Below, piece after piece: positions 1 to 64,000 of a stretch of DNA of 64,000 nt. This DNA is from Alphaproteobacteria bacterium. Its GTDB lineage: Bacteria; Pseudomonadota; Alphaproteobacteria; Reyranellales; Reyranellaceae. Below the pieces are notes generated by a model that was given only the letters and a program-made list of their open reading frames with translations, was not told the origin of the DNA and did no database searches. Made by a program: the position numbers and the translations under genes. The stretch is from assembly GCA_017308235.1 (NCBI GenBank), contig JAFKFL010000020.1, positions 62,001-126,000 of the forward strand, in the 5' to 3' direction. Position 1 is the stretch's first letter. Each line of letters opens with the position of its first letter.

Positions 1-2
1 GC

Positions 3-59
3 CTGTTCGATCCTAATGAACTCATGAACCCCGGTGCATTGCTGACTCAAAGCGCGTGA
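3..59 (+). CDS. C-terminal end of an FAD-linked oxidase (partial)
   Basis: Only the last 18 codons are inside the window. They contain FDPNELMNPG, the typical C-terminal sequence of FAD-linked oxidases of the GlcD / D-lactate dehydrogenase family (consensus FDP-N-MNPGK). The gene ends 111 bases before the first complete transporter gene on the same strand and probably belongs to the same operon, next to the FMN alpha-hydroxyacid oxidase further down. The substrate cannot be told from the fragment. Confidence 0.65.
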   Translation: MFDPNELMNPGALLTQSA

Positions 60-170
60 CACAACTGTCCGATCCGCTGCGGCTTTTGATGGGAGGCGCA
101 GAAACGGAGACCGCCCATCCGGCGGGCACTGCTCCATCAAACACAATGAAAAAGCATAGGGAGAGTGAAC

Positions 171-1016
171 ATGACAACAAGACGCGACTTTGCTGCTCTG
201 GCGGGTGTGGGGGCGGTCGCAGCCGCGATCACGCTCAGTCCAAACCAAGCCGCCGCGCAGGCAACCACGCAAAACGGCTTAGACCGTATCCTCGCGAGCA
301 AGAAGCTTCGACTTGGCGCGATCGCTGGCGGGGCGCCTTGGTTCATGAAGGATCAGGCCAGCGGACAATGGGCAGGCCAGTTCTATGACATCGGCAAAGC
401 CCTTGCCGCCGACATGGACGTCCAGCTCGAACTCGTCGAGACGACGTGGGGTAACGCCGTCCTCGATCTGCAAGCCGACAAGATCGACATCATGTTCGGC
501 CTCAATCCGACTCCTAGGCGTGCGCTCGCGGTGGACTTTACCGACCCCGTCTATGACAGCGCATTGGTCGTGATTGCGCGCCCGGGCCTTGAACCGAAAA
601 CCTGGGCCGAGCTCAACGACTCGAAGAGCAAGATTTCCGTCGAAAGCGGATCGGCGCAGGATCAGATCATTCGCCGGCTGTGCCCGAAAGCGCAGATCAT
701 CGGCTTCAAATCCACCGACGAAGCCACCCTTGCTCTCCGCAGCGGACGAGCGGACGCGCAGGTCATCTTCTGGATGGGCGCCGTCCGGGCGGCGAAGCGA
801 GATCCCCAGATCGGCAAAGTGGTGGTTCCACAACCTATTTTTGGCTCGACATCCAACGCAGCCGTCCGCCGCGAGGCCGACAAGACGTGGCGCGACTTTG
901 TATCGACCTGGATCACGTATTCGCGCGGGCTCGGCCTGGTCCGGGAAGCCGTCGTGAACAGCCTGGCTAAGGTCGACCTTTCGCTCGACGACATCCCTCC
1001 GGGCATCAATTTCTGA
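171..1016 (+). CDS. ABC transporter substrate-binding protein, polar amino acid type, Tat signal
   Basis: Periplasmic solute-binding protein of family 3 (281 residues), which captures an amino-acid-like ligand for the permease and ATPase that follow. The N-terminus MTTRRDFAALAGVG has a twin-arginine motif (R4-R5), a hydrophobic stretch and an Ala-rich cleavage region near QAAAQA, so export by Tat is likely. The sequences LRLGAIAGGAPWFMKD and DIMFGLNPTPRRALAVDFTDPVYDSALVV are typical of the fold. ATG 171 is chosen over the in-frame GTG at 165 because AGGGAGAG ends six bases before it. The ligand is unknown. Confidence 0.85.
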   Translation: MTTRRDFAALAGVGAVAAAITLSPNQAAAQATTQNGLDRILASKKLRLGAIAGGAPWFMKDQASGQWAGQFYDIGKALAADMDVQLELVETTWGNAVLDLQADKIDIMFGLNPTPRRALAVDFTDPVYDSALVVIARPGLEPKTWAELNDSKSKISVESGSAQDQIIRRLCPKAQIIGFKSTDEATLALRSGRADAQVIFWMGAVRAAKRDPQIGKVVVPQPIFGSTSNAAVRREADKTWRDFVSTWITYSRGLGLVREAVVNSLAKVDLSLDDIPPGINF

Positions 1017-1026
1017 TTACGCGTAA

Positions 1027-1058
1027 GGCACCCCCGGGGCTCAACCCCCGGGTGTGCC
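1027..1058 (+). other. Intercistronic GC hairpin
   Basis: Inverted repeat GGCACCCCCGGGG / CCCCCGGGTGTGCC around a short loop, with one mismatch and no U-tract. It lies between the binding-protein and permease genes. Such hairpins commonly protect the upstream mRNA so that the binding protein is made in excess; that role here is inference. Confidence 0.55.
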
Positions 1059-1098
1059 GCCGACGAGCCGCCCGCCGGCAAGCTACCAGGGAACGCGA

Positions 1099-1761
1099 AT
1101 GTATCAGTGGCATTTTGACATTGTCTGGAGTTACCGATGGTTATTTCTCAACGGAACTGCGATCACCGTCGGCTTGACGATTAGCGTCGTTTTCCTCGGG
1201 TTGCTGGTTGGACTTGTCGCCGGTATTGCACAACTGTCGCATTCTGCGGCTGCGCGCTGGTCCTCTTGGCTTTACATTGAAATGTTTCGGCTCACGCCGC
1301 TGCTGGTTCTTCTGCTTTGGGTCTATTACGCTCTGCCTATTATGACGGGCATCAAGCTCGACGCGCTGACTTCCGCGGTTATGACGCTGACGCTTTATGG
1401 CGGCTCCTTTTACGCAGAGATCATCCGCGCCGGCATCGTCTCGATAGACCGTGGTCAGAGCGAGGCGGGGCTCGCTCTCGGCATGCCCCCCGGAAGCGTC
1501 ATGCGCCGGATTGTTCTGCCGCAGGCGATCAAACGGATGATTCCGCCGTTGATGAATCAATCGATCATTCAATTCAAGAATACATCGCTGGTTTCAGTTC
1601 TCGCAGTGCCAGACCTTCTTTATCAAGGTCAACTTGTTGCAATGGAAACCTATCGCGCGCTCGAAGTCTACACCATGATCGCCATTATATATTTTATCGT
1701 TCTCTTGCCGCTGACCGTTGTCGTCAAGCGCGCAGAAAATCACCTCGCGCAAAGCAATTGA
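1099..1761 (+). CDS. ABC transporter permease, polar amino acid type
   Basis: Inner-membrane permease of the HisMQ/GlnP type (220 residues) with several hydrophobic segments. The cytoplasmic EAA loop reads EAGLALGMPPGSVMRR followed by IVLPQA and is where the ATPase docks. ATG 1099 is preferred to an upstream in-frame ATG (1054) because it has AGGGAA six bases upstream and because the 15 extra residues would be hydrophilic and overlap the hairpin. Only one permease gene is present, so a homodimer is likely. It sits between binding protein and ATPase in one operon. Confidence 0.88.
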   Translation: MYQWHFDIVWSYRWLFLNGTAITVGLTISVVFLGLLVGLVAGIAQLSHSAAARWSSWLYIEMFRLTPLLVLLLWVYYALPIMTGIKLDALTSAVMTLTLYGGSFYAEIIRAGIVSIDRGQSEAGLALGMPPGSVMRRIVLPQAIKRMIPPLMNQSIIQFKNTSLVSVLAVPDLLYQGQLVAMETYRALEVYTMIAIIYFIVLLPLTVVVKRAENHLAQSN

Positions 1762-1770
1762 GTACGAGCG

Positions 1771-2532
1771 ATGACACCGAAGATCGAGATTTCTGGATTG
1801 CGCAAAAGCTTCGGCGCTTTGACGGTGCTCCGTGACATCAACCTGCACGTTGAGCCTGGGCAGGTGGTCGCGCTGATCGGGCCGTCCGGATCGGGAAAAT
1901 CCACCCTTTTGCGCTGCATAAACCTGCTGGTGATGCCAAACAGCGGGCATATCCGTGTGGGCAGCGATAGTTTCTCGTTCGGCCCTGGCTCAAAACCTCC
2001 CGCAGTCATGCAGCAGGCTCGCTTTCGCTCGAGCACGGGGATGGTCTTCCAACATTTTAATTTATTCCCGCATATGACCGTCCTCCAGAACGTTATGGAG
2101 GGGCCGGTCTCGGTCAAGAAGATGCCGAAGGCTCAGGCGGTGTCGCTGGCTCAGGCGCTTCTTGCGAAAGTCGGCTTGAGCGACAAGGTCAACGTCTTTC
2201 CAACTACACTGTCCGGTGGCCAGAAGCAGCGCGTCTCGATTGCGAGGTCACTGGCGATGGAACCCGAGGTCATGCTCTTTGACGAGGCGACCTCGGCTCT
2301 CGATCCGGAACTCGTCGGAGAGGTGCTTGGGGTGATCCGCAAATTGGCGGCCGAGGGCATGACGATGATCATCGTCACCCACGAGATCAGCTTCGCGCGC
2401 GAGGTTGCCGACCGCGTACTTTTCATGCGCGACGGCCTCATCGTCGAGCAGGGCCCTGCCCGCGAAGTCATCGGCAATCCAAAGGAGGAGGCCACCAAGG
2501 TCTTCCTGAGCCATTTTCACACTCGAGGCTGA
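1771..2532 (+). CDS. ABC transporter ATP-binding protein, polar amino acid type
   Basis: ATPase of the GlnQ/HisP class (253 residues) that powers the importer encoded just upstream. Walker [10 protein letters not shown] is at residues 37-45, the signature LSGGQKQR at 147-154, and Walker B VMLFDEATSALDPE at about 167-180. The Pro usual in the D-loop region is Ala here, which is not expected to matter. The start codon is nine bases after the permease stop. Confidence 0.92.
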   Translation: MTPKIEISGLRKSFGALTVLRDINLHVEPGQVVALIGPSGSGKSTLLRCINLLVMPNSGHIRVGSDSFSFGPGSKPPAVMQQARFRSSTGMVFQHFNLFPHMTVLQNVMEGPVSVKKMPKAQAVSLAQALLAKVGLSDKVNVFPTTLSGGQKQRVSIARSLAMEPEVMLFDEATSALDPELVGEVLGVIRKLAAEGMTMIIVTHEISFAREVADRVLFMRDGLIVEQGPAREVIGNPKEEATKVFLSHFHTRG

Positions 2533-2592
2533 CTTACGCGGTTGAGCGCATTTCAGACTGTCCTCCGGACCATCGAGCGGAATACGAGCACA

Positions 2593-3816
2593 ATGAGCAC
2601 AAGGTCGCTGGAGCATATCCTCAACGTCGAAGACGCACGGCTTGCGGCGAAAAGTCGGCTGCCGCACGGCCTTTTTGAGTATGTCGATCGTGGTGCCGAG
2701 GACGAGACTTCCATCATCTCCAATCGGGCTCAGCTGGATGCGATCAGGCTGTCGCCACTCGCGCTGGTGGACGTGACAGAGCGCTCCGTGAGCGCGAACA
2801 TCCTGGGCCGAACCCGACCGCTTCCGTTCGCGATCGCGCCCACGGCCGTCGCGGGTCTTGTCTGGTTCGACGGGGAAATTGAGCTTGCAAAGGCAGCCGC
2901 CAGCGCCGGCATCCCGTTTTGCGTCTCGACCCAGTCGATCACGGCAATCGAACGCATAGCAGCGGCGTCAGACGCCGAACTCTGGTTCCAACTCTATGTC
3001 TGGAGAAATCGGCAACGCATGTTCGCCTTGGTCGACAGAGCGTGGGCCGCCGGCGCGCAGACTCTCGTGCTGACGGTGGACAATCCGGTCACGCCCAATC
3101 GGGAGTACAATCGACGTAACGGGTTCGGAATTCCGCTGAGGGTTTCGGCTCGCGCCGGCCTGGATGTGCTCCTGCACCCTCGCTGGGCGTTCACGGTCAT
3201 GTTGCGCGCACTGATCACTTCCGGCATCCCGACCTATGCCCACTACCCGCCGGAGTTTCGAACCCGATTAGGCCGCATATCGGTCTCCGATGAGCTGGCC
3301 TTCGCCACCGACGTGACGTGGGACGATGTTCACGAGTTGCGGCGCCGATGGCCCGGAAAGCTTGTCCTCAAAGGAATCTTTCGTCCGGACGATGCGTTGC
3401 GGGCTCGTTCCTGTGGAGTGGACGCCATCGTCGTTTCGAACCACGGTGGGCGCAATCTCGATAGCGCCCCCGGCCCTGTCGAGGTCCTGCCCGCGATCGC
3501 CGATGCAGTGAGCGACAGCATCGAGGTCCTTGCGGACAGCGGGGTGCGACGAGGCGCCGACATCGCCCGCCTTATGTCACTTGGCGCGACCGGCGTCCTG
3601 GTGGGTCGCGCGACGCTATACGGACTTGCGTGCGGCGGCGTCCATGGCGCCCGCCGCGTCATCGATATCCTGGGACATGAACTTATCACGACGATGGGGT
3701 TCATCGGTGCGACCTCACTTGAGCAGCTCAAGGGGCGTTCCTTCCTGCATCAACGCCTTGCCTCGCCTGTCACGGCGGCTGATCCACATGAGACCGGTGA
3801 AATCGATCATGGATAA
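2593..3816 (+). CDS. FMN-dependent alpha-hydroxy acid oxidase/dehydrogenase
   Basis: Member of the L-lactate / glycolate / mandelate oxidase family (407 residues), which oxidises a 2-hydroxy acid to the 2-oxo acid with FMN. The family signature SNHGGRNLD is present, with the catalytic base His near residue 284, and is followed by the FMN phosphate region (DSGVRRGADIARLMSLGATGVLVGR). ATG 2593 gives the family start SLEHILNVEDARLAAKSRLP; an in-frame TTG 51 bases upstream adds nonconserved residues. The gene follows the transporter operon and overlaps the next regulator gene by eight bases. The substrate is unknown; a hydroxy acid formed from the imported compound is plausible. Confidence 0.85.
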   Translation: MSTRSLEHILNVEDARLAAKSRLPHGLFEYVDRGAEDETSIISNRAQLDAIRLSPLALVDVTERSVSANILGRTRPLPFAIAPTAVAGLVWFDGEIELAKAAASAGIPFCVSTQSITAIERIAAASDAELWFQLYVWRNRQRMFALVDRAWAAGAQTLVLTVDNPVTPNREYNRRNGFGIPLRVSARAGLDVLLHPRWAFTVMLRALITSGIPTYAHYPPEFRTRLGRISVSDELAFATDVTWDDVHELRRRWPGKLVLKGIFRPDDALRARSCGVDAIVVSNHGGRNLDSAPGPVEVLPAIADAVSDSIEVLADSGVRRGADIARLMSLGATGVLVGRATLYGLACGGVHGARRVIDILGHELITTMGFIGATSLEQLKGRSFLHQRLASPVTAADPHETGEIDHG

Positions 3817-4603
3817 GACGCGGAAGACGAAAGCTCGCCCTGATCGGAGTTCTCCCCTTTTCGTACGCTCCGTCGAGAAAGCGCTCTCGTTCGTGTTCGC
3901 GTTCGACGGCAACAATCGAAAGCTCCTTCTGTCTCAGATCGCACAGATTGCCCAGACGGATTTGAGCACCGCTCAACGGTTCACCTTCTCGCTCGAACAG
4001 CTTGGAATATTGAGAAAGGATCCCGAAACCCGTCTGTACGAGATCGGACCACAGTTGCTCAATTTGGGCTACCGTTATCTTCATGGGAATGAACTGATCG
4101 AGCGCGCTACCCCTGTGATGCTTCAACTCAGCAAGACCACAGAGACGAACATCAGCCTGATGGTTCGCGAGGATATCGACACGATCTATATTGGCCGTTT
4201 CCAGAGCCGGAACTTTATCAACCCGGAGATCATGGTCGGCGCCCGACTTCCGCTCTTTGCAACGGCTGGCGGATTGGCTCTTCTGGCCCAGCTGAATCAG
4301 GATGAGGTTGATGAGGTGTTTGCTCGGTCCACCTTCGAGAAGATCACGAGCTTCACAGAGATCGACCCTGCCAAGATTCGCGAACGCCTTGAACTCGTTC
4401 GCGAACGCGGATACGCCGTTGCGCACCAGGAAACCTCGATTGGTGATATTTCCGTCGCGGCGGCCATCGTCGATGGCGACAGATCCCCAATCGCCGCCCT
4501 TTCCATTTCAGCGTCGGCGATGACGATCTCTATCGCGGACGCCGAACGACAGTTCGCACCTCTCGTCATGGCGGCAGCCTCGTCGCTCTCGAACCGGCGC
4601 TGA
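3809..4603 (+). CDS. IclR-family transcriptional regulator (first of a tandem pair)
   Basis: 264 residues: an N-terminal winged helix (SPLFVRSVEKALSFVFAF through DLSTAQRFTFSLEQLG) and a C-terminal IclR effector-binding domain ending in LAPLVMAAASSL-type sequence. IclR proteins are local repressors or activators that bind small acids. ATG 3809 overlaps the stop of the oxidase gene and has GGTGAA upstream; ATG 3788 is the alternative. It is closely similar over its full length to the next gene, so the pair arose by duplication. Confidence 0.88.
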   Translation: MDKTRKTKARPDRSSPLFVRSVEKALSFVFAFDGNNRKLLLSQIAQIAQTDLSTAQRFTFSLEQLGILRKDPETRLYEIGPQLLNLGYRYLHGNELIERATPVMLQLSKTTETNISLMVREDIDTIYIGRFQSRNFINPEIMVGARLPLFATAGGLALLAQLNQDEVDEVFARSTFEKITSFTEIDPAKIRERLELVRERGYAVAHQETSIGDISVAAAIVDGDRSPIAALSISASAMTISIADAERQFAPLVMAAASSLSNRR

Positions 4604-4698
4604 GGCACAGGACACCGCCTGGGTGTAGAGAAGCCCGACAATCGGCCGAAACGTTCCTCAAACCTTGGTGTGAGGTCAGCGGAGGATGGCGATAGCCA

Positions 4699-4715
4699 CT
4701 ATTTTTATATAATAG
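4699..4715 (+). promoter_or_regulatory. Palindromic operator with embedded -10 box, upstream of iclR2
   Basis: CTATTTTTATATAATAG is palindromic (arms CTATT/AATAG) and contains a perfect TATAAT at 4708-4713. Nearly the same 17-mer occurs at 14266-14282 and 23203-23219. Its place over the -10 of the second IclR gene suggests autoregulation by one of the two IclR proteins (inference). Confidence 0.6.
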
Positions 4716-4771
4716 CCTACATCCGTCGGGTGGCGCATGATTCTGCGCTGCCGGTCAAATCGGAGGCTCAA

Positions 4772-5584
4772 GTGGCAACGGACAATCCCACAGCACAAAG
4801 AAGCGGCAAGTCCGGCGCTGCCGGAAAAGAATCGCCCCTTTTCGTCAAATCGGTGGAGAAAGCTCTCGCGTTTATCACCGCCTTCGACGGAGCGCACCGG
4901 AAGCTTCTCCTGTCACAGCTCGCCGAACGGATAGGAACTGACTTGAGCACGGCTCAACGCTTTGCCTTCACCTTGGAGCAACTGGGGCTTCTTCGAAAAA
5001 ATGCAGTCACCAAACAGTACGAGATTGGCCCCCAGCTGCTGAATTTGGGCTATCGCTACCTTCACGGGCACGAGCTCATAGAACGTGCAACGCCTATCAT
5101 GCTTCATCTCAGCAAAACGACAGAGGCGAACATCAATCTCATGGTGCCGAACGACCGCGACACGATCTATATCGCGCGATTTCAGAGCCGAAATTTCATC
5201 AACACTGAAACGATGATAGGGGCTCGGCTGCCGATGTTCGCGACCGCCGCCGGGCTTGCCATGCTTGCAGCCATGGCGACAGACGAAGCGGACGATATCC
5301 TATCTCGATCGGACTTTCAGAAGATCACCAGTTTCACGGAAATCGATCCGGCGATCGTTCGAACCAGGTTGCAGCACGTCCGTACGCGTGGATACTCGAT
5401 TGTGCACCAGGAAACATCGCTCGGCGACATTTCGGTCGCAGCGGCAATCCTCGGTACAGGAGGCGCTCCGATCGCCGGGCTAAGCATCTCCACATCGACC
5501 ATGACCATGTCGGTTGACGAGGCAGAACAAACATTTGCCCCGCTCGTCATGGCTGCAGCGTCGTCCTTGTCAAACCGACGCTGA
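4772..5584 (+). CDS. IclR-family transcriptional regulator (second of a tandem pair)
   Basis: 270 residues with the same two-domain layout as the preceding regulator; long stretches such as RYLHGHELIERATP, DTIYIARFQSRNFIN and SLGDISVAAAI are shared. GTG 4772 is the start because GGAGG lies five bases upstream; an in-frame GTG at 4670 would place the operator inside the coding region. It has its own promoter and operator (4699-4715), so it is probably controlled separately from iclR1. It is likely to govern the transport and catabolic genes up to about 23 kb. Confidence 0.87.
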   Translation: MATDNPTAQRSGKSGAAGKESPLFVKSVEKALAFITAFDGAHRKLLLSQLAERIGTDLSTAQRFAFTLEQLGLLRKNAVTKQYEIGPQLLNLGYRYLHGHELIERATPIMLHLSKTTEANINLMVPNDRDTIYIARFQSRNFINTETMIGARLPMFATAAGLAMLAAMATDEADDILSRSDFQKITSFTEIDPAIVRTRLQHVRTRGYSIVHQETSLGDISVAAAILGTGGAPIAGLSISTSTMTMSVDEAEQTFAPLVMAAASSLSNRR

Positions 5585-5634
5585 CGCGCCTTTCAATCCC
5601 CCGCTGGCACCTGCGGCGGTATCAAACGGCACAG

Positions 5635-5650
5635 GCCCTCGCTTGAGGGC
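5635..5650. terminator. Hairpin between convergent genes
   Basis: GCCCTC-GCTT-GAGGGC forms a perfect 6-bp stem followed by a T-rich stretch (GTTCTATTGAATTTT). It is placed between iclR2 and the converging transporter operon. Confidence 0.5.
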
Positions 5651-5793
5651 GTTCTATTGAATTTTCTGTCTCGTTCGCAGTGGCATTTCTCTGCGAAAGC
5701 TCGATCGCGACCATTAAGCCAGGTAGCGCGAAGTCGCAGTCGCAGTCGCAGACACAGTCCAGCGCGCGACAGAGCCTCCCTCCCAAACAGGCT

Positions 5794-6665
5794 CTAACGA
5801 GACCGCCGCCGCACGATGAAGTTGGCGGTCATCGTTAGCACGATGGTGGCGGTCATGAGGATGAACGAGATGGCTGCACCGAAGGGCCAATTGTTCTGCT
5901 GTGCGAACTGGCCGTAGACCAGCGGTCCCATGGTCTGGAACTTGGGTCCTCCAAGCAGCACCGGCGTGGCATAGGCGTTCATCGCCAGGATGAAGGTCAG
6001 GATTGTGCCGGCGAGGATGCCGGGCAGCGCCAGCGGCCAGAGCACGCGGCGGAACATCACTGGGGGATTGGCGCCGAGGCTGAAGGCGGCCTCCTCGACA
6101 TTGCGCGGGATGCCCTCGATCACACTCTGCAGCGTCAGCACCATGAAGGGCAGATTGACAGCGATGATGCCGATCAGCACGGCATTCTCGGTATACATGA
6201 TCTCCAAGGGTTGATCGATCAGGCCCAAGCCCATCAGCGAGGCATTGAGCGCACCCCTGCTGCCGAAGGCGGTCATCCAGCCGGCGGCGCGCACGGCATT
6301 GCCGACGAAGAGCGGCAGCACGACAGCGATGACGAGCAGGTTCTTGAAGCGGCTTTGCGTCCGCGCCAGCACATAGGCGAGCGGAAAGCCCATGACGAGG
6401 CATGCCAATGTGCAAATGACCGAGACTCTTACGGTACGAATGAGCACATTCAGATAGTAGCCGTCGGTGAAGAACTTGATGTAGTTCTCGATCACCAGCG
6501 CATCGACCATGAACTGGCCGGGCACGAACTTGTTGAGCGAGTAGCGGAACAGGATCGCCAGCGGCCCGATCAGCATCAGCGCGACGAAGAGCGTCGCCGG
6601 CACGACGAGCAGGCCGGCGAGCCTGGTACGGCCGCCAGCGACCGCTTCGGGGGCAATCGTGCTCA

Positions 6666-6666
<1 letters not shown>
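5794..6666 (-). CDS. ABC transporter permease, spermidine/putrescine (PotB) type
   Basis: 290-residue inner-membrane permease of the PotB/CysT-like family. It has a hydrophobic N-terminus (LAGLLVVPATLFVALMLIGPLAILF) and an EAA-type loop, EEAAFSLGANPPVMFRRVLWP, for ATPase contact. ATG 6666 overlaps the stop of the ATPase gene by one base, implying translational coupling; a GTG lies one codon upstream. It is the last gene of a four-gene operon (binding protein, permease C, ATPase, permease B) on the minus strand. Confidence 0.88.
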
Positions 6667-7721
<1,055 letters not shown>

Positions 7722-7725
7722 CCGT

Positions 7726-8541
7726 TCACACCACCCGGCTCAGTTTGACATAGCGATCGGTCACGATCATCGAGACGCCGATCAGGACGATCTGGATCAG
7801 CGAAGCGGCCGCCACCGTCGGATCGATCTTCCATTCGAGATATTGGAGGATCGCGATCGGCAGGGTCGTGCGGCCCGGCCCGACCAGGAAGAGGCTCATC
7901 TCGAGATTGCCGAACGAGGTCACGAAGCCGAACAAGGCGGCGGCGACGATGCCCGGCCGAATGCTCGGCAGCGTAACTCGCCAAAAAGTCGTGACCGGGC
8001 CGGCGCCCAGATTCTGCGCGGCCTCCTCGATCGAGCGGTCGAAGCCGGCGAGGCTCGCCGTCACCAGCCGCACGACCCAGGGGATTACAACGAGCGTGTG
8101 GGCAGCGATCAGTCCCACCAGCGATCCCATCACTGGAACGGACGTCGTGATCTCCACCTCGATCTGGAAGACATAGGTCGCGGTGCCCAATACGATGCCT
8201 GGCATCACCAAGGGCAGCAGGAGGAAGGTATTCACGCCCGGCCCGAGCGGAATGCGATGGCGCACCAAAGCGAGACTCGCCGGGACGCCGAGGAGCAACC
8301 CGATCAGTGTAGCAGCGATACCGACCTGCAGGCTTAGGATGAAGCCGTCGACGAAGGACTTGTTGGCCGCCGCCGCCGCGAACCATTGCAGTGAATAGCC
8401 TTCCGGCGGAAACGACGGTATCTCCTGCCGGAAGAAGGCCAGCCAGGTCACGAAGAACAGCGGCAGCAGAATAAAGCCGAGCGAGAACGCGGCGGCTGCA
8501 TTGAGCGCAAAGCGCGCCGCTCTCAATCTAATGGCGCTCAC
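7726..8541 (-). CDS. ABC transporter permease, spermidine/putrescine (PotC) type
   Basis: 271-residue permease with an EAA loop (EEAAQNLGAGPVTTFWRVTLP) and hydrophobic segments from the N-terminus on. GTG 8541 is chosen because GGGAGG lies six bases upstream; an in-frame ATG at 8658 would add 39 nonhydrophobic residues of low-complexity type. It pairs with the PotB-type permease as a heterodimer. Confidence 0.86.
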   Translation of the reverse strand: MSAIRLRAARFALNAAAAFSLGFILLPLFFVTWLAFFRQEIPSFPPEGYSLQWFAAAAANKSFVDGFILSLQVGIAATLIGLLLGVPASLALVRHRIPLGPGVNTFLLLPLVMPGIVLGTATYVFQIEVEITTSVPVMGSLVGLIAAHTLVVIPWVVRLVTASLAGFDRSIEEAAQNLGAGPVTTFWRVTLPSIRPGIVAAALFGFVTSFGNLEMSLFLVGPGRTTLPIAILQYLEWKIDPTVAAASLIQIVLIGVSMIVTDRYVKLSRVV

Positions 8542-8800
8542 CTGGAACCTCCCTCGTTCCACACAGATCCCGCCAGAAGATCGCATAGGGGGCGCGCGAG
8601 GCGGCAGAGGTGCCGCTTCGTGCGCGTGAGTACTGGTAGAAGAAAAACTGTATCGCAATCATTCTATTCAGCCGTAAGCGGCAACATTGAAGCCGACAAT
8701 AATTCGCCATTGCATTGGTGACGATCGAAGATCGATCAGGGTATCGTTGTGAGTATCGCCGGCGATCGATCTGCGAAACCGCCCGCCGGCGAGCAATTAC

Positions 8801-9841
8801 CTACGATTTGAATACCTTTGTCCACCAATCGAGAAATTGAGCATCATTATTGGCAAGATACTCGTAATCCTGCTTCAACGCGTTTTTCTGCGCTTCAGGC
8901 GGAAGTGCAACGCTTGATGCCAAGGGTGCATCAATGCCGCTGTTATCGACCGTGGGCGAGTAACCCATCGTCGTCGCAAAGGCGATTTGTGGGGCGGGGG
9001 CAAGCACATCGTTCAGAAACGCAAAAGCGCCGGGCTTATTGCGAGCATTTTTCGGAACAGCTATTTCCGAAATATACAGGACGACGCCTTCTTTGGGATA
9101 GGCAACCTCGACAGGAATTCCTGCCTTCTGCCACATCACGCCACGCGCAAGCCACATGATGCAGATTGCGCATTCTTCATTCTTCAGCGCCTGCGCCATG
9201 GCTTCGTTCGTCGGATAAATCTTGGCGCCGAGCTTCTTCAATTCGAGAAGTTTTTCCTTGCCTGGCTCAATGTTGGAGAGCGTCCCACCATTGATCATCG
9301 CCGCCGACTCGATCGTCGTCTGGTATTGAATGTCGATCAGGCCAACTTTTCCGGCGTATTCCGGCTTCCAAAGATCTGCATAGGACGTTGGCTTCGTGGT
9401 TATGAATTTAGGATTATACAGAATGACGCGGCCGGTATAAATATGCGGAATAGCATAAGGAGTCCGCAGAATCGGCAATACGTGCTTTAGATTGGGAATC
9501 TTTACATCATCGAGTTCTTCCAGAGCACCGCTCTTCCACATTTCATAGGAAGCTGGCGAGGTGAAAGTCGCGACATCTAGCGACCCCCGCGGCAACCGTC
9601 GCTCTGACAAGATTTTGGTTTTCCTCACGGGCTCGGAGGCGGTGTCCATCGTGACGCCAAGCCCCGCCGGCTTCGAGATTGCGTCAGCTACATTCTTCTG
9701 CAGAAGAGTCTGATAGTCGCCCCCCCAGGTACCGACAACGACGTCCCCGGTGGCCGCGTGAGAGAATCCAGTTCCAGCCCCGATACTCAGTGCTGCCGAG
9801 GCGCCCAAAGTGAATGAGCGGCGTGTGATCTTGATTGACAT
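8801..9841 (-). CDS. ABC transporter substrate-binding protein, PotD/SBP family, Tat signal
   Basis: 346-residue periplasmic binding protein. The N-terminus MSIKITRRSFTLGASAALSIGAG has a twin-arginine motif, so Tat export is likely. The domain begins GDVVVGTWGGDYQTLLQKNV, typical of the PotD / SBP_bac_8 families that bind polyamines, opines or modified amino acids. ATG 9841 has AAAGGGGAAG upstream and places the RR motif at residues 7-8; an in-frame upstream ATG (9910) would add 23 residues. It is the first gene of the Pot-type operon. The ligand is not predictable. Confidence 0.87.
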   Translation of the reverse strand: MSIKITRRSFTLGASAALSIGAGTGFSHAATGDVVVGTWGGDYQTLLQKNVADAISKPAGLGVTMDTASEPVRKTKILSERRLPRGSLDVATFTSPASYEMWKSGALEELDDVKIPNLKHVLPILRTPYAIPHIYTGRVILYNPKFITTKPTSYADLWKPEYAGKVGLIDIQYQTTIESAAMINGGTLSNIEPGKEKLLELKKLGAKIYPTNEAMAQALKNEECAICIMWLARGVMWQKAGIPVEVAYPKEGVVLYISEIAVPKNARNKPGAFAFLNDVLAPAPQIAFATTMGYSPTVDNSGIDAPLASSVALPPEAQKNALKQDYEYLANNDAQFLDWWTKVFKS

Positions 9842-10014
9842 TGTCTTCCCCTTTCTGATTTCCGCTGATTGGAAATGCGTCTTCCGCCAACTCATAGCAT
9901 TCGCTAACAAATCGATACTATGAGAATACTAATTCTATAATATCTCTTGCGAATGTATCTTTTGATATCATAGTACAATATAAATATAAGCCCTATCCGA
10001 CACGACGCAGCGCT
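9842..10014 (-). promoter_or_regulatory. AT-rich promoter region of the Pot-type operon with a split inverted repeat
   Basis: Far more AT-rich than its surroundings. TACTATGA (9917-9924) and its exact reverse complement TCATAGTA (9968-9975) lie 43 bases apart, a layout that could suit a looping or two-site regulator. It does not match the IclR-type or GntR-type palindromes found elsewhere in the island. No gene is visible in it. Confidence 0.4.
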
Positions 10015-11967
10015 TCAGTTTGGAAGCAATTCTCGTATCTCGGTATCAATACTATTTGATGTTACGGGACAGCCGGTATCGTTGAGGCGGCCAAGCAGAA
10101 GTGTGAGCAAATGTGACCTCAAACCTTGTGGCGTCTGCATGATCTTCTTGGCCAAATGAGCCCGGATAACAGAGGGCCAAAGCTTCTCGAGCTGCCCCCT
10201 CTCGCCTCCAAAGGAAAAGAGCTGCTCAGAGCTGGTCGACGCAGATCGCAGGGCCTTCGTCTCCGAGGCGTCGATCGCTGATCCAGTTATGGCCACGCCA
10301 TAGACCGTGCGAGCGGCTTCCGGAGAAACGACACCGGCGATCACATCCTCGAGCACGCTCTCGGCGGTACGCGCGTACGGATGGCCAAATCCCGCACCGC
10401 TTGGCGTCGTAAGGAGCAGGACATCACCACGTTTCATTTCCAGCAGATCGACCTTGCTTATCTTCCGCTCCCGCGGCGTACCGGGATTCAGGATGGATTC
10501 GCCGCGTCGACCGCAGGCCCCACCCGCGATTCCCCACGGATTGAAACGAAACCGGTCGAGACCGCGCACAGCCACGATCGTCGATACGCTGCGGTTCTCG
10601 AATTCGATCTGCAGGGATCGCCCGCCCCGAAACTGGCCTGCTCCACCGCTGTCCACCGCCAGGGAGAAGCGTTTGAATAGGAGAGACGTCTCCGCCTCGA
10701 CCGCCTCTACCGGCGCAGTCCGAAGATAGGCAGTCGGGTTATTGATTCCGTCCACGCCGTCACGATCTCGCCGAGCCCCGCCGCCACCGATGAAGGGCTC
10801 GACCACGCTCACGAGCCGCCGTCCGGATTGGGGATCGCGGTAGGATGCGGAGATAATGCCGGCCATGCCCGAACCGGCGGCGGAGATTCCGCCTTCAATG
10901 GCCTGATTGAGACATCCCAAGATGACATCGTAGATTCGGTTGATAGTCACACCACGATTGCCGCCGGCCGCGGGAAAGGTCGCATTCATGATGGTGCCGG
11001 ACGGGGCCGACGCCCGAACCGGACGTATGAGGCCCCCGTTCACCGGGACGGTGGGCGCCACAGTCTGGACGTAGTCGATCAGCGCCAGACAGAGCATGGG
11101 ATGGGAATGGTAGCCGCTGCTCGGGAAGTTCATCGAAAATTGAACTTGCGGATCGCTTCCATCGAAGTCGATGCTGACCTGGCCGCCGTTGACCTTCATC
11201 TCGGCAGAAATGAAGATCGGCTCTTCGCCACGATACGCCTCGAGATAGTCGCTGAAGCGATACGATCCATCTTTCAGTGAAGACAGAATTTCCTTCGATT
11301 TATTTTCGGCGATCGAAAGAATGTTTTCGATCCCCTCCAGAAACGTCCTCTTACCGTAGCGATCGCACAGCTCAAACGCCCGGATCTGCAGTAAATTCAG
11401 ACCGGATATCATAGCCTGCAAATCGCCCCAGATCAGTTCTGGAATACGAGAATTATCCTCAAACATTCTCCAAAGCTGAGAATTCAACTCCCCGCCTTTG
11501 TACAATAGGCTAGGAGTTATCCTTATTCCTTCTTGATACACCTCGTAATTATTCGGATCGACGCTGCCGGGAACAGAGCCGCCAATGTCGGACGCATGAA
11601 TGAAGGCCCAAGCGAATGCGATCAATTCGCCATGGTAATACACCGGCTTTATGAGGTGAATATCCATCGTATGGGTACAAATCGACCCACCCGAAAAAGG
11701 ATCATTCGTGATGATAATATCACCATCGCCGAGTTCTTCGAGACCTATCTCATCGATGATGCCGCGGATATTTTGGCAGACGCCGGACGTCACGCCCGAC
11801 TGAGTAGGGAATGCAAAGAACTCGCCCGACAAGCTGGCCATAGCGACTTGATAATCTTGGGTCTGCTTGACGAATGTCGTATGCGCTGCCCGGTATGCGA
11901 TGTAGCTCGCTTCTGCAGCCATGGCGGCAAACCGGTTGCGCATGACCTCTGTGACGACGACGTCCAT
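10015..11967 (-). CDS. hyuB: Hydantoinase B / 5-oxoprolinase beta-subunit family protein
   Basis: 650 residues of the HyuB family, the partner of HyuA in ATP-dependent ring opening or hydrolysis of hydantoins, 5-oxoproline and related cyclic amides. Visible family features are the N-terminus VTEVMRNRFAAMAAEASYIAYRAAHTTFVKQTQDYQVAM, GDIIITNDPFSGG-THTMDIHLIKPVYYHGELIAFA near residues 80-130, and PAAGGNRGVT. It starts one base after the hyuA stop, so the two are co-translated. Family membership is clear but substrate specificity is not; N-methylhydantoin, 5-oxoproline and acetone-carboxylase-like activities all occur in relatives. Confidence 0.88.
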   Translation of the reverse strand: MDVVVTEVMRNRFAAMAAEASYIAYRAAHTTFVKQTQDYQVAMASLSGEFFAFPTQSGVTSGVCQNIRGIIDEIGLEELGDGDIIITNDPFSGGSICTHTMDIHLIKPVYYHGELIAFAWAFIHASDIGGSVPGSVDPNNYEVYQEGIRITPSLLYKGGELNSQLWRMFEDNSRIPELIWGDLQAMISGLNLLQIRAFELCDRYGKRTFLEGIENILSIAENKSKEILSSLKDGSYRFSDYLEAYRGEEPIFISAEMKVNGGQVSIDFDGSDPQVQFSMNFPSSGYHSHPMLCLALIDYVQTVAPTVPVNGGLIRPVRASAPSGTIMNATFPAAGGNRGVTINRIYDVILGCLNQAIEGGISAAGSGMAGIISASYRDPQSGRRLVSVVEPFIGGGGARRDRDGVDGINNPTAYLRTAPVEAVEAETSLLFKRFSLAVDSGGAGQFRGGRSLQIEFENRSVSTIVAVRGLDRFRFNPWGIAGGACGRRGESILNPGTPRERKISKVDLLEMKRGDVLLLTTPSGAGFGHPYARTAESVLEDVIAGVVSPEAARTVYGVAITGSAIDASETKALRSASTSSEQLFSFGGERGQLEKLWPSVIRAHLAKKIMQTPQGLRSHLLTLLLGRLNDTGCPVTSNSIDTEIRELLPN

Positions 11968-11968
11968 G

Positions 11969-14011
11969 TCAATGTTCTTTCTGCAGGATCAGATCGCCGA
12001 ATTTGCCGACTTCGAGGGCAAATCCAGGCGGGACGATGGTCGTGGCGGTCTCTTGCTCGACGATGGCAGGGCCATGTGTCCGCCAGCCAGGCGCGAGCCC
12101 TGCCTGCTTTACCTGGACGGCGTCGTGCCACTCGCCCTGGAAGCGCAGCCGGCGAGTTCGGCGACTCTCGACATTGACGGACTCGACGGCCTTGTTCAGC
12201 CCGTCCGTGCCGGGGCGCGGCAACGCTCCGCGAACCCTGACCCGCAGCGCAAGCACCTCGATTTCCCGCGTTGGGTGACAATGCTTGAACAGCCGCTCGT
12301 GCTCCTCGTGGAAGGCCGTCGTGACGTGTTCGAGCCCATCTGCGTCCAGGCCATGCTCGTGGAGGCGCGTATCGACGTCGAAGGACTGACCGCGATACCG
12401 CACATGCGCGAAGAGCTCGTAGGTCACTTCGGTGGGCTGCGCCTGCCTACGCAGCCATTCCGCCCCCGCCCTGCGCAGATCTGCAAAATGCTCCCTGAGC
12501 AGAGCGCCGGTTAGGCCCACGCCCTGGACATTGCTGATGAGGTCGTAGAGCAGGTCGGAGACCAGACATCCGAAAGCGCAGAAAACCGACGATACCCGCG
12601 GCACCACTACGCGCGGAATGCCCAGTTCCGAAGCCAGCAGCGGACCGTGAATCGCCCCCGCGCCGCCGAAAACCATCAGCGTCAGCTCGGCGGGCGCGAC
12701 GCCGAGGCGGGCCATGAACGGAAGCGCGCTGGCGAGCATGTTTGCCGTTGCGACGGTAATGCAACTTTCAGCGGCTTTCACGAGATCGAACCCGAGCGCA
12801 TCCGCAAGCGGGCGGAATGCGGCTTCCGCGAGGTCTCGCCTTAGTCTCAGGTCGTCCGCGAGGGGCACATCCTCCGAAAGATAGCCGCAGATCAAATAGG
12901 CGTCGGAGAGGGTGGGTTCGGTGCCGCCCTTTGCATAGCAGGCCGGCCCCGGGAACGCGCCCGCCGAACGCGGGCCGACTTTGAGGATCGGACCATCGAG
13001 CCAGGCGATGGATCCACCACCGGCGCCGATCGCTTCGATCGCCGAAACCGGCATCGTGATCGGGAAGTCACCGACCTTCGCTTCGTGAGCGACCACACCC
13101 TGGTGGCCGCGAATAATAGAAATGTCGGTGCTCGTCCCGCCCATGTCCATCGTCAGCAAATTAGGCTCGGCGACCATCGAACCGAGCACACTCGCTGCCG
13201 AAACGCCCGCTGCCGGCCCGGATAGGAGCGTATGGATGGGGAGGCGCACGGCCTCGTCGAGGCTCATCGCCCCGCCGTTCGACTTCGTAACCAGCAGCCG
13301 GACCTGGGGCAGCTCGACCTCGAGGAATTGCCTGAGCTCGGCGAGATATCCGATCATGGCCGTCCGGGCATATGCATTCAGGAGAGTGGCATTGGCGCGC
13401 TCGTACTCTCCCTGCTGCGCCCAGACCTCGTGCGAGAGCACGAACTCGGCCGTCGGAAAATGCTCCTTTATGACCGCCCCTGCCCGCTTCTCGTGGATGG
13501 GGTTGCGGTAGGAATGCAGGAAGCAGACCGCTATCGCGCTCGCCGATCCCTGGAGCGCGCTGGTCGCGGCCCTGATGACATCGCCATCGCGTATCGGCAC
13601 CTCGACGGAACCATCCGCCAACAGCCGCTCGTCGATCTCGAAGACCATGTTCGATCGGATCAGGGGCTTCGCCCGCTGCCCGAACATATCCGTCGGATTA
13701 TCCAGCCGAAGCCGGCCGATCTCTAGGACGTCTCGAAATCCTTTCGTCGTCAACAAGGCAAGGGGCGGCCCGCTCCTTTCGATGACTGCATTGGTGCTGA
13801 CCGTCGTTCCGTGCACGATCAGGGCCGGCTTGTCGCGATGCAGGCGCCCTTGCTCCATGAGGCGCAGCAGGCCTCTCTTGACGCCATCAGCAAAATGCGG
13901 AGGCGTGGACGGGATTTTGAAGATCTCGACTTCGCGATACCCGCTACCCTCACCGTCCCATATCGCGAAATCGGTAAATGTACCGCCAATGTCAATTCCG
14001 ATACGCAGCAT
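11969..14011 (-). CDS. hyuA: Hydantoinase A / 5-oxoprolinase alpha-subunit family protein
   Basis: 680 residues with an actin/Hsp70-like ATP-binding core. The N-terminal phosphate loop is RIGIDIGGTFTDFAIWD, HGTTVSTNAVIERSG follows at about residues 68-82, and a second phosphate motif TMDMGGTSTDISI is near residue 290. With HyuB it forms an ATP-dependent hydrolase for a cyclic amide. The start ATG 14011 opens directly at the conserved LRIGIDIGGT. It is the first gene of the two-gene operon, transcribed away from the metal amidohydrolase, with a palindromic operator in the shared 495-bp promoter region. Confidence 0.9.
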   Translation of the reverse strand: MLRIGIDIGGTFTDFAIWDGEGSGYREVEIFKIPSTPPHFADGVKRGLLRLMEQGRLHRDKPALIVHGTTVSTNAVIERSGPPLALLTTKGFRDVLEIGRLRLDNPTDMFGQRAKPLIRSNMVFEIDERLLADGSVEVPIRDGDVIRAATSALQGSASAIAVCFLHSYRNPIHEKRAGAVIKEHFPTAEFVLSHEVWAQQGEYERANATLLNAYARTAMIGYLAELRQFLEVELPQVRLLVTKSNGGAMSLDEAVRLPIHTLLSGPAAGVSAASVLGSMVAEPNLLTMDMGGTSTDISIIRGHQGVVAHEAKVGDFPITMPVSAIEAIGAGGGSIAWLDGPILKVGPRSAGAFPGPACYAKGGTEPTLSDAYLICGYLSEDVPLADDLRLRRDLAEAAFRPLADALGFDLVKAAESCITVATANMLASALPFMARLGVAPAELTLMVFGGAGAIHGPLLASELGIPRVVVPRVSSVFCAFGCLVSDLLYDLISNVQGVGLTGALLREHFADLRRAGAEWLRRQAQPTEVTYELFAHVRYRGQSFDVDTRLHEHGLDADGLEHVTTAFHEEHERLFKHCHPTREIEVLALRVRVRGALPRPGTDGLNKAVESVNVESRRTRRLRFQGEWHDAVQVKQAGLAPGWRTHGPAIVEQETATTIVPPGFALEVGKFGDLILQKEH

Positions 14012-14506
14012 CTGATAAGCCTATTCGCCTGGGTTCTTCTCAATTGTTACGGACAGGTCCTGACTACCGTGAGATGGCCGTGATCAACTCGATCTAGCGA
14101 CGTATCGGCACGAGCCGATTGGGGAATGATTCCAATTCGCCTCGGCACGTGGCGACCCCATGGGTGTGGCGAGGCATTTCTTCCGATCCCCTGCATGCCC
14201 GTTGCTCATAGGCTGCCCTGTCAGTTGACACCTGTCAATAGCCCGCTAAGTTAGATTAATATCTACTATTGCATATTAATAGTAGATCACGGTAGGCGCG
14301 ATTGGACCTATCAGCGGATCGGAGCACCTGAGGTGATCGCAATTGAAGTTGCGCGATGCCGATTACAAGTAAATAGACACCCGCCTCCGCTACAGAAACG
14401 TATCAATGACCTGTTTAAGAAATTAGTCCGTCGCTTTAGCAGCGTTTGTTGTACGATCGATATAAACTTTATATGCCACTAAACCTTCATACCGAAAGGA
14501 TATCAT
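14012..14506. promoter_or_regulatory. 495-bp divergent promoter region between hyuA and the amidohydrolase
   Basis: No gene is seen here. It holds the 27-bp operator at 14261-14287 and, just before it, TTGACA-CC-TGTCAA (14225-14238), which is both a perfect short inverted repeat and a consensus -35 sequence. The AT-rich stretch 14250-14300 marks the promoter core. Confidence 0.55.
14261..14287. promoter_or_regulatory. Perfect palindromic operator (IclR-type candidate)
   Basis: ATCTACTATT and AATAGTAGAT are exact reverse complements, 10 bp each, seven bases apart. The inner 17-mer CTATTGCATATTAATAG (14266-14282) matches the site at 23203-23219 (read on the minus strand) at 15 of 17 positions. 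It lies between two divergent catabolic operons, as expected for a shared regulator site. Confidence 0.65.
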
Positions 14507-15646
14507 GTGTCGCACGAACTTATATTGACCGGAGCCCGAGTAATTGATCCGGCGCAATCCCACGACGGCGTGTGCGACGTCGCGTTTACCGACGGAAAAG
14601 TTTCGGGTTTCGGCATCGGCCTCGCAGGCGGACCAAACACCATCGTAAAGGACCTCACCGGTTCGATCGTTACCCCCGGCCTGATCGACTTGCATACGCA
14701 CGTCTATTGGGGCGGGACATCGCTCGGCATCGACGCTGACAACTTCTGCCGGACGTCGGGCGTGACGACCTCGGTCGACACGGGCAGCGCAGGCCCAGGA
14801 AACTTCGACGGTTTCAGAAAACACGTCATCGATCGCAGCGAGGCTCGGATCCTGGCCTTCCTGCATATCTCCTGGGCGGGAATCTATGGCTTCTCGAGCC
14901 GTATGGAGATCGGCGAGGGCGAGGATCGCCGGCTGATAGCACCTCGTGAAGCGGTCGAGGTCGCAAAGCGGAATCGCGACGTCATCGCAGGCATCAAGGT
15001 GCGGCTGGGACGGCACGCATCGGGTGACCATGGCTCTGCGCGGCTCGACGTCGCTCTGGACGTCGCGGAAGAAGCGGGGCTTCCCTTGATGGCTCATATC
15101 GACGAGGCGCCACCCACCTATGAGGAGTTGGTCTCCCGCCTTCGCCCGGGGGACATACTGACGCATGCGTTCCGGCCTTTCCCGAACGCCCCCGTGACGG
15201 TTCAAGGACGGCTAAAGCCTGCCGTGGTCGAGGCGCGTGAGCGAGGTGTCCTCTTCGACATCGGTCACGGCATGGGCTCGTTTGCGTTCCGGACCGCCCG
15301 CGCGATGCTCGCCCACGGCTTCCTGCCGGATACGATATCGTCCGACGTGCATGCGTTTTGTATCAACGGTCCGGCCTTCGACCAAGTCACGACCATGTCG
15401 AAATTTCTTTGCCTCGGCATGAACTTGAACGAGGTCATCGCGGCCTCAACGGTCAATGCGGCGGTGGCTCTCCAGCGCATGGATTTGGGAACGCTGCGGG
15501 TTGGATCTCTGGGCGACGCGACCGTGCTGTCGGTGACTGACGGATTCTTCGACTATTACGACGTTCGCGGGGAGCTCCTGCAAGGGAACAAACGAATCGC
15601 AAGCGAAGGCGTCGTGCTGAAAGGGCGCTGGTGGCATCCCGCCTGA
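14507..15646 (+). CDS. Metal-dependent amidohydrolase/deacetylase family protein
   Basis: 379 residues of the amidohydrolase superfamily (dihydroorotase/deacetylase-like group). Likely metal ligands are visible: H63 and H65 in DLHTHVYWG, the bridging lysine K164 in AGIKVRLG, H197 in AHIDEAP, H220 in THAFRP and the catalytic D280 in SSDVHAF. Relatives hydrolyse cyclic amides or N-acyl amino acids. GTG 14507 has GAAAGGA six bases upstream; the overlapping ATG at 14505 is out of frame. It is divergent from hyuAB and probably acts in the same pathway, as a ring-opening or deacylating step. Confidence 0.85.
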   Translation: MSHELILTGARVIDPAQSHDGVCDVAFTDGKVSGFGIGLAGGPNTIVKDLTGSIVTPGLIDLHTHVYWGGTSLGIDADNFCRTSGVTTSVDTGSAGPGNFDGFRKHVIDRSEARILAFLHISWAGIYGFSSRMEIGEGEDRRLIAPREAVEVAKRNRDVIAGIKVRLGRHASGDHGSARLDVALDVAEEAGLPLMAHIDEAPPTYEELVSRLRPGDILTHAFRPFPNAPVTVQGRLKPAVVEARERGVLFDIGHGMGSFAFRTARAMLAHGFLPDTISSDVHAFCINGPAFDQVTTMSKFLCLGMNLNEVIAASTVNAAVALQRMDLGTLRVGSLGDATVLSVTDGFFDYYDVRGELLQGNKRIASEGVVLKGRWWHPA

Positions 15647-15680
15647 AGGCGAGGGAGTGAGCCGGCGTCATCTCGTAGTC

Positions 15681-15707
15681 CGACCAGAGCTACCCGAGCT
15701 CTGGTCG
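15681..15707. terminator. Bidirectional hairpin between convergent genes
   Basis: CGACCAGAGCT-ACCCG-AGCTCTGGTCG is a perfect 11-bp stem with a 5-base loop, midway between the stop of the amidohydrolase gene and that of the converging D-amino-acid dehydrogenase. No clear U-tract is present. Confidence 0.6.
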
Positions 15708-15712
15708 CTCGG

Positions 15713-16954
15713 CTACATCATCGTCAAACCGGCTAGGTCAATATCCGGCGCCCGACCTTGCACGAAGTCGGAAACGATCTTCGCAGTCCCGCATGCCCAG
15801 GTCCAGCCTAAATGGCCGTGCCCCACATTGAGAAAAAAGTTGCGGTGGCGTGTTGGCCCGATCAAAGGCGTTCCGTTAGGGGTCATCGGGCGAAGGCCGG
15901 CCCAAAATGACGGTTTCGAGTAGTCCGCCCCTTGTGGGAAAAGCCTGCGCGCGGCGCCGATCATGTGTTCGAAATCGCCAGGGGAGTGGGTGGTATCGTA
16001 GCCTGCAAACTCGGCCGTAGCCGTCACCCGGAGGCGGCCCTCGAACGGAGCCCAGGCGATCAAGTTCTGCTCGTCCACGCCGCCGACCGTCGGCGGTATA
16101 TGATCAGCATGGGTGGGAAAGGTCGCTGAATAGCCCTTTACCGGATAGATGGGCAGCTGGTAGCCGAGGTCGCGCGCGGTGATAGGCGAATAAGAGCCGA
16201 ATGCCAGCACGTAGCGCTCGGCGACGACGGTGCCGTCGGATGTCTCGATAGCTTCGACCACGTCACCGGCACGGATTCTCAGCACCTTGGTGTTGAACCT
16301 GAACTCAACGCCGAGAGCGATGCAACGCTCGTAGAGCGCCTGCGTGAAGAGGCGCGCGTCGCCGGTCTGATCCGTCGGGCAATACAGCGCGCCTGCGAGT
16401 TGATCAGCGCTCGAACGCAGCGCCGGCTCCATCTGAACAATTTGCTGCGGATGGAGAACGTTGAGTTCCAGCCCCGCATCGGTCAGAACCGTCATCGCGG
16501 CAACCGCGCGATCCAATGCAGCGCGATCCCGATGCAGGTAGAGCAGCCCCTTCGAAGCCCCCTGGAAGTCCAGTTGCTCAGCTTGCATGAGCGCGTTGAG
16601 CTGAACTTGCGAATACATCGCCAACCGCACCTTCCGGCCGGTGTTCAAGAGGGCCTTCTCCGTCGTGCAGTTTTTCAGGAACTCCCAGCACCAGGCGTAC
16701 ATCCGCCAATCCGTGCCGAGTTTGAGCCTGAGGGATTGCCCACCGTGGACCAAGGACTTCAACAATATCCACGGTGCTTCGGGAGAGGCCCAGGTATAGG
16801 AATGGCCAGGCGCGATCAAACCCGCGTTCGCAAAGCTGGTCTCGAGCGCGACGTCGGACTGTCGATCCAGAACGATGACCTTCTCGCCAGCCTTGGCAAG
16901 ATAGTACGCCGTTGTCGTGCCGATGATGCCGCTACCTAAAATTACGGTTGTCAC
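15713..16954 (-). CDS. dadA: FAD-dependent D-amino-acid dehydrogenase (DadA-like)
   Basis: 413 residues, close to the usual DadA length. It opens with the FAD dinucleotide fold [27 protein letters not shown], and the C-terminal [30 protein letters not shown] pattern is characteristic of DadA. The enzyme oxidatively deaminates D-amino acids at the membrane; relatives act on D-hydroxyproline. GTG 16954 is chosen because GGAG lies five bases upstream and it fits the family start; GTG 16957 and an ATG at 17002 are alternatives. With the epimerase gene next to it, it would oxidise the D-epimer. Confidence 0.85.
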   Translation of the reverse strand: [413 protein letters not shown]

Positions 16955-17128
16955 CACATCTCCAGCCGCATGCGTTAAATGACGGCGCTGAGCAAGAAGC
17001 ATGGCGCGCCGCCAACATCATGAGCGATACGCCTGCTCTCTATAGCGGTCGACGTTTCATCAGGCGGAATTACTGAGCGAGTGCGCTCGTTTCTGACCCT
17101 CTATGCCCTAGGATGAGGGCGCCTGCGG

Positions 17129-18064
17129 CTAAACTTCGCCGATGCCATCGCGGAACGGATCATCCTGTGATCGAATCAATACCCCTTCCGCGCATATAAA
17201 CGCTCTACCACCAATGCTAGGCACGACCGTGTTGTTGGCTCCTCCACGATAAGAGGCTTTGAAACGACTTCCGATAATACTCTCTTGAACCCACGGCTCG
17301 CTCGGCTGAAGCTTTCCATCTTCCGCCAGGCAGGCCAGTTTTGCGCTCGTCCCCGTCCCGCAAGGGGAACGATCATAAGCTGTTCCCGGGCAAAGGACGA
17401 AATTTCTGCTGTCGGCCTCGGCTGAGCGAGCCGGGCCGAAGATCTCGATGTGATCAATCTCGGCACCTCCGGCGCCTGTGATCCCATTTTCCTTCAACGC
17501 TAAGCGAATATCAGATGCGGCCCTCGTCAACTGATCAATATTTGCCAAATTGAGCGGACACGGCAGCGCTTCCGTGAGGAAGAACCAGTTCCCACCCCAT
17601 GCGACATCGCCCACCACCTGACCAAGCCCATCAACCTCGACCGAGACACATTTCACGTGCCGGTAACTCGGCACGTTTTCGATCACCGCGTAGTTGCGAT
17701 CGATAAGGTCGACTTCAACGACGCCCACCGGTGTATCGAACCGATGCCTACCGGGCGAAATGATCCCCATATGGGCGAGTGTCACGGCCGCTCCGATCGA
17801 AGCGTGACCGCACATGCCAAGATAGCCGACGTTATTGAAAAAAATCAGACCCGCCACACAGGTCCGATCAAGAGGTTCGCACAGCAACGCGCCCACGAGC
17901 GCGTCATAACCACGAGGCTCGGTTACACAGAAACGCCGCACATCGTCATACTCCTCCGCGAAACGCTGCCGTCGCTCGGCGAGGGGACCTTTGCCGAGCG
18001 AGGGGCCGCCCTCCACGATGATCCGGGTGGGTTCGCCTTCCGTATGCGAATCGATCACGCGCAT
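17129..18064 (-). CDS. Proline racemase / 4-hydroxyproline 2-epimerase family protein
   Basis: 311 residues. Both catalytic cysteines of the two-base mechanism are visible: C85 in MCGHASIG and C235 in SPCGTGTSA. The N-terminus MRVIDSHTEGEPTRIIVEGGP is typical of the family. These enzymes invert the alpha carbon of proline or 4-hydroxyproline; the Cys/Cys pair fits proline racemase and hydroxyproline epimerase, and excludes the Thr-containing dehydratase subgroup. ATG 18064 opens at the conserved start. It lies four bases after the DapA-family gene in one operon. Confidence 0.86.
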   Translation of the reverse strand: MRVIDSHTEGEPTRIIVEGGPSLGKGPLAERRQRFAEEYDDVRRFCVTEPRGYDALVGALLCEPLDRTCVAGLIFFNNVGYLGMCGHASIGAAVTLAHMGIISPGRHRFDTPVGVVEVDLIDRNYAVIENVPSYRHVKCVSVEVDGLGQVVGDVAWGGNWFFLTEALPCPLNLANIDQLTRAASDIRLALKENGITGAGGAEIDHIEIFGPARSAEADSRNFVLCPGTAYDRSPCGTGTSAKLACLAEDGKLQPSEPWVQESIIGSRFKASYRGGANNTVVPSIGGRAFICAEGVLIRSQDDPFRDGIGEV

Positions 18065-18068
18065 CGGA

Positions 18069-19010
18069 TCACGCCACTCCCCGAGACCATTCGGCGTACC
18101 AAGCGTTGAACAGCTTATATCGGCTCGTGGCATAGTATCGTTGGCCGGCACTCAATTCGTCGGCCGCGTTGAAATGAAGCTCATACTCACGATCGCCAGC
18201 CAGCGTCATCAGGAACTTGTAATAAAGAACCAGGTCCGCACCTTCGTCGAAGCTCGACAAGACCCCTAGCGCCGTGTCGAGCTCCTCTGCTCTACGGCGC
18301 GCTTCGACGTCGCCCGTTGCCGCACGCTCACAGAGCGACACAAGGTGCAGCACCTGCTTGGGGAGCACATTTCCGATCCCGGTGATGGCTCCCTTGGCTC
18401 CGCAGTTAACAAAGCCATGCACCACTTGGGTATCGACCCCGACCATCAGGGTGATGTCCGAAGACTGGCCGGTGATGTGCTCAGCGGCATAAGTCAGCGA
18501 TGCTGCTCCACCGAACTCCTTGAAGCCGATCAGATGGGGGTAGCGGGCTCGCAACTGGAAGAACAAGTCCGCCTTTGTCTCGAAACCGTAGTAGGGGCTG
18601 TTGTAAATAACCGCAGGCAAGTCGACGGCGGCCTCCAGAATCCCAGAAAAGTGGGCGAACTGCGCGGATGCGACCGACCCCCGAGACAACACTCGCGGGA
18701 TGATCATCAATCCCTTGGCGCCCACATTCTTGGCATGCGCTGCAAAGGCGGCCGCTCGTTGTGAATTCTGCGCGCCCGTGCCTACGATCACGGGGATGCC
18801 CGCACCGACGAGACGCTCCACGCCCTCCATCCGCTGTTCGTCTGTAAGAAGCGGCCAATCTCCCATCGAGCCGCAATAGACCACTGCCGACATTCCGGCG
18901 TTGATGAGATCCCGCGCCTTTTTCACAAGCGCGTCGAAATCAGGGGAGCGCTTCGACGTGCAAGGCGTCATGAGCGCCGGCATCGTGCCGGCAAACACGT
19001 TTGAAGTCAT
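18069..19010 (-). CDS. DapA-family lyase/deaminase (DHDPS superfamily)
   Basis: 313-residue TIM-barrel protein of the dihydrodipicolinate synthase / N-acetylneuraminate lyase superfamily. The Schiff-base lysine is K164 in IGFKEFGG and the assisting tyrosine is Y136 in VIYNSPYYG. The loop that is GTTGE in DapA reads GSMGDWPLL, so a true DapA role is unlikely. One known member of the superfamily is pyrroline-4-hydroxy-2-carboxylate deaminase of hydroxyproline catabolism, which would follow the epimerase and D-amino-acid dehydrogenase encoded downstream; this is inferred from context. ATG 19010 has a GAGG upstream; ATG 19037 is the alternative. Confidence 0.82.
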   Translation of the reverse strand: MTSNVFAGTMPALMTPCTSKRSPDFDALVKKARDLINAGMSAVVYCGSMGDWPLLTDEQRMEGVERLVGAGIPVIVGTGAQNSQRAAAFAAHAKNVGAKGLMIIPRVLSRGSVASAQFAHFSGILEAAVDLPAVIYNSPYYGFETKADLFFQLRARYPHLIGFKEFGGAASLTYAAEHITGQSSDITLMVGVDTQVVHGFVNCGAKGAITGIGNVLPKQVLHLVSLCERAATGDVEARRRAEELDTALGVLSSFDEGADLVLYYKFLMTLAGDREYELHFNAADELSAGQRYYATSRYKLFNAWYAEWSRGVA

Positions 19011-19065
19011 CGAGCTAATCCTCGTTTGAATGTTCATCGGAACTGGTGACGCATGAGCGCCAGAC

Positions 19066-19839
19066 CTACTTCAGGCTTCTTCGATCCAAGCGACCGATCT
19101 CGCCAAAAGCGAGCCCGGGAGCGTCGAACCACTGCGAAGCTTTGAGAGTAGCTCTGGTTCTTTCGTTGAGACCGCCTTTAGTCTCGAACTCACCTGGTAA
19201 CGCGCCCAGGAAGCCGTCGGGCGTCGTTCGCCCCTTCTCGGCAAGCGCATAGAGCATCGATCGTACGTAGAGGTTGGCGCTGGAAGACGCCACGCCACGA
19301 TCGACCAGCCAGTCGGCAAGTGCCTGCTCCAGTTCAAAGAAAGTCGACATGAAGCCGCTGACGGCGCCCATGGCGAGTAATTCGGCTTCCCGCTGGGGAA
19401 CGACGACGTCGCCCATGCCCTCGAGCAGCGAGAGGAGCGTCTCGTTTGACGGATAGCAAATGACCGGGCCTTGCCCTTTCGCGACCATCGGAAGCGGCAA
19501 AATGCGAGCCACATCAGCGCCCGGCGCAAGCGCCGCCAAGTCTGGCACGAGAAGGCCGGTCACGAAGCTTGCAACCACATGGTCTTTCCGGAAGCGAACG
19601 CCCGCGAGCGCCTCCTCCACTTGGGCAGGCCGCATTGCAAGGAAGACGATGTCGCTTTCGGCGACCACATCCGCGTTCGAAGCCGCGCGCCGGAGATCGG
19701 CGAAGCGTTCCGTGAGCGCCCTTGAACGCTGCTCCGACCGAGGCGACAGCAGAATCGGATTGGTATTGCCGACGCGGCGCAGGCCGCTGATAAACGCTTC
19801 GGCTATGGTGCCGATGCCGATGAATCCGAGACGTAGCAA
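19066..19839 (-). CDS. Pyrroline-5-carboxylate reductase-like (ProC family) protein
   Basis: 257 residues with an N-terminal NAD(P) fold (LRLGFIGIGTIAEAFISGLRRVG) and the middle motif VARILPLPMVAKGQGPVI, equivalent to the VRAMPNTPA region of ProC. ProC reduces cyclic imino acids to proline-like amino acids. It lies inside a catabolic operon and its C-terminal part differs from housekeeping ProC, so it may act on a related imine (for example a pyrroline-2-carboxylate) rather than in proline synthesis. It is 55 bases upstream of the DapA-family gene on the same strand. Confidence 0.75.
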   Translation of the reverse strand: MLRLGFIGIGTIAEAFISGLRRVGNTNPILLSPRSEQRSRALTERFADLRRAASNADVVAESDIVFLAMRPAQVEEALAGVRFRKDHVVASFVTGLLVPDLAALAPGADVARILPLPMVAKGQGPVICYPSNETLLSLLEGMGDVVVPQREAELLAMGAVSGFMSTFFELEQALADWLVDRGVASSSANLYVRSMLYALAEKGRTTPDGFLGALPGEFETKGGLNERTRATLKASQWFDAPGLAFGEIGRLDRRSLK

Positions 19840-19851
19840 CGTAATCGACCC

Positions 19852-20667
19852 TTACATGCGGTGAGCGGCGTGATTGCCGGACAGGCCGGCCAGAAAGCGC
19901 TGACAGCGCTCGGTTTTGGGTGATGTCAGGACCTCCGACGAAGGTCCGATTTCGACGATCGCCCCAGCTTCCATGAACACGGTGAGGTCGGCGGCATGCC
20001 GTGCGAATTCCATTTCGTGGGTCGCAATAAGCATCGTCATTCGCGTCGCGCGAACCTCGGCGATCACATTCAGAACCTCTTGTACCGTCTCGGGATCGAG
20101 GGCGGATGTCGGCTCATCGAACAACATGACATTCGGGCGCATCGCCAGCGCTCGTGCGATCGCAACCCGTTGTTGCTGCCCGCCTGAGAGCTGGCGCGGG
20201 AAAGACGCGGCTTTGTCTGCCAGCCGCACTCGGTCCAGCAATTCGAGGGCACGACGGCGTGCCTGGGCCGTTACTTCTCCAAGAGCAAGCGTCGGCCCCG
20301 ACATCACGTTTTCAAGCGCGGTCATATGCGGGAAAAGATTGAAGCTCTGGAACACCATACCAATGGCTTGGCGCTGTCTCGCCGCATCCTTCGCGCTCAG
20401 GGGCTTCGGTCCGGCTGCAGTCTCACGCATGCCGATGCGCTCGCCATCGACATGGATGATCCCGGATTGAATCTGCTCCAATGCGTTAATGCAGCGCAGG
20501 AGAGTGCTTTTGCCGGAGCCGCTCGGCCCGATGAGCGCAACTGATTGTCCCTTGATGATTTCGAGCGATATGCCCCTCAGAGCGGTAAAGGTGCCGAAAT
20601 GCTTGACGACATTTTGCAGATGGATGAAGGGGCCGGCGGATTGGGACGTCACGTTGCTTAGAGACAT
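19852..20667 (-). CDS. ABC transporter ATP-binding protein, polar amino acid type
   Basis: 271-residue GlnQ-class ATPase. GPSGSGKST follows VALI in the N-terminal third, [15 protein letters not shown] and [14 protein letters not shown] follow in order. It is the third component of the importer whose permease lies directly upstream (stop and start are adjacent) and whose binding protein is two genes further up. The ProC-like gene follows after 12 bases. Confidence 0.92.
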
Positions 20668-21390
20668 TCACGCCTCGGTCAACTTGAGCGGCTCCGCAGG
20701 CGTAGCCCTCGCAGCGCTCGTTTCAGCGAACCAGTGACTGTTCCTCCGTTCGAAGGCTTTCTGCGCATAAGTCCAGATAGCAGTCAGGAGGAGGTAATAG
20801 ATTGTGGCCACGGACAGCGCTTCGAGAACCCGGAAGCTGCCTTGGATTAAATTATCCGTAGCTCTGAACAACTCGGCCATCGAGATTGCAGAAACCAGAG
20901 AGGTGTTTTTCAATTGGCGGACGAATTCGTTCCCCAAAGGCGGGATGGCAATGCGTAACGCCTGCGGAAATACTACCGCGCGCATGATCGTGAAGGGTCT
21001 GAAGCCGATGGCCCGGCCGGCCTCCCATTGTGCGGGTGGCACCGCCGAGATCGCGGAGCGGACGACCTCCGCGACATACGGGCTTTCGGAAAGCGTGAGC
21101 CCGATGATCGCCGCTTCCACGACCGAGAGGCGGATGCCCATCTGCGGCAGTGCGCTGTAGAGAAACACGAGCTGGACGAGCAGAGGGGTCGCCCGGAAAA
21201 AGGCGACATAGCCTTGATAGAACCAGCTGGCGACTGTCGACTGCAGCCGGCCGATCAACGCCACTATGGTTCCGACGACGATGGCAAGTATAAGTGTGAC
21301 GAAGGTCAGCCAGACTGTCGTCCACACCCCGCGAAGTATCGCGGGGTGAACAAGATTGTTGAAAAAGACGGACCAGTCCCAGACAGCCAC
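20668..21390 (-). CDS. ABC transporter permease, polar amino acid type
   Basis: 240-residue permease starting WDWSVFFNNLVHPAILRGVWTTVWLTF, with an EAA loop (EAGRAIGFRPFTIMRAVVFPQALRIAIPP). GTG 21390 is the start because GGAGGG lies five to ten bases upstream; the open frame continues upstream only through the neighbouring lyase gene in another frame. It pairs with the ATPase below and the binding protein above the DapA-family gene. Confidence 0.87.
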   Translation of the reverse strand: MAVWDWSVFFNNLVHPAILRGVWTTVWLTFVTLILAIVVGTIVALIGRLQSTVASWFYQGYVAFFRATPLLVQLVFLYSALPQMGIRLSVVEAAIIGLTLSESPYVAEVVRSAISAVPPAQWEAGRAIGFRPFTIMRAVVFPQALRIAIPPLGNEFVRQLKNTSLVSAISMAELFRATDNLIQGSFRVLEALSVATIYYLLLTAIWTYAQKAFERRNSHWFAETSAARATPAEPLKLTEA

Positions 21391-21416
21391 ATCTACCCTC
21401 CGCTCAAGCCTGTCGA

Positions 21417-22319
21417 TCAGGCCTTGGCCAGATTCCCGATGCCCGCATCGTCGAGGGCGCGCTTGAGTAGAGCCCGGGTTTCCGCGTTCGAAGGCAGCAG
21501 CGGCTCGCGCGGAGCGCCGACAGGCATGCCGCGCATTTCCGCACCGGCCTTCGTCAGGGCGACGTAACCGTTGAGCAGCAGCACATTCAGGATCGGCCAG
21601 AGCTTCTTCCAGACGGCCTGGGTGGCGGGCAGGTCCCGCTTCTCGACCGCATTGCGATAGAGCTCGACGCAGATCTCCGGAATGAACGTGGACGCTCCAA
21701 GGATGGACCCCACGGCGCCGTTGACCAACGCGGCCATCATCGAGGGGTCGTTGCCCGCGATGACCTTGGGTCCGTCGGGCCGCAACATCAGACGGACGGT
21801 GCGCGCAAAATCGCCGGCACTGTCCTTGATATGCGAAATGAGACCTTGCTGCGCCAGAGTGACGAGCTCGTCCTCCGTCAGGTCGAGACCAGTCACGCGG
21901 GGGGTATGGTAATAGACGATGGGCTGCCCGGCGATTTCGGCGACCTGGCCGAGATAGTGCTGGAGGTCGCTCCACCGCAGCCGGTCGTAATACGGGGCGA
22001 CCGCCATCAGCCGGTCGGCGCCGGTTGCCATCGCATGACGCGCTAGCTCGAGCGAGTCACGTGTGTTGGTCGCGCCGACCTGTGCGATAATCGGGATGCG
22101 CCCCTTCAAGGTCTGGACAGCGGTTTCGCAAAGCAGCTTGCGCTCGGCGACGGACAGCGTCGAATGCTCGCCCGTCGTTCCAGCGATCACGACCGCATGA
22201 ACGCCGCTATCAGCCTGAGATTTCAGAAGGCGGGCATAGGCGGCTCCGTCGACCGCCGTTCCGTCGGCGTTCATCGGTGTGAAAACGGCGCTCATAATGC
22301 CGTGTAGATCAGGCTGCAT
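21417..22319 (-). CDS. Dihydrodipicolinate synthase family protein (second DapA-like)
   Basis: 300 residues with the canonical GTTGE motif at 48-52, the catalytic tyrosine in IVYYHTPRV (about 136-137) and the Schiff-base lysine K165 in ISHIKDSAGD. It is closer to classical DapA/NanA-type aldolases than the first DapA-like protein of this island. Members include dihydrodipicolinate synthase, several 2-oxo-acid aldolases and sugar-acid dehydratases. It lies inside an ABC transporter operon, between binding protein and permease, which suggests action on the imported substrate rather than lysine synthesis. Confidence 0.84.
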   Translation of the reverse strand: MQPDLHGIMSAVFTPMNADGTAVDGAAYARLLKSQADSGVHAVVIAGTTGEHSTLSVAERKLLCETAVQTLKGRIPIIAQVGATNTRDSLELARHAMATGADRLMAVAPYYDRLRWSDLQHYLGQVAEIAGQPIVYYHTPRVTGLDLTEDELVTLAQQGLISHIKDSAGDFARTVRLMLRPDGPKVIAGNDPSMMAALVNGAVGSILGASTFIPEICVELYRNAVEKRDLPATQAVWKKLWPILNVLLLNGYVALTKAGAEMRGMPVGAPREPLLPSNAETRALLKRALDDAGIGNLAKA

Positions 22320-22386
22320 GGTCGTATGCTCTCTCGGTTTGGAATATGAACGGCATGCGGGGCGCGATATGCCGGGTTGATCGGGG

Positions 22387-23184
22387 TTATCGGGTGAACG
22401 AAGCGACGCCGGCGCCCTCGATGCCCCACTGCTTGAGGATGGCAGCGTACGTTCCCTTTTCCTGCATGCGCTTGAGACCGGCGCGGATCGCCTCCGCCAA
22501 GGACGTGTTGTTCTGGCGCACGGCGATACCGAGGATGACGGGGTTGATCCCCGTAGCAGCCTTTACAAGAGTCGTATTCTTGAGCTGGTAGAACGAAACG
22601 AGCTGGTCGGATGCGACGAAAGCGTCGACGTTTCCATTCTCGAGGGCCCGAACGGCGATGGGCTGCGTGTCGAAAGCCTGGATCGTGATCGCGGGCTTCT
22701 TCTCCTTGCCGCAGCTTTCGCTTTGGGCTTCGACGATCTTGAGCTGCGCCGATCCCTGAAGCACGCTGACCGTGTGGCTGCAGAGATCGTTAAGTCCCTT
22801 GATCGTCGTGCCTGCCTTGGCCAGGATCGCCTGGCTGGTCGAGATATAGGGGATGAGCGTCACGATCTTTTCGCGCTCCGGCGTGATGTAGACCGCAGCG
22901 CAGATCATGTCGAAGCGATTTGCTTGCAGCGCCGGTATCAGGCCCTTGAAGTCCAGGTTGACGAACTCGACCGTCGAGCCGAGTTCCTTTGCCAGCCCCC
23001 CGCACAGCGCGACGTCGATGCCCGTCGGATTCTGCTTGTCGTCGTAGAAACCCCAGGGGGTCTGGCTGAACGAGCTTCCCACGGTCAGCTTCTGCGGGAC
23101 GCCCTGGGCCGAAACTGCGCTTATTGGGATGATGGCCATCAAGCCGAGGCTGAGGGCGACACGCCGGAGAAAACCATGAATCAC
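22387..23184 (-). CDS. ABC transporter substrate-binding protein, polar amino acid type
   Basis: 265-residue family 3 binding protein with a Sec signal peptide (FLRRVALSLGLMAIIPISAVSAQG, cleavage after VSA). The family features TPWGFYDDKQNPTGIDVALCGGLAKELG and DMICAAVYITPEREKIV are present. The start is GTG 23184 with GGAGGG eight bases upstream. It is the first gene of an operon (binding protein, DapA-like lyase, permease, ATPase, ProC-like, DapA-like, epimerase, DadA-like), all on the minus strand with small gaps. A strong promoter with an operator precedes it. Confidence 0.88.
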   Translation of the reverse strand: MIHGFLRRVALSLGLMAIIPISAVSAQGVPQKLTVGSSFSQTPWGFYDDKQNPTGIDVALCGGLAKELGSTVEFVNLDFKGLIPALQANRFDMICAAVYITPEREKIVTLIPYISTSQAILAKAGTTIKGLNDLCSHTVSVLQGSAQLKIVEAQSESCGKEKKPAITIQAFDTQPIAVRALENGNVDAFVASDQLVSFYQLKNTTLVKAATGINPVILGIAVRQNNTSLAEAIRAGLKRMQEKGTYAAILKQWGIEGAGVASFTR

Positions 23185-23202
23185 GATGCAGACCCTCCGT
23201 CG

Positions 23203-23237
23203 CTATTTTTATGCAATAGCAATCATTGTATAAAAAT
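23203..23237 (-). promoter_or_regulatory. Compound palindromic operator (IclR-type candidate)
   Basis: CTATTTTTATGCAATAG (23203-23219) differs from the iclR2 operator at two of 17 positions. In addition ATTTTTATGCAAT (23205-23217) and ATTGTATAAAAAT (23225-23237) form a 13-bp inverted repeat with one mismatch and a seven-base spacer. It covers the -10 and transcription start area of the minus-strand operon, which fits repression. Confidence 0.62.
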
Positions 23238-23261
23238 TACAGCTTAGGGATCGGCTGTCAA
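23234..23261 (-). promoter_or_regulatory. Promoter of the epimerase/importer operon
   Basis: On the minus strand a perfect TTGACA (-35, 23261-23256) is followed after 16 bases by TAATTT (-10, 23239-23234). The operator overlaps the -10 on its downstream side. The binding-protein gene starts 50 bases beyond. Confidence 0.55.
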
Positions 23262-23833
23262 GTATTGAGCTGGCGTCGACGGAACTCGCGGACGACGTTC
23301 TCGCCTGTCGCCTGCGGCGACATCGAAGGTGCAACGCCGGCCGCCTTCGCTGCCTTTGTAACGGTGTTGACGCGCGCTCAGACAGGCGGTGTTGGCGGCA
23401 CCTCGTTCTCGGGACAGCCGCGCTGTTTGCCGGAGGTCGCGCCGGGCCCGGTTCGTCGCTTGCAGGCGGCGTTCCCGCCCCTCTACCGATATAGAGACTT
23501 GCCCCGGCTGACGCTGAAGATGGCACGCGCTTCAACTGCAGCGCGATGGTGGGGGATCGCCGACGCCATATCCAAATTGCCGACCACGATGAGCGGGCAG
23601 CCTCCCGCTCCATGGTGGCTCGCCGCGGAAATGCCGTCCGCCTCAGACCTTCCACGCCCCTCTATCGGCTCAGCCCGCGAGACAGAGCGACGATCTGACC
23701 GCAAACTGGCGAGGCCTACGAAAGCCGATCGTTTGCGCCCTGTCGGATGCTCTCGCGGCGACATCAACTGCCACGCGCAAAGAAACGTCAAATTCCGGGC
23801 GATGGCCATTAGCTGTGCGCCGCGCATCACCGC
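23262..23833. other. About 570 bp without an intact gene
   Basis: Between the operator and the end of the next importer ATPase I see no frame with a ribosome site and a recognisable protein. Short frames exist on both strands but look like composition effects of GC-rich DNA. On the minus strand, 23483-23830 could encode a hydrophobic patch (GAGGCPLIVVGNLDMA) that might be a gene remnant; I cannot assign it. This gap is also where the first regulon ends and the second begins. Confidence 0.4.
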
Positions 23834-24562
23834 TCAATGCACATGTCGTAGGAAACTCGAAAGACGCTCGCTTGGTGGATCAGCGAGAAGAAGCTTGGGT
23901 TCACCATCGTGCAGAACGGTACCGCCTTCGAGGAACAGAAGACGCGTGCCGACATCCCGGGCGAACTTCATCTCGTGGGTGACGACGATCATCGTCATTC
24001 CCTCGTCCGCGAGTTGCCGCATGACCCCCAGCACCTCATGCCTCAGCTCTGGATCAAGTGCCGAGGTAGGCTCGTCGAAGAGCATCATGCGAGGTTTGAC
24101 CGCCAAGGCGCGCGCAATCGCCGTTCGCTGCTGCTGGCCACCCGATAGCTGGCTTGGATAATTTGCCATGCGATCGCCCAGCCCGACCTTGACGAGCAGC
24201 TGCTCGGCCAAATCCCGCGCTTCCCCGCGGCTGGACCCGCGAACCTTCAACGGCCCGAACATTACGTTCTCGAGCGCCGTCAGATGCGGAAACAGGTTGA
24301 ACTGCTGAAAAACCATGCCCGCTTCCAGCCGTATGCGCCGGATATCCCGCCTGGTGCCGCGCACGCTCAGACCATCGACGATGAGATCGCCCTCGGTGAT
24401 GGTCTCGAGGACGTTGATGCACCGCAATAACGTTGATTTTCCGGAGCCCGATGCGCCGATAATGAACACGATCTCTTTCTGGTCTACCGTCAGATTGATA
24501 TTCTTGAGAACCTCGACCGGACCGAAGCGCTTAGCCACACCAGAGAACTCGAGAAAGCTCAT
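23834..24562 (-). CDS. ABC transporter ATP-binding protein, polar amino acid type
   Basis: 242-residue GlnQ-class ATPase with Walker A GASGSGKST, signature [15 protein letters not shown] and Walker [20 protein letters not shown] 24562 overlaps the permease stop by four bases (ATGA), showing translational coupling; the frame stays open far upstream but only as a shadow of the permease gene. Last gene of a binding protein - permease - ATPase operon. Confidence 0.92.
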   Translation of the reverse strand: MSFLEFSGVAKRFGPVEVLKNINLTVDQKEIVFIIGASGSGKSTLLRCINVLETITEGDLIVDGLSVRGTRRDIRRIRLEAGMVFQQFNLFPHLTALENVMFGPLKVRGSSRGEARDLAEQLLVKVGLGDRMANYPSQLSGGQQQRTAIARALAVKPRMMLFDEPTSALDPELRHEVLGVMRQLADEGMTMIVVTHEMKFARDVGTRLLFLEGGTVLHDGEPKLLLADPPSERLSSFLRHVH

Positions 24563-25215
24563 GAGATGCGACCTGCCCGTTCGATAAACTTGAACACGGA
24601 TGTCATGACGCTGATGATGACGAGATATAGCAGGCCAACCGCGAACCATACCTCGACCGCCCGGTAGTTGTCGGTCATTATTTCCTGTCCGGTCCTGGTC
24701 AGTTCGCCGACGCCAATTACGATCAGCAGCGACGTATCCTTGAGACCGACGATGAACTGATTGCCCAGCGCGGGAAGCATTCGGCGAAACGCGACCGGCC
24801 CGACGATGCTGGAGATCACCCGGTGCATGGGCAGCCCCATTGCCAACCCAGCCTCCTGCAGACCTTTCGGGACGGCAAGGAGCCCGCCACGAACGATTTC
24901 GGCGAGATATGCGGACGAATTGACGACGAGAGCGAGTATGCCGGCCGAGAGGCCGCTCAATCGCACGCCCAGTAGAACTGGGACAGCGAAGAAGATGAAC
25001 ATGATCTGCACGATCATCGGCGTGCCCCGGATCAAACCGACATAGCACTGGGCAATGAGACGGATCGATTTATGCCCGTAGGTCAATATGATGCCCACGA
25101 TGGTGCCGATAAGCAGGCCTATCGGAAGAGATACGAGAGCGACCATCACGGTCACTCTCGCACCACCCAGCAAGTTCGGTATCGAGTCGAAGAATGCAGA
25201 CCATTCAAAATTCAT
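24559..25215 (-). CDS. ABC transporter permease, polar amino acid type
   Basis: 218-residue permease with an EAA loop (EAGLAMGLPMHRVISSIVGPVAFRRMLP) and the N-terminus FFDSIPNLLGGARVTVMVALVSLPIG typical of HisM/GlnP-type proteins. The binding-protein gene ends 34 bases upstream. A single permease gene suggests a homodimeric channel. Confidence 0.9.
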   Translation of the reverse strand: MNFEWSAFFDSIPNLLGGARVTVMVALVSLPIGLLIGTIVGIILTYGHKSIRLIAQCYVGLIRGTPMIVQIMFIFFAVPVLLGVRLSGLSAGILALVVNSSAYLAEIVRGGLLAVPKGLQEAGLAMGLPMHRVISSIVGPVAFRRMLPALGNQFIVGLKDTSLLIVIGVGELTRTGQEIMTDNYRAVEVWFAVGLLYLVIISVMTSVFKFIERAGRIS

Positions 25216-25249
25216 GAACAGTACTCGACCTCAGCACAGTCTTGATGCA

Positions 25250-25993
25250 CTACGACGAGGTATTGCCGAACCACTTCTTTGCAAGCGCGTCATAACGCCC
25301 GTCCGAACGGATTTTCTTGAGTGCGTCGTTCACCGGGCCGACCAGGGGGCTGCCCTTAGGGAATGCAAAGCCGACGGGATTATCGCTCCCGGCCCGGTCC
25401 TCCAGGAGGCGAACCTTGTCTTTGCCTTCGGTCAGCGCGTAATAGGCGAGCGTCGGATAATCATACAGGACACCATCGACACGGCCAGCCTCGATCGCGA
25501 GAAACGCTTCGGTGATCCCCGGGAATTGCGTGACCTCGGCGCCCGAAACATTCTCCTTTATCCAGGCGACCTGAGCCGATCCCGTGACCGCGGCCAGCTT
25601 CTTCCCAGAAGCGTCTGCAAGCTTTTTGATCTTGCTGTCTTTCGGAACGAGGATGCCGGTCCCGTTCATGTAGTAGGGATCGGAGAAATCCACGACCTGC
25701 TTACGCTGCGGGGTGATGAAGATGCTGGAGAAAGCCACATCCACGTTTTTGGTCTGCTGTGCGGGGATGAGAGACGAGAACTCCATGGCTCTCAGGTCGT
25801 AGGTGACGCCGATCTCCTTTGCCAGCTCGACCCACAAGTCATATGAAAATCCGGTATAGTCCCGACCCTGTGTGAATATGAACGGCTTATTGGCAATGTC
25901 TATACCTACCGAGACCTTCTTTGGCTGCGCATAGGCAGGCGCCACCAGGAAAATGCTGGCAACCACGCCCGATATCAACGTCCGCCTGTTCAT
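25250..25993 (-). CDS. ABC transporter substrate-binding protein, polar amino acid type
   Basis: 247-residue family 3 binding protein with a signal peptide (MNRRTLISGVVASIFLVAPAYAQ). Family features KPFIFTQGRDYTGFSYDLWVELAKEIG and DVAFSSIFITPQRKQVVDFSDPYY are visible. ATG 25993 has GAGGAG four bases upstream; an ATG 30 bases further up is less likely. The 26-bp GntR-type operator lies 59 bases upstream of the start, so the operon is likely controlled by the FCD regulator encoded at 33.3 kb. Confidence 0.88.
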   Translation of the reverse strand: MNRRTLISGVVASIFLVAPAYAQPKKVSVGIDIANKPFIFTQGRDYTGFSYDLWVELAKEIGVTYDLRAMEFSSLIPAQQTKNVDVAFSSIFITPQRKQVVDFSDPYYMNGTGILVPKDSKIKKLADASGKKLAAVTGSAQVAWIKENVSGAEVTQFPGITEAFLAIEAGRVDGVLYDYPTLAYYALTEGKDKVRLLEDRAGSDNPVGFAFPKGSPLVGPVNDALKKIRSDGRYDALAKKWFGNTSS

Positions 25994-26051
25994 GGCACTC
26001 CTCCTCATCGTTGACGCGTTCATCCGCCATTCATGGCCAAAGACTGGCTAT

Positions 26052-26077
26052 TTAGCGATAAGCGTTTATCGCTAAAT
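26052..26077. promoter_or_regulatory. 26-bp palindromic operator (GntR-type candidate)
   Basis: TTTAGCGATAA and TTATCGCTAAA are exact reverse complements separated by GCGT. The half-site TTAGCGAT recurs at 30186, 30366 (reverse), 33944 and 34080. It is upstream of the importer binding-protein gene at 25993. Confidence 0.72.
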
Positions 26078-26317
26078 GTCAAGCCAGTGACAGCCGGATA
26101 GGCAGCTGCCGACCGTCGCAGCATCGGGCAATCCGTCTACCGGGCTGGCGATCATCAGCTCGCGGAAACTGTCCATCAGAACCTGCCGTCATCGCCATTC
26201 ATAACGGCGAGGGCATTCCGGGCTGCTTTGCACGATGTCCCCGTGCGATGCCCCCCGAAACTGAGGCAGTACGGCGGCCTCGGATATAGAGTGATGCGCA
26301 TCCCGGCGCCGGAGCCC

Positions 26318-27994
26318 TTAGTCCAGCGGATCGGTGTTCGGTCCGATCTTCCTGCGCGCATCCTGACCGCCCGGCACCGCCGCGAGGAGGGCTCTGGTAT
26401 AGGCGTGCTGCGGTTGTTTGAAGAGGGAGTGTGTGGCCTGCAGCTCAACGATCCTCCCCCTTTGCATCACGGCGATACGGTCGCACATCTGGGCTGCAAC
26501 TCGCAGGTCGTGGGTGACGAACAGGATCGCGAGCCCGAGGCGCTTCTGCAGATCCTGTAGAAGCGCCAGAACCTGTGCCTGGACCGACACGTCGAGCGCT
26601 GAGACGGGCTCGTCGGCCACCAGGACGTCGGGTTCGAGCGCCAGGGCGCGTGCAATGCCGACCCGCTGCCGCTGGCCACCGGAAAACTCGTGCGGATAGC
26701 GCTCCATGGCTTCCGGCCGAAGACCGACGAGATGGAGCAGCCTCTTCGCCTCCCCGAGAGCCTCCGCACGCGGCACGCCTTGGGCGATCGGGCCTTCCGA
26801 AATAATGTGGCCGACCGTGTGTCGCGGATTGAGCGAAGCGAAGGGGTCCTGAAAGACCATCTGGATGCACCGGCGCAGCGGCCTGAACTGCGACGGGCTG
26901 AGCCCTTCAATGGCCACCTTCCCGATCCTGATCGAACCGGCATCGGGCTCGACCAGACGCAGCAAGCATCGGCTGACCGTTGACTTGCCCGATCCGGATT
27001 CGCCGACGAGCCCGAGCGTCTCGCCTCGTTTGATGAAGAATGTGACGTCCTCGGCGGCCCGCACTTCGCGGCCCCGGCGGAAGAATGTCCTTCGTCCGCG
27101 ATAGACCTTGTTCAACCCCGTCACCTCGAACGCAACCTCTGCCCGGCTGAGATCCTTCGCGGGCGGCGGCTCCAGCGACGGTACTGCCGCCAACAATCGC
27201 CTTGTGTAATCGTGTTGCGGATTACGCAGCACCTCGCTCGCCGTGCCGTGCTCGACGCAAATGCCGTGCTGCAGCACCGCGACCTTGTCGGCGATCTCCG
27301 AGACGACGCCGAAGTCGTGCGTAATGAACAGGACGGCGGTGCCGTGCTTCCTGCGGAGAGCGTCGAGCAGCTTGAGGATCTGGGCCTGCGTCGTGACGTC
27401 GAGGGCGGTCGTCGGCTCGTCGGCGATGATCAGCTTCGGCTCCATTGCCAGCGCAATCGCGATCATGACGCGCTGGCGCTGCCCCCCGGACAGCTCATGT
27501 GGGTAGGCGCGTGCTATCGAAGGCGGATCCGGCAGGCCGACCTCCGCGATCAGCTCGAGGGCCCCGGCCCGGCGCTGGGTCCTGTCCAGCACGTCATGGG
27601 CAGCGAAGGTCTCCTCGATCTGGTCGCAGACGCGCATCACCGGATTCAGTGAGGTCATCGGCTCCTGGAAGATCATCGAAACGTCGCGACCACGCACTTC
27701 GCGCATCTGCGTCTCGCTCAGCTGCAGCAGGTCACGCCCCATCAGCCGAATGACGCCGGCGGTTGGCTTCACGGCCCGCGGCAGAAGACCCATCACGGCG
27801 AGCGCCGTCATCGATTTGCCCGAGCCGGATTCACCGACGACGCAAAGCGTTTCTCCCGCGGCCAGCGTCAAAGACAAGCCCTTGATGGCGAGGGCGCGAT
27901 CGCCGGCCATCGGCAAGGCGAGCGACAGGCCGTCTATCGACAGGACGGGATGGGAAGCCGGGCTTCCCAGAGCGGGTGGAATCGTACTGTCCAT
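26318..27994 (-). CDS. Fused dipeptide/oligopeptide ABC transporter ATPase (DppD-DppF type)
   Basis: 558 residues made of two complete ATPase domains. Domain 1 has Walker A GESGSGKS at 54-61, LSGGQRQRVMIAIALAMEP and IADEPTTALD; domain 2 has GESGSGKST, FSGGQRQRVGIARALALEP and VADEPVSALD. Both carry the Cys/Arg-rich C-terminal extensions typical of Opp/Dpp ATPases. It would power the peptide-type importer whose two permeases lie upstream. ATG 27994 is four bases after the permease stop, with GGGAG upstream. The importer's binding-protein gene is broken (29951-30174), so this transporter may be inactive or use another binding protein. Confidence 0.9.
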   Translation of the reverse strand: MDSTIPPALGSPASHPVLSIDGLSLALPMAGDRALAIKGLSLTLAAGETLCVVGESGSGKSMTALAVMGLLPRAVKPTAGVIRLMGRDLLQLSETQMREVRGRDVSMIFQEPMTSLNPVMRVCDQIEETFAAHDVLDRTQRRAGALELIAEVGLPDPPSIARAYPHELSGGQRQRVMIAIALAMEPKLIIADEPTTALDVTTQAQILKLLDALRRKHGTAVLFITHDFGVVSEIADKVAVLQHGICVEHGTASEVLRNPQHDYTRRLLAAVPSLEPPPAKDLSRAEVAFEVTGLNKVYRGRRTFFRRGREVRAAEDVTFFIKRGETLGLVGESGSGKSTVSRCLLRLVEPDAGSIRIGKVAIEGLSPSQFRPLRRCIQMVFQDPFASLNPRHTVGHIISEGPIAQGVPRAEALGEAKRLLHLVGLRPEAMERYPHEFSGGQRQRVGIARALALEPDVLVADEPVSALDVSVQAQVLALLQDLQKRLGLAILFVTHDLRVAAQMCDRIAVMQRGRIVELQATHSLFKQPQHAYTRALLAAVPGGQDARRKIGPNTDPLD

Positions 27995-27998
27995 GGCC

Positions 27999-28844
27999 TC
28001 ACCGCTCCCGGGCGAGACGCGGGTTGAGGGCGTCCGACAACCCCTCGCCGACGAGGTTGAGCGCAAGCACGGTCAGGAAGATGGCGATGCCCGGGAAGAA
28101 CGATATCCACCAGGCCTCGATCAGCCGCGTGCGGCCGGCCCCGACCATGTAGCCCCACGTCATCAGGTTCGGATCGCCGAGGCCGAGGAAGGAGAGCGAG
28201 GATTCCAGGAGGATTGCGGTTGCGATCATCAGAGACCCCATCACGATAATGGGCACGATCGTGTTCGGCAGCACCTGGCCAAGAATGATCCTTGGGGTCG
28301 TTTGGCCAAGCGTGATCGCTGCCTGGACATAATCGCGCGAGCGCAGCGACATGACCTCTCCACGGACGAGACGCGTGACCGGCGGCCAGGAGACCAGCGC
28401 GATTGCCAGGACGATCGAGTAGATCGACGGCTGCAGGATAGCCACGATGACAATGGCCAGGGCGAAACTCGGGATCGTCTGGAACAGTTCAGTGAAGCGC
28501 ATGGCAAGATCGTCCACCCGCCCGCCGAGATAGCCGGCGACGGCGCCCAGCGGCACGCCGATGACGAGGGCAGCGAGCGTCGAGACGAAGCCGATCATCA
28601 GTGACACGGACGCGCCATGCAGCAGGCCGGACAGAACGTCGCGGCCGAGCGCGTCTGTCCCGAGAGGGAAGCGCTGCATCGCGTAGGGTTCCAGGAATGA
28701 ACGACCGACCATGCGCCAGGGGGATTGGGGATAGAGGATCGGAGCAAGGATGGCCGCAGCGAGAACCAGCGTCAGCACGAGCAGCCCGACCGCGGAGGAA
28801 CGATGTCGAACGAGGCGAAGGAGGAATGCCATGGCGGACCTCAT
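27999..28844 (-). CDS. Dipeptide/oligopeptide ABC transporter permease (DppC type)
   Basis: 281-residue permease. PLGTDALGRDVLSGLLHGASVSLMIG is the DppC signature, and the EAA loop is VQAAITLGQTTPRIILGQVLPN. ATG 28844 overlaps the stop of the partner permease (ATGA). The N-terminal hydrophobic segment (SSAVGLLVLTLVLAAAILAPILYP) fits the family. Confidence 0.9.
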   Translation of the reverse strand: MRSAMAFLLRLVRHRSSAVGLLVLTLVLAAAILAPILYPQSPWRMVGRSFLEPYAMQRFPLGTDALGRDVLSGLLHGASVSLMIGFVSTLAALVIGVPLGAVAGYLGGRVDDLAMRFTELFQTIPSFALAIVIVAILQPSIYSIVLAIALVSWPPVTRLVRGEVMSLRSRDYVQAAITLGQTTPRIILGQVLPNTIVPIIVMGSLMIATAILLESSLSFLGLGDPNLMTWGYMVGAGRTRLIEAWWISFFPGIAIFLTVLALNLVGEGLSDALNPRLARER

Positions 28845-29800
28845 GCCCCCACCTCGATGCGCGGATCGACGAAGCTGTAGACGATGTCGGTGACGAGGTT
28901 GAAGAGCACCACCATCGCCGAGGACACAAAGAAAACTCCGAGCAGAACCTGATAGTCCCGCTGCGCAAGCGCCTCGAACATCAACCGTCCGATCCCGGGC
29001 CAAGCGAAGACCGTTTCGGTCAGGACAGCTCCGCCGACGATTTGACCGGCCTGAAGGCCTGCAAGAGTCACCACCGGCAGGATGGCGTTGCGGGCGATGT
29101 GGCGCCGCGTCACGATGCCCGGCGCGACGCCCTTGGCGCGCGCGGTCCGCACATAGTCGAAGCTCGCCACCTCCAGCATCGAGGCCCGCATCATACGGGC
29201 ATAGATCGCGGTGAAGAAGAGCCCCAGCGTCATCGCCGGCAGGACCAGGTGATGTGCGATGTCGAGCGCGCGCCACAGCCCGGAGTGGCCGGCCCCGATC
29301 GTCTCGTAGCCGACATTTGGAACAACGCCGAGCTTCAGGGCGAAGACGATCTGGCTCATCAACGCGATCCAGAACAGAGGCGTCGCGTAGAAGAACAGCG
29401 CCGCGGTCGTGATCGCCGTGTCCGACCAGCGGCCGACGCGCCGCGCGGCCAAGATGCCGAGGACGAGCGAGACGGCGAAGGCCGTTCCGGTCAGCAGCAG
29501 CGTCGCCGGGAGACGATCGCCGATCAGCGAGGCCACCGTCTGGTTCTGCCTGTAACTGAAGCCGAGATCGAGAGTGGCGATCCCTTTCAGATAGAGGAAG
29601 AGCTGCTCCCAGAGCGGCCGGTCCAGACCGAAGCGTGCGCGAAGTTGTTCCAGGAAGACGGCATCGGCCGCCCCGGCCTCGCCGGCCATGACGGTCGCGG
29701 GATCGCCCGGCGCAGCGCGGATCAGGAGGAAATTGATGATCGCGATCAGGAAAAGGACGAGGGCGCCCTTCAGCAAACGCGAGAGCAGGAAACGGATCAT
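28841..29800 (-). CDS. Dipeptide/oligopeptide ABC transporter permease (DppB type)
   Basis: 319-residue permease starting FLLSRLLKGALVLFLIAIINFLLIRAAPGDPA, the DppB N-terminus. The motif VRTARAKGVAPGIVTRRHIARNAILP is the EAA loop and ETVFAWPGIGRLMFEALAQRDYQVL the conserved C-terminal part. It is the first intact gene of the operon; the broken binding-protein gene lies 150 bases upstream. Confidence 0.9.
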   Translation of the reverse strand: MIRFLLSRLLKGALVLFLIAIINFLLIRAAPGDPATVMAGEAGAADAVFLEQLRARFGLDRPLWEQLFLYLKGIATLDLGFSYRQNQTVASLIGDRLPATLLLTGTAFAVSLVLGILAARRVGRWSDTAITTAALFFYATPLFWIALMSQIVFALKLGVVPNVGYETIGAGHSGLWRALDIAHHLVLPAMTLGLFFTAIYARMMRASMLEVASFDYVRTARAKGVAPGIVTRRHIARNAILPVVTLAGLQAGQIVGGAVLTETVFAWPGIGRLMFEALAQRDYQVLLGVFFVSSAMVVLFNLVTDIVYSFVDPRIEVGA

Positions 29801-29950
29801 ATGTAGCCTGAGATGAAAGCGTGATCTTACGTGTATCGAGACGCCGCTGCGCGACGTCTCAGCATGACGCGGTCGGCTGGATGAACCCCGCCACCGTCTC
29901 GCTCCTCGGAGGCAGCCGAAGGCCCCGTTTCGAAGAAAGCCTGATTGAGC

Positions 29951-30174
29951 TCACTGCTTCCAGACGTTCTTGCCGGCGTCGTTGACGCCGATCGCCGTGG
30001 TGACGAGGTCCTTCACGCTGCAGCGAAACACGGTCGGGAATTCCATCTCGAGGAGCCAGAGGACCGGAACCTCGTCCACCAGGAGCTTCTGGACCTGATC
30101 GTAGAGCGCCTGCCGCTGCTCGCTCGGAGCCTTGGCTGCCTCCGCGAAGAGACGGTCGACCACGCGGCAGGTCT
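29951..30174 (-). pseudogene. C-terminal remnant of a peptide ABC transporter binding protein (SBP family 5)
   Basis: About 74 residues (RVVDRLFAEAAKAPSEQ...YDQVQKLLVDEVPVLWLLE...) match the extreme C-terminus of DppA/OppA-type binding proteins, normally over 500 residues. The rest is missing: 12 bases upstream of the remnant the sequence is already the GntR-type operator. This looks like an internal deletion of about 1.4 kb that kept the promoter and the gene's 3' end. The downstream permease and ATPase genes are intact. Whether the short frame is translated (from GTG 30163) is unknown; it could not bind a solute. Confidence 0.7.
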
Positions 30175-30185
30175 AGCTCCAGCTA

Positions 30186-30202
30186 TTAGCGATAATCGCT
30201 CA
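30186..30202. promoter_or_regulatory. GntR-type operator before the peptide-importer operon
   Basis: TTAGCGATAATCGCTCA is a 17-mer with arms TTAGCGAT / ATCGCTCA, one mismatch from the perfect palindrome at 34080-34096. It sits directly upstream of the truncated binding-protein gene. Confidence 0.62.
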
Positions 30203-30694
30203 TAAAATTACTGTCAACAGACGCGCGAGAGGCAGGCGTGCATCTGGCCCGCCAACGGACGTGCTCTGTGAAAAGCGCAAATTGAGGGCCGCACGTCGAT
30301 CTCAAGCAGCTTTGAAACCGGCGTAAGCCCGCTCTTGACCATCATATTTGTAACGCTTATCGCTAATCATGGATCGGCACGGATTTCGACGTCCTCTTGG
30401 GGAGCGAGCTCTCGCACAGGAATTCGCACTCGTGGCTTGCTGCTAAGTATTGGAACGCCCCATGCTCGTCTCGACGCGGGAAGCTACATGGCGCCATCTT
30501 TTGTAGCCATTTCCTCAAACAGGAAATGCTGCACCGAGGATTTCGCAGCCCATCCGGGGGAACGGCGCGAGGCACCGGATCGCGCTTCGCATCTGGGTAC
30601 GCGGTGTCGGTCTAGTCCCGGCTCCACGCGAATAGACGAATCACGCGACATCCACCCGTTGCTCCTATCATTTGATAATCACAAGGCGGAACAA
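30203..30694. other. About 490-bp leader region upstream of the amidase gene
   Basis: No recognisable gene. The frame of the amidase stays open through much of it, but the 120 extra residues are not amidase-like and lack a convincing start. A GntR half-site ATCGCTAA is at 30359-30366, preceded by a degenerate second arm (GTAACGCT from 30350). The amidase promoter is probably near 30.3 kb, giving a long 5' leader. Confidence 0.45.
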
Positions 30695-32119
30695 ATGAAC
30701 GAGCGTATTACGAGATCCGACAGCGAATTGTGCTTTCTTCCCGTATCGATCCTGTCCGAAAAACTGTCGAACCGGGAAATTTCGTCGCGCGATCTCGTCG
30801 AAGCGTTTCTGACGCGTATCGCGAAGTATAACAGAGTTCTCCATTCTTACGTGGAAGTCTATTCCGAGGAGGCTCTGCTGACTGCCGAAGCCGCCGACAA
30901 GGCGTTGCTTGCAGGCAGTCGTCTCGGTCCGTTCCACGGCATTCCGATTGCCCTGAAGGATTTGATCGAGCTGAAGGGGCGCGTTACCACGGCGGGGTCG
31001 GTGCATTTTCAGGAGCGTTGCTCCACCGTGACGGCGAGCCTTGCCCAGCGGCTCGTTGGGAATGGTCTGGTCGTTCTCGGTAAGGTTCACACGGTCGAGT
31101 TTGCGTATAGCGGCTGGGGAACCAATTCGACCTTGGGCACACCGTGGAACCCCTGGGACTGTTCGGTCGCGAGAATACCCGGCGGATCGAGCAGCGGATC
31201 GGCAGTGGCGGTCGCCGCGGGCCTGGCGCCCTGGGCGATCGGCACCGATACGGGCGGTTCAGTCCGACTCCCCGCATCGTATTGCGGATTAACCGGCCTC
31301 AAGACGACGGCGGGTCGCATACCGACCGACGGGATCGTCCCGCTGAGCCAGACCCTCGATACGCCCGGTCCGCTCGCGCGCTCGGTGGCGGATGTGGAAC
31401 TGCTTTACGAGTTGATGAGGGGTTGCGGCACCTTCGGTTCAGATCCGGAATCGGGGCAAGCGACGGCCGAGCGGTCGAAAGCCGGCATCCGGGGGCTTCG
31501 GCTGGGGCGCATTCCGTTGGCGGAAAGAAACGGTGTCCACAAGGCTGTGCTGGCAGCATATGACGAATCGCTCGAAGTGCTCGCTCGTCTCGGTGCCGAG
31601 ATCGTCGAAGTCGAGCTGCCTTTCGTGCTTGAAGATTGCCGCTCTCCCCATATGACGATCGTAAATGCGGAGGCTTACAAAAACTTCCGCGACGTTGTCG
31701 ATGATGAGTCGACGGTGCTGGACGAGGCCATCAGGCGCGGCATTCGGACGGGCCGTGAGATTTCGGCCTTTGATTATCTATCCGCTCTCGGGAAGCGCCT
31801 CGAGCTGCGACAGGGCATGTATCGGGCCCTGTCCGATTTGGATGCCTTGCTGACGCCGACGACGGAAACGGCAGCTATCCCGCTCGATGCCGTCGACAAG
31901 CAAAGTGTTCCCTCGCGGTTCACGCGTTTTGCGAACACCCTCGGCATGTGCGCACTTGCAGTCCCCAACGGTTTCACATCGGCAGGCCTGCCGACCTCGC
32001 TTCAGATCGTCTGTCGAGGAGACGAGGAGGCAGCCGCCCTGCGGATCGGACGCGCTTTTCAGGAGGTGACGGATTGGCATCTGCGCAGACCCGACCTCGC
32101 AGCACTAGGACTTTCGTGA
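30695..32119 (+). CDS. Amidase signature family protein
   Basis: 474 residues with the full Ser-cisSer-Lys triad: K88 in IALKDLIE, S165 in GGSSSGSAVAVAAG and nucleophile S189 in TDTGGSVRLPA. The enzyme hydrolyses a carboxamide to acid and ammonia in the cytoplasm. ATG 30695 has GGCGGA upstream and begins the family's usual N-terminal helices. Candidate substrates are amides or N-carbamoyl forms of the amino acids handled by the neighbouring importers; the specificity cannot be read from the sequence. It is followed by a strong hairpin. Confidence 0.88.
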   Translation: MNERITRSDSELCFLPVSILSEKLSNREISSRDLVEAFLTRIAKYNRVLHSYVEVYSEEALLTAEAADKALLAGSRLGPFHGIPIALKDLIELKGRVTTAGSVHFQERCSTVTASLAQRLVGNGLVVLGKVHTVEFAYSGWGTNSTLGTPWNPWDCSVARIPGGSSSGSAVAVAAGLAPWAIGTDTGGSVRLPASYCGLTGLKTTAGRIPTDGIVPLSQTLDTPGPLARSVADVELLYELMRGCGTFGSDPESGQATAERSKAGIRGLRLGRIPLAERNGVHKAVLAAYDESLEVLARLGAEIVEVELPFVLEDCRSPHMTIVNAEAYKNFRDVVDDESTVLDEAIRRGIRTGREISAFDYLSALGKRLELRQGMYRALSDLDALLTPTTETAAIPLDAVDKQSVPSRFTRFANTLGMCALAVPNGFTSAGLPTSLQIVCRGDEEAAALRIGRAFQEVTDWHLRRPDLAALGLS

Positions 32120-32126
32120 AGCGATG

Positions 32127-32156
32127 CGTGGCCCAGCGCACTCTGCGCTGGCCACG
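32127..32156 (+). terminator. Hairpin after the amidase gene
   Basis: CGTGGCCCAGCGCA-CTC-TGCGCTGGCCACG pairs over 13 bp with one bulged C, starting eight bases after the stop codon. There is no U-run, so termination efficiency is uncertain. The rest of the gap to 32340 holds nothing I can support. Confidence 0.55.
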
Positions 32157-32340
32157 GGATCCGGTAAAATCTGTCGCGCTATGCCGCCTGTCGGCCCAGT
32201 TTGGATCGTCTCGGCGGTCTTGAAGATTTCTTCAAACCCTTGTCAGCAATGGGATCGTAATCTTCTCGCCCGTTTGTCTTCGGAGATCAGCGGAACGGAC
32301 GCGCCTCGCCGCATGCAATGCGACTGCAGAGAATCGCCTC

Positions 32341-33111
32341 TCAGCATGTGAGGATTGGCGAGAGCCCGAGGATGCGCTGAATCGAACCGATCGCAGATTT
32401 CGGCGTATAGGCGCCGGAGACCCCACCCAATGCGGTAGAACGGACGGCGATCTCCCACTGAAAGCCGCGGCCCGAGACCTGGATCCGGTGGCTCATTTCT
32501 TTTGTATCAGGATCCGCGATGACGACGCTTCGGGTCCGGTCAAAGCCGATCCCGGCGATGGCGACGGCGGCGTGCACATTCACGTTTCGCGGGAAACGTC
32601 GACAGGCCTCTCTCGCCGATCCGTCGAAAAGCTCCCCGCTGCTGCCGGGATCGACGCCCAGGCTGCCTCCGGACTTCGTGGTCGTGACGACCACCTCGTC
32701 GATCGCGTCCCGCCCATCGCTCAGCCCATCAAGGGCCAGAATCGCGCCATGGGGGATGAAGAGCCTCGAACCTGCTACCGCAGCGGCATCGCGCAGGCGA
32801 CTTTCCGTGGTCTCGTCGGCTAGCGCCGAACAGCTGAAGACGCACAGGTCGCCGCGGGCCAGGAGTTCGGCTCCATAGCGAGCGATGACATCGGGATGCG
32901 CAGCCTCGACCACCATGTTCGTTGATGCCGCGAGCGCGCGCTGAACATCGGTCGTGAATCTGGCCTCGAGTTCCTTCTCACCTTCCGGAGGCTTCTCACC
33001 TTCCGCGCCGAGGACATAGTCTACCTCCGCCAGGCCGCCATCGACAATCGTCTTGAAGATTGCGCGTCCGATCGTGCCCGCGCCGATGATACCAATGCGC
33101 TTCAAGCTCAT
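32341..33111 (-). CDS. Aspartate dehydrogenase-like protein (NadX family)
   Basis: 256 residues. The NAD(P)-binding loop is KRIGIIGAGTIGRAI and the family core FPRNVNVHAAVAIAGIGFDRT is present. Characterised members oxidatively deaminate L-aspartate to iminosuccinate/oxaloacetate with release of ammonia, or feed iminosuccinate to NAD synthesis. It lies among aspartate/glutamate-type transport and amino-acid-degrading genes, so a catabolic role is more likely than NAD synthesis. The GntR regulator gene lies 139 bases upstream on the same strand. Confidence 0.82.
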   Translation of the reverse strand: MSLKRIGIIGAGTIGRAIFKTIVDGGLAEVDYVLGAEGEKPPEGEKELEARFTTDVQRALAASTNMVVEAAHPDVIARYGAELLARGDLCVFSCSALADETTESRLRDAAAVAGSRLFIPHGAILALDGLSDGRDAIDEVVVTTTKSGGSLGVDPGSSGELFDGSAREACRRFPRNVNVHAAVAIAGIGFDRTRSVVIADPDTKEMSHRIQVSGRGFQWEIAVRSTALGGVSGAYTPKSAIGSIQRILGLSPILTC

Positions 33112-33250
33112 TCTCCTGCAATCTTGGGGCGGCCTTGGATTTCTGGATATTCAGCGCGCGAAACCCGGATGGCGCTGGGTCCTTTGTCCGCGCTCCGGCG
33201 GGCGCCGATGTCCAATCACACGGACCCTTGGCCGGACGATCTTGTAAGGT

Positions 33251-33925
33251 TCAGTCCTTCTGGGCGAGACTGTCCACGAGCAGATCCCCCGTGGCGAGGA
33301 TGTGCCGGCGAAGCGTGTCGCATGCCCGCTCTACATCGCGCATCTCGCACAGCGTCAGGATGGCCCTGTGCTCAGCTTGTGACTGCTCGAGGTGGTGGGT
33401 TTCTCCCCATGTAAAGCGCAGATAGCGTTCGAAATTCATCCTCAACGTCTCGATCATCTCCAGCGTGCGCTGACGCTTTGCCGGCGCATACAAGATGGCG
33501 TGGAACTGCCCGTTCAGCAGGATCTTGGCATCGACGGTGTCGGAAGCGTCGAGTTCGTCGAGGACGTTTCGCGCTCGAATGAAATCGGAGCGAACCATGT
33601 TGGGGATCGCCCAGCGCAAAGCCTGACATTCCAGCAAAGCTCGAAGTTGGCTGATCTCCCAGGCCTCGTCCCGATGCATGACCGCGACGCTGACGCCTCG
33701 CCGCGGCTCTGCGGTGAGGAAGCCTTCTGCGATTAGCTGTTTGAAAGCCTCCCTGACGATCATCTGGCTGACGCCGAACCGGGTCGCTATCGCATCCTGC
33801 CGCAATCGCTCCCCGCCGCTGAGCTGATTGTGGAGGATCGCGGCCCGTAACGCATCCACGACCACAGCACCCGTCGAGCGGTTATCCCGACCGAACGCAA
33901 GCTCGATGTTGTTGGGCAGATCCAC
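33251..33925 (-). CDS. GntR-family regulator, FCD (FadR/VanR) subgroup
   Basis: 224 residues: an N-terminal winged helix (LSGGERLRQDAIATRFGVSQMIVREAFKQLIAEGFLTAEPRRGVSV) and an all-helical FCD effector domain (YAPAKRQRTLEMIETLRMNFERYLRFTWG, then HHLEQSQAEHRAIL with ligand-type histidines). FCD regulators bind carboxylic or amino acids and usually repress nearby operons. A half-site TTAGCGAT lies 19 bases upstream of its start and full sites precede the surrounding operons, so it is the likely local regulator of the 24-42 kb region. Confidence 0.88.
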   Translation of the reverse strand: MDLPNNIELAFGRDNRSTGAVVVDALRAAILHNQLSGGERLRQDAIATRFGVSQMIVREAFKQLIAEGFLTAEPRRGVSVAVMHRDEAWEISQLRALLECQALRWAIPNMVRSDFIRARNVLDELDASDTVDAKILLNGQFHAILYAPAKRQRTLEMIETLRMNFERYLRFTWGETHHLEQSQAEHRAILTLCEMRDVERACDTLRRHILATGDLLVDSLAQKD

Positions 33926-33943
33926 ATGTCCTCCAGAATGATC

Positions 33944-33951
33944 TTAGCGAT
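33944..33951. promoter_or_regulatory. GntR half-site upstream of the regulator gene
   Basis: TTAGCGAT without a recognisable second arm. Its position just upstream of the regulator's start suggests autoregulation. Confidence 0.4.
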
Positions 33952-34079
33952 AGTACCCGAATATCAGCGCATCCTTGGCGCCACATTGTATCCCAAGTCA
34001 ACCGCGCGCGCGCGTCAGGCCTGCCTGTCCATCTTGCCTAGTTATTAACAGCCTAGGACCCCGATTGACGTGACCCTAA

Positions 34080-34096
34080 TTAGCGATTATCGCTAA
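34080..34096. promoter_or_regulatory. Perfect 17-bp operator (GntR-type candidate)
   Basis: TTAGCGATTATCGCTAA is a perfect palindrome around one central base. It is 33 bases upstream of the HAD hydrolase gene, first of a rightward operon, and about 155 bases from the divergent GntR gene. Confidence 0.7.
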
Positions 34097-34129
34097 CACT
34101 AATTTCACACGAAAGCCAATGGGATTGTT

Positions 34130-34834
34130 ATGCTCCGTCTGTCCGACTTCGACGCCGTGACCTTCGACGTTTACGGCACGCTTATCGATTGGGAGCCTTC
34201 GATCGCCGCGTTTCTCGGGGCGTGGGCGACGAAAAACGGCATCACTGCGACCGATGACGCCTTGATCATGTCGTTCGATCGGGCTCGCGCTGAAATTCAG
34301 AAGGAGCGGCCTGCGCACCTCTACCCCGAGGTTCTACGGCGGTGCTTCGACCGGATTTCTTCCGAGCATGGCGTGCCGGTCGACCGTGACATGCGGGAGG
34401 GGTTTTCGAGAACGCCCCATGACTGGCCGGCCTATTCGGACACGGAAGCTGGTCTCAAGAGGCTGCAAGCATCCGCCAAGATCGGAGCTCTCTCGAACAT
34501 CGACAATGCCTCCCTCGCATCGTCCTGCGCGAAGATGAACATCCGCTTCGACATCATTGTCACCGCAGAGCGGGTCGGCGCCTATAAGCCAAGCGACGAG
34601 CATTTTGCCACCGCGCTCGCCGATCTCGACGCCCTCGGAATTCCCAGGCAGCGCGTGCTCCACGTGGGCCAGAGCCTTCGCGCCGACATCACGCCCGCCA
34701 ACAGGCTGGGACTGAAATCCGCCTGGATCAACCGGCCGAACCGCCTTCTCGGGCTGTCCGGCGAAGGCGCGGCCGAGGCTCAGCCGGATCTGACCGTATC
34801 GAGCCTCGCGGAACTGCTCGAAGCCATCGCCTGA
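34130..34834 (+). CDS. HAD-superfamily hydrolase, haloacid dehalogenase type II-like
   Basis: 234 residues with the HAD motifs in order: the nucleophile D13 in TFDVYGTLID, GALSNIDNASL (motif II Ser), the motif III lysine in GAYKPSDEHF, and HVGQSLRADITPANRLGLKSAWINRP. The cap and DVYGTL motif resemble L-2-haloacid dehalogenases, but many such proteins are phosphatases of unknown substrate. First gene of the operon after the perfect GntR site, so it belongs to the same catabolic regulon. The role in the pathway is not clear. Confidence 0.83.
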   Translation: MLRLSDFDAVTFDVYGTLIDWEPSIAAFLGAWATKNGITATDDALIMSFDRARAEIQKERPAHLYPEVLRRCFDRISSEHGVPVDRDMREGFSRTPHDWPAYSDTEAGLKRLQASAKIGALSNIDNASLASSCAKMNIRFDIIVTAERVGAYKPSDEHFATALADLDALGIPRQRVLHVGQSLRADITPANRLGLKSAWINRPNRLLGLSGEGAAEAQPDLTVSSLAELLEAIA

Positions 34835-34872
34835 CCCTTGCCAACAAACGATAACCAACAACGGAGCGGGAT

Positions 34873-35748
34873 ATGAGAACGAGGATCTTGGGGTTGGCCG
34901 CCATCGGCATCGTCTTGGCCGTGGGAATGGCATCGGGAGCTCTAGCGCAAGCGACCGATGCCGTGATCGACCGGATCAAGGCGAAGAAGTCGATCTCGAT
35001 CGGCTACCGCGAGGCCTCGATCCCGTTTTCCTACATCGATGCCCAGGGCAAGCCGACCGGATACTCGACCGATATCTGCATCAAGGTCGCAGCGACGGTG
35101 AAGGCCGCGCTTGGCCTCGCCGATCTCGAGATCAAATGGGTACCCGTCAACCTGCAGAACCGGATTCCGCTCGTCGCCAACGGAACCGTCGACATCTCCT
35201 GCGAATCGGCGGTGAACACGATCGGGCGCCAGGCCCAGGTCGACTTTTCCAGCCCGTTTTTCATTTCCTCGACGCGGTTCCTGGTGAAGTCGAAATCCGG
35301 CATCGCCGAGCTCGCCGACCTCAACGGCAAGTCGATCGCTCTTCCGATCAATTCGGTGCCTGAACGTCTGATCAAGTCGCTGGTCGAGCGCGACAAGCTT
35401 AACATCCGGATCGTGCCGGTGCGCGACAATTCCGAAGGCTTCCTCGCCCTCTCGACTGACCGCGTCGATGCGTTCTCGACCGACGACATCCTCCTGTTCG
35501 GCCTTCGCAGCAAGGCGCCCTCACCCGCCGAATACGAGGTCGTCGGCAAGCCTCTGTCCTATGACAGCTACGGCTTCCTCGTCCAGAAGAACAGCACGGT
35601 CTTCCTCTCGCTGGTGAACGCCACGCTCGCCCGCATGGCGCGCGAAGGCGACCTCCAGAAGGTGTACCAGACGTGGTTCGAGCCGCTCGGCGTGCCGCTA
35701 TCCGCGCCGCTCGCGACCACCTTCCAAGTGATCGGGATTCCCGAGTGA
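34873..35748 (+). CDS. Glutamate/aspartate-type ABC transporter binding protein (GltI-like)
   Basis: 291 residues with a signal peptide (GLAAIGIVLAVGMASGALAQ). FSYIDAQGKPTGYSTDICIKV, VNLQNRIPLVANGTVDISCESAVNTIGRQAQVDFSSPFF and STDDILLFGLRSKA match the GltI/AatJ group that binds acidic amino acids. It is followed by two permease genes and one ATPase, the normal Glt layout. Acidic amino acids or hydroxy-derivatives are the likely ligands. Confidence 0.87.
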   Translation: MRTRILGLAAIGIVLAVGMASGALAQATDAVIDRIKAKKSISIGYREASIPFSYIDAQGKPTGYSTDICIKVAATVKAALGLADLEIKWVPVNLQNRIPLVANGTVDISCESAVNTIGRQAQVDFSSPFFISSTRFLVKSKSGIAELADLNGKSIALPINSVPERLIKSLVERDKLNIRIVPVRDNSEGFLALSTDRVDAFSTDDILLFGLRSKAPSPAEYEVVGKPLSYDSYGFLVQKNSTVFLSLVNATLARMAREGDLQKVYQTWFEPLGVPLSAPLATTFQVIGIPE

Positions 35749-35791
35749 CTTGGGCTGGCGCCCCAGGACGCCCAGCCGTGAAGGACGCGCC

Positions 35792-36508
35792 ATGAATTAC
35801 GCATGGAATTGGAGCGTTCTCTTCCAAGCCCCCTATCTAGGGTGGCTCGGCCAGGGCATCGCGATGACCATGATGGTCTCGATCGCCGCGTGGATCATCG
35901 CGCTGACCCTCGGGACGCTGATCGGCATACTGCATAGCGGCGCGTCCGGCGCGCTTCGCCTCGTCACCGGTTGCTACATTAACGTGTTTCGCAACGTGCC
36001 GCTGCTGCTGCAGATGTTCCTCTGGTTCTTCGTTGTGCCCGAGCTCCTGCCGAAAGCCGCGGGGACATGGCTCAAGCGGGATCTCCCTCACCCCGAAGTC
36101 GTGACGGCCATCGTGGCGCTTGGCCTGTTCACCGCCTCGCGCGTCGCAGTCCAGGTCGCAGCCGGCATCGCCGCCGTCCCGCGCGGACAGTCGATGGCGG
36201 CGTACGCCTCCGGGCTGTCCACCCTGCAGCGCTACAAGCTCGTCCTGCTGCCGCAGGCCTTCAGGATCGTCGTTCCGCCGATGACTTCCGAATTCCTGAC
36301 GATCTTCAAGAACTCGTCCATCGCGCTGAGCATCGGCGTCTATGAGCTGACGGCGCAGACCCAGCAGATCCAGAGCTTCACCTATCAGGGCTTCGAGGCC
36401 TTCACCGCCGCGACCGTCACCTACATGACGATCGCCCTGATCGTGACCGCGCTGATGACGGTCATCGAGCGCAGGATCGCGATTGCCGGTCCGCTCGCGA
36501 GGGGATGA
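35792..36508 (+). CDS. Glutamate/aspartate-type ABC permease (GltJ-like)
   Basis: 238-residue permease with the N-terminus YAWNWSVLFQAPYLGWLGQGIAMTMMVS and RNVPLLLQMFLWFFVVPELLP, both typical of GltJ. The EAA loop is AAYASGLSTLQRYKLVLLPQAFRI. ATG 35792 has AAGGA six bases upstream. It forms a heterodimer with the next gene's product. Confidence 0.9.
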   Translation: MNYAWNWSVLFQAPYLGWLGQGIAMTMMVSIAAWIIALTLGTLIGILHSGASGALRLVTGCYINVFRNVPLLLQMFLWFFVVPELLPKAAGTWLKRDLPHPEVVTAIVALGLFTASRVAVQVAAGIAAVPRGQSMAAYASGLSTLQRYKLVLLPQAFRIVVPPMTSEFLTIFKNSSIALSIGVYELTAQTQQIQSFTYQGFEAFTAATVTYMTIALIVTALMTVIERRIAIAGPLARG

Positions 36509-36511
36509 GCA

Positions 36512-37174
36512 ATGTCCGGCTTCGACATCTCCGTCATTCTCCATGCTCTGCCCTTCCTGGCGAAAGGGCTCGGCCTCAGCCTCGCCCTGACCGCCGTCGC
36601 CATGATCGGCGGCCTGGCGCTCGGCCTGGTCATCGCCGTCATTCGCCTTTCGCGGTTCCGCTTCCCGGCGATGCTCGCGGCGCTTTATGTGAACGGCTTC
36701 CGGGCTGTCCCGCTGATCCTCGTGATCTTCTGGTTCTACTTTCTGGTGCCGCTCCTGCTCGGCCGGCCGGTCGGCGCGCTCTACTCTGTACTGATCGCCT
36801 TCGTGATGTTCGAGGGCGCTTACTACTCCGAGATCATCCGCGCCGGGTTAAAGAGCGTGCGGCCGGGACAATGGCAGGCGGCGCAGGCCTCCGGCATGAC
36901 CTATCTCCAGACGATCCGCCTCGTGGTGCTACCGCAGGCACTGCGCAAGATGGCGCCGCTGATGGTGACGCAGGGCGTCGTGCTCTTCCAGGATACCTCG
37001 CTGGTCTATGTCGTGTCGCTCCACGACTTCATGACCTCCGCCAGCATCGTCGCGAACACCCAGAACCGCATCGTCGAGCTCTACGTCTTCGCCGCTTTCG
37101 TCTACTTCGCCATCTGCACGACAGGCAGCGTCCTGGCCCAGCGCCTCAGCAGCGGTCGGCGACATGCGTACTGA
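36512..37174 (+). CDS. Glutamate/aspartate-type ABC permease (GltK-like)
   Basis: 220-residue permease starting three bases after the previous stop. NGFRAVPLILVIFWFYFLVPLL and the EAA loop QAAQASGMTYLQTIRLVVLPQALRKM are typical of GltK. LFQDTSLVYVVSLHDFM is the usual C-terminal helix start of the family. Confidence 0.9.
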   Translation: MSGFDISVILHALPFLAKGLGLSLALTAVAMIGGLALGLVIAVIRLSRFRFPAMLAALYVNGFRAVPLILVIFWFYFLVPLLLGRPVGALYSVLIAFVMFEGAYYSEIIRAGLKSVRPGQWQAAQASGMTYLQTIRLVVLPQALRKMAPLMVTQGVVLFQDTSLVYVVSLHDFMTSASIVANTQNRIVELYVFAAFVYFAICTTGSVLAQRLSSGRRHAY

Positions 37175-37230
37175 ACGCGCCAGCGAGATCATCCCCTGCA
37201 ACCGCGGGATAGCGTGAACGATAGGTCGAG

Positions 37231-37959
37231 ATGATAAGGATCGAAGGATTATCCAAGAGCTACGGCGACCTTCCGGTTCTGCGGAACTGCAGCCTTGAGG
37301 TCGGGCGCGGCGAAGTCGTCGTGATCTGCGGACCTTCGGGCTCGGGCAAGAGCACCTTCGTCAAATGCATGAATGGGATCGAGCCGGTCCAGGCCGGCCG
37401 GATCACCATCGACGGAGAGGTTCTCCCGTCCAAGCCCGCCGCGGCCGCCAGGATCCGCTCGCGCGTGGGCATGGTGTTCCAGCACTTTGAGCTCTACCCG
37501 CATTTGACGGTGATGGAGAACATCTGCCTGGCGCAGATCCATGTGCTCAAGCGCGGCCGTGGCGAAGCGGAGGCCAAGGCGCGCGCTCTGCTTCGGCGTG
37601 TCGGCCTCGCGGATAAGGAAAGCGCCTATCCGACGCAGCTCTCGGGCGGCCAGCAGCAGCGGATCGCCATCGTCCGGGCGCTGGCCATGGACCCGATTGC
37701 CATGCTCTTCGACGAGCCGACCTCGGCACTCGATCCGGAGATGATCGGTGAGGTGCTCGCCGTCATGCTGGAGCTCGCGCGGGAGGGCATGACCATGATC
37801 GTCGTGACCCACGAGATGGGCTTCGCCAAGGCCGCGGCTGGCCGGATCGTCTTCATGGATCATGGCGAGATCGTCGAGGTCGCCGAGACCCAGCACTTCT
37901 TCGCTCAGCCGAGTTCTGAGCGCGCCCGTCTCTTCCTGTCACGCATCCTGGCGCATTGA
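37231..37959 (+). CDS. Glutamate/aspartate-type ABC ATPase (GltL-like)
   Basis: 242-residue ATPase with GPSGSGKST (Walker A), [19 protein letters not shown] and [14 protein letters not shown]. Completes the Glt-type importer. Its stop is one base before the dehydratase gene, which places uptake and the first catabolic enzyme in one transcript. Confidence 0.92.
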   Translation: MIRIEGLSKSYGDLPVLRNCSLEVGRGEVVVICGPSGSGKSTFVKCMNGIEPVQAGRITIDGEVLPSKPAAAARIRSRVGMVFQHFELYPHLTVMENICLAQIHVLKRGRGEAEAKARALLRRVGLADKESAYPTQLSGGQQQRIAIVRALAMDPIAMLFDEPTSALDPEMIGEVLAVMLELAREGMTMIVVTHEMGFAKAAAGRIVFMDHGEIVEVAETQHFFAQPSSERARLFLSRILAH

Positions 37960-37960
37960 A

Positions 37961-38962
37961 ATGACAACATTGACCTTGCCCTCCGCCGACGACGTCCTCG
38001 ACGCCGCACGCACGCTAAAGCCGGTTGCCGTTCGAACGCCGCTGCTGCGCTCGCCCGCTCTCGACCGGCTGACCGGAGCCGAAATTCTTCTTAAATGCGA
38101 GAACCTGCAGCGCTCGGGAGCCTTCAAGTTCAGGGGAGCCTACAACCGGCTCTCTCGCCTTGATCGAACAGAATTCCCCGGCGGCGTCGTGGCCTACTCG
38201 ACTGGAAACCACGGGCAAGCCGTGGCGACTGTCGGGCGGATGCTCGACATCCGGGCCACGATCGTGATGCCGAGCGATGCTCCCGCCAATAAGATTATCA
38301 AGGCTCGGGAGAACGGCGGCGAAGTCGTCCTATACGAGCGCGGCAAACAGTCTCGCGAGGAGATCGCGGCTGAAATCGCCGCTCGCATGCCGGTGTCGGT
38401 AGTGCCGCCGGGCGACGACCGGTTCGTGGTTGCGGGCCAGGGAACGGCTTTTATCGAAGCTGCCGAACAGGCGCGCGGCGAGGTCGACCTTGTCGTAGTG
38501 CCCTGCGGAGGCGGCGGGCTTGCTGCCGGTACCGGCCTCGCGATTGAGGCGGTCAAGTCGCGGGCGGAACTTTGGGCCGCCGAGCCCCAGGACTTTGACG
38601 ACACAAGGCGGTCTCTGGCGAGTGGCAAGAGGGAGGTGAACGCGCGCTTTTCCGGCTCCATCTGCGACGCATTGCTGGCGCAGACCCCCGCGGAGATCCC
38701 ATTCTCATTCAATCGCCGGAAGCTTGCAAAGGTCCTCACCGCATCGGACGAGGATGTTCTCCGCGCCATCCGCTTCGCTTTCGATGAACTTCGCCTGGTC
38801 GTCGAGCCGGGAGGCGCCGTCGCTCTGGCCGCGCTTTTGAACCGATCCGAAGATTTGCGCGGGCGGCGCGTCGTGGTTCTGCTATCGGGCGGCAACGTAG
38901 AGCCGAATGTATTCCGTAGAGCTTTGGATATTGGCGAAAGCCTGCCAGTCCTCACGGAGTAA
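37961..38962 (+). CDS. PLP-dependent serine/threonine dehydratase family protein
   Basis: 333 residues, fold type II. The PLP lysine is K56 in QRSGAFKFRGAYN; the phosphate-binding glycine loop is VVPCGGGGLAAGTG. The short length and lack of a C-terminal regulatory (ACT-like) domain fit catabolic threonine/serine dehydratases, serine racemases and threo-3-hydroxyaspartate dehydratases. Coupled to an acidic-amino-acid importer and near an aspartate dehydrogenase-like gene, 3-hydroxyaspartate dehydratase (product oxaloacetate plus ammonia) is an attractive but unproven assignment. ATG 37961 follows the ATPase stop by one base. Confidence 0.85.
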   Translation: MTTLTLPSADDVLDAARTLKPVAVRTPLLRSPALDRLTGAEILLKCENLQRSGAFKFRGAYNRLSRLDRTEFPGGVVAYSTGNHGQAVATVGRMLDIRATIVMPSDAPANKIIKARENGGEVVLYERGKQSREEIAAEIAARMPVSVVPPGDDRFVVAGQGTAFIEAAEQARGEVDLVVVPCGGGGLAAGTGLAIEAVKSRAELWAAEPQDFDDTRRSLASGKREVNARFSGSICDALLAQTPAEIPFSFNRRKLAKVLTASDEDVLRAIRFAFDELRLVVEPGGAVALAALLNRSEDLRGRRVVVLLSGGNVEPNVFRRALDIGESLPVLTE

Positions 38963-39017
38963 AGTGCTCGACCCGCAATTTCTGATGACTTCTTACAATC
39001 GGAAGATAAGGATTAAA

Positions 39018-40226
39018 ATGTCTCTCCTAGACGACAAGTTCGCAGCCCTTTCGACCGAGAACGCTCCCGGGCAGGAAGTCCGGCAATCGGCCGGCGATTT
39101 CCGCCAGTTGATGATCGGGGAAATGTTGCCCGGTCGTGTGGTTGATTTCTCGCACGGCGACGTGGACGCATTTTCACCACCTCCCGAAGCGATCGAACGC
39201 TTCACGGAGGCTGTGCGGATCGGCGGTCGCCAAGCCTATACCGAGTATCGCGGCTCGGCGGATATCCGCGCGCAACTGGCCGAGAAACTAGGGGCGTTTA
39301 CGGGCGCGCCGATCTCGCCCGATGCGGGCCTCATCATCACGCCGGGAACTCAGGGAGCACTGTTCCTGGCAGTGGCCGCGACGGTCGCCGCCGGCGACAA
39401 GGTCGCCATCGTGCAGCCCGACTATTTCGCCAACCGCAAGCTCGTGCGGTTCTTCGGCGGCCAGGTCATGCCGATCGCGATGAACTATCTCGACAAGTCG
39501 GATGGCGCAGGTCTCGACCTGTCACAGCTGGAGGCAGCATTCGAGGCCGGCGCAAAAGTATTCGTCTTTTCAAATCCGAACAACCCGACCGGAGCCGTCT
39601 ATTCGCCGCTGGAGATCGAACGGATCGCGGCGCTGGCGCAACGATACCAGGCCACGATCGTCGCGGACCAGCTCTATTCCCGCCTTCGGTACGACGACGA
39701 AGCCTATACGCACGTTTGCGCAGGCGTTGACGAGAACCTGTGCCTGACCATCATGGGCCCCTCCAAGACGGAATCGCTCAGCGGCTATCGCCTTGGGGTG
39801 GCATTCGGCGCTCCCGACATCATCGGGCGGATGGAGCAGCTTCAAGCGATCGTGTCGCTTCGCGCGGCCGGCTACAACCAAGCCGTCCTCCGATCGTGGT
39901 TCGATGAGCCTCCTGGCTGGATGGCAACGAGAACGACCGAACACCAGCACATCCGCGACGAGATGCTGGCGATCTTCGCAGCAGCGGGCTTCCCGACACG
40001 ACGTCCGCAGGCCGGGAGCTACATGTTTCCGACCTTGCCGCGCCTGAAAGTCGCAAGCCTCGATTTCGTCCGGCTGTTGCGACACCAGGCAAACGTGATC
40101 GTGACACCCGGCACAGAATTCGGCCCGCATGATCAAAGCATTCGACTGAATTATTCTCAGGATCTCAGAGCTGCGATCGATGCGTCGCACCGGATCGTCG
40201 AGATGGTCGCGCGCTACCGCGCCTAG
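39018..40226 (+). CDS. PLP-dependent aminotransferase, class I/II
   Basis: 402 residues, fold type I. The PLP lysine is about K250 in MGPSKTESLSGYRLG; SNPNNPTGAVYS and the C-terminal arginine region QSIRLNYS are in place. It transfers an amino group between amino and 2-oxo acids; the substrate is unknown. ATG 39018 has AAGGA upstream. It lies 55 bases after the dehydratase in the same operon, so it may act on the imported amino acid or its oxo product. Confidence 0.88.
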   Translation: MSLLDDKFAALSTENAPGQEVRQSAGDFRQLMIGEMLPGRVVDFSHGDVDAFSPPPEAIERFTEAVRIGGRQAYTEYRGSADIRAQLAEKLGAFTGAPISPDAGLIITPGTQGALFLAVAATVAAGDKVAIVQPDYFANRKLVRFFGGQVMPIAMNYLDKSDGAGLDLSQLEAAFEAGAKVFVFSNPNNPTGAVYSPLEIERIAALAQRYQATIVADQLYSRLRYDDEAYTHVCAGVDENLCLTIMGPSKTESLSGYRLGVAFGAPDIIGRMEQLQAIVSLRAAGYNQAVLRSWFDEPPGWMATRTTEHQHIRDEMLAIFAAAGFPTRRPQAGSYMFPTLPRLKVASLDFVRLLRHQANVIVTPGTEFGPHDQSIRLNYSQDLRAAIDASHRIVEMVARYRA

Positions 40227-40297
40227 AGCCGGGCGTGAAGTGAACTAGCACACAACTAACAGAAAAACTCCAGATCAGTCTTTAAGGGGATGAAACT

Positions 40298-41593
40298 ATG
40301 ACCAACAATGTGGTCACCGGCGTTCCATCAGAGAACACAAGTAGCGCTGCGAAGCGTAAAATCATTATCGCTACAGCACTCGGAAACGGGATGGAGTGGT
40401 ACGATTTCGCTCTTTACGGCTACTTGGCGACATATCTAGCCGCCAATTTTTTCCCGAGCGCAACGCCGATTAGTGGCTTCCTCAACGTGATGCTCGTCTT
40501 CGGCATCGCGTTTGTCTTCCGCCCCTTGGGAGGCTGGGTGCTTGGGCCTATTGGTGATCGCAAGGGGCGTCAATATGCCCTGATCCTCACGATCGCGATT
40601 ATGGCTACGTCCACGTTCTGCGTGGGCTTGCTACCCAGCCAGGCAAGCATCGGGATCGCGGCTCCCATCCTGCTCGTAACAATGCGGTGCATTCAGGGAT
40701 TTTCCGCCGGCGGCGAGCAGGGCCCGGCGATCACCTATTTGGCCGAGCATGCCCCCGAAGGCCGGCGTGGCTTTTTCGCTAGCTTCATCCAGAGCTCGAG
40801 CATTGCCGGCTTTCTCACAGCGGCGGCAACCGTCACGATCCTGACATCCGTCTTAAGCGACGCCCAAATGAAGGATTGGGGCTGGAGAATTCCTTTCCTC
40901 CTGGCCCTGCCACTCGGCCTAGTCGGGCTCTATATCCGCTACAACCTAAACGAGACACCCGAATTCGAGCGGTTGAAGTCAAAGGGTGACATCACCGATC
41001 GGCCCATTGCCGAGGCCTTTGAGAGAGATTTGCGTCCGATGGTACGCGTGGCAGGCATCGTCGCCCTGCAGAGCGCCGGCTACTATACCGTCTTTGCCTA
41101 TTTCCCCGGACATCTCCAGCGCATGGGCTTTACGCCCTCGCAGGGAACTTCCGCCGCGATGTACTCGCTCGCGCTCGCCATGGTGCTTGTGCCGGCATTC
41201 GGACATTTGTCCGACCGCGTCGGCCGAAAGCCGGTTCTGCTGTCGGCGGCGCTGGCCCTGCTGATTCTGACAATCCCGGTCTTCGCGATTTTGGGCCAGC
41301 TCAGCTTTCTGGGTGTTGTTGTTTGCCAACTGATCCTCACGACTGCAGTGGCCGCCTATAACGGCGTGGTCAATTCTGCTTACGCTGAAAGCCTGGACGC
41401 TCGTACACGGTCCGGTGCCCTGTCCATCGGCTTCAACATGGGCGCACTCATTTTCGGCGCTCCGGCGCTGTACGTGATGACGCTTCTGAACACCTCGATC
41501 TCTGCCCCATGGGCGCCCGGGGTGTATGTCGCCGTCACGGCAGCAATCAGCCTTGTCGCGGTCGCCACTTTGGCGAGCCGAAAGGAAGCTTAG
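40298..41593 (+). CDS. MFS transporter, metabolite:H+ symporter family
   Basis: 431 residues with about 12 hydrophobic segments. IATALGNGMEWYDFALYGYLATYLAANFFP and RPLGGWVLGPIGDRKGRQYAL are signatures of the metabolite:H+ symporter family (ShiA/ProP/KgtP relatives), which move organic acids, betaines or shikimate. RGFFASFIQSSSIAGFL follows the family pattern. It probably imports a substrate or exports a product of this operon. Confidence 0.88.
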   Translation: MTNNVVTGVPSENTSSAAKRKIIIATALGNGMEWYDFALYGYLATYLAANFFPSATPISGFLNVMLVFGIAFVFRPLGGWVLGPIGDRKGRQYALILTIAIMATSTFCVGLLPSQASIGIAAPILLVTMRCIQGFSAGGEQGPAITYLAEHAPEGRRGFFASFIQSSSIAGFLTAAATVTILTSVLSDAQMKDWGWRIPFLLALPLGLVGLYIRYNLNETPEFERLKSKGDITDRPIAEAFERDLRPMVRVAGIVALQSAGYYTVFAYFPGHLQRMGFTPSQGTSAAMYSLALAMVLVPAFGHLSDRVGRKPVLLSAALALLILTIPVFAILGQLSFLGVVVCQLILTTAVAAYNGVVNSAYAESLDARTRSGALSIGFNMGALIFGAPALYVMTLLNTSISAPWAPGVYVAVTAAISLVAVATLASRKEA

Positions 41594-41717
41594 GCGAGGC
41601 AAGGCCGTGCGCGCCTCGTCGAAAGGCGCGGACGATCACCGAGTACGTGGTCACGATCAGACCGGAATGCTGCGTGTTGCGGCGTGATCACTAATACGCC
41701 GTTGAAAGGATTGGACG

Positions 41718-42377
41718 ATGAAAATTTACACGAAACTTTTCCCGGACCTCCCTCCCGTCAAGCTCGACAGGTCCAAGGCCGCGCTGGTGATCATCGACAT
41801 GCAGAAGCTCGATGCGCATCCTGATTTCGGCTGGGGCCGGCAGCTGAAGGAGAACGGCACGTTCGACGGTGCCAGGTGGTTCTTCGATAATTTGCGGGAA
41901 GAAGTCATTCCGAACCTTCAGAAGTTGCTGAGCAGCTTTCGAGCCGCGGCAGCACCAGTCATTCACGTCAGGATCATTCACCGGGGAGCAGCAGGGCAGG
42001 ACCGGACCGCCCACCACAAGCGTTGGGACATCCTTTGTGATCCGAATACGCCCGAGGCCGACTTCTTGGACGAGGTAAAGCCCGAGACCGGTGAGTATAT
42101 TTTCGAGAAGGTTGGAACCAGTCCCTTCAACAGTACCGGAATTGACCAGACCCTTCGCAATCTCGGGGTCGAGCAGCTCATCGTCTGCGGCGTCAACACG
42201 ACCAGTTGCGTGTACCTGACCGTGCGAGACGCAATCGATCGCGGTTATGCCACGTTCGTCGTTCCCGACGCGTCATCCGCCCTTGCGGGCAAGGACGAAC
42301 ACGAGGCTGCGCTATCACGCCTGGTCGCAGCCGCTGCGATCCCCCTAAGCACAGACGACATCATCCGAGGCGGATAA
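41718..42377 (+). CDS. Isochorismatase-fold cysteine hydrolase
   Basis: 219 residues with the complete Asp-Lys-Cys triad of the cysteine hydrolase family: D27 in LVIIDMQ, K131 in FEKVGTSPF and C164 in VNTTSCVYLT. The preceding cis-peptide region VCGVNTTS is typical. Members cleave amides such as N-carbamoylsarcosine, maleamate, nicotinamide and ureidoacrylate. With the amidase at 30.7 kb the island has two unrelated amide hydrolases, pointing to an amide- or carbamoyl-containing substrate. It lies 124 bases after the MFS gene. Confidence 0.87.
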   Translation: MKIYTKLFPDLPPVKLDRSKAALVIIDMQKLDAHPDFGWGRQLKENGTFDGARWFFDNLREEVIPNLQKLLSSFRAAAAPVIHVRIIHRGAAGQDRTAHHKRWDILCDPNTPEADFLDEVKPETGEYIFEKVGTSPFNSTGIDQTLRNLGVEQLIVCGVNTTSCVYLTVRDAIDRGYATFVVPDASSALAGKDEHEAALSRLVAAAAIPLSTDDIIRGG

Positions 42378-42409
42378 GCGTGCGGATTGGTTGATCTCGT
42401 TCCCGCCAG

Positions 42410-42443
42410 ATTAGAGCGTAACAAATAAGAGTTGCGCTCTAAT
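42410..42443. other. Inverted repeat between the hydrolase and luxR-type genes
   Basis: ATTAGAGCG and CGCTCTAAT are exact reverse complements, 9 bp each, with a 16-base AT-rich loop. A short T-run (ATATTTTAG) follows. It could end the catabolic transcript or serve as an operator for the LuxR-type gene, which starts about 145 bases later; the sequence does not decide. Confidence 0.45.
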
Positions 42444-42588
42444 ATTTTAGAACTTCTGCTTCAATCTGAAAACAACACTGCATAGAATATATTAATACAT
42501 ACTACATAAAGTAAGCTGCTTCGAATTCCAACTAATAAGCTCAGCGCGCGCTCGTCGTCGCTATCCACAACTACCGCCTTTTTTGAAC

Positions 42589-43323
42589 ATGCCTGATAAC
42601 ATTCCCTTGGAGAAGACTTGGAACTTCATGCATGCGATGCGTGCCGCGGCCGACAATCAGGACGTCGCGGCCGCGTTACTCGGCATTTGCTCTGCATTTG
42701 GCGTCTCAGCCATTTTCGGAGGAATCGTTCCTAGCCGGACGCTTCCCCCGAGGGCTATCGCTTCCAGGATCCTCATTCAGGAAATGCCTCCCGGCTGGGT
42801 GGAGCGCTATAACTCACGCGGTTATGTCTATCGCGATCCCATCGTCGATCGTCTGCAGAGTGAACGTTCGCCTTTTTCATGGCGCGACGCCTACGCCTGG
42901 GCAGCATCCTCGGCGGATGTCAGGCTCATCAAAGGAGAAGCAAGGGAGTTCCACCTAAATGATGGATATGTCGTGCCGATCACGCTTCTCGATGGAAGCC
43001 TGGCAGCGATCTCATTTGGTGGTGACCATATCGATCTCAGCCCTGACGACCAATCAATCCTTGGCTTCGCAGCGAGCTACGCGCTTGGGACTTTGCTGCA
43101 GCATCGGTTCAGCGCCAGGCGAGCGCGCCGACGGGTGTCTGCCCGCGAATATGATTGTCTTCTATGGGCCGCCGAGGGAAAGACCGACTGGGAAATCTCG
43201 GTCATCCTCGGAGTTTCCAAATCGACGGTGACCAAGCACATCCTCTCCGCCCGGGAAAAGCTCGGCGCCGTGACCAAGTCGCATGCCATTGCGATCGCGC
43301 TGCGCGAACGAATCCTTCGGTAG
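42589..43323 (+). CDS. LuxR-family regulator with acyl-homoserine-lactone-type binding domain
   Basis: 244 residues. The N-terminal domain has W70, Y74, D83, P84 and W98, with exactly the spacing of TraR W57-Y61-D70-P71-W85, the residues that hold the signal. The C-terminal LuxR helix-turn-helix is RVSAREYDCLLWAAEGKTDWEISVILGVSKSTVTKHI. ATG 42589 is preferred to TTG 42583. No luxI-type synthase is in the window. It converges on the relaxase gene (six bases apart), so control of conjugation by cell density, as in TraR systems, is a reasonable inference. Confidence 0.87.
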   Translation: MPDNIPLEKTWNFMHAMRAAADNQDVAAALLGICSAFGVSAIFGGIVPSRTLPPRAIASRILIQEMPPGWVERYNSRGYVYRDPIVDRLQSERSPFSWRDAYAWAASSADVRLIKGEAREFHLNDGYVVPITLLDGSLAAISFGGDHIDLSPDDQSILGFAASYALGTLLQHRFSARRARRRVSAREYDCLLWAAEGKTDWEISVILGVSKSTVTKHILSAREKLGAVTKSHAIAIALRERILR

Positions 43324-43328
43324 ACCGA

Positions 43329-45647
43329 TCAGTAGCGTCCGCCGCCTCTCGGACCCATTCTTTGGCCCTTCTGGGCCTCGAGACGATCGCTAGCCTCAAT
43401 CTCGCGGATGACGCGTTCCTGCTCGGCCCGCAATTGTACGAGCGCATCGGTTTTCACCAGCGTCGGCGAGAGCCGATCTCCCGGGTGCAGAGCAAGCGTG
43501 CGGGCCGCTTCCGTCGCGGCTCTGGCCTCACGGGCTTCCTGCGCAGCGGAGCGCTCCGCCCCTGTCACGATCTCCCTTTTGGCTGCGAGGTCGCGCTGGG
43601 ACGCTGGATCCAGCCCAGCGGCTGCCTCGTCCCTCCTCCCGACTTCGACCGCACGATCTGCCTGCCTGGTCGCCAATTGCGCTTCTCGCTCCTCCTTGGC
43701 CCGAACGCTGTTCGCGCGCTCGATCAACCGGTCGGCATTGGCGCCGACAATGGCCTCGACCTCCGCGCGCGTCATCCGCTCCACGCCACGTTCGGCGACA
43801 CGCTGCAGATCGAGCCGATTGGCCAAGGTCTCCAGATAGCGCGACGACGATTCACGGAACTCCTGTTTCGTTGCCCCTTCAAGCAGGTCACTCGTTCGCG
43901 ACACCGCTTCGTTCATGAGGCGTAGATCCTTCGCCATCTGCTCGGCTGTCACAGCCATCTCGGATCCCTCCTTCGTCAAATGCCCCACGCGCTGCGCGAT
44001 CGTGCTGAGGATGCCGCCGACCAGGCGAGCTAGAGTCAATCGCACGAGCATATCTTCCGCCACCCTGCTGCCTGGCCGTTCACGGAGAACTGACCGCCAG
44101 CTGTCGATGCTTTCAGTCACCACGCGCTGATCCGCCTCTGACACCGCCATCCTGATCGGATTTGCCCGCGCTACCGCGATACGACGGCGCGCGTTGTCGA
44201 TCATCGCCTGGTTTGCAGGATCCAAGGCATAGGCACGATCGCGCGCCGCACGCTCGGGCCGCGGCCGATCCGAGACCTCGACGATCGCCTTGTCCTTCGG
44301 CCCATAGCTTTGCGACGAGGCGCGCTCGCGCGCTCCGGTCGCCACGATCTTCAGCCCCTCGGCCCGGGCGTGCTCGGCATAGGCCTGGCGCCATTCCCGG
44401 AAGGTATCACGGCTCGGATGCAGCTTCTGGCCGGCTTCGCTCTTCACCGTGATGACGGCATGAACATGGAGATGACCGTCGGCCTCCTTGTCCGTGTGGA
44501 GACCGAACATGAACTTGTGATCGGCGAAGCGGTCGTGCAGGAAAGACCGGGCGGCCCGGCGTAGCGCCTCGACATCGGTGCCGGCTTTTGCCGAAACGAT
44601 CAGGTGCATGGTGTCACGCGTGGATTGCGAGCGCAGCGACGGTCCCCAGTCGCGCGCAACCTTACGGACATCGGCGGCATTGGTGAGCGAGTTGGCCTGA
44701 TCATCGACGACCAATCCCTTCGCTACCAGGCGATCCAGGTGACGGGCGACTGAATCGCGGCCATGTCCGGTCGCAACCAGCGTGACGCCGATCCGATCCG
44801 CCGGCACGCCAGTCGCGGTACCGATCCGGCCTGTGATCGCGCTCTCCGAGGCTCGATCGAACTGCCGGCGCTCCGTTCCTCGCGAATCCGCGTCTGCAAC
44901 CCGAGACCGGAATCGTTCTTTCGCGGGTCCTGCCATCACGACGACAACGAGCGCCTCCAGCATCCCTTCGGAGGTGGTATCGAGCCTGTAGGCGTGTCGA
45001 TGGCCTCTGAAGGCCGCCTCGATCGCCTGTTCGAAGATCGTATTGCCGTCGGGGCTGTCGGCGACATTGGGGATCGCCAGTCGGACCGTGCCGACATCCT
45101 GGCTCTCGGCCCGTTTCGAGAAGCCCGCCGACCAGGCTTTGATCTCCTCCGCGACGGCCTCGCGATCGGGCAACATGCGTCCGTCATGGGTTTCGAGCGG
45201 AACATCTTCGCGCAGGACATATTGGCCGGTCGCCGTCGCCCGGGTCACACCGCTCGCATAGGATACCACCTTGATGACCGCGGGCTGATAGCCACTGGCC
45301 AGCATCCGTGCCCTGGCGAGAGCATGGTTCTGGCCGAGACTGCCAGCGATCGGTGCTGCTGTTCCCGCTCCCTGAACTGCGGTCGGCCCGCGCCCTCGGC
45401 CTTTCGGGCCCGGCGGCAATCCGCGCTGGCGCTCCGCATCCTGTCCGCCCGTGATCGTCTTTCCCCGGATCGCTTCGTGAGTGCCGGGTGCTCCGGGCTC
45501 GATCACCGGCAGCGCTCGGCCGCGCCGGAGCTCATCCTCGAAGACGGTAGCCCGAGGCCGGCGCCGATCCGCGCGCGCTTGCGCGATGCCGTCCCGTGCC
45601 GCGGTGGCCCGCTCTGCCCACCAGGCGATATGATCGGATCGGTTCAT
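43329..45647 (-). CDS. Relaxase / mobilization nuclease
   Basis: 772 residues. The metal-binding histidine motif of HUH relaxases is HLHVH at 392-396 inside HTDKEADGHLHVHAVI, preceded by DTMHLIVSAKAGTDVEALRRAARSFLHDRF. The C-terminal third is charged and helical. It would nick oriT and pilot the DNA strand to the recipient. The layout (MobC before relaxase, ATGA overlap) and the candidate nick site suggest a MOBP-type enzyme. The catalytic tyrosine was not assigned; YQP and SYASGV near residues 118-132 are candidates. Confidence 0.87.
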   Translation of the reverse strand: MNRSDHIAWWAERATAARDGIAQARADRRRPRATVFEDELRRGRALPVIEPGAPGTHEAIRGKTITGGQDAERQRGLPPGPKGRGRGPTAVQGAGTAAPIAGSLGQNHALARARMLASGYQPAVIKVVSYASGVTRATATGQYVLREDVPLETHDGRMLPDREAVAEEIKAWSAGFSKRAESQDVGTVRLAIPNVADSPDGNTIFEQAIEAAFRGHRHAYRLDTTSEGMLEALVVVVMAGPAKERFRSRVADADSRGTERRQFDRASESAITGRIGTATGVPADRIGVTLVATGHGRDSVARHLDRLVAKGLVVDDQANSLTNAADVRKVARDWGPSLRSQSTRDTMHLIVSAKAGTDVEALRRAARSFLHDRFADHKFMFGLHTDKEADGHLHVHAVITVKSEAGQKLHPSRDTFREWRQAYAEHARAEGLKIVATGARERASSQSYGPKDKAIVEVSDRPRPERAARDRAYALDPANQAMIDNARRRIAVARANPIRMAVSEADQRVVTESIDSWRSVLRERPGSRVAEDMLVRLTLARLVGGILSTIAQRVGHLTKEGSEMAVTAEQMAKDLRLMNEAVSRTSDLLEGATKQEFRESSSRYLETLANRLDLQRVAERGVERMTRAEVEAIVGANADRLIERANSVRAKEEREAQLATRQADRAVEVGRRDEAAAGLDPASQRDLAAKREIVTGAERSAAQEAREARAATEAARTLALHPGDRLSPTLVKTDALVQLRAEQERVIREIEASDRLEAQKGQRMGPRGGGRY

Positions 45648-46063
45648 GACGTTTCGCGCTGCGGCGCAAGCTGAAGGCCCGCCTCGCGCCGTAGCTTCGA
45701 GCCATAGGCGATCGTGATCTCCGTGAGTTCGTCATTGATCGCTGAGACGGCATCGTGGAGCCCTTGCCAAACCGGCTCGGTGTCATCCAGCCCAATGGCC
45801 TGCCCGGAACGAACCGCACGCAGCAGTTGCGCCAGGTTCCGGCCGACCATCCGAACCTGACTCGCCAGCAGGACCACCGCTTCGGTGTTCTCGGCCGAGA
45901 GCGCCGGCCCCGCTTGCACCGAGGCGCGGATCAACCGGCGCACCACCTCCGCCTTCGGCAGACCGAAGAGCACGACCGCCTCGTGCAGCCGTTGCTCGTC
46001 AGCCGCGGAGAGCTCGGTCCGCAGCCGTGGTTTGCGTCGCGGAACGGCAGCGGACCGAACCAT
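45644..46063 (-). CDS. MobC-like relaxosome accessory protein
   Basis: 139 residues. The N-terminal part RTELSAADEQRLHEAVVLFGLPKAEVVRRLIRASVQAG fits a ribbon-helix-helix DNA-binding domain, and VRMVGRNLAQLLRAVRSG resembles the conserved MobC segment (N-NQIAR-N). It overlaps the relaxase start by four bases. MobC-type proteins help the relaxase melt oriT. ATG 46063 has AAAAGGA just upstream; the longer open frame would run through the oriT candidate. Confidence 0.83.
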   Translation of the reverse strand: MVRSAAVPRRKPRLRTELSAADEQRLHEAVVLFGLPKAEVVRRLIRASVQAGPALSAENTEAVVLLASQVRMVGRNLAQLLRAVRSGQAIGLDDTEPVWQGLHDAVSAINDELTEITIAYGSKLRREAGLQLAPQRETS

Positions 46064-46177
46064 CGTCCTTTTCCTTTCCGGCCGAATAGCGGGTCGCAAG
46101 ATCCGCCGGGAACCCCGACATCGCCGGATGCCGGCACCGGGCGCCTCGGCGCTCCCCGGCTGCGTACCGCAGCCGTT

Positions 46178-46208
46178 ACCGGTTGTGGCCCACAAACCGG
46201 TATCTTGT
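46178..46208 (+). other. Candidate origin of transfer (oriT) with nick site
   Basis: ACCGGTTGTGG (46178-46188) and CCACAAACCGGT (46190-46201) form an inverted repeat with one extra base. It is followed directly by TATCTTG-T (46201-46208), which fits the YATCYTG nick consensus of P-type relaxases, with the nick expected after G46207. The inverted-repeat-then-nick order and the place 115 bases upstream of mobC match known MOBP origins. Experimental proof is lacking. Confidence 0.62.
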
Positions 46209-46215
46209 CAAGTAA

Positions 46216-46233
46216 CATCTATTATAGTAGATG
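46216..46233. promoter_or_regulatory. Palindromic operator near oriT
   Basis: CATCTATTATAGTAGATG is self-complementary at 16 of 18 positions. The core TCTATTAT recurs upstream of parA (46671) and of the XRE gene (47939). It is eight bases past the nick site and upstream of mobC. Confidence 0.5.
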
Positions 46234-46238
46234 CTTCA

Positions 46239-46397
46239 TCAGAAGGTGAGTGCTGGCTCGAGGGCGGTCACCACTCCGTCGGCTTGCCCGGCGGCGAAGC
46301 CGGTCCAGATATCACACGCGCCGCGTTCGCAATGACCGCAATATCCCTTCAACGCAGGTCGTCGGTACGGCTTTTCCGCAACGCCACAATATGACAT
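46239..46397 (-). CDS. Possible small Cys-containing protein
   Basis: A 52-codon frame starting MSYCGVAEKPYRRPALKGYCGHCERGACDIW. Four cysteines, three of them within 8 residues, could bind a metal. It has no clear ribosome site and I do not recognise it, so this may be chance. It lies in the otherwise gene-free 46064-46722 region between the divergent mobC and parA genes. Confidence 0.22.
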   Translation of the reverse strand: MSYCGVAEKPYRRPALKGYCGHCERGACDIWTGFAAGQADGVVTALEPALTF

Positions 46398-46722
46398 TCC
46401 GGTTATCACAGGATTCGAGATTGCCTCGTTATCATCCTGACATGTTGACCCAATGCGGTTCTGTGTTACCGCGGCCATACTGCAAGACCGCGCCGCCTTG
46501 TTCGTGAAATGCGGTATTTCGGCAATGCGGTGAAGCTGTCCGACGGTAACCAGATATCGCCGATCTGGGGCAATGCACCATTGCGGCGATCACCCGTGAC
46601 CGCATTGACGCACTGCATTTATCCCGAAACAGCGGGCCTCGGGTTTGCTGCGATATCGTATTGTCTAATATCTATTATAACATACACTGCGCGGCGAACT
46701 CGTGATAGCGTGAGGAATACCG
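46398..46722. other. parA upstream region with repeated TCTATTAT motif
   Basis: Lower in G+C than its surroundings and without a supported gene. TAATATCTATTATAACATA at about 46667-46684 carries the shared TCTATTAT core, 40 bases before the parA start, and is the likely operator/promoter. Confidence 0.45.
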
Positions 46723-47424
46723 ATGCCGAGCATCTTTGCGGTCGCCAATCCGAAGGGAGGCAGCGGCAAAACGACCGTCGCGATCATCCTCGCCGGAGAG
46801 TTTGCGCGCCACGGCTATGCTGTGGCGATCATCGACGCGGATCCGCAAGGGTCGTCCTACCAATGGCATGCGTCGAGCCTCGCGCGCGGGATGACGCCAA
46901 AGGGGATCGATCTGGTCCGTGCGGCCGGTGAGGCGGCACTGATCGCGATGATCGCCGATCTCGAACGTTACGACGTCGTGGTGATCGACACGCCCGGCTA
47001 TTACGGCAACGTCCTGATCCAGTCGGCGCTTCGGGCCGATCTGGTCGTCCTGCCCTGTAAAGTCCATACGTTCGACGCCTCGCAGGTCGTGCGCACCATC
47101 CGCAATCTCGAACAACAGGCGGCTTCATCCGCCCTGCCGATGAGCCAACATCGCGTGCTGTTCAACGAATACGACAGTCTCGACCGCAACACGCGACCAT
47201 TGCGCGAGGTCGTCGGCTATCTCGACGCCGAACAGGTGCCGATCTGCTCGAACGCGCTTTACCGCCGTGTCACCTTCCGCACCATGACCAATGGTCATGG
47301 CACGCTCTACCAGATGAGCGATGGCGACGAGTCCGTTCGCAAGGCGCGCTACAATGCCGACCAGGTCGTGCGAGAACTGCTCTCTGCAAGCCAAGGCAGG
47401 GCGCCAGACGAAGCGACGGCATGA
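46723..47424 (+). CDS. parA: ParA-family partition ATPase
   Basis: 233 residues with the deviant Walker A motif NPKGGSGKTT at residues 9-18 and the Walker A' / B regions VAIIDADPQGSSYQW and DVVVIDTPGY. It lacks an N-terminal DNA-binding extension, so it is a small (type Ib-like) ParA that drives segregation of the element. The next gene starts two bases after its stop and likely encodes the partner; the ParB-family protein is 10 kb away. Confidence 0.9.
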   Translation: MPSIFAVANPKGGSGKTTVAIILAGEFARHGYAVAIIDADPQGSSYQWHASSLARGMTPKGIDLVRAAGEAALIAMIADLERYDVVVIDTPGYYGNVLIQSALRADLVVLPCKVHTFDASQVVRTIRNLEQQAASSALPMSQHRVLFNEYDSLDRNTRPLREVVGYLDAEQVPICSNALYRRVTFRTMTNGHGTLYQMSDGDESVRKARYNADQVVRELLSASQGRAPDEATA

Positions 47425-47425
47425 G

Positions 47426-47839
47426 ATGAGTGGCCCCGATTCCAGCAGCAAGACGGAGCGGCCCGCGCTGCCCCGCGATGTGTTCCGGTCGCAGCGTGCT
47501 ATCGCGTCCGGCGCTGAAGCCACTGGGCCAGGACCTCTGGTCGTGACGCCCGCCTATGACGACCTCGGCGCCGGCGGTCCTCACCCTCACAGCGCCTCGC
47601 ATCGACAGAGCAACGCCCAGGCGCCGGCTCGAAGACCGATGCGAGCAAAGCCCGAGCGGAACCCGTTCGAGGCCTATGGCGAACGCTCATCGTCGAGACC
47701 TTACGCGTTGCGGTTGCCAGACGCGATCGATCTCGTCCTTCGCCAGATCGCCGCCGAGGAGCGGACGCATCCGCTGCGCGTGATCGATCGGATCCTCTAT
47801 GACCATCTCCGGCGGGTCGGACGCCTGCCTCCGCCATAG
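47426..47839 (+). CDS. Small protein downstream of ParA, possible partition partner
   Basis: 137 residues. The N-terminal 85 are Pro/Ser/Arg-rich and likely disordered; the C-terminal 45 (YALRLPDAIDLVLRQIAAEERTHPLRVIDRILYDHLRRVG) look like a ribbon-helix-helix or short helical DNA-binding domain. Small ParA systems usually have such a centromere-binding partner gene directly downstream, so this role is inferred from position and shape. ATG 47426 is two bases after the parA stop. Confidence 0.6.
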   Translation: MSGPDSSSKTERPALPRDVFRSQRAIASGAEATGPGPLVVTPAYDDLGAGGPHPHSASHRQSNAQAPARRPMRAKPERNPFEAYGERSSSRPYALRLPDAIDLVLRQIAAEERTHPLRVIDRILYDHLRRVGRLPPP

Positions 47840-47933
47840 GGCTGGCAAGCCGAGTAGCGTCAACATCGGGTCAAACTGCCGAACGCGGGCACAGAAAAGC
47901 CGTTGCGATCGACGGCATTTCTCCGAATTCCTC

Positions 47934-47955
47934 TAATGTCTATTATCCTGAATGT
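47934..47955. promoter_or_regulatory. TCTATTAT-type motif upstream of the XRE gene
   Basis: TAATGTCTATTATCCTGAA shares the TCTATTAT core with the sites at 46219 and 46671. It lies about 60 bases before the XRE start and may be its autoregulatory site. Confidence 0.42.
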
Positions 47956-48010
47956 TGGAAACTGTTATAGCGTCCCGGGAATCGTGAATTCCAACCTGTC
48001 CCGATATCCG

Positions 48011-48379
48011 ATGCCCGTTCGCAAACCCCAGCCGATCGATCACTCGATCCTCAACGAAATGATCGCGATCCGGCTGCAGCAGCTCGAAATCGAGAATGGC
48101 GGCATGGAAGCGCTTCTGCCGAAGACAGGCCTCGCGCGTCAGACCTATTACCAGCTGCTCCGTGGCATCGGGAACCCGACGCTGAAGACGATCGAACGCC
48201 TTGCCTCGAGCCTGAACATGACGGTGTTCGAGCTCATCGGCTTTGAAGTCGACGACGCTCGCCGGGCGTTGCAGAAGGGCGGGGTCGACTATGACGATCT
48301 GAGCTCGGCCATCGCCAGGAAGAACCGGGCTCAGCGCACGCTCGCGCGTGAAACGCGGTCCCGCAAGCTGCCGTCATAG
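48011..48379 (+). CDS. XRE-family transcriptional regulator
   Basis: 122 residues with a Cro/CI-type helix-turn-helix: IAIRLQQLEIENGGMEALLPKTGLARQTYYQLLRGIGNPTLKTIERLASSLNMTVFELIGF. The C-terminal 40 residues are charged and helical. ATG 48011 begins the conserved part; an in-frame ATG at 47936 overlaps the motif and is less likely. It probably regulates the element's maintenance or transfer genes through the shared TCTATTAT sites. Confidence 0.72.
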   Translation: MPVRKPQPIDHSILNEMIAIRLQQLEIENGGMEALLPKTGLARQTYYQLLRGIGNPTLKTIERLASSLNMTVFELIGFEVDDARRALQKGGVDYDDLSSAIARKNRAQRTLARETRSRKLPS

Positions 48380-48734
48380 GTTCGGAAAATTCCACGTGCG
48401 AGCCGATCGCCGCGAAAGGATCGTCACGCTGTTGCCCGGAGACCGCCTGCGGGCTCCGGGAGCGCCTCTCGGGCGTGAGTAGAGCCGTCCCCGAAGGGGC
48501 TCGTCCAGACCTGCCCGCCCACAATTCGCGACGCGAAAATAGCCGTGGTTCGAGACCTGGCGCATCCAAAAACAAGGCGGATGCGGGGAAATCGGCCCCG
48601 CCGGCAACATCGAGATTGGGCGACATCGAGAAATTCCGGGGGATAGCGAGAGATGCGGCTTTCTTCGCCTTTCCGTCGCCGCGCGCCGACTGCGATACTC
48701 GGCGAGATCATCAACGCCACAGGATCATTCTCCC
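48380..48734. other. 355-bp gap upstream of the HU-like gene
   Basis: No supported gene. A weak hairpin (GAGCC-GT-CCCC / GGGGCTC, about 48485-48506) is the only structure noted. Presumably it holds the HU-like gene promoter. Confidence 0.35.
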
Positions 48735-49013
48735 ATGACCACAGCGACCGAGATTGCCGACACGATCGCCGGCGAGCAGAAGCTGACGAAGGCGCAGGCG
48801 AAGACGATCGTCGACAGCGTGTTCCGGCAGATCGCCGAGGCGGCGAAGGGTGGGTCGGAAACAAACATCCCGGGCTTCGGCAAGTTCAAGGTGAAGGACA
48901 AGCCCGCGCGAGAGGCGCGCAACCCGTCGACCGGCGCCACCATTCAAGTCGCGGCCTCGAAGAAGTTGAGCTTCACGCCGGCGAAGGCGGTGAAGGACGC
49001 GCTCAACGGCTAA
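48735..49013 (+). CDS. HU/IHF-family DNA-binding protein
   Basis: 92 residues, the normal HU length. TNIPGFGKFKVKDKPAREARNPSTGATIQVAASKKLSFTPAKAVKDALNG contains the DNA-binding arm motif (GFGKF ... ARNPxTG) and the HU C-terminus. It bends and compacts DNA; on mobile elements it can help relaxosome or replication complexes. It converges on a tiny minus-strand gene. Confidence 0.9.
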   Translation: MTTATEIADTIAGEQKLTKAQAKTIVDSVFRQIAEAAKGGSETNIPGFGKFKVKDKPAREARNPSTGATIQVAASKKLSFTPAKAVKDALNG

Positions 49014-49047
49014 AAGCCTCCGAGCGCGTGTGCAGCGCGACGCCTCC

Positions 49048-49212
49048 TCAGAAGGGAGGCTCGCTGCTGTAACGGCCCTCGGCTTCGGCCAGCGCGGCCT
49101 CGCGCTCGGCCAGCGCCAGTATCAGCTCCGCCTCGATCTGGCGGCGCTCGGTGCGGTCGGTTGCATCCCTCAGCTCGGCGCGCAGTTCCTCGATGTGCTG
49201 TTCGTTCGTCAT
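49048..49212 (-). CDS. Small coiled-coil protein, unknown
   Basis: 54 residues (MTNEQHIEELRAELRDATDRTERRQIEAELILALAEREAALAEAEGR...), almost entirely charged helix with heptad-like spacing. ATG 49212 has GGAG six bases upstream, which supports a real gene despite its size. Function unknown; it ends 34 bases from the convergent HU-like gene stop. Confidence 0.6.
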   Translation of the reverse strand: MTNEQHIEELRAELRDATDRTERRQIEAELILALAEREAALAEAEGRYSSEPPF

Positions 49213-49447
49213 CGTCGTCTCCTCGATTGAGTGTGAAAGACGACGCCGGCGGTCATGACGGGCTGGAGGGGTCAGGGATCGCGGAGCGACCGCCGCAGGC
49301 GGCGGGTGGGGGAGCCGATTTTGTCGGCGGGCGCGAAAGCGATCGGCGTCAAAAGTGGGGGCACCGCTCGTCCTTGAGGCCTTCGGACCGGCATGACACC
49401 CTCGGACGATCTGAGCAGACTCTTTAGGCTCCGGTCGGCACCAGAAA

Positions 49448-49478
49448 GCCGAAGGCCGGCTCGATGCCGGCCTTCGGC
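49448..49478. terminator. 13-bp perfect hairpin
   Basis: GCCGAAGGCCGGC-TCGAT-GCCGGCCTTCGGC. The length and perfection of the stem are unusual for this region. No U-tract; it could terminate leftward transcription from DUF736 or be a structured site on single-stranded DNA. Confidence 0.5.
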
Positions 49479-49571
49479 TTCGACATTCGAAAAGACGGCC
49501 GCCAACGAACCGCGACTTGCGCTCCGGGGTCGCGGCCACGAGTGCCGCCGGCACCATCGCTGATAGGGAGA

Positions 49572-49594
49572 AGCCCCGCCTTGGCCGCGGGGCT
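49572..49594 (-). terminator. Hairpin after the DUF736 gene
   Basis: AGCCCCGC / GCGGGGCT around a seven-base loop, 16 bases after the DUF736 stop. Confidence 0.5.
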
Positions 49595-49609
49595 CCTTCG
49601 TCGTGGGGA

Positions 49610-49921
49610 TCAGGCTTCCCGCTTCGGGCGGTTCCAGATCAGGGTGTAGTCCCCTTCGGTCTCGCCCGGCCAGAGCGCCGCGGTGATCGGGGCGTTGAAG
49701 CTCGGATCGTCGAGCTTGAGCGAGATGTAGGGCTCGCCGTCGCCGGAGACCGCATTCCAGCCCGCTCCGACCTCTGCTCCGTTGCCTGTGACGCGGAAGT
49801 CGGGGGCGTCGCGCGAGACACGCTCGATCGGGTGCAGGCGGGCCTGGAAGCGGACGCTGAGGGTGCGGACGTTGCCGACGATGCCGTTGCCGTTGGTCTT
49901 GAATTCGCCGATGACAGCCAT
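49610..49921 (-). CDS. DUF736 family protein
   Basis: 103 residues beginning MAVIGEFKTNGNGIVGNVRTLSV and ending ALWPGETEGDYTLIWNRPKREA, the conserved start and end of DUF736. The family is common on alphaproteobacterial plasmids and integrative elements, usually close to ArdC- and ParB-type genes; its function is not established. It is expressed from a long structured leader (see 50016-50132). Confidence 0.88.
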   Translation of the reverse strand: MAVIGEFKTNGNGIVGNVRTLSVRFQARLHPIERVSRDAPDFRVTGNGAEVGAGWNAVSGDGEPYISLKLDDPSFNAPITAALWPGETEGDYTLIWNRPKREA

Positions 49922-50675
49922 GGTGGGATCCTTTCCGGTTTGCTCGAACCGCGCCGGTCGCGGCCTCGATGGCGGTGTCAGGACCGGGGGCGATCGAACC
50001 CGCACCCACCGGGGTCCCGTTGCGCCTGCGCAACGGGGTGGTCCTTAGGGCCGCAACGCAGTGGAGGGCGGCCGGGCGTGGCTTTTTTGTTTCGCGATGC
50101 AAAGGCGGCGCAGCCGCTGGCGGAAAAAAGCCGGGACCGGCCGTTGCGGATGGACGATCGAGACGAAGCCGTCCCCTGGTCACACCCAATCCATCGAGAC
50201 CGCACTGGGCGCGACCGAAACGCCGACCAGGAAGGAGCCCGATCGGCCCCCTCATCGGTGGTGTTCAAGCCACGCGCTGACGCCAACAGTATTGTCGGCT
50301 CTGTACGGATCGGTCCGCACGGATTCTTTCCCGCCGGTTCAGCCGGCTTCTCCAGCCACGCCATCGCCCGCTGCCGGACCGGGTGGGCCGAGGCTGGATG
50401 ACCCGCGAATGAACTCCGGCAGCGTTCGAGCCAACATCTCCGTCTGTGCCGCCACAGGGTTTTCCTCTGCCGCACCTACGGTTCACCAGGCTGGCTGACG
50501 GGGGGTGTGTTCCCGAGTCTGAGGCCAACCATCGCAGGTGCCCGCCCGCGATCAACCCGCTGCCAGGGCCGGGCTTCGAGCGCATGATGGCGCACTCGCT
50601 CGAAGGCCCCTCCCCGCCCGGGTTGCGGCAGCCGTCCCGACGGGCGAAACTTCCGAGGCAGCGAGGAGGATATGG
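49922..50675. other. 750-bp region between divergent DUF736 and DUF1173 genes
   Basis: No supported gene. It contains the leader hairpin and conserved box at 50016-50069 and a further inverted repeat GGCTTTTTT (50080-50088) / AAAAAAGCC (50124-50132) that encloses a GCGGC-GCA-GCCGC hairpin. The DUF1173 ribosome site is at its right end. The structural density makes it a candidate for a control or replication-priming region. Confidence 0.45.
50016..50069 (-). promoter_or_regulatory. Hairpin plus conserved box upstream of DUF736
   Basis: Perfect hairpin CCCGTTGCGC-CT-GCGCAACGGG (50016-50037), directly followed on the plus strand by GTGGTC, then GGGCCG, then AACGCAGTG (50055-50063) and AGG. The same series follows a hairpin at 52930-52980, upstream of ardC. 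Confidence 0.55.
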
Positions 50676-51875
50676 ATGCGCCGGCTCGAGATCGCAGGCG
50701 AGATTCTCGGCGCGAACGACCCGGCGTTGCCGGCGGCGATCGCGGCCGCCTATCGCGATCGGATACGCCCGCTCTGCCTCTGCCGCGAGCCCGGAATCCC
50801 GATGTATGTCGCGGCGATGGGCGAGCAGTTCGTCGTGAAGCGCATGCCGCTCAGCGGCGGCCAACACGATCCGGACTGCGACTCCTATGAGCCTCCGGTC
50901 GACCTGTCGGGACTTGGTGCGCTGATGGGCAGCGCGATCCGGCTCGATCCTGCGAGCGGCATGGCGGCGCTGCGGCTGGAGTTCAGCCTGACGCGAACTG
51001 GCAGCAGGGCCGCGCCGACGCCCGGCGCAACAGAATCGACCTCGGTGAAGAGCGAGGCTCGCCGACTGTCGCTGCGCGCATCGCTGCATCTGCTCTGGAA
51101 CGAGGCCGGCCTGACGAAGTGGACCTCGGCCTGGGCCAACAAGCGCCACTGGTGGAATATCCGCTACCATCTCATCGAAGCGGCGAAGACCATGCTGGTG
51201 AAAGGCATGCCGTTGAACGATGTGCTGATCATCCCGGAACCATTCCGCGCCGAGAACAAAGAGGCGATCGAGCAGCGGCGCGCGACCGCGCTGAGCGGGA
51301 TCCAGCCGCAGAGGACCGGCCCACGGAAGCTCATGGTGCTGGTCGGTGAGGTCAAGGAGTTCCAGCCGGCGCGCGGCGGTCACCGGCTGGTGGTCAAGCA
51401 TTGGCCGGGGTTCCCGATCCTGCTCGATGACCGCACATGGACACGCGTGCAGGCACGGTTCGAAGCCGAACTCGCGCTTTGGGCTGCAAATGACGCCGCG
51501 CATCTCATCGTGGTCGCGACCTTCGGGCTGAATGCCGCTGGCCTCGCGATCGTCGAGGAGATCGCGCTTATGGTCGTCGCCGAGAACTGGATCCCCTATG
51601 AGTCCGCTCAGGAACTGCGTCTCGTCGAGGCGCTTGCGAAGACCCGCGAGCAGAGCATCAAGGGCCTGCGCTATGCCTCGCCCGCCGACCAGCCGATTGT
51701 CGCGGCATTGCTGATGCAACACCGGCCCCGTCCGATCGCTCTCTTCGTCGTGCCGGCGAGTGCAGACGATGGCTATGAGGCCGCGCTCACGGAGATGATC
51801 GCCTCGCGGCCCGAGATGGATAGCTGGATCTGGCATACCGGCCAGGGAGAGATGCCGGCCCTCCCGGCTCGGTAG
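50676..51875 (+). CDS. DUF1173 family protein
   Basis: 399 residues. The N-terminal segment CLCREPGIPMYVAAMGEQFVVKRMPLSGGQHDPDCDSYEPP has a C-x-C ... H-x3-C pattern that may bind a metal. The rest matches the plasmid-associated DUF1173 family (LHLLWNEAGLTKWTSAWANKRHWWNIRYHL, IPYESAQELRLVEALA). Function is not established. ATG 50676 has a strong GAGGAGGA five bases upstream. It converges on ardC. Confidence 0.83.
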   Translation: MRRLEIAGEILGANDPALPAAIAAAYRDRIRPLCLCREPGIPMYVAAMGEQFVVKRMPLSGGQHDPDCDSYEPPVDLSGLGALMGSAIRLDPASGMAALRLEFSLTRTGSRAAPTPGATESTSVKSEARRLSLRASLHLLWNEAGLTKWTSAWANKRHWWNIRYHLIEAAKTMLVKGMPLNDVLIIPEPFRAENKEAIEQRRATALSGIQPQRTGPRKLMVLVGEVKEFQPARGGHRLVVKHWPGFPILLDDRTWTRVQARFEAELALWAANDAAHLIVVATFGLNAAGLAIVEEIALMVVAENWIPYESAQELRLVEALAKTREQSIKGLRYASPADQPIVAALLMQHRPRPIALFVVPASADDGYEAALTEMIASRPEMDSWIWHTGQGEMPALPAR

Positions 51876-51911
51876 GACGCTATGGCAATGTGACGATCGG
51901 CCCAAGGATTC

Positions 51912-52838
51912 TCACGCCGCGTCCTGTCGAGCGTCCTCCTGCGGCTGCAGATCATGAAGATAGGTCACAGCACGCTGGGCATAAGCTGCCGCCTGGAAGA
52001 TCGCCCGGCGGTCGCCATCGAGCAGCTTGAGCCATGACGCGACATAGCTGGCGTGGTCGGGCCGCGGCTCCAGCTCCGGCACGATGCCGAGATCGGCGCA
52101 GAGGAAGCTCGCGCCGATATCCGCGATCAGCTCTTCCCGGGCCCGCTCGGTCTGGTCCTTGTGATAGCGGCTGAGGTCCCGGTTGAGCCGATGCGGCGCG
52201 CCGGCCCAATGGATGCACTCGTGCCCGAGCACGGCAACATAGGATTCGGCATCGCGGAAACACTGCAGATCCGGCATCTGGATGCTATTACTGCCTGGGG
52301 CATAGAACGCCTTCGCGCCACCATGCCGGATCACGGCGCCGGTATTGGCGAAGAAGCGGTCGGCATGCTCGATCCGCACCAGCGGATCGGCGGGCGGTTC
52401 CGGGCGCTGATAATAGTGATCGGGCAGGCCGTCGATCTGCTCGCAGTTGAACACGGTGTAGGCCTTGAGAAAGGGGATATCCCGTTCGATCTCGCCGCCG
52501 GCCGCGTCGACCTCGGTCCTGGTAAAGCGGCTGGCATAGACGACGGTCGAACCGCCTTCGCCCTTGCGCACATGGGCGCCAAGCTCACTCGCCTGGCGAA
52601 ACGTCATCCAGATCGTCGAGGCGAACCCACGCGCCATCGCTTCCGACCAGAGCAGCAGGACGTTGAGCCCGGTATAGGGTTGGCCGTTGTGGCGTAGCGG
52701 CCGGGTTATCCGGCCGGCCACCTTGCCAGCGTTCCAGGGCTGCACCCAGGGACGGGTGCCCTTCTCGAGATCCGCCAGGATGCGTTCGGTGATGCGCGCG
52801 TAGATGTCGGCGCGCGCTCCCTTGTCCTTGCCCGTCAT
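51912..52838 (-). CDS. ardC: ArdC-like antirestriction protein / zincin metallopeptidase
   Basis: 308 residues. The N-terminal single-strand-DNA-binding-type domain (DIYARITERILADLEKGTRPWVQPWN ... YTGLNVLLLW) is followed by a zincin domain with HECIH at 206-210 and a downstream Glu in EELIADIGASFL. ArdC proteins from conjugative plasmids protect incoming DNA against host restriction. ATG 52838 begins the conserved part. The structured leader at 52930-52980 resembles that of DUF736. Confidence 0.88.
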   Translation of the reverse strand: MTGKDKGARADIYARITERILADLEKGTRPWVQPWNAGKVAGRITRPLRHNGQPYTGLNVLLLWSEAMARGFASTIWMTFRQASELGAHVRKGEGGSTVVYASRFTRTEVDAAGGEIERDIPFLKAYTVFNCEQIDGLPDHYYQRPEPPADPLVRIEHADRFFANTGAVIRHGGAKAFYAPGSNSIQMPDLQCFRDAESYVAVLGHECIHWAGAPHRLNRDLSRYHKDQTERAREELIADIGASFLCADLGIVPELEPRPDHASYVASWLKLLDGDRRAIFQAAAYAQRAVTYLHDLQPQEDARQDAA

Positions 52839-53168
52839 TGCCTTGTCCTCTGTTTCGGGGCCGCGCCCATCGCGCCCGGTCACGGAGGTTCGGCGCCGGG
52901 GCAATCAGGAGGGTCGCGCACCCGACCATCCGCCCGCGCTTGCGCGGCGGGTGGTCATGGGCCGAAACGCAGTGAAGGACGGCAAAGCCGTTGCGCGGAC
53001 AGCCGGCCCCGGCAGGACCCCATCCGCGACCGGACGCAGGGTGCTGCCCTTCCCTTCCCTGCGTGACCTGGGTGCGGCGGACGGCAACAGGGAAATGGCC
53101 GGCCCGGAACCGGGCCGGCCTGGTCGGTCGGGATTGAAGAGCGAAGCCGAGGCCCCGCCGGTGATGGC
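52839..53168. other. 330-bp structured leader of ardC
   Basis: No gene supported; it holds the hairpin-plus-box element at 52930-52980. Confidence 0.4.
52930..52980 (-). promoter_or_regulatory. Hairpin plus conserved box upstream of ardC
   Basis: Imperfect GC hairpin CCGCCCGCGC-TT-GCGCGGCGGG, then GTGGTC (52951), GGGCCG (52959) and AACGCAGTG (52966-52974) followed by AGG. The order, spacing and words match the element before DUF736; only two to four spacer bases differ. Confidence 0.55.
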
Positions 53169-53750
53169 TCAGCCGAATGCTGCCATCTGCATCTCGGCGG
53201 CCTTGCGGTCGACGGCGTGGCCCGGATTCTCGACGGCGCGCTCGAAGGGCTTCCAGCGCTCGCCGACGACATGTTCATAAGCCGCGACGGCGCCTTCGGC
53301 CGCCATCCGAAGCGCATGGGCCTGGACGCCCATATCGGCGGCAAACTCGCGCTTGCGTTGCGCGGCGCTCTCGAAGCCGACCGGTCCGTCGAGATCCTCG
53401 TCGCGGGCCTCGTTGGCAAGCTTCGTCGTCAGGTCCCGCGCTTCGCAGACGGCCCGGCTGTAGAACTGGCCGGCGCCATGGGCGGATCCGACATAGGAGC
53501 CGACGATCCGCTGCAGATGGATCTGCATCGCGCGTTCGGCGAGGCCGTCTCGCAGCGCCTCGGCGGTCTCGACGATCAAGCGCTCGTGCAGATCACGGAT
53601 GCCTTCGCTGTCGAGCACCGGCAGGCCGAAACTCTCGGCGATGAGGATGGCCTGCGCCGCATCCGGGCAGGCGAGGCGGACCATTTCGAGGGTGGTGCCC
53701 TTGCGGAGCTGGACGACGCGGGCGGTCGGGCGGTGAGTAGTCCTGGACAT
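53169..53750 (-). CDS. Hypothetical protein of plasmid/ICE backbone type
   Basis: 193 residues, mostly helical and charged (HERLIVETAEALRDGLAERAMQIHLQRIVGSYVGSAHGAGQFYSRAVCEARDLTTKLANEARDED). No catalytic motif or known domain recognised. ATG 53750 has GGAAGG upstream, and a small CTTCGG/CCGAAG hairpin (53764-53780) sits just before the ribosome site. Its place between ardC and other unknown backbone genes suggests a maintenance or anti-defence role, but nothing shows it directly. Confidence 0.72.
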   Translation of the reverse strand: MSRTTHRPTARVVQLRKGTTLEMVRLACPDAAQAILIAESFGLPVLDSEGIRDLHERLIVETAEALRDGLAERAMQIHLQRIVGSYVGSAHGAGQFYSRAVCEARDLTTKLANEARDEDLDGPVGFESAAQRKREFAADMGVQAHALRMAAEGAVAAYEHVVGERWKPFERAVENPGHAVDRKAAEMQMAAFG

Positions 53751-54158
53751 GCGAACTTCCTTCCTTCGGTTGTGCCGAAGTACCGGACCGGCCCTTGCCG
53801 GCCCTCCCTTCGGTCGCGCTCGAACGAAACCGGCGGAAAGACGGGCGCTTCAGGGTCCGGGCGACCTAAACGAGCGGGGCAGGTTTGCGGGCAAGCGGGG
53901 CCAACGGCCCTGCGCGGCCCGCGGGCCTGGCCTGCCGAGAGCGGTCGATCCGGCCGCGAAGCGGCGCGGAACGCGGCCTTGAAGCGCCCGGCCGCCGGTT
54001 TAAGAGCGCAGACCCGGCCGAAGGGAAGGCCGACCGGGGAGCGTCTCCGAGAGAGGCTGCCGACAGGAGAGCACAGCGCCAGCGATCGATCCGCGACCAT
54101 CAGCGCCGTTCCAGCCGAGCCGCAATGGGTATGCCTCGAACGGGCGCCGATCAGAGCT
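53751..54158. other. About 400-bp GC-rich gap
   Basis: Upstream region of the 193-residue protein. It contains short GC hairpins (53764-53780; CCGGC-CCTT-GCCGG at 53788-53801) but no gene I can support. Confidence 0.4.
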
Positions 54159-54467
54159 TCACGGCATGCGTGCTCGAAACCTCGCGATCGCCCGATCCTG
54201 CCGGACGAGCTTGGTCGACAAGGCGTCGATCTCCGATTGCCGCTCGGCGGTGAGCACTGCGAGGTGCGCGCGGTAACGGCCCAGGGATAGATATCGGCCG
54301 GATGATCGACCGCGCCGATCGGCCGTCCGACGGTACCGCGACCGCAGGAACAGCGCCGTCACGCAGCGCCTGATTTGGCGATGGATGACGTCGAGCTGAC
54401 GTTGTGTCTGCCGACGTGCCTCCTCCATGCGATGAAGCAGCACCACGCGGTCTCCGCTGGAATTCAC
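54159..54467 (-). CDS. Hypothetical protein, basic and helical
   Basis: 102 residues, rich in Arg (EEARRQTQRQLDVIHRQIRRCVTALFLRSRYRRTADRRGRS). GTG 54467 overlaps the upstream stop as GTGA and has GGAAGG five bases before it, so it was translationally coupled to the DUF7007-like gene. That gene is now split by an insertion element, which may reduce expression of this one. Function unknown; nucleic-acid binding is possible from its charge. Confidence 0.6.
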   Translation of the reverse strand: MNSSGDRVVLLHRMEEARRQTQRQLDVIHRQIRRCVTALFLRSRYRRTADRRGRSSGRYLSLGRYRAHLAVLTAERQSEIDALSTKLVRQDRAIARFRARMP

Positions 54468-54916
54468 TGCGCCCTTCCCGGCTGCCACCCGCGAAAGTCG
54501 GACGGTCCGCCATAGACCTCGTGCCGCTCGGGATCGATGACGAAGCCGAAGCGGCCGACCTCATAATCGCGGGCAGGTACCAGGAAGCGCCGCTCCTCCG
54601 TGCCGCCTCCGCGTTGGCCGCCGATGGTCGCGACGCACTCGACGAAGGCATGCCGGTGGCTGGACGTGATTGCGGCGACGACGATCCAGTCCTCTGCGTG
54701 CTGGGCCTCGAAGGCCCGGCGGTCCTTCGCGACGGATTCGCCGGGTCCGAGCACGGTTCCGAAGATCGCCTCCCAGGCATCCGGCCAGGAATCCTTGATG
54801 GTGCGCTCGGCACAGCGTCGCTCGAACCTGGTGAAGAGCTCCGGGAAGGCGATGGCGACGATCGCCCAGCATTCATCCTCTTTATATGATGATTGGTCAA
54901 GACATAGGCTCTCCAT
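54464..54916 (-). pseudogene. C-terminal part of a DUF7007-like gene split by an IS110-family element
   Basis: The frame reads DECWAIVAIAFPELFTRFERRCAERTIKDSWPDAWEAIFGTV...RRFLVPARDYEVGRFGFVIDPERHEVYGG. It continues the protein that stops at GGWYE in the fragment at 56391-56873: joining the two at the shared GAG restores GGWYE-DECWAIVAIAFPELF. The ATG at 54916 and its GGAG ribosome site lie inside the insertion element, so a 150-residue fusion could still be translated. Confidence 0.75.
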
Positions 54917-54969
54917 TGCTGTTCTCCATTAGCTTCCTGCTTCCAATATCCAGGTGAACCCAGGTATTT

Positions 54970-55110
54970 CCTCAGCCGGTAACAGCCGGGACAACCTTAT
55001 ATTCGGTCGCTGCATGAGCAGCGGTTCCACATTCCCGCATTCGATGGGCTGGGTTCAGGAAGGCGAGACCATCCTCATACGCGGCGGTTTAGGCCAAAGA
55101 AGACTTCCGG
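54970..55110 (-). ncRNA. Candidate bridge/seek guide RNA of the IS element (ends approximate)
   Basis: Within the 292-bp noncoding end, CATCCTCATAC at 55070-55080 equals the reconstructed empty target across the insertion point. GGGAC-AACC-TTATAT at 54988-55002 matches both sides of the element's circular junction (GGGAC-TCT-TTATAT). Read as minus-strand RNA, the target-like segment comes first and the donor-like segment second, the order described for IS110-family guide RNAs. The RNA itself is inferred. Confidence 0.55.
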
Positions 55111-55172
55111 TTCGCCTGCCTGGATCTGCCGAAGCTGATCAGGCTTTGGCAGATTGCGGAAAGGGTGAGGCC

Positions 55173-56339
55173 CTATGCATTCTTCAGCCTCGCACCTTCG
55201 ATCACGATGCCGGAAGTCACGTACTTCCACAGAGCGACGAGCAGTTTGCGTGCGAGGGCCACGACAACTTTCTTGCGCTGAGCTACGCCGCTCGATGCTG
55301 CTCGCTGTCGGAACCATCCGGTCAGCGCGGAATCCGGTTGATGGCGCACCCAGAGCCAGGCGACCTGTATCATCGTGGTCCGTAGCCTCGGATTCCCGGC
55401 TTTCGATACGCCCTGATCGCGATCGACAGAACCGCTCTGCCACGGCGTCGGTGCCAATCCAGCATAGGCGGCGATCTGCCTACGATTGTCGAAGTGCCGG
55501 TAAAAGCCCTCCACCCAAAGCATCGACGCGAACTCGGGGCCGATGCCACGCACATTCTCAAGCATGGCAATGGCGCTACTTGCCTCTTTCCGTTCGGACG
55601 CAAGAAGTTCATCGCGCTCTGCCTCGATCGCTCTGATCTGCTCGATGACCAATTCGAGGCGATCAAGTTCGCGCGAAATCTGGGCCTTCAAGAACGGTGG
55701 TAGGGCATGACCATCGCCCGTGCGCAGGTCTTCAAGGCGCAGCCGCCGATCTCGGTTGAGGGGCCGATAGTCGGAAATGCCTTGGGCGAACAATAGTCCT
55801 TCTATTCGATTGGCATGCGCCAATCGCTCGACGACGAGGGCCTTCCGTTCCCGAAGAAGCCTGCGCCGGTCTTCCTCGGCATGAGAGGGAACCCGAACCA
55901 TTGCGCAGGCGCGGGGTTCGCCACGTTTGAACGCCATCAGCGCTCGGATGAGTATTTCGCCGTCAATCCGATCCGTCTTCGCTCGACGCGCCTTCCTCGG
56001 AACCGCGATCGATGTCGCATCTACGACATGGCTTTCGAGACCTTCGTCAGCCAAGACCCGATGCACCCAGAAGCCGTCGAGACCGGCCTCCTGGATCAAT
56101 ACGATGGGGAGCAGATCGCCGGTTCGGCTTTTTGCCTTCAAACGGAGCTCGGCAAGCAAGCTAAGCAACCGTCCGATCTCGCCGGCCGGGAGACCTTTAC
56201 GCGCCATCTTGGTATCGACGCACGGAATAAATGAGGTCACAAGCCAGTTTGATTGGCTCAACTCGACCGAGACGTAAATGAGCTTGGCCAGATCCTCGGG
56301 AAACTCCGTCTTGTCTGAAACTATCGGCTTCATGTTCAT
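55173..56339 (-). CDS. IS110-family transposase
   Basis: 388 residues. The N-terminal RuvC-like domain shows YVSVELSQSNWLV (first acidic position Glu), LIQEAGLDGFWVHRVL and AKTDRIDGEILIRAL (D-x-x-D). The C-terminal domain has RGIGPEFASMLWVEGFYRHFDNRRQIAAYAGLAPTPWQSG and GVSKAGNPRLR with the conserved serine. The gene is complete, so the element may still be active. IS110 enzymes recombine circular donors into targets chosen by an element-encoded RNA. Confidence 0.92.
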   Translation of the reverse strand: MNMKPIVSDKTEFPEDLAKLIYVSVELSQSNWLVTSFIPCVDTKMARKGLPAGEIGRLLSLLAELRLKAKSRTGDLLPIVLIQEAGLDGFWVHRVLADEGLESHVVDATSIAVPRKARRAKTDRIDGEILIRALMAFKRGEPRACAMVRVPSHAEEDRRRLLRERKALVVERLAHANRIEGLLFAQGISDYRPLNRDRRLRLEDLRTGDGHALPPFLKAQISRELDRLELVIEQIRAIEAERDELLASERKEASSAIAMLENVRGIGPEFASMLWVEGFYRHFDNRRQIAAYAGLAPTPWQSGSVDRDQGVSKAGNPRLRTTMIQVAWLWVRHQPDSALTGWFRQRAASSGVAQRKKVVVALARKLLVALWKYVTSGIVIEGARLKNA

Positions 56340-56390
56340 TCGCTCTTCCGGATGATGTCCGCCTGAGCCTTTCCGCGGCAGGCGCTGCGG

Positions 56391-56873
56391 TCAATCATGG
56401 GACTCATACCAGCCGCCCTCGGAGCGCAGCATCGGATGGACCTGTGCATTGCGCGAGGCCGAGAGGTGGAAGCCGCTATGGCCGGCCGTGCTGTGGCAGA
56501 TGACGCCCTCGGCATAGAGCGTCGCGCCCTGCGACGATCCCCATGGCGTGCTGGCGCAAGACTGAAGATTCTTGCGGTGGAGCGCCCGCTTCTCACGCTG
56601 ATGTTCGGCGTGCTCACGCACGCCGGCGCGAAACGCCGCCTCGTCGGCAAGCTCGCCGGATTGGCCAAAAAATCGGTCGCGTGTCCATTCGTGCATCGGC
56701 AGGCGAAGCCGTGAGCCGGAGGCGAGGACATGCCGACCCTCGCGCGCCGGCACCATGGCGAATGCGGTATCGCCGACCAGCGCGACGAGAAGCCCGTCCG
56801 CGCTGCGACCGTACGCGATCTCAGGATGGCTAGAGGCGTCGGGGTCGCGGATATCGGGAGCGGAACCACTCAT
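56391..56873 (-). pseudogene. N-terminal part of a DUF7007-like gene interrupted by the IS element
   Basis: Reads MSGSAPDIRDPDASSHPEIAYGRSADGLLVALVGDTAFAMVPAREGRHVLASG ... GGWYE and then enters the insertion sequence, stopping after three foreign codons. ATG 56873 overlaps the stop of the upstream gene (ATGA) and has GGGAGG upstream. The C-terminal half lies at 54464-54880. Plasmid proteins of this type have no established function. Confidence 0.75.
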
Positions 56874-57346
56874 GCCGCGGTCCTCCCCTCGACGATATCG
56901 GCCCCAACCTCGTCGGCGGAGACCTCTTCGAGGACAGCGCGCGGATAACCGTTTCGGCTCAACCACTCCTCAGCCTCAGGCCGATGCGCGGCGAGATGGA
57001 CGAGCTTCGCGCCCTCGCCCGGGCGGTCGAAGATCCGAACCATGACGACGGCCGGCCGCTCCAGGACGGTGAAGTACAGCTTGGATTCCAGCGAGAAGGT
57101 CCGATGCACCCTGATGGCGATGACGCCGTCGGCGCCGAAATCCGCCTCGTGCAAGGTGAAACATGCCGGCAGGCTCACCGTGCCCACACCACGCTCGCCC
57201 TGTTTCTGGATGAGCCGGCCTTTGCTGTTCCTTGTCTGCCAGGTCGAGAGCTTCCGGGAAATCCGCTTCGGTGGTTGCGGCGTGCCATCCGACCACGCAA
57301 TCAGCGAGCCGATCGGGACGTTATCGTAGATCATGTGCGCGGACAT
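56870..57346 (-). CDS. Hypothetical protein of plasmid/ICE backbone type
   Basis: 158 residues (YDNVPIGSLIAWSDGTPQPPKRISRKLSTWQTRNSKGRLIQK ... EEWLSRNGYPRAVLEEVSADEVGADIVEG), with a beta-rich middle and no motif I recognise. ATG 57346 has GGAGG five bases upstream; the adjacent ATG 57349 is too close. It is coupled to the split DUF7007-like gene by an ATGA overlap, so the two were expressed together. Confidence 0.72.
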   Translation of the reverse strand: MSAHMIYDNVPIGSLIAWSDGTPQPPKRISRKLSTWQTRNSKGRLIQKQGERGVGTVSLPACFTLHEADFGADGVIAIRVHRTFSLESKLYFTVLERPAVVMVRIFDRPGEGAKLVHLAAHRPEAEEWLSRNGYPRAVLEEVSADEVGADIVEGRTAA

Positions 57347-57438
57347 CATGTCCTCCGTGTTTGCGCATGGCTGGAAACGAAGCCGCCGCCGGACGAGCCG
57401 GCGGCGGGTTTCAGGTCGAAGAACGATGCGAAGGGCTG

Positions 57439-59121
57439 CTAGGCGGCCTCGCGCAACGGCTCGGCGTCATCGCCCTCATCGCCCTGGGGCTCGGAGCCGA
57501 CGTCGCTATCCTGCGGATCCGTGGCCGGCTCATCCTGCTCGTCCTCGGGAACAGCCTCGTGCTTCGCGAGCCAGTTCGCGAGCGCGGCGGCGTCCGGCGC
57601 GAAGAGCGCCGACGGATGGACGAAGCGGCCCTCCGCGAAGTGCGCGACGAGCGCGGCCCGGGTGTCCTTGACGCGCGGGCGCGGCAGGACAGAGGTGTCC
57701 GTGCACGAGCCTTCGAGCGCCGGACGCGACAGGCAGGACAGGAACTCCTCGATCCCCATATTCGGCAGGAAGGCATCCGCACCGATCGCTTCGCCGGCGA
57801 TGCGGGCGACGATCCCGGAATCGGAGCGGTTCTCCCGGCACGAGAGTACCTCGATCAACGCACCGCGCGCCGCCTGCTGCAGCGTCTCCTTGTCGAAGCC
57901 GAGCTTGCCGTCCGGGCCGATCAGCCGCACCGCGTGGCGATCCATCCGGGCAAACCCGTAGACATCGTCGCTGGCTCCGGAGGCGATCGTGATGTTGCGC
58001 CCGGCGAGCGCCAACACGAGGAGCGCCAGCAGGGTGTCGCTGGCGATCGGGGCCCGCGACAGGGCCTCGTGGAGCGCATCGGTCCGGAAATCGCCGATCA
58101 TCCCGATGCCCCGGCGCGTCACGTCGGGACGGCTCCTCGGGGTCTCGGCCGCGTCATCTGCGACGGAGGCGCCGCCGCTCTGCGCCTTCTTCGACGTCGG
58201 CATCCGGTATCCGACGCTTTGAACCGTGCCATTGCGATCGAGATACATCGCGACGCGATCGCTCTTGCCCGCCTTGCCGTAGACGCGCTCCGCCTTCGGC
58301 GGCAGCACCGGCTCACCCCAGCTATTGACCTCGGCGATAACGCCGCGCTTCGGGAGATGGTGCGTCATCCACTCCTGCTGCGCACCGAGATAGGCCTCGA
58401 CATTGGTGGTGTAGCGGCCGTCCTCGTCGGCTGGCCCGAACAGATCCTCGACCCATTCGATGCCGTAGGCGCGCGTCAGCTCGTCGTCGAAGCTGGCATG
58501 CTTGGCGTACATCCGGGTCTTGGTCAGCGCGTTCGAGACGTTCCACCAGGTGACCTTCGGATCGTCCTTGGAGGGCTTGTACTTCTTCCAGACCTCCTTC
58601 TGGTCGTCGACCGGAGCAGCCGCGATGGTCCGGAGCTGCTGCTCATTCGGCATATCGCCCTTGGCGATGTGATCGAGCATGGCGGGCAGTACGCTACCGA
58701 GTAGCCTGAGCTGGCGGACGCGGCGAAGCGCCAGCCCGAGCGCCGCCGCGATGGCCTCCTCGGTCCAGCCGAGCACGACCAGACGTTCGATGCCGCGCCA
58801 CTGATCGACCGGATTGAGCGGCTCCTGCGCGACATTCTCGATCATCGAGCGCATCGCGCCGTGATCGTCCGACGCCTCGACCTCCAGAACCTCGATCTCG
58901 TCGAGGCCAGCGGCAATTGCCTGCTTCACGCGACGATGACCGAACTCGATGCGATAGCCGTTTCCGCCACCAGACTCGGGGACGACGACGGGCGGCTGCA
59001 GGATGCCGACGAGCTTGATGGTCGCGAGCAGCAGGGCATCGGCCTGGGGCGTGGACTTCGTCCGGCGCGAACGATCGGGATTATCCTTCAACGCGCGCGG
59101 ATCGACCTTCTTGAGTAGCAT
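57439..59121 (-). CDS. ParB/Spo0J-family protein, long form
   Basis: 560 residues. The N-terminal ParB nuclease-like domain carries RIEFGHRRVKQAIAAGLDEIEVLEV (GHRR at 61-64, the CTP/phosphate-binding box) and SMIENVAQEPLNPVDQWRGIERLV, followed by a helix-turn-helix (WTEEAIAAALGLALRRVRQLRLLG). The C-terminal 300 residues are an unknown extension ending in an acidic tail. Such long ParB proteins are typical of alphaproteobacterial conjugative elements and lie apart from parA. ATG 59121 has GGAG six bases upstream. Confidence 0.86.
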   Translation of the reverse strand: MLLKKVDPRALKDNPDRSRRTKSTPQADALLLATIKLVGILQPPVVVPESGGGNGYRIEFGHRRVKQAIAAGLDEIEVLEVEASDDHGAMRSMIENVAQEPLNPVDQWRGIERLVVLGWTEEAIAAALGLALRRVRQLRLLGSVLPAMLDHIAKGDMPNEQQLRTIAAAPVDDQKEVWKKYKPSKDDPKVTWWNVSNALTKTRMYAKHASFDDELTRAYGIEWVEDLFGPADEDGRYTTNVEAYLGAQQEWMTHHLPKRGVIAEVNSWGEPVLPPKAERVYGKAGKSDRVAMYLDRNGTVQSVGYRMPTSKKAQSGGASVADDAAETPRSRPDVTRRGIGMIGDFRTDALHEALSRAPIASDTLLALLVLALAGRNITIASGASDDVYGFARMDRHAVRLIGPDGKLGFDKETLQQAARGALIEVLSCRENRSDSGIVARIAGEAIGADAFLPNMGIEEFLSCLSRPALEGSCTDTSVLPRPRVKDTRAALVAHFAEGRFVHPSALFAPDAAALANWLAKHEAVPEDEQDEPATDPQDSDVGSEPQGDEGDDAEPLREAA

Positions 59122-59391
59122 GACAGGCTCCTGTTCAGGGGTATGGGCGCGGTCTGGCACCGGCCCTTCTCCGTCTTCTTTTCGAAGACCCCCTCCCGCC
59201 CGCGGAGCGGGCGGGCCGGAGCAATTGCGGCCGAGCAACCCGGCCAGGCGGCCAAGCGGGGCGCGTGAAGCCCTGCGCAGGACGCCGGGCCGGGATCGCG
59301 AGCGGCGCGGTTGAGCGGAAGCGGCAGCGGCTCGCCCGGTCTGCGAGCAGCCGTTCCCCTTTCCCTTTCCCTTCCTCTTCTCCTGCTCAGA
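59122..59391. other. Leader of the ParB-like gene with hairpin and pyrimidine tract
   Basis: No gene. CCCGCCCGC-GGA-GCGGGCGGG (59195-59215) is a perfect 9-bp hairpin like those before DUF736 and ardC, although the GTGGTC/AACGCAGTG words are not found here. A nearly pure pyrimidine stretch (CCCCTTTCCCTTTCCCTTCC and on) fills 59354-59383. Confidence 0.45.
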
Positions 59392-59425
59392 TTGAAACGC
59401 GCTTGTTTCGACGCTATATTGCGTC
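59392..59425 (+). promoter_or_regulatory. Promoter with two inverted repeats for the Xre/RES module
   Basis: TTGAAA (-35, 59392-59397), 17-base spacer, TATATT (-10, 59415-59420). GAAAC/GTTTC (59394-59409) spans the -35 and GACGC/GCGTC (59410-59425) frames the -10 exactly, as expected for autorepression by the antitoxin complex. Confidence 0.7.
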
Positions 59426-59460
59426 AGAATGATTGGCACTTCTGAACGAAGGTGAGCGCC

Positions 59461-59811
59461 ATGGGACTTGCTCAATATGCTGATGGCGGGCTGTTCTCGC
59501 CGCGCAAGATCGCGGAGACGTTGCGCACGACGAGCGAGGAGATCGCCCGGACAGCCGGTCTCGGCAAGGATGCGATCCAGCGCAAGGAGCGCATCCGGTC
59601 CGACAAGACGCAACGCCGGCTACGCGAAGTGACGGAAATCATCAATAAGGTCGAGCCGCGCTTCGGCTCGGCGCTGATGGCCTATGCCTGGTATCGCTCC
59701 GAGCCTTTGCCCGGCTTCTCCGGCCTCACGGCGATGCAGCTCGTCCGTGACGGCCGCGCCGACGAGGTGCTCGACTATATCGACGCGGTCGACGCTGGTG
59801 TTCACGCATAA
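59461..59811 (+). CDS. Xre/MbcA/ParS-type antitoxin (DUF2384)
   Basis: 116 residues with an N-terminal Xre-like helical domain (LFSPRKIAETLRTTSEEIARTAGLGKDAIQ) and the C-terminal toxin-binding domain (WYRSEPLPGFSGLTAMQLVRDGRADEVLDYIDAVDAG). It neutralises the RES toxin encoded eight bases downstream and is expected to repress the promoter at 59392. ATG 59461 has GAAGG eight bases upstream. Confidence 0.9.
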   Translation: MGLAQYADGGLFSPRKIAETLRTTSEEIARTAGLGKDAIQRKERIRSDKTQRRLREVTEIINKVEPRFGSALMAYAWYRSEPLPGFSGLTAMQLVRDGRADEVLDYIDAVDAGVHA

Positions 59812-59819
59812 GCTGGCCG

Positions 59820-60323
59820 ATGCGCTTCCAGGGGGTCCTCTACCGGGCGCTGAACCCGGTCTATGCACGCGAACCGTTATCGGGCCGCGGCGCTGAACTT
59901 TACGGGGGGCGCTTCAACCGGAAAGGGACACCGGCGCTCTACACATCGCTGTCGATCATGACGGCCTTGCGGGAAGCCAATCAGGTCGGCAGCTTGCAGC
60001 CGACAACACTCGTCTCCTACGATGCGGACATCGAGCGCGTTTTCGACTGCCGGGACGATGACGCCCTTCAGGTGGAAGGGATGGATGCCGCGGCACTCAA
60101 TGATCCGACCTGGCGCGATCAGATGAAGATAGCGGGAGAAGCGAAAACCCAGGCCTTCGCCCGAAAGCTAATCGTCTCCGGCTATCATGGAATATTGGTC
60201 AGGAGCTTCGCACCCGGGGCAACCCGCGACGACCTCAACCTTGTTCTCTGGCGGTGGAGCGACACGCCGCCATGCCACCTCACTCTGATCGACGACGAAC
60301 ACCGTCTTTCGCGACAGCCCTGA
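59820..60323 (+). CDS. RES-domain toxin (NAD+-degrading)
   Basis: 167 residues with the three residues that name the family: R31 in GGRFNRKG, E52 in TALREANQ and S129 in ILVRSFAPG; Y41 in PALYTS is also conserved. RES toxins deplete NAD+ when released from their antitoxin. As part of a conjugative element it would stabilise inheritance and may also act in anti-phage defence. Confidence 0.9.
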   Translation: MRFQGVLYRALNPVYAREPLSGRGAELYGGRFNRKGTPALYTSLSIMTALREANQVGSLQPTTLVSYDADIERVFDCRDDDALQVEGMDAAALNDPTWRDQMKIAGEAKTQAFARKLIVSGYHGILVRSFAPGATRDDLNLVLWRWSDTPPCHLTLIDDEHRLSRQP

Positions 60324-60379
60324 CGAGCGACATGAGGATGGCCGGCCTCGCCCGAGGGGCGCGCCGGTCACCAAGCCGA

Positions 60380-63300
60380 TCAGGCGGCGATCGCGCCTGC
60401 TGCACCGATGCCGTCAATATCGGTCGCCAACGCCACATCGACCTCCGCGAGCAGGCGGCGCTTCTCGGCAAGGTCCGAGGCGAAGGCGAACTCCCCCTCG
60501 CCGCGCGCCTGGTAGGATGCAAGCCTGCGGCGCGCATCGGCGAGGCGCTGGCGGTAGCGCTCCCGATCACCCTCGAAGCCGTCGAGCGCATGCTCGAGGC
60601 GGGAGATCGCACCGAGAGGAGTGGTCGTCACCGGGAGCTCGATCGCGTGCTCGGCGCCGGCGCGCAACAGCATGGTCGTGTATCGATAACCGTCCTTGCC
60701 GAAGCGCTCGCCGGCATAGTCGAGGTCGAAGCCACCGATCGAGGCGATGATGCTCTCGCCTTGCCTCTGGAGCTGAACTCTGGTCAGAATCTCCTTCATG
60801 AGGGCACGGCCAGCCTCCTTGCGCTCTGCATAGGCCTTGCCGGCGACAACCGTGGCGAAGGCCTCGCCTGCGGTCGGAATCAGGCGGTCGAGATCCTGCC
60901 CGATCTCGGCTATGCGCCGCGTCGAGACCTCGATGTCGCGCTCGGCGTCGCGGATCTGTCGCCGTACCGCATGCTGGTCATCGAGATGCGCGGCGCGCAG
61001 GCGTTCGAGCCGGGCGATATCCGCTTCGAGCCCGGCCTTCTGCATCAGGCGCGAATCTCCGGAGGCGATCGCCTTCGCCATCGCGAACTGGTTGGCTTGC
61101 CCCTCGCCGAGATCGTCCAAGCGCCGGATCGAGGTGTCGCCGGAGAGTGCGGCCGCGATGAAGCGAGCCTTGCGTTCATTATTCTGCCACATCGTCGCGT
61201 CGAGCGAGCCTTCGGTGGCATAGGCATAGATCTCGACCTCATCGTGCTGGTTGCCCTGCCGGACGATACGGCCCTCGCGCTGCTCGATCTGCGAGGGCAG
61301 CCAGGGCACATCGAGGTGGTGAAGCGCCTTGAGGCGCAGCTGCGCATTGACGCCGGTCCCCATCATCTCGGACGATCCGACCAGGAAGAGCACCCGGCCC
61401 GCCCGAACATCTCCGAACAGCCGCTGCTTGGCCTCCGTTTTCCGGAAATCCTGGATGTAGGCGATCTGCGACGGAGGAACGCCCTGGCGGACCAGCTCAT
61501 CGCGGATCCAGCGATAGGCCGAAAACCCTCGGGTCTTCTCGACATTGATCGTGCCGAGATCGGAGAAGATCATCTGGGCGGCGCCGGGCAGCTCATAAGG
61601 CTTGCCGTCGGGCCGGAGGTAGCTGTTCTTGGCGCCCTCGTTCCAGATGCGCAAGGCGTTCGCGATCAGCTTGTTGAGCTTGTTCTGCGGCTCGTTGTCG
61701 TTCTCGGCATCAACCAGGCGCAGATCGATCGCGGCATGTCGGCCATCGGTGATGACCGAGAGCAGGATATCGTCGCCGGGCTCCGGTGGCCGGTCGCGCT
61801 CCTCGATCGTCTTGATGCGCGCCGCGAGTTGAAGCTGGTAATTCTTGAAGCCCTGCGAGGGCTTCGCGGTCACGATCTGGCGCTTGCCGGTGGCGATCGC
61901 CGGCACCCTGACGTATTGGCGCAGGTCCTCCGGCATCACGACATCCGCGAAGGAGCGGAACATGGCGATGAGCTCGGGCACGTTGACGAAGCTGGCGAAG
62001 CGCGAGACCGGCTTGTATTTGCCCGACGGCTGCAGCTCGAGCTCAGTGACCGTGTCACCGAAGGTCGAGGCCCAGGCGTCGAACTCATGCAGGCCGCGCT
62101 CCATCAGCGCAGCGTGATCCATCAGCCGCTGTACGGTGAACATCTCGCCGAGCGTGTTGGTGATCGGCGTGCCGGAGGCGAGCACCAGGGCCCGGCCCGG
62201 GTTCCGCATCTCGATGAAGCGGGACTTCACATAGAGATCCCAGGCGCGCTGCGAGCCATTCGGGTCGACGCCTTTCAGTGTCGACATGTTGGTGGCGAAA
62301 GACAGCTTCCGGAACTCCTGCGCCTCGTCGACGATGATCTGGTCGATACCAATCTCGGCGATGGTCAGGAGTTCGTCCTTGCGCGTCGCCAACGCCTCGA
62401 AGCGTTCCTGCAAGCCTTCCTTCAAGCGCTCGAGGCGCTTGCGCGAGACGCGGTCCTCCGGGTCGACATCGAGCAGCAGCTTCTCATAGAGCGCGAGCTC
62501 GTCCTGGATCATCTGCTGTTCGAAGGCGGAGGGGACGCCGATGAAGCGGAAGGCGGAATGGGTGATGATGATCGCGTCCCAGCTCGCCGTCGCGGCCCGG
62601 GACAGGAAGCGGGCGCGCTTGTCTTTGGTGAAATTGGTCTCGTCGGCGACGAGGATACGAGCCGACGGATAGAGCGCGAGGAACTCGCGCGCAGCCTGGG
62701 CCAGGCAATGACCGGGAACGACGACCATCGCCTTGGCGATCAGGCCGAGCCGGCGCTGCTCCATGATCGCCGCAGCCATGGTCATGGTCTTGCCGGCACC
62801 GACGGCATGGGCGAGATAGGTCGAACCGGCCGCGATGATGCGCCAGATGCCGCGTTTCTGATGTCCATAGAGCATGAAGGCGCCTGAGGCCCCCGGAAGC
62901 GTCAGATGGGCGCCGTCGAAGGCCCGGGGCGCAATATTGTTGAAGCGATCATTGTAGACCCGCGCCAGCCGGTCGGTTCGGTCTGGATCGGACCAGATCC
63001 AGCGCTGGAAGGCGTCCTTGAGCTTCTGGAGCTTGGTCTTCGCGGCTTCGGTATCGACGACATTGAGCACGCGGCGTTCGCTGTCACCGTCCTTGATCAG
63101 GTCGAAGATCTGCGGCACCCGGCTGTTGAGCGCGTCGGTCAACAGGTCGCCGGCGTGCCGGCGGCTGGTTCCCCATTCCGATGTGCCGACGGCAAGATAG
63201 GCAAGCTGGCGCGCATCGACGGTCCAGCTCGCCAGCTCGGGCATGTGATGGATCCTGATGTCGACGCCCATCGTCTCTTTGACGAAGGCGACGACGTCGG

Positions 63301-64000
63301 CGGCCGGAATCCACGGCGCGCCGAGACGCGCCGTGATGGCCGAGGGCCGAAGATCGGCTGGCTGCACCAACTGAAGGGCCGCGACATTGCGCTCATAGAC
63401 GGGATCGAGGGCGGACGCGGCGTCCGCGAGCTTCAGCTTGTCGCGCACGGCGCCCGAGAGATAGGCGTCGGCCATCTGCCAGGAACCGTCGGCTGGATTG
63501 CGGAAGATCGCGCTGCCGAGCTCGGCGACGACATCGTCAGGATCGCGATGAACCAGCTCCGCGATATGGTCGAGATCGACGCGGCCGCGCTCATTGAGGA
63601 CGACGGCCAGCGCATCGGCGGCACTCGCGATCGTCGGAGGCGCCGGCGGCGCGATCACGCGCTGCGTGAAGATCGGGCCAGGTCGGGCGGTGTCACTCTC
63701 GAGATCGTAGTCCTCGATCGAGGCGACCAGCCAGCAATCGGGATCGTCGAGGAAGGGCTGGAGGTTCGGCCGGCGATGGCTCTCGCGCGTGTCGCTGGTC
63801 TCGGGATCCTCGGTGATCGAAACGGTCGTGTGGTTGATCGGACCGAAATCGCGCACGAAGCTCGACCAGGCGATGCGCAGCCTGACCTGCAACTCCGACC
63901 AGGGCTGGTCGAGCTCCTGTGCCTTTAAGAGCGCGCGCACGCCATCGCGGACCGGGATCAGCTTTTTGATGATCCGGACATGCTTTTCCGGGATGCCGTC
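60380..64000 (-). CDS. Large helicase-like protein, possibly methylase/helicase antirestriction type (partial)
   Basis: At least 1,206 residues; the N-terminus lies beyond the right edge. A superfamily 2 helicase core is visible: YLAHAVGAGKTMTMAAAIMEQRRLG (motif I), IIVDEAQEFRKLSF (DEAQ box), LASGTPITNTLGEMFTVQRL (motif III) and LVGSSEMMGTGVNAQLRLKALHHLDVPWLPSQIEQREGRIVRQG (motifs V-VI). The C-terminal 200 residues are coiled-coil-like. Proteins with this core on plasmids and phages (DarB and N12-class methylase relatives) often carry an N-terminal DNA methylase domain and protect DNA from restriction; whether this one does cannot be seen. Confidence 0.85.
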   Translation of the reverse strand, partial: DGIPEKHVRIIKKLIPVRDGVRALLKAQELDQPWSELQVRLRIAWSSFVRDFGPINHTTVSITEDPETSDTRESHRRPNLQPFLDDPDCWLVASIEDYDLESDTARPGPIFTQRVIAPPAPPTIASAADALAVVLNERGRVDLDHIAELVHRDPDDVVAELGSAIFRNPADGSWQMADAYLSGAVRDKLKLADAASALDPVYERNVAALQLVQPADLRPSAITARLGAPWIPAADVVAFVKETMGVDIRIHHMPELASWTVDARQLAYLAVGTSEWGTSRRHAGDLLTDALNSRVPQIFDLIKDGDSERRVLNVVDTEAAKTKLQKLKDAFQRWIWSDPDRTDRLARVYNDRFNNIAPRAFDGAHLTLPGASGAFMLYGHQKRGIWRIIAAGSTYLAHAVGAGKTMTMAAAIMEQRRLGLIAKAMVVVPGHCLAQAAREFLALYPSARILVADETNFTKDKRARFLSRAATASWDAIIITHSAFRFIGVPSAFEQQMIQDELALYEKLLLDVDPEDRVSRKRLERLKEGLQERFEALATRKDELLTIAEIGIDQIIVDEAQEFRKLSFATNMSTLKGVDPNGSQRAWDLYVKSRFIEMRNPGRALVLASGTPITNTLGEMFTVQRLMDHAALMERGLHEFDAWASTFGDTVTELELQPSGKYKPVSRFASFVNVPELIAMFRSFADVVMPEDLRQYVRVPAIATGKRQIVTAKPSQGFKNYQLQLAARIKTIEERDRPPEPGDDILLSVITDGRHAAIDLRLVDAENDNEPQNKLNKLIANALRIWNEGAKNSYLRPDGKPYELPGAAQMIFSDLGTINVEKTRGFSAYRWIRDELVRQGVPPSQIAYIQDFRKTEAKQRLFGDVRAGRVLFLVGSSEMMGTGVNAQLRLKALHHLDVPWLPSQIEQREGRIVRQGNQHDEVEIYAYATEGSLDATMWQNNERKARFIAAALSGDTSIRRLDDLGEGQANQFAMAKAIASGDSRLMQKAGLEADIARLERLRAAHLDDQHAVRRQIRDAERDIEVSTRRIAEIGQDLDRLIPTAGEAFATVVAGKAYAERKEAGRALMKEILTRVQLQRQGESIIASIGGFDLDYAGERFGKDGYRYTTMLLRAGAEHAIELPVTTTPLGAISRLEHALDGFEGDRERYRQRLADARRRLASYQARGEGEFAFASDLAEKRRLLAEVDVALATDIDGIGAAGAIAA

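What the first reader, a model, noticed from the sequence alone, without database searches (positions are those of the whole stretch)
54881..56402. IS110-family element whose noncoding end matches both its target and its donor junction: candidate guide RNA
Seen: the element splits a gene, so the empty site can be rebuilt exactly (CATCCTC joined to ATACC). The 292-bp noncoding end holds CATCCTCATAC (55070-55080), an 11-of-11 match across that insertion point. It also holds GGGAC-AACC-TTATAT (54988-55002), which matches both flanks of the circularised ends (GGGAC-TCT-TTATAT). Known: IS110-family transposases use an element-encoded bridge/seek RNA with target and donor guides. Inference: this end encodes that RNA and the present insertion was RNA-directed. 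A natural insertion showing both matches makes a clean test case.
Basis: partly seen in the sequence, partly recalled or inferred. Interest (0 to 1): 0.85.

Follow-up and report, generated by a model that had tools for sequence, protein, structure and literature searches.

The report
RNA-guided jumping gene, guides decoded
This is a small jumping gene of the IS110/IS1111 kind that appears to carry a guide RNA telling it where to insert; in its relatives the guide and the chosen DNA site change together, and the enzyme has an unusual glutamate where the first catalytic aspartate normally sits.

Summary
The GGGAC half of the donor match does not covary. Comparison of 88 copies (81 parsed) gives the layout, minus strand: RTG 55097-55107, hairpin, LTG 55074-55081, then RDG 55033-55038, hairpin, LDG 54996-55002. 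Guides fit their own flanks, not others' (LTG 4.45 of 6 vs 1.47; RTG 6.1 of 7 vs 2.7; 0 of 20,000 permutations each). RDG and LDG track the element's own ends. A covariance model built without close relatives finds this RNA at E 1.5e-19. 83 of 83 scorable transposases have E, not D, at the first catalytic position. Known mechanism, apparently new catalytic variant. This copy's right core reads AA. Transcription and activity are untested.

The parts
55173..56339 (-). IS110-family transposase/recombinase, 388 aa; catalytic positions E26, E84, D123, D126 and SG at 302-303 (GLAPTPWQSG)
   Evidence: residues from alignments; fold match to IS621/ISCro4
56403..56404 (-). core dinucleotide AG at the left end
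   Evidence: 2-nt overlap in the empty/occupied pair L103/L088; AG|ATCCC or AG|TCCC in the family
54881..54882 (-). core position at the right end; reads AA here, AG in the 10 close relatives
   Evidence: LDG/RE table
56340..56402 (-). left end (LE), short; begins TCCCATGATTG
56392..56398 (-). subterminal inverted repeat, left copy (ATGATTG)
54889..54895 (+). subterminal inverted repeat, right copy (ATGATTG on the plus strand)
55041..55156 (-). 5' and target-binding part of the bridge/seek RNA
   Evidence: covariance model R1, built from 39 distant relatives: 92.9 bits, E 1.5e-19; single match at E 0.001 or better in the whole genome
55132..55146 (-). 5' helix AAGC-CTGATCA-GCTT of the RNA
   Evidence: helix 1 (6 of 6 pairs with changes on both sides)
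55109..55116 (-). target-binding loop stem, 5' arm (GGCGAACC)
   Evidence: helix 2 (96.6% of cells paired)
55062..55070 (-). target-binding loop stem, 3' arm (GGTCTCGCC)
   Evidence: helix 2
55097..55107 (-). right target guide segment (RTG; [quoted passage not shown]
55082..55096 (-). apical hairpin between RTG and LTG (TGGCCTAAACCGCCG)
   Evidence: helix 3
55074..55081 (-). left target guide plus core (LTG; CGTATG-AG), same sense as the left target
55051..55059 (-). donor-binding multiloop closing stem, 5' arm
   Evidence: helix 4
54955..54962 (-). donor-binding multiloop closing stem, 3' arm
   Evidence: helix 4
55033..55038 (-). right donor guide (RDG; GCGGGA), complementary to LE TCCC
   Evidence: tracks LE: GGGAT with ATCCC/ATCCT, GGAAT with ATTCC, GGGA with TCCC, 4 exceptions
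54996..55002 (-). left donor guide (LDG; ATATAAG), same sense as the right end CATATA-AG
   Evidence: LDG identical to RE in 48 of 50 copies over three RE forms
56403..56966 (-). 5' part of the interrupted DUF7007 gene
   Evidence: PF22653 positions 2-55; ORF
54464..54880 (-). 3' part of the interrupted DUF7007 gene
   Evidence: PF22653 positions 53-116; ORF

Best explanation
An IS110-superfamily element with IS1111-like anatomy. Its recombinase is inferred to bind an RNA with the minus-strand sequence, encoded downstream of its gene. Shown by comparison: one loop of that RNA holds two target guides (RTG, complementary to the top strand right of the AG core; LTG, complementary to the bottom strand left of it), and a second multiloop holds two donor guides that match the element's own ends in the same way; all four track the DNA they match. 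Inferred: the element excises as a circle joined over AG, the RNA pairs the circle junction with the chromosomal target, and the RuvC plus serine active site exchanges strands at the core. In this window that put it into a DUF7007 gene at TGGTATG-AG-GAGGATG.
For: Own versus mismatched guide-flank pairing: LTG 4.45 of 6 vs 1.47 (40 distinct guides), RTG 4.89 of 7 vs 1.77 (28), 0 of 20,000 permutations; RTG allowing a slip of 1: 6.1 vs 2.70, 24 of 30 with 6 or more against 1.7% of mismatched pairs; after merging similar guides, LTG 16 clusters 4.56 vs 1.36 and RTG 13 clusters 5.0 vs 1.74, 0 of 100,000. From the guide of the B. erythrophlei GAS478 copies I expected the right flank CAATCCAT before reading it (in my working; no call records this); 6 of 7 copies show CATGTGAG|CAATCCA and then diverge, the seventh (L031) lacks that end. 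RNA fold: 93.9% of cells paired, 22 of 32 pairs with double changes against 11.0 in shuffles, 23-49% paired in slid controls. Model R1 finds this copy, E 1.5e-19. Elements L087, L088, L090, 99.9-100% identical, have 400-bp flanks only 70-86% identical, and L007, 98.9% identical, is in an unrelated gene, all at CTGGTACG-AG-GARG. GU pairs 66 vs AC 21 in the helices favours an RNA with the minus-strand sequence.
Against: No transcript, RNP or movement was observed. In this very copy RTG is only 4 of 7 identical (6 of 7 with wobbles) and the right core is AA. RDG has four partial exceptions (GGGAA with LE ATCCC: L020, L052, L053, L056) of 76 copies with an LE, and three more not parsed. Guide mismatches do not tell the RNA strand (18 sense-type vs 13 antisense-type wobbles), and the plus strand folds as well as the minus strand. 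Related copies are not independent.
Confidence: 0.93

Rival explanations
1. Protein-only site-specific recombination: the transposase reads a conserved target, and the RNA is structural or regulatory.
For: The close relatives all sit at the same target with unchanged guides, which alone would fit protein recognition.
Against: Transposases about 60-67% identical to this one with the same catalytic residues use many different targets, and each target follows that copy's own two variable RNA segments.
Confidence: 0.03
2. The NCR matches are captured flanking DNA (imprecise excision), not guides.
For: An element could pick up flank sequence, and own-flank matches alone do not exclude it.
Against: The two segments lie at fixed places on either side of a conserved hairpin inside a covarying fold, match opposite strands, and two other segments match the element's own ends.
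Confidence: 0.02
3. The present insertion is a chance or protein-driven event and the element is now inert; the RNA anatomy is only ancestral.
For: Single copy in its genome, right core AA instead of AG, RTG pairing needs two wobbles.
Against: LTG plus core match 7 contiguous nt, the site is the same codons used by near-identical elements in diverged homologs, and the transposase frame is open.
Confidence: 0.15

Closest known systems
IS1111-type elements with seekRNA (ISEc11, ISPa11, ISKpn4; PMC11187229)
   Same: NCR downstream of the transposase gene; subterminal inverted repeats; segment pairing with the top strand lies 5' of the one pairing with the bottom strand; GL-P----SG motif; insertion without extra bases.
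   Different: Transposase 388 aa against 330-350 aa reported; first catalytic residue E; donor guides read here by covariation.
IS621 and ISCro4 (IS110 group, bridge RNA; PMC11208160, PMC11208158, PDB 8wt6, 9t56)
   Same: For IS621: four guides with the core included in the pairings, LTG and LDG to the bottom strand, RTG and RDG to the top. For both: recombinase fold (Z 14.8-15.2, 292-295 residues aligned).
   Different: IS621-type RNA lies in the left end, upstream of the gene; IS621 core is CT, here AG; D11 against E26. The order of guides within the IS621 loop was not checked; in ISEc21, another IS110-group element, it is the reverse of the IS1111 order (PMC11187229).
ISRel9 (name given in record annotation to relatives at 60-61% identity)
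   Same: A named insertion sequence among the hits; same subfamily by identity.
   Different: No paper found for that name; its guides were not examined individually.
TIGR-Tas
   Same: Related fold (TasR 9mty Z 12.0) and an NCBIfam hit below cut-off (26.4 vs 100 bits).
   Different: Guides come from a tandem array beside the Tas gene (abstract start seen in a listing); function otherwise recalled.

Membership tests
IS110 superfamily | Transposase matches the curated IS110 family model | tested here: met
   NF033542 205.3 bits vs cut-off 140; PF02371 62.5 vs 21.3; PF01548 28.9 vs 29, just below, first 48 profile positions unaligned
IS110 superfamily | D-E-D-D catalytic tetrad in the RuvC domain | tested here: not met
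   First position is E in 83 of 83 scorable subfamily members (84 aligned of 88, 4 with stops dropped, 1 gap there) and in L095; D in 27 of 27 other IS110/IS1111 transposases scored of 30 loci. E84 and D126 in 84 of 84, D123 in 83 of 84
IS110 superfamily | Conserved serine (SG) in the C-terminal domain | tested here: met
   S302 and G303 invariant in 49 aligned sequences
IS1111 group | Long noncoding end downstream of the gene, short one upstream | tested here: met
   292 vs 63 bp
IS1111 group | Subterminal inverted repeats, 7-17 bp | tested here: met
   7 bp here, offset 4 and 6 from the core where most copies have 4 and 2; longest exact match 7 or more in 21 of 36 distinct LE/RE pairs, mean 7.0 vs 4.3 for shuffled ends, of which 2.6% reach 7
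IS1111 group | Transposase length 330-350 aa | tested here: not met
   388 aa here; from the match start to the stop, mostly 366-390 aa in the intact relatives
Bridge/seek RNA systems | Conserved structured RNA in the noncoding end | tested here: met
Bridge/seek RNA systems | Target guides covary with the insertion site | tested here: met
Bridge/seek RNA systems | Donor guides covary with the element's ends | tested here: met
   LDG 48 of 50; RDG classes, with 4 exceptions and 3 unparsed of 76
Bridge/seek RNA systems | RNA is made, binds the transposase and is required for movement | not testable with these tools
   needs small-RNA sequencing and transposition assays
Rfam families | Match to a curated RNA family | tested here: not met
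   0 matches up to E 1 over 54700-56600, 0 at gathering scores over the window

The most novel reading that the evidence does not exclude
A large, recently active subfamily of bridge-RNA recombinases in which the first metal-binding aspartate of the RuvC site is replaced throughout by glutamate (E-E-D-D), paired with its own RNA class downstream of the gene whose target guides have been rewritten many times in nature. It would be a set of ready-made, naturally reprogrammed recombinases with altered active-site geometry.
Probability: 0.6. Interest if true: 0.65.

Novelty: new variant of a known kind. Interest (0 to 1): 0.5.

Why it matters
Published work showed guide RNAs by experiment for five IS110/IS1111 elements (PMC11187229) and IS621, with a covariation survey over thousands of IS621-type RNAs in left ends and six further elements inspected by hand (PMC11208160, passages). 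Here one subfamily of the downstream-RNA type supplies many natural target changes, an exact empty/occupied pair, and donor guides that can be read from covariation, so its target and donor rules can be tested directly. The conserved D-to-E change is notable because D11 in IS621 helps hold the magnesium ion and mutating it abolished recombination (PMC11208158, passages). The Pfam model for this domain scores this protein just under its cut-off, so surveys that rely on it could undercount the subfamily.

Tried and rejected
My own first idea that the arm CCTTCC after the LTG was the right target guide: dropped when the family alignment showed it conserved and the variable segment 5' of the hairpin matching the right flank. 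First guess of a GA core (note): replaced by AG.

Single-sequence folding did not tell the strand: both strands fold better than shuffles (z -3.05 minus, -3.18 plus). A promoter made at the circle junction: TTGA[CT] lies in the right end of 36 of 39 distinct copies, 17 nt from the LE [CT]ATG in 12 but 22-23 nt in 24, so not settled. DNA search of 193 relatives' genomes gave, besides this copy, only short partial matches in 5; protein search of 76 genomes of the order at E 1e-100 gave one other, a 48% relative. Model R1 had no match up to E 1 in L095 or in the 27 other IS110 loci given; that does not show they lack an RNA.

Samples and dropped rows: the genome-contig scan kept the best 80 of 313 relatives; of 463 plasmid records with a match I fetched 7 transposase loci, and of 379 with the split gene 9. 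Of 88 copies (window, L007-L086, L087-L093) 7 failed the target-loop pattern (L010, L011, L014, L018, L054, L065, L069), leaving 81; LTG tests drew on 73, right-end tests on 50, RTG tests on those without N or contig end (30 distinct guides). L016, L029 and L063 fit their right flank poorly even with slip (3-4 of 7), as does this copy by identity (4 of 7). A1 holds 52 of 75 sequences (nonredundant); model R1 used 39 of the 48 listed; A2 used 49 of the 50 listed. In one search, 4 of 88 proteins with internal stops were left out, 3 of 30 loci gave no scorable frame.

Papers: PMC11187229, abstract, outline and the Results section in full; PMC11208160, abstract, outline, one section and passages; PMC11208158, passages; others, listings only. 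Searches in which I saw no report of the E substitution or of this subfamily's guides. They were word searches of an open-access library without preprints, and supplements were not read, so ISfinder members of this subfamily may have been analysed there.

Full report
What is there. The window carries one 1,522-bp element at 54881-56402, read on the minus strand. It has a 63-bp left end, a 388-aa transposase (55173-56339) and a 292-bp noncoding end. The protein is an IS110-family recombinase. Its predicted structure (49-sequence alignment, mean pLDDT 81.3, pTM 0.53) matches IS621 and ISCro4 best (Z 14.8-15.2 over 292-295 residues, rmsd about 6). The element splits a DUF7007 gene; both halves hit PF22653. 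It is the only match to the element in its genome, and the only IS110-family hit there.

Insertion point. Homologs of the split gene that carry no element read W/F-Y-E-E/Q-D at the site in 8 of 8 cases read, including a paralog in the same genome. A plasmid pair gives the event directly: L103 (no element) and L088 (element) agree at 100% over 1,274 bp and 99.75% over 811 bp, and the two matches overlap by exactly two bases, AG. So the core is AG, and this copy's empty site is TGGTATG-AG-GAGGATGAATGC, which is what excising 54881-56402 gives. The longest match of the noncoding end to the corrected site is 9 nt, GTATGAGGA.

Relatives. I compared 88 copies: this one, 80 from a genome-contig scan (the best 80 of 313) and 7 from plasmids. 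The noncoding end is conserved as an RNA. Its order is: a 5' helix around CTGATCA; a stem (GGACGAACC with GGTCTCGTCC); inside it a variable segment, the hairpin TGGC..GCC, and a second variable segment ending in AG; then a multiloop closed by CTGAGCCC with GGGCTCAG that holds GCGGGAT, a hairpin and ATGTGAG or ATATAAG. RNAalifold on 52 sequences found 28 pairs, 17 with double changes. For the 32-pair structure I named, 93.9% of cells pair, 22 pairs have double changes against 11.0 in shuffles (0 of 500 as high), and slid controls pair 23-49% of cells. The structure was chosen on this alignment, so the percentage favours it. A covariance model from 39 distant relatives, without this copy or its close kin, finds 55041-55156 minus at 92.9 bits, E 1.5e-19; the next match in the window has E 0.093. 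In the whole genome it is the only match at E 0.001 or better.

Target guides. The first variable segment (RTG) is complementary to AG plus the right flank; the second (LTG) repeats the left flank plus AG. Examples: L012 RTG ACATCAGGCT, flank complement ACATCAGGCT; L044 LTG TAAGCCAG, left flank CAAGCCAG; L055 RTG CATGGCAGGC, flank complement CATGGCAGGC one base out of register. Scores against own and other copies' flanks: LTG 4.45 of 6 vs 1.47 over 40 distinct guides, RTG 4.89 of 7 vs 1.77 over 28, 0 of 20,000 permutations each. Allowing a one-base slip, RTG scores 6.1 vs 2.70 over 30 guides. After merging similar guides to reduce shared ancestry, LTG scores 4.56 vs 1.36 in 16 clusters and RTG 5.0 vs 1.74 in 13. 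For B. erythrophlei GAS478 the right end was missed by my first pattern; from its RTG I expected the flank CAATCCAT, and 6 of 7 copies read CATGTGAG|CAATCCA before diverging. The expectation was formed in my working and is not recorded in a call. Poor fits exist: L016, L029 and L063, and this copy by identity alone.

Donor guides. LDG equals the right end in 48 of 50 copies: ATGTGAG (29), ATATAAG (18) and ATATGAG (1). The two exceptions, this copy and L016, have AA for AG in the end itself. RDG follows the left end: GGGAT with ATCCC or ATCCT (48), GGAAT with ATTCC (11), GGGAA with TCCC (10, of which GGGA is the complement). Four copies (L020, L052, L053, L056) have GGGAA with ATCCC, one base off, and three were not parsed, of 76. 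These counts include related copies.

Natural retests of one guide. L087, L088 and L090 are 99.9-100% identical as elements, while their 400-bp flanks are only 70-86% identical. Most simply, the same element entered diverged copies of the gene separately, at the same codons; transfer of the element between them by other recombination is not excluded. L007, 98.9% identical, lies in an unrelated gene (flanks about 43-45% left and 38-43% right) that I take for an enolase-superfamily gene from its translation (recalled resemblance, not searched). All share CTGGTACG-AG-GARG. Their LTG core GTATG is the same as here; the window's own target has T for C at one position, which matches the guide exactly, where the others need a U-G pair.

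Ends. Subterminal inverted repeats are present: 7 bp here, at offsets 4 and 6 from the core where most copies have 4 and 2. In the family the repeat differs between copies but agrees between the two ends (mean longest exact match 7.0 vs 4.3 for shuffled ends, 36 distinct pairs). Downstream RNA, these repeats, the order of the target segments and the GL-P----SG motif are what PMC11187229 gives for the IS1111 type. Length (388 aa) is not.

Catalytic residue. In 83 of 83 subfamily sequences with a residue there, and in a 48% relative (L095), the first catalytic position is E (as in VSLELS); in 27 of 27 other IS110/IS1111 transposases scored from related genomes it is D. The start of the structural alignment (model 19 to chain 4) puts E26 at residue 11 of IS621 and ISCro4 if no gap intervenes, and E26 lies in the first strand of the model (residues 21-28). 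In IS621, D11 and E60 hold the magnesium ion, and mutating D11, E60, D102, D105 or S241 abolished recombination (PMC11208158, passages). Near-identical copies at different sites indicate that enzymes with E have moved recently. That glutamate takes the catalytic role is inferred.

How likely and what is left. I hold RNA-directed insertion by a bridge/seek-type RNA at 0.93. Shown by comparison: fold, tracking of all four guides, exact core. Inferred: transcription, binding, circle intermediate, strand exchange. Whether this copy still moves is open, since its right core is AA and its RTG pairs with two wobbles. The mechanism is known, and natural redirection has been reported for other elements (ISEc11/ISXne4 and ISEc21/ISMch6, PMC11187229; IS621-type survey, PMC11208160). 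What I did not find in the papers searched (a limited library) is this subfamily's guides or the conserved D-to-E change.

Noticed in passing
54881-54882: The right-hand core of this copy reads AA while its left core and the close relatives read AG; L016 shows the same. It may block excision or record a core mismatch at insertion.
   Followed up: partly
55173-56339 (E26): Conserved glutamate in place of the first catalytic aspartate across the subfamily; the Pfam domain model PF01548 scores the protein 28.9 bits against a cut-off of 29.
   Followed up: yes
54895-54900 and 56394-56399: TTGACC in the right end and CATGAT in the left end would be 17 nt apart in a circle, a possible junction promoter; the spacing is 22-23 in 24 of 36 distinct copies with TTGA[CT].
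   Followed up: partly
L064 and L067, right end: After the apparent right end the sequence repeats the element's own donor-loop sequence, as if joined at the left donor guide; may be an assembly artefact.
   Followed up: no
L024, right end: A second right-end-like CATGTGAGCAAT follows the first within a few bases, which looks like a trace of tandem insertion and loss.
   Followed up: no
L106: In B. barranii 323S2 the DUF7007 site carries the same left junction, and an IS3-like ISRj2 transposase is annotated about 1 kb downstream.
   Followed up: no
L097 (G000:C21): The same genome holds a paralog of the split DUF7007 gene on another contig, uninterrupted at this site.
   Followed up: partly
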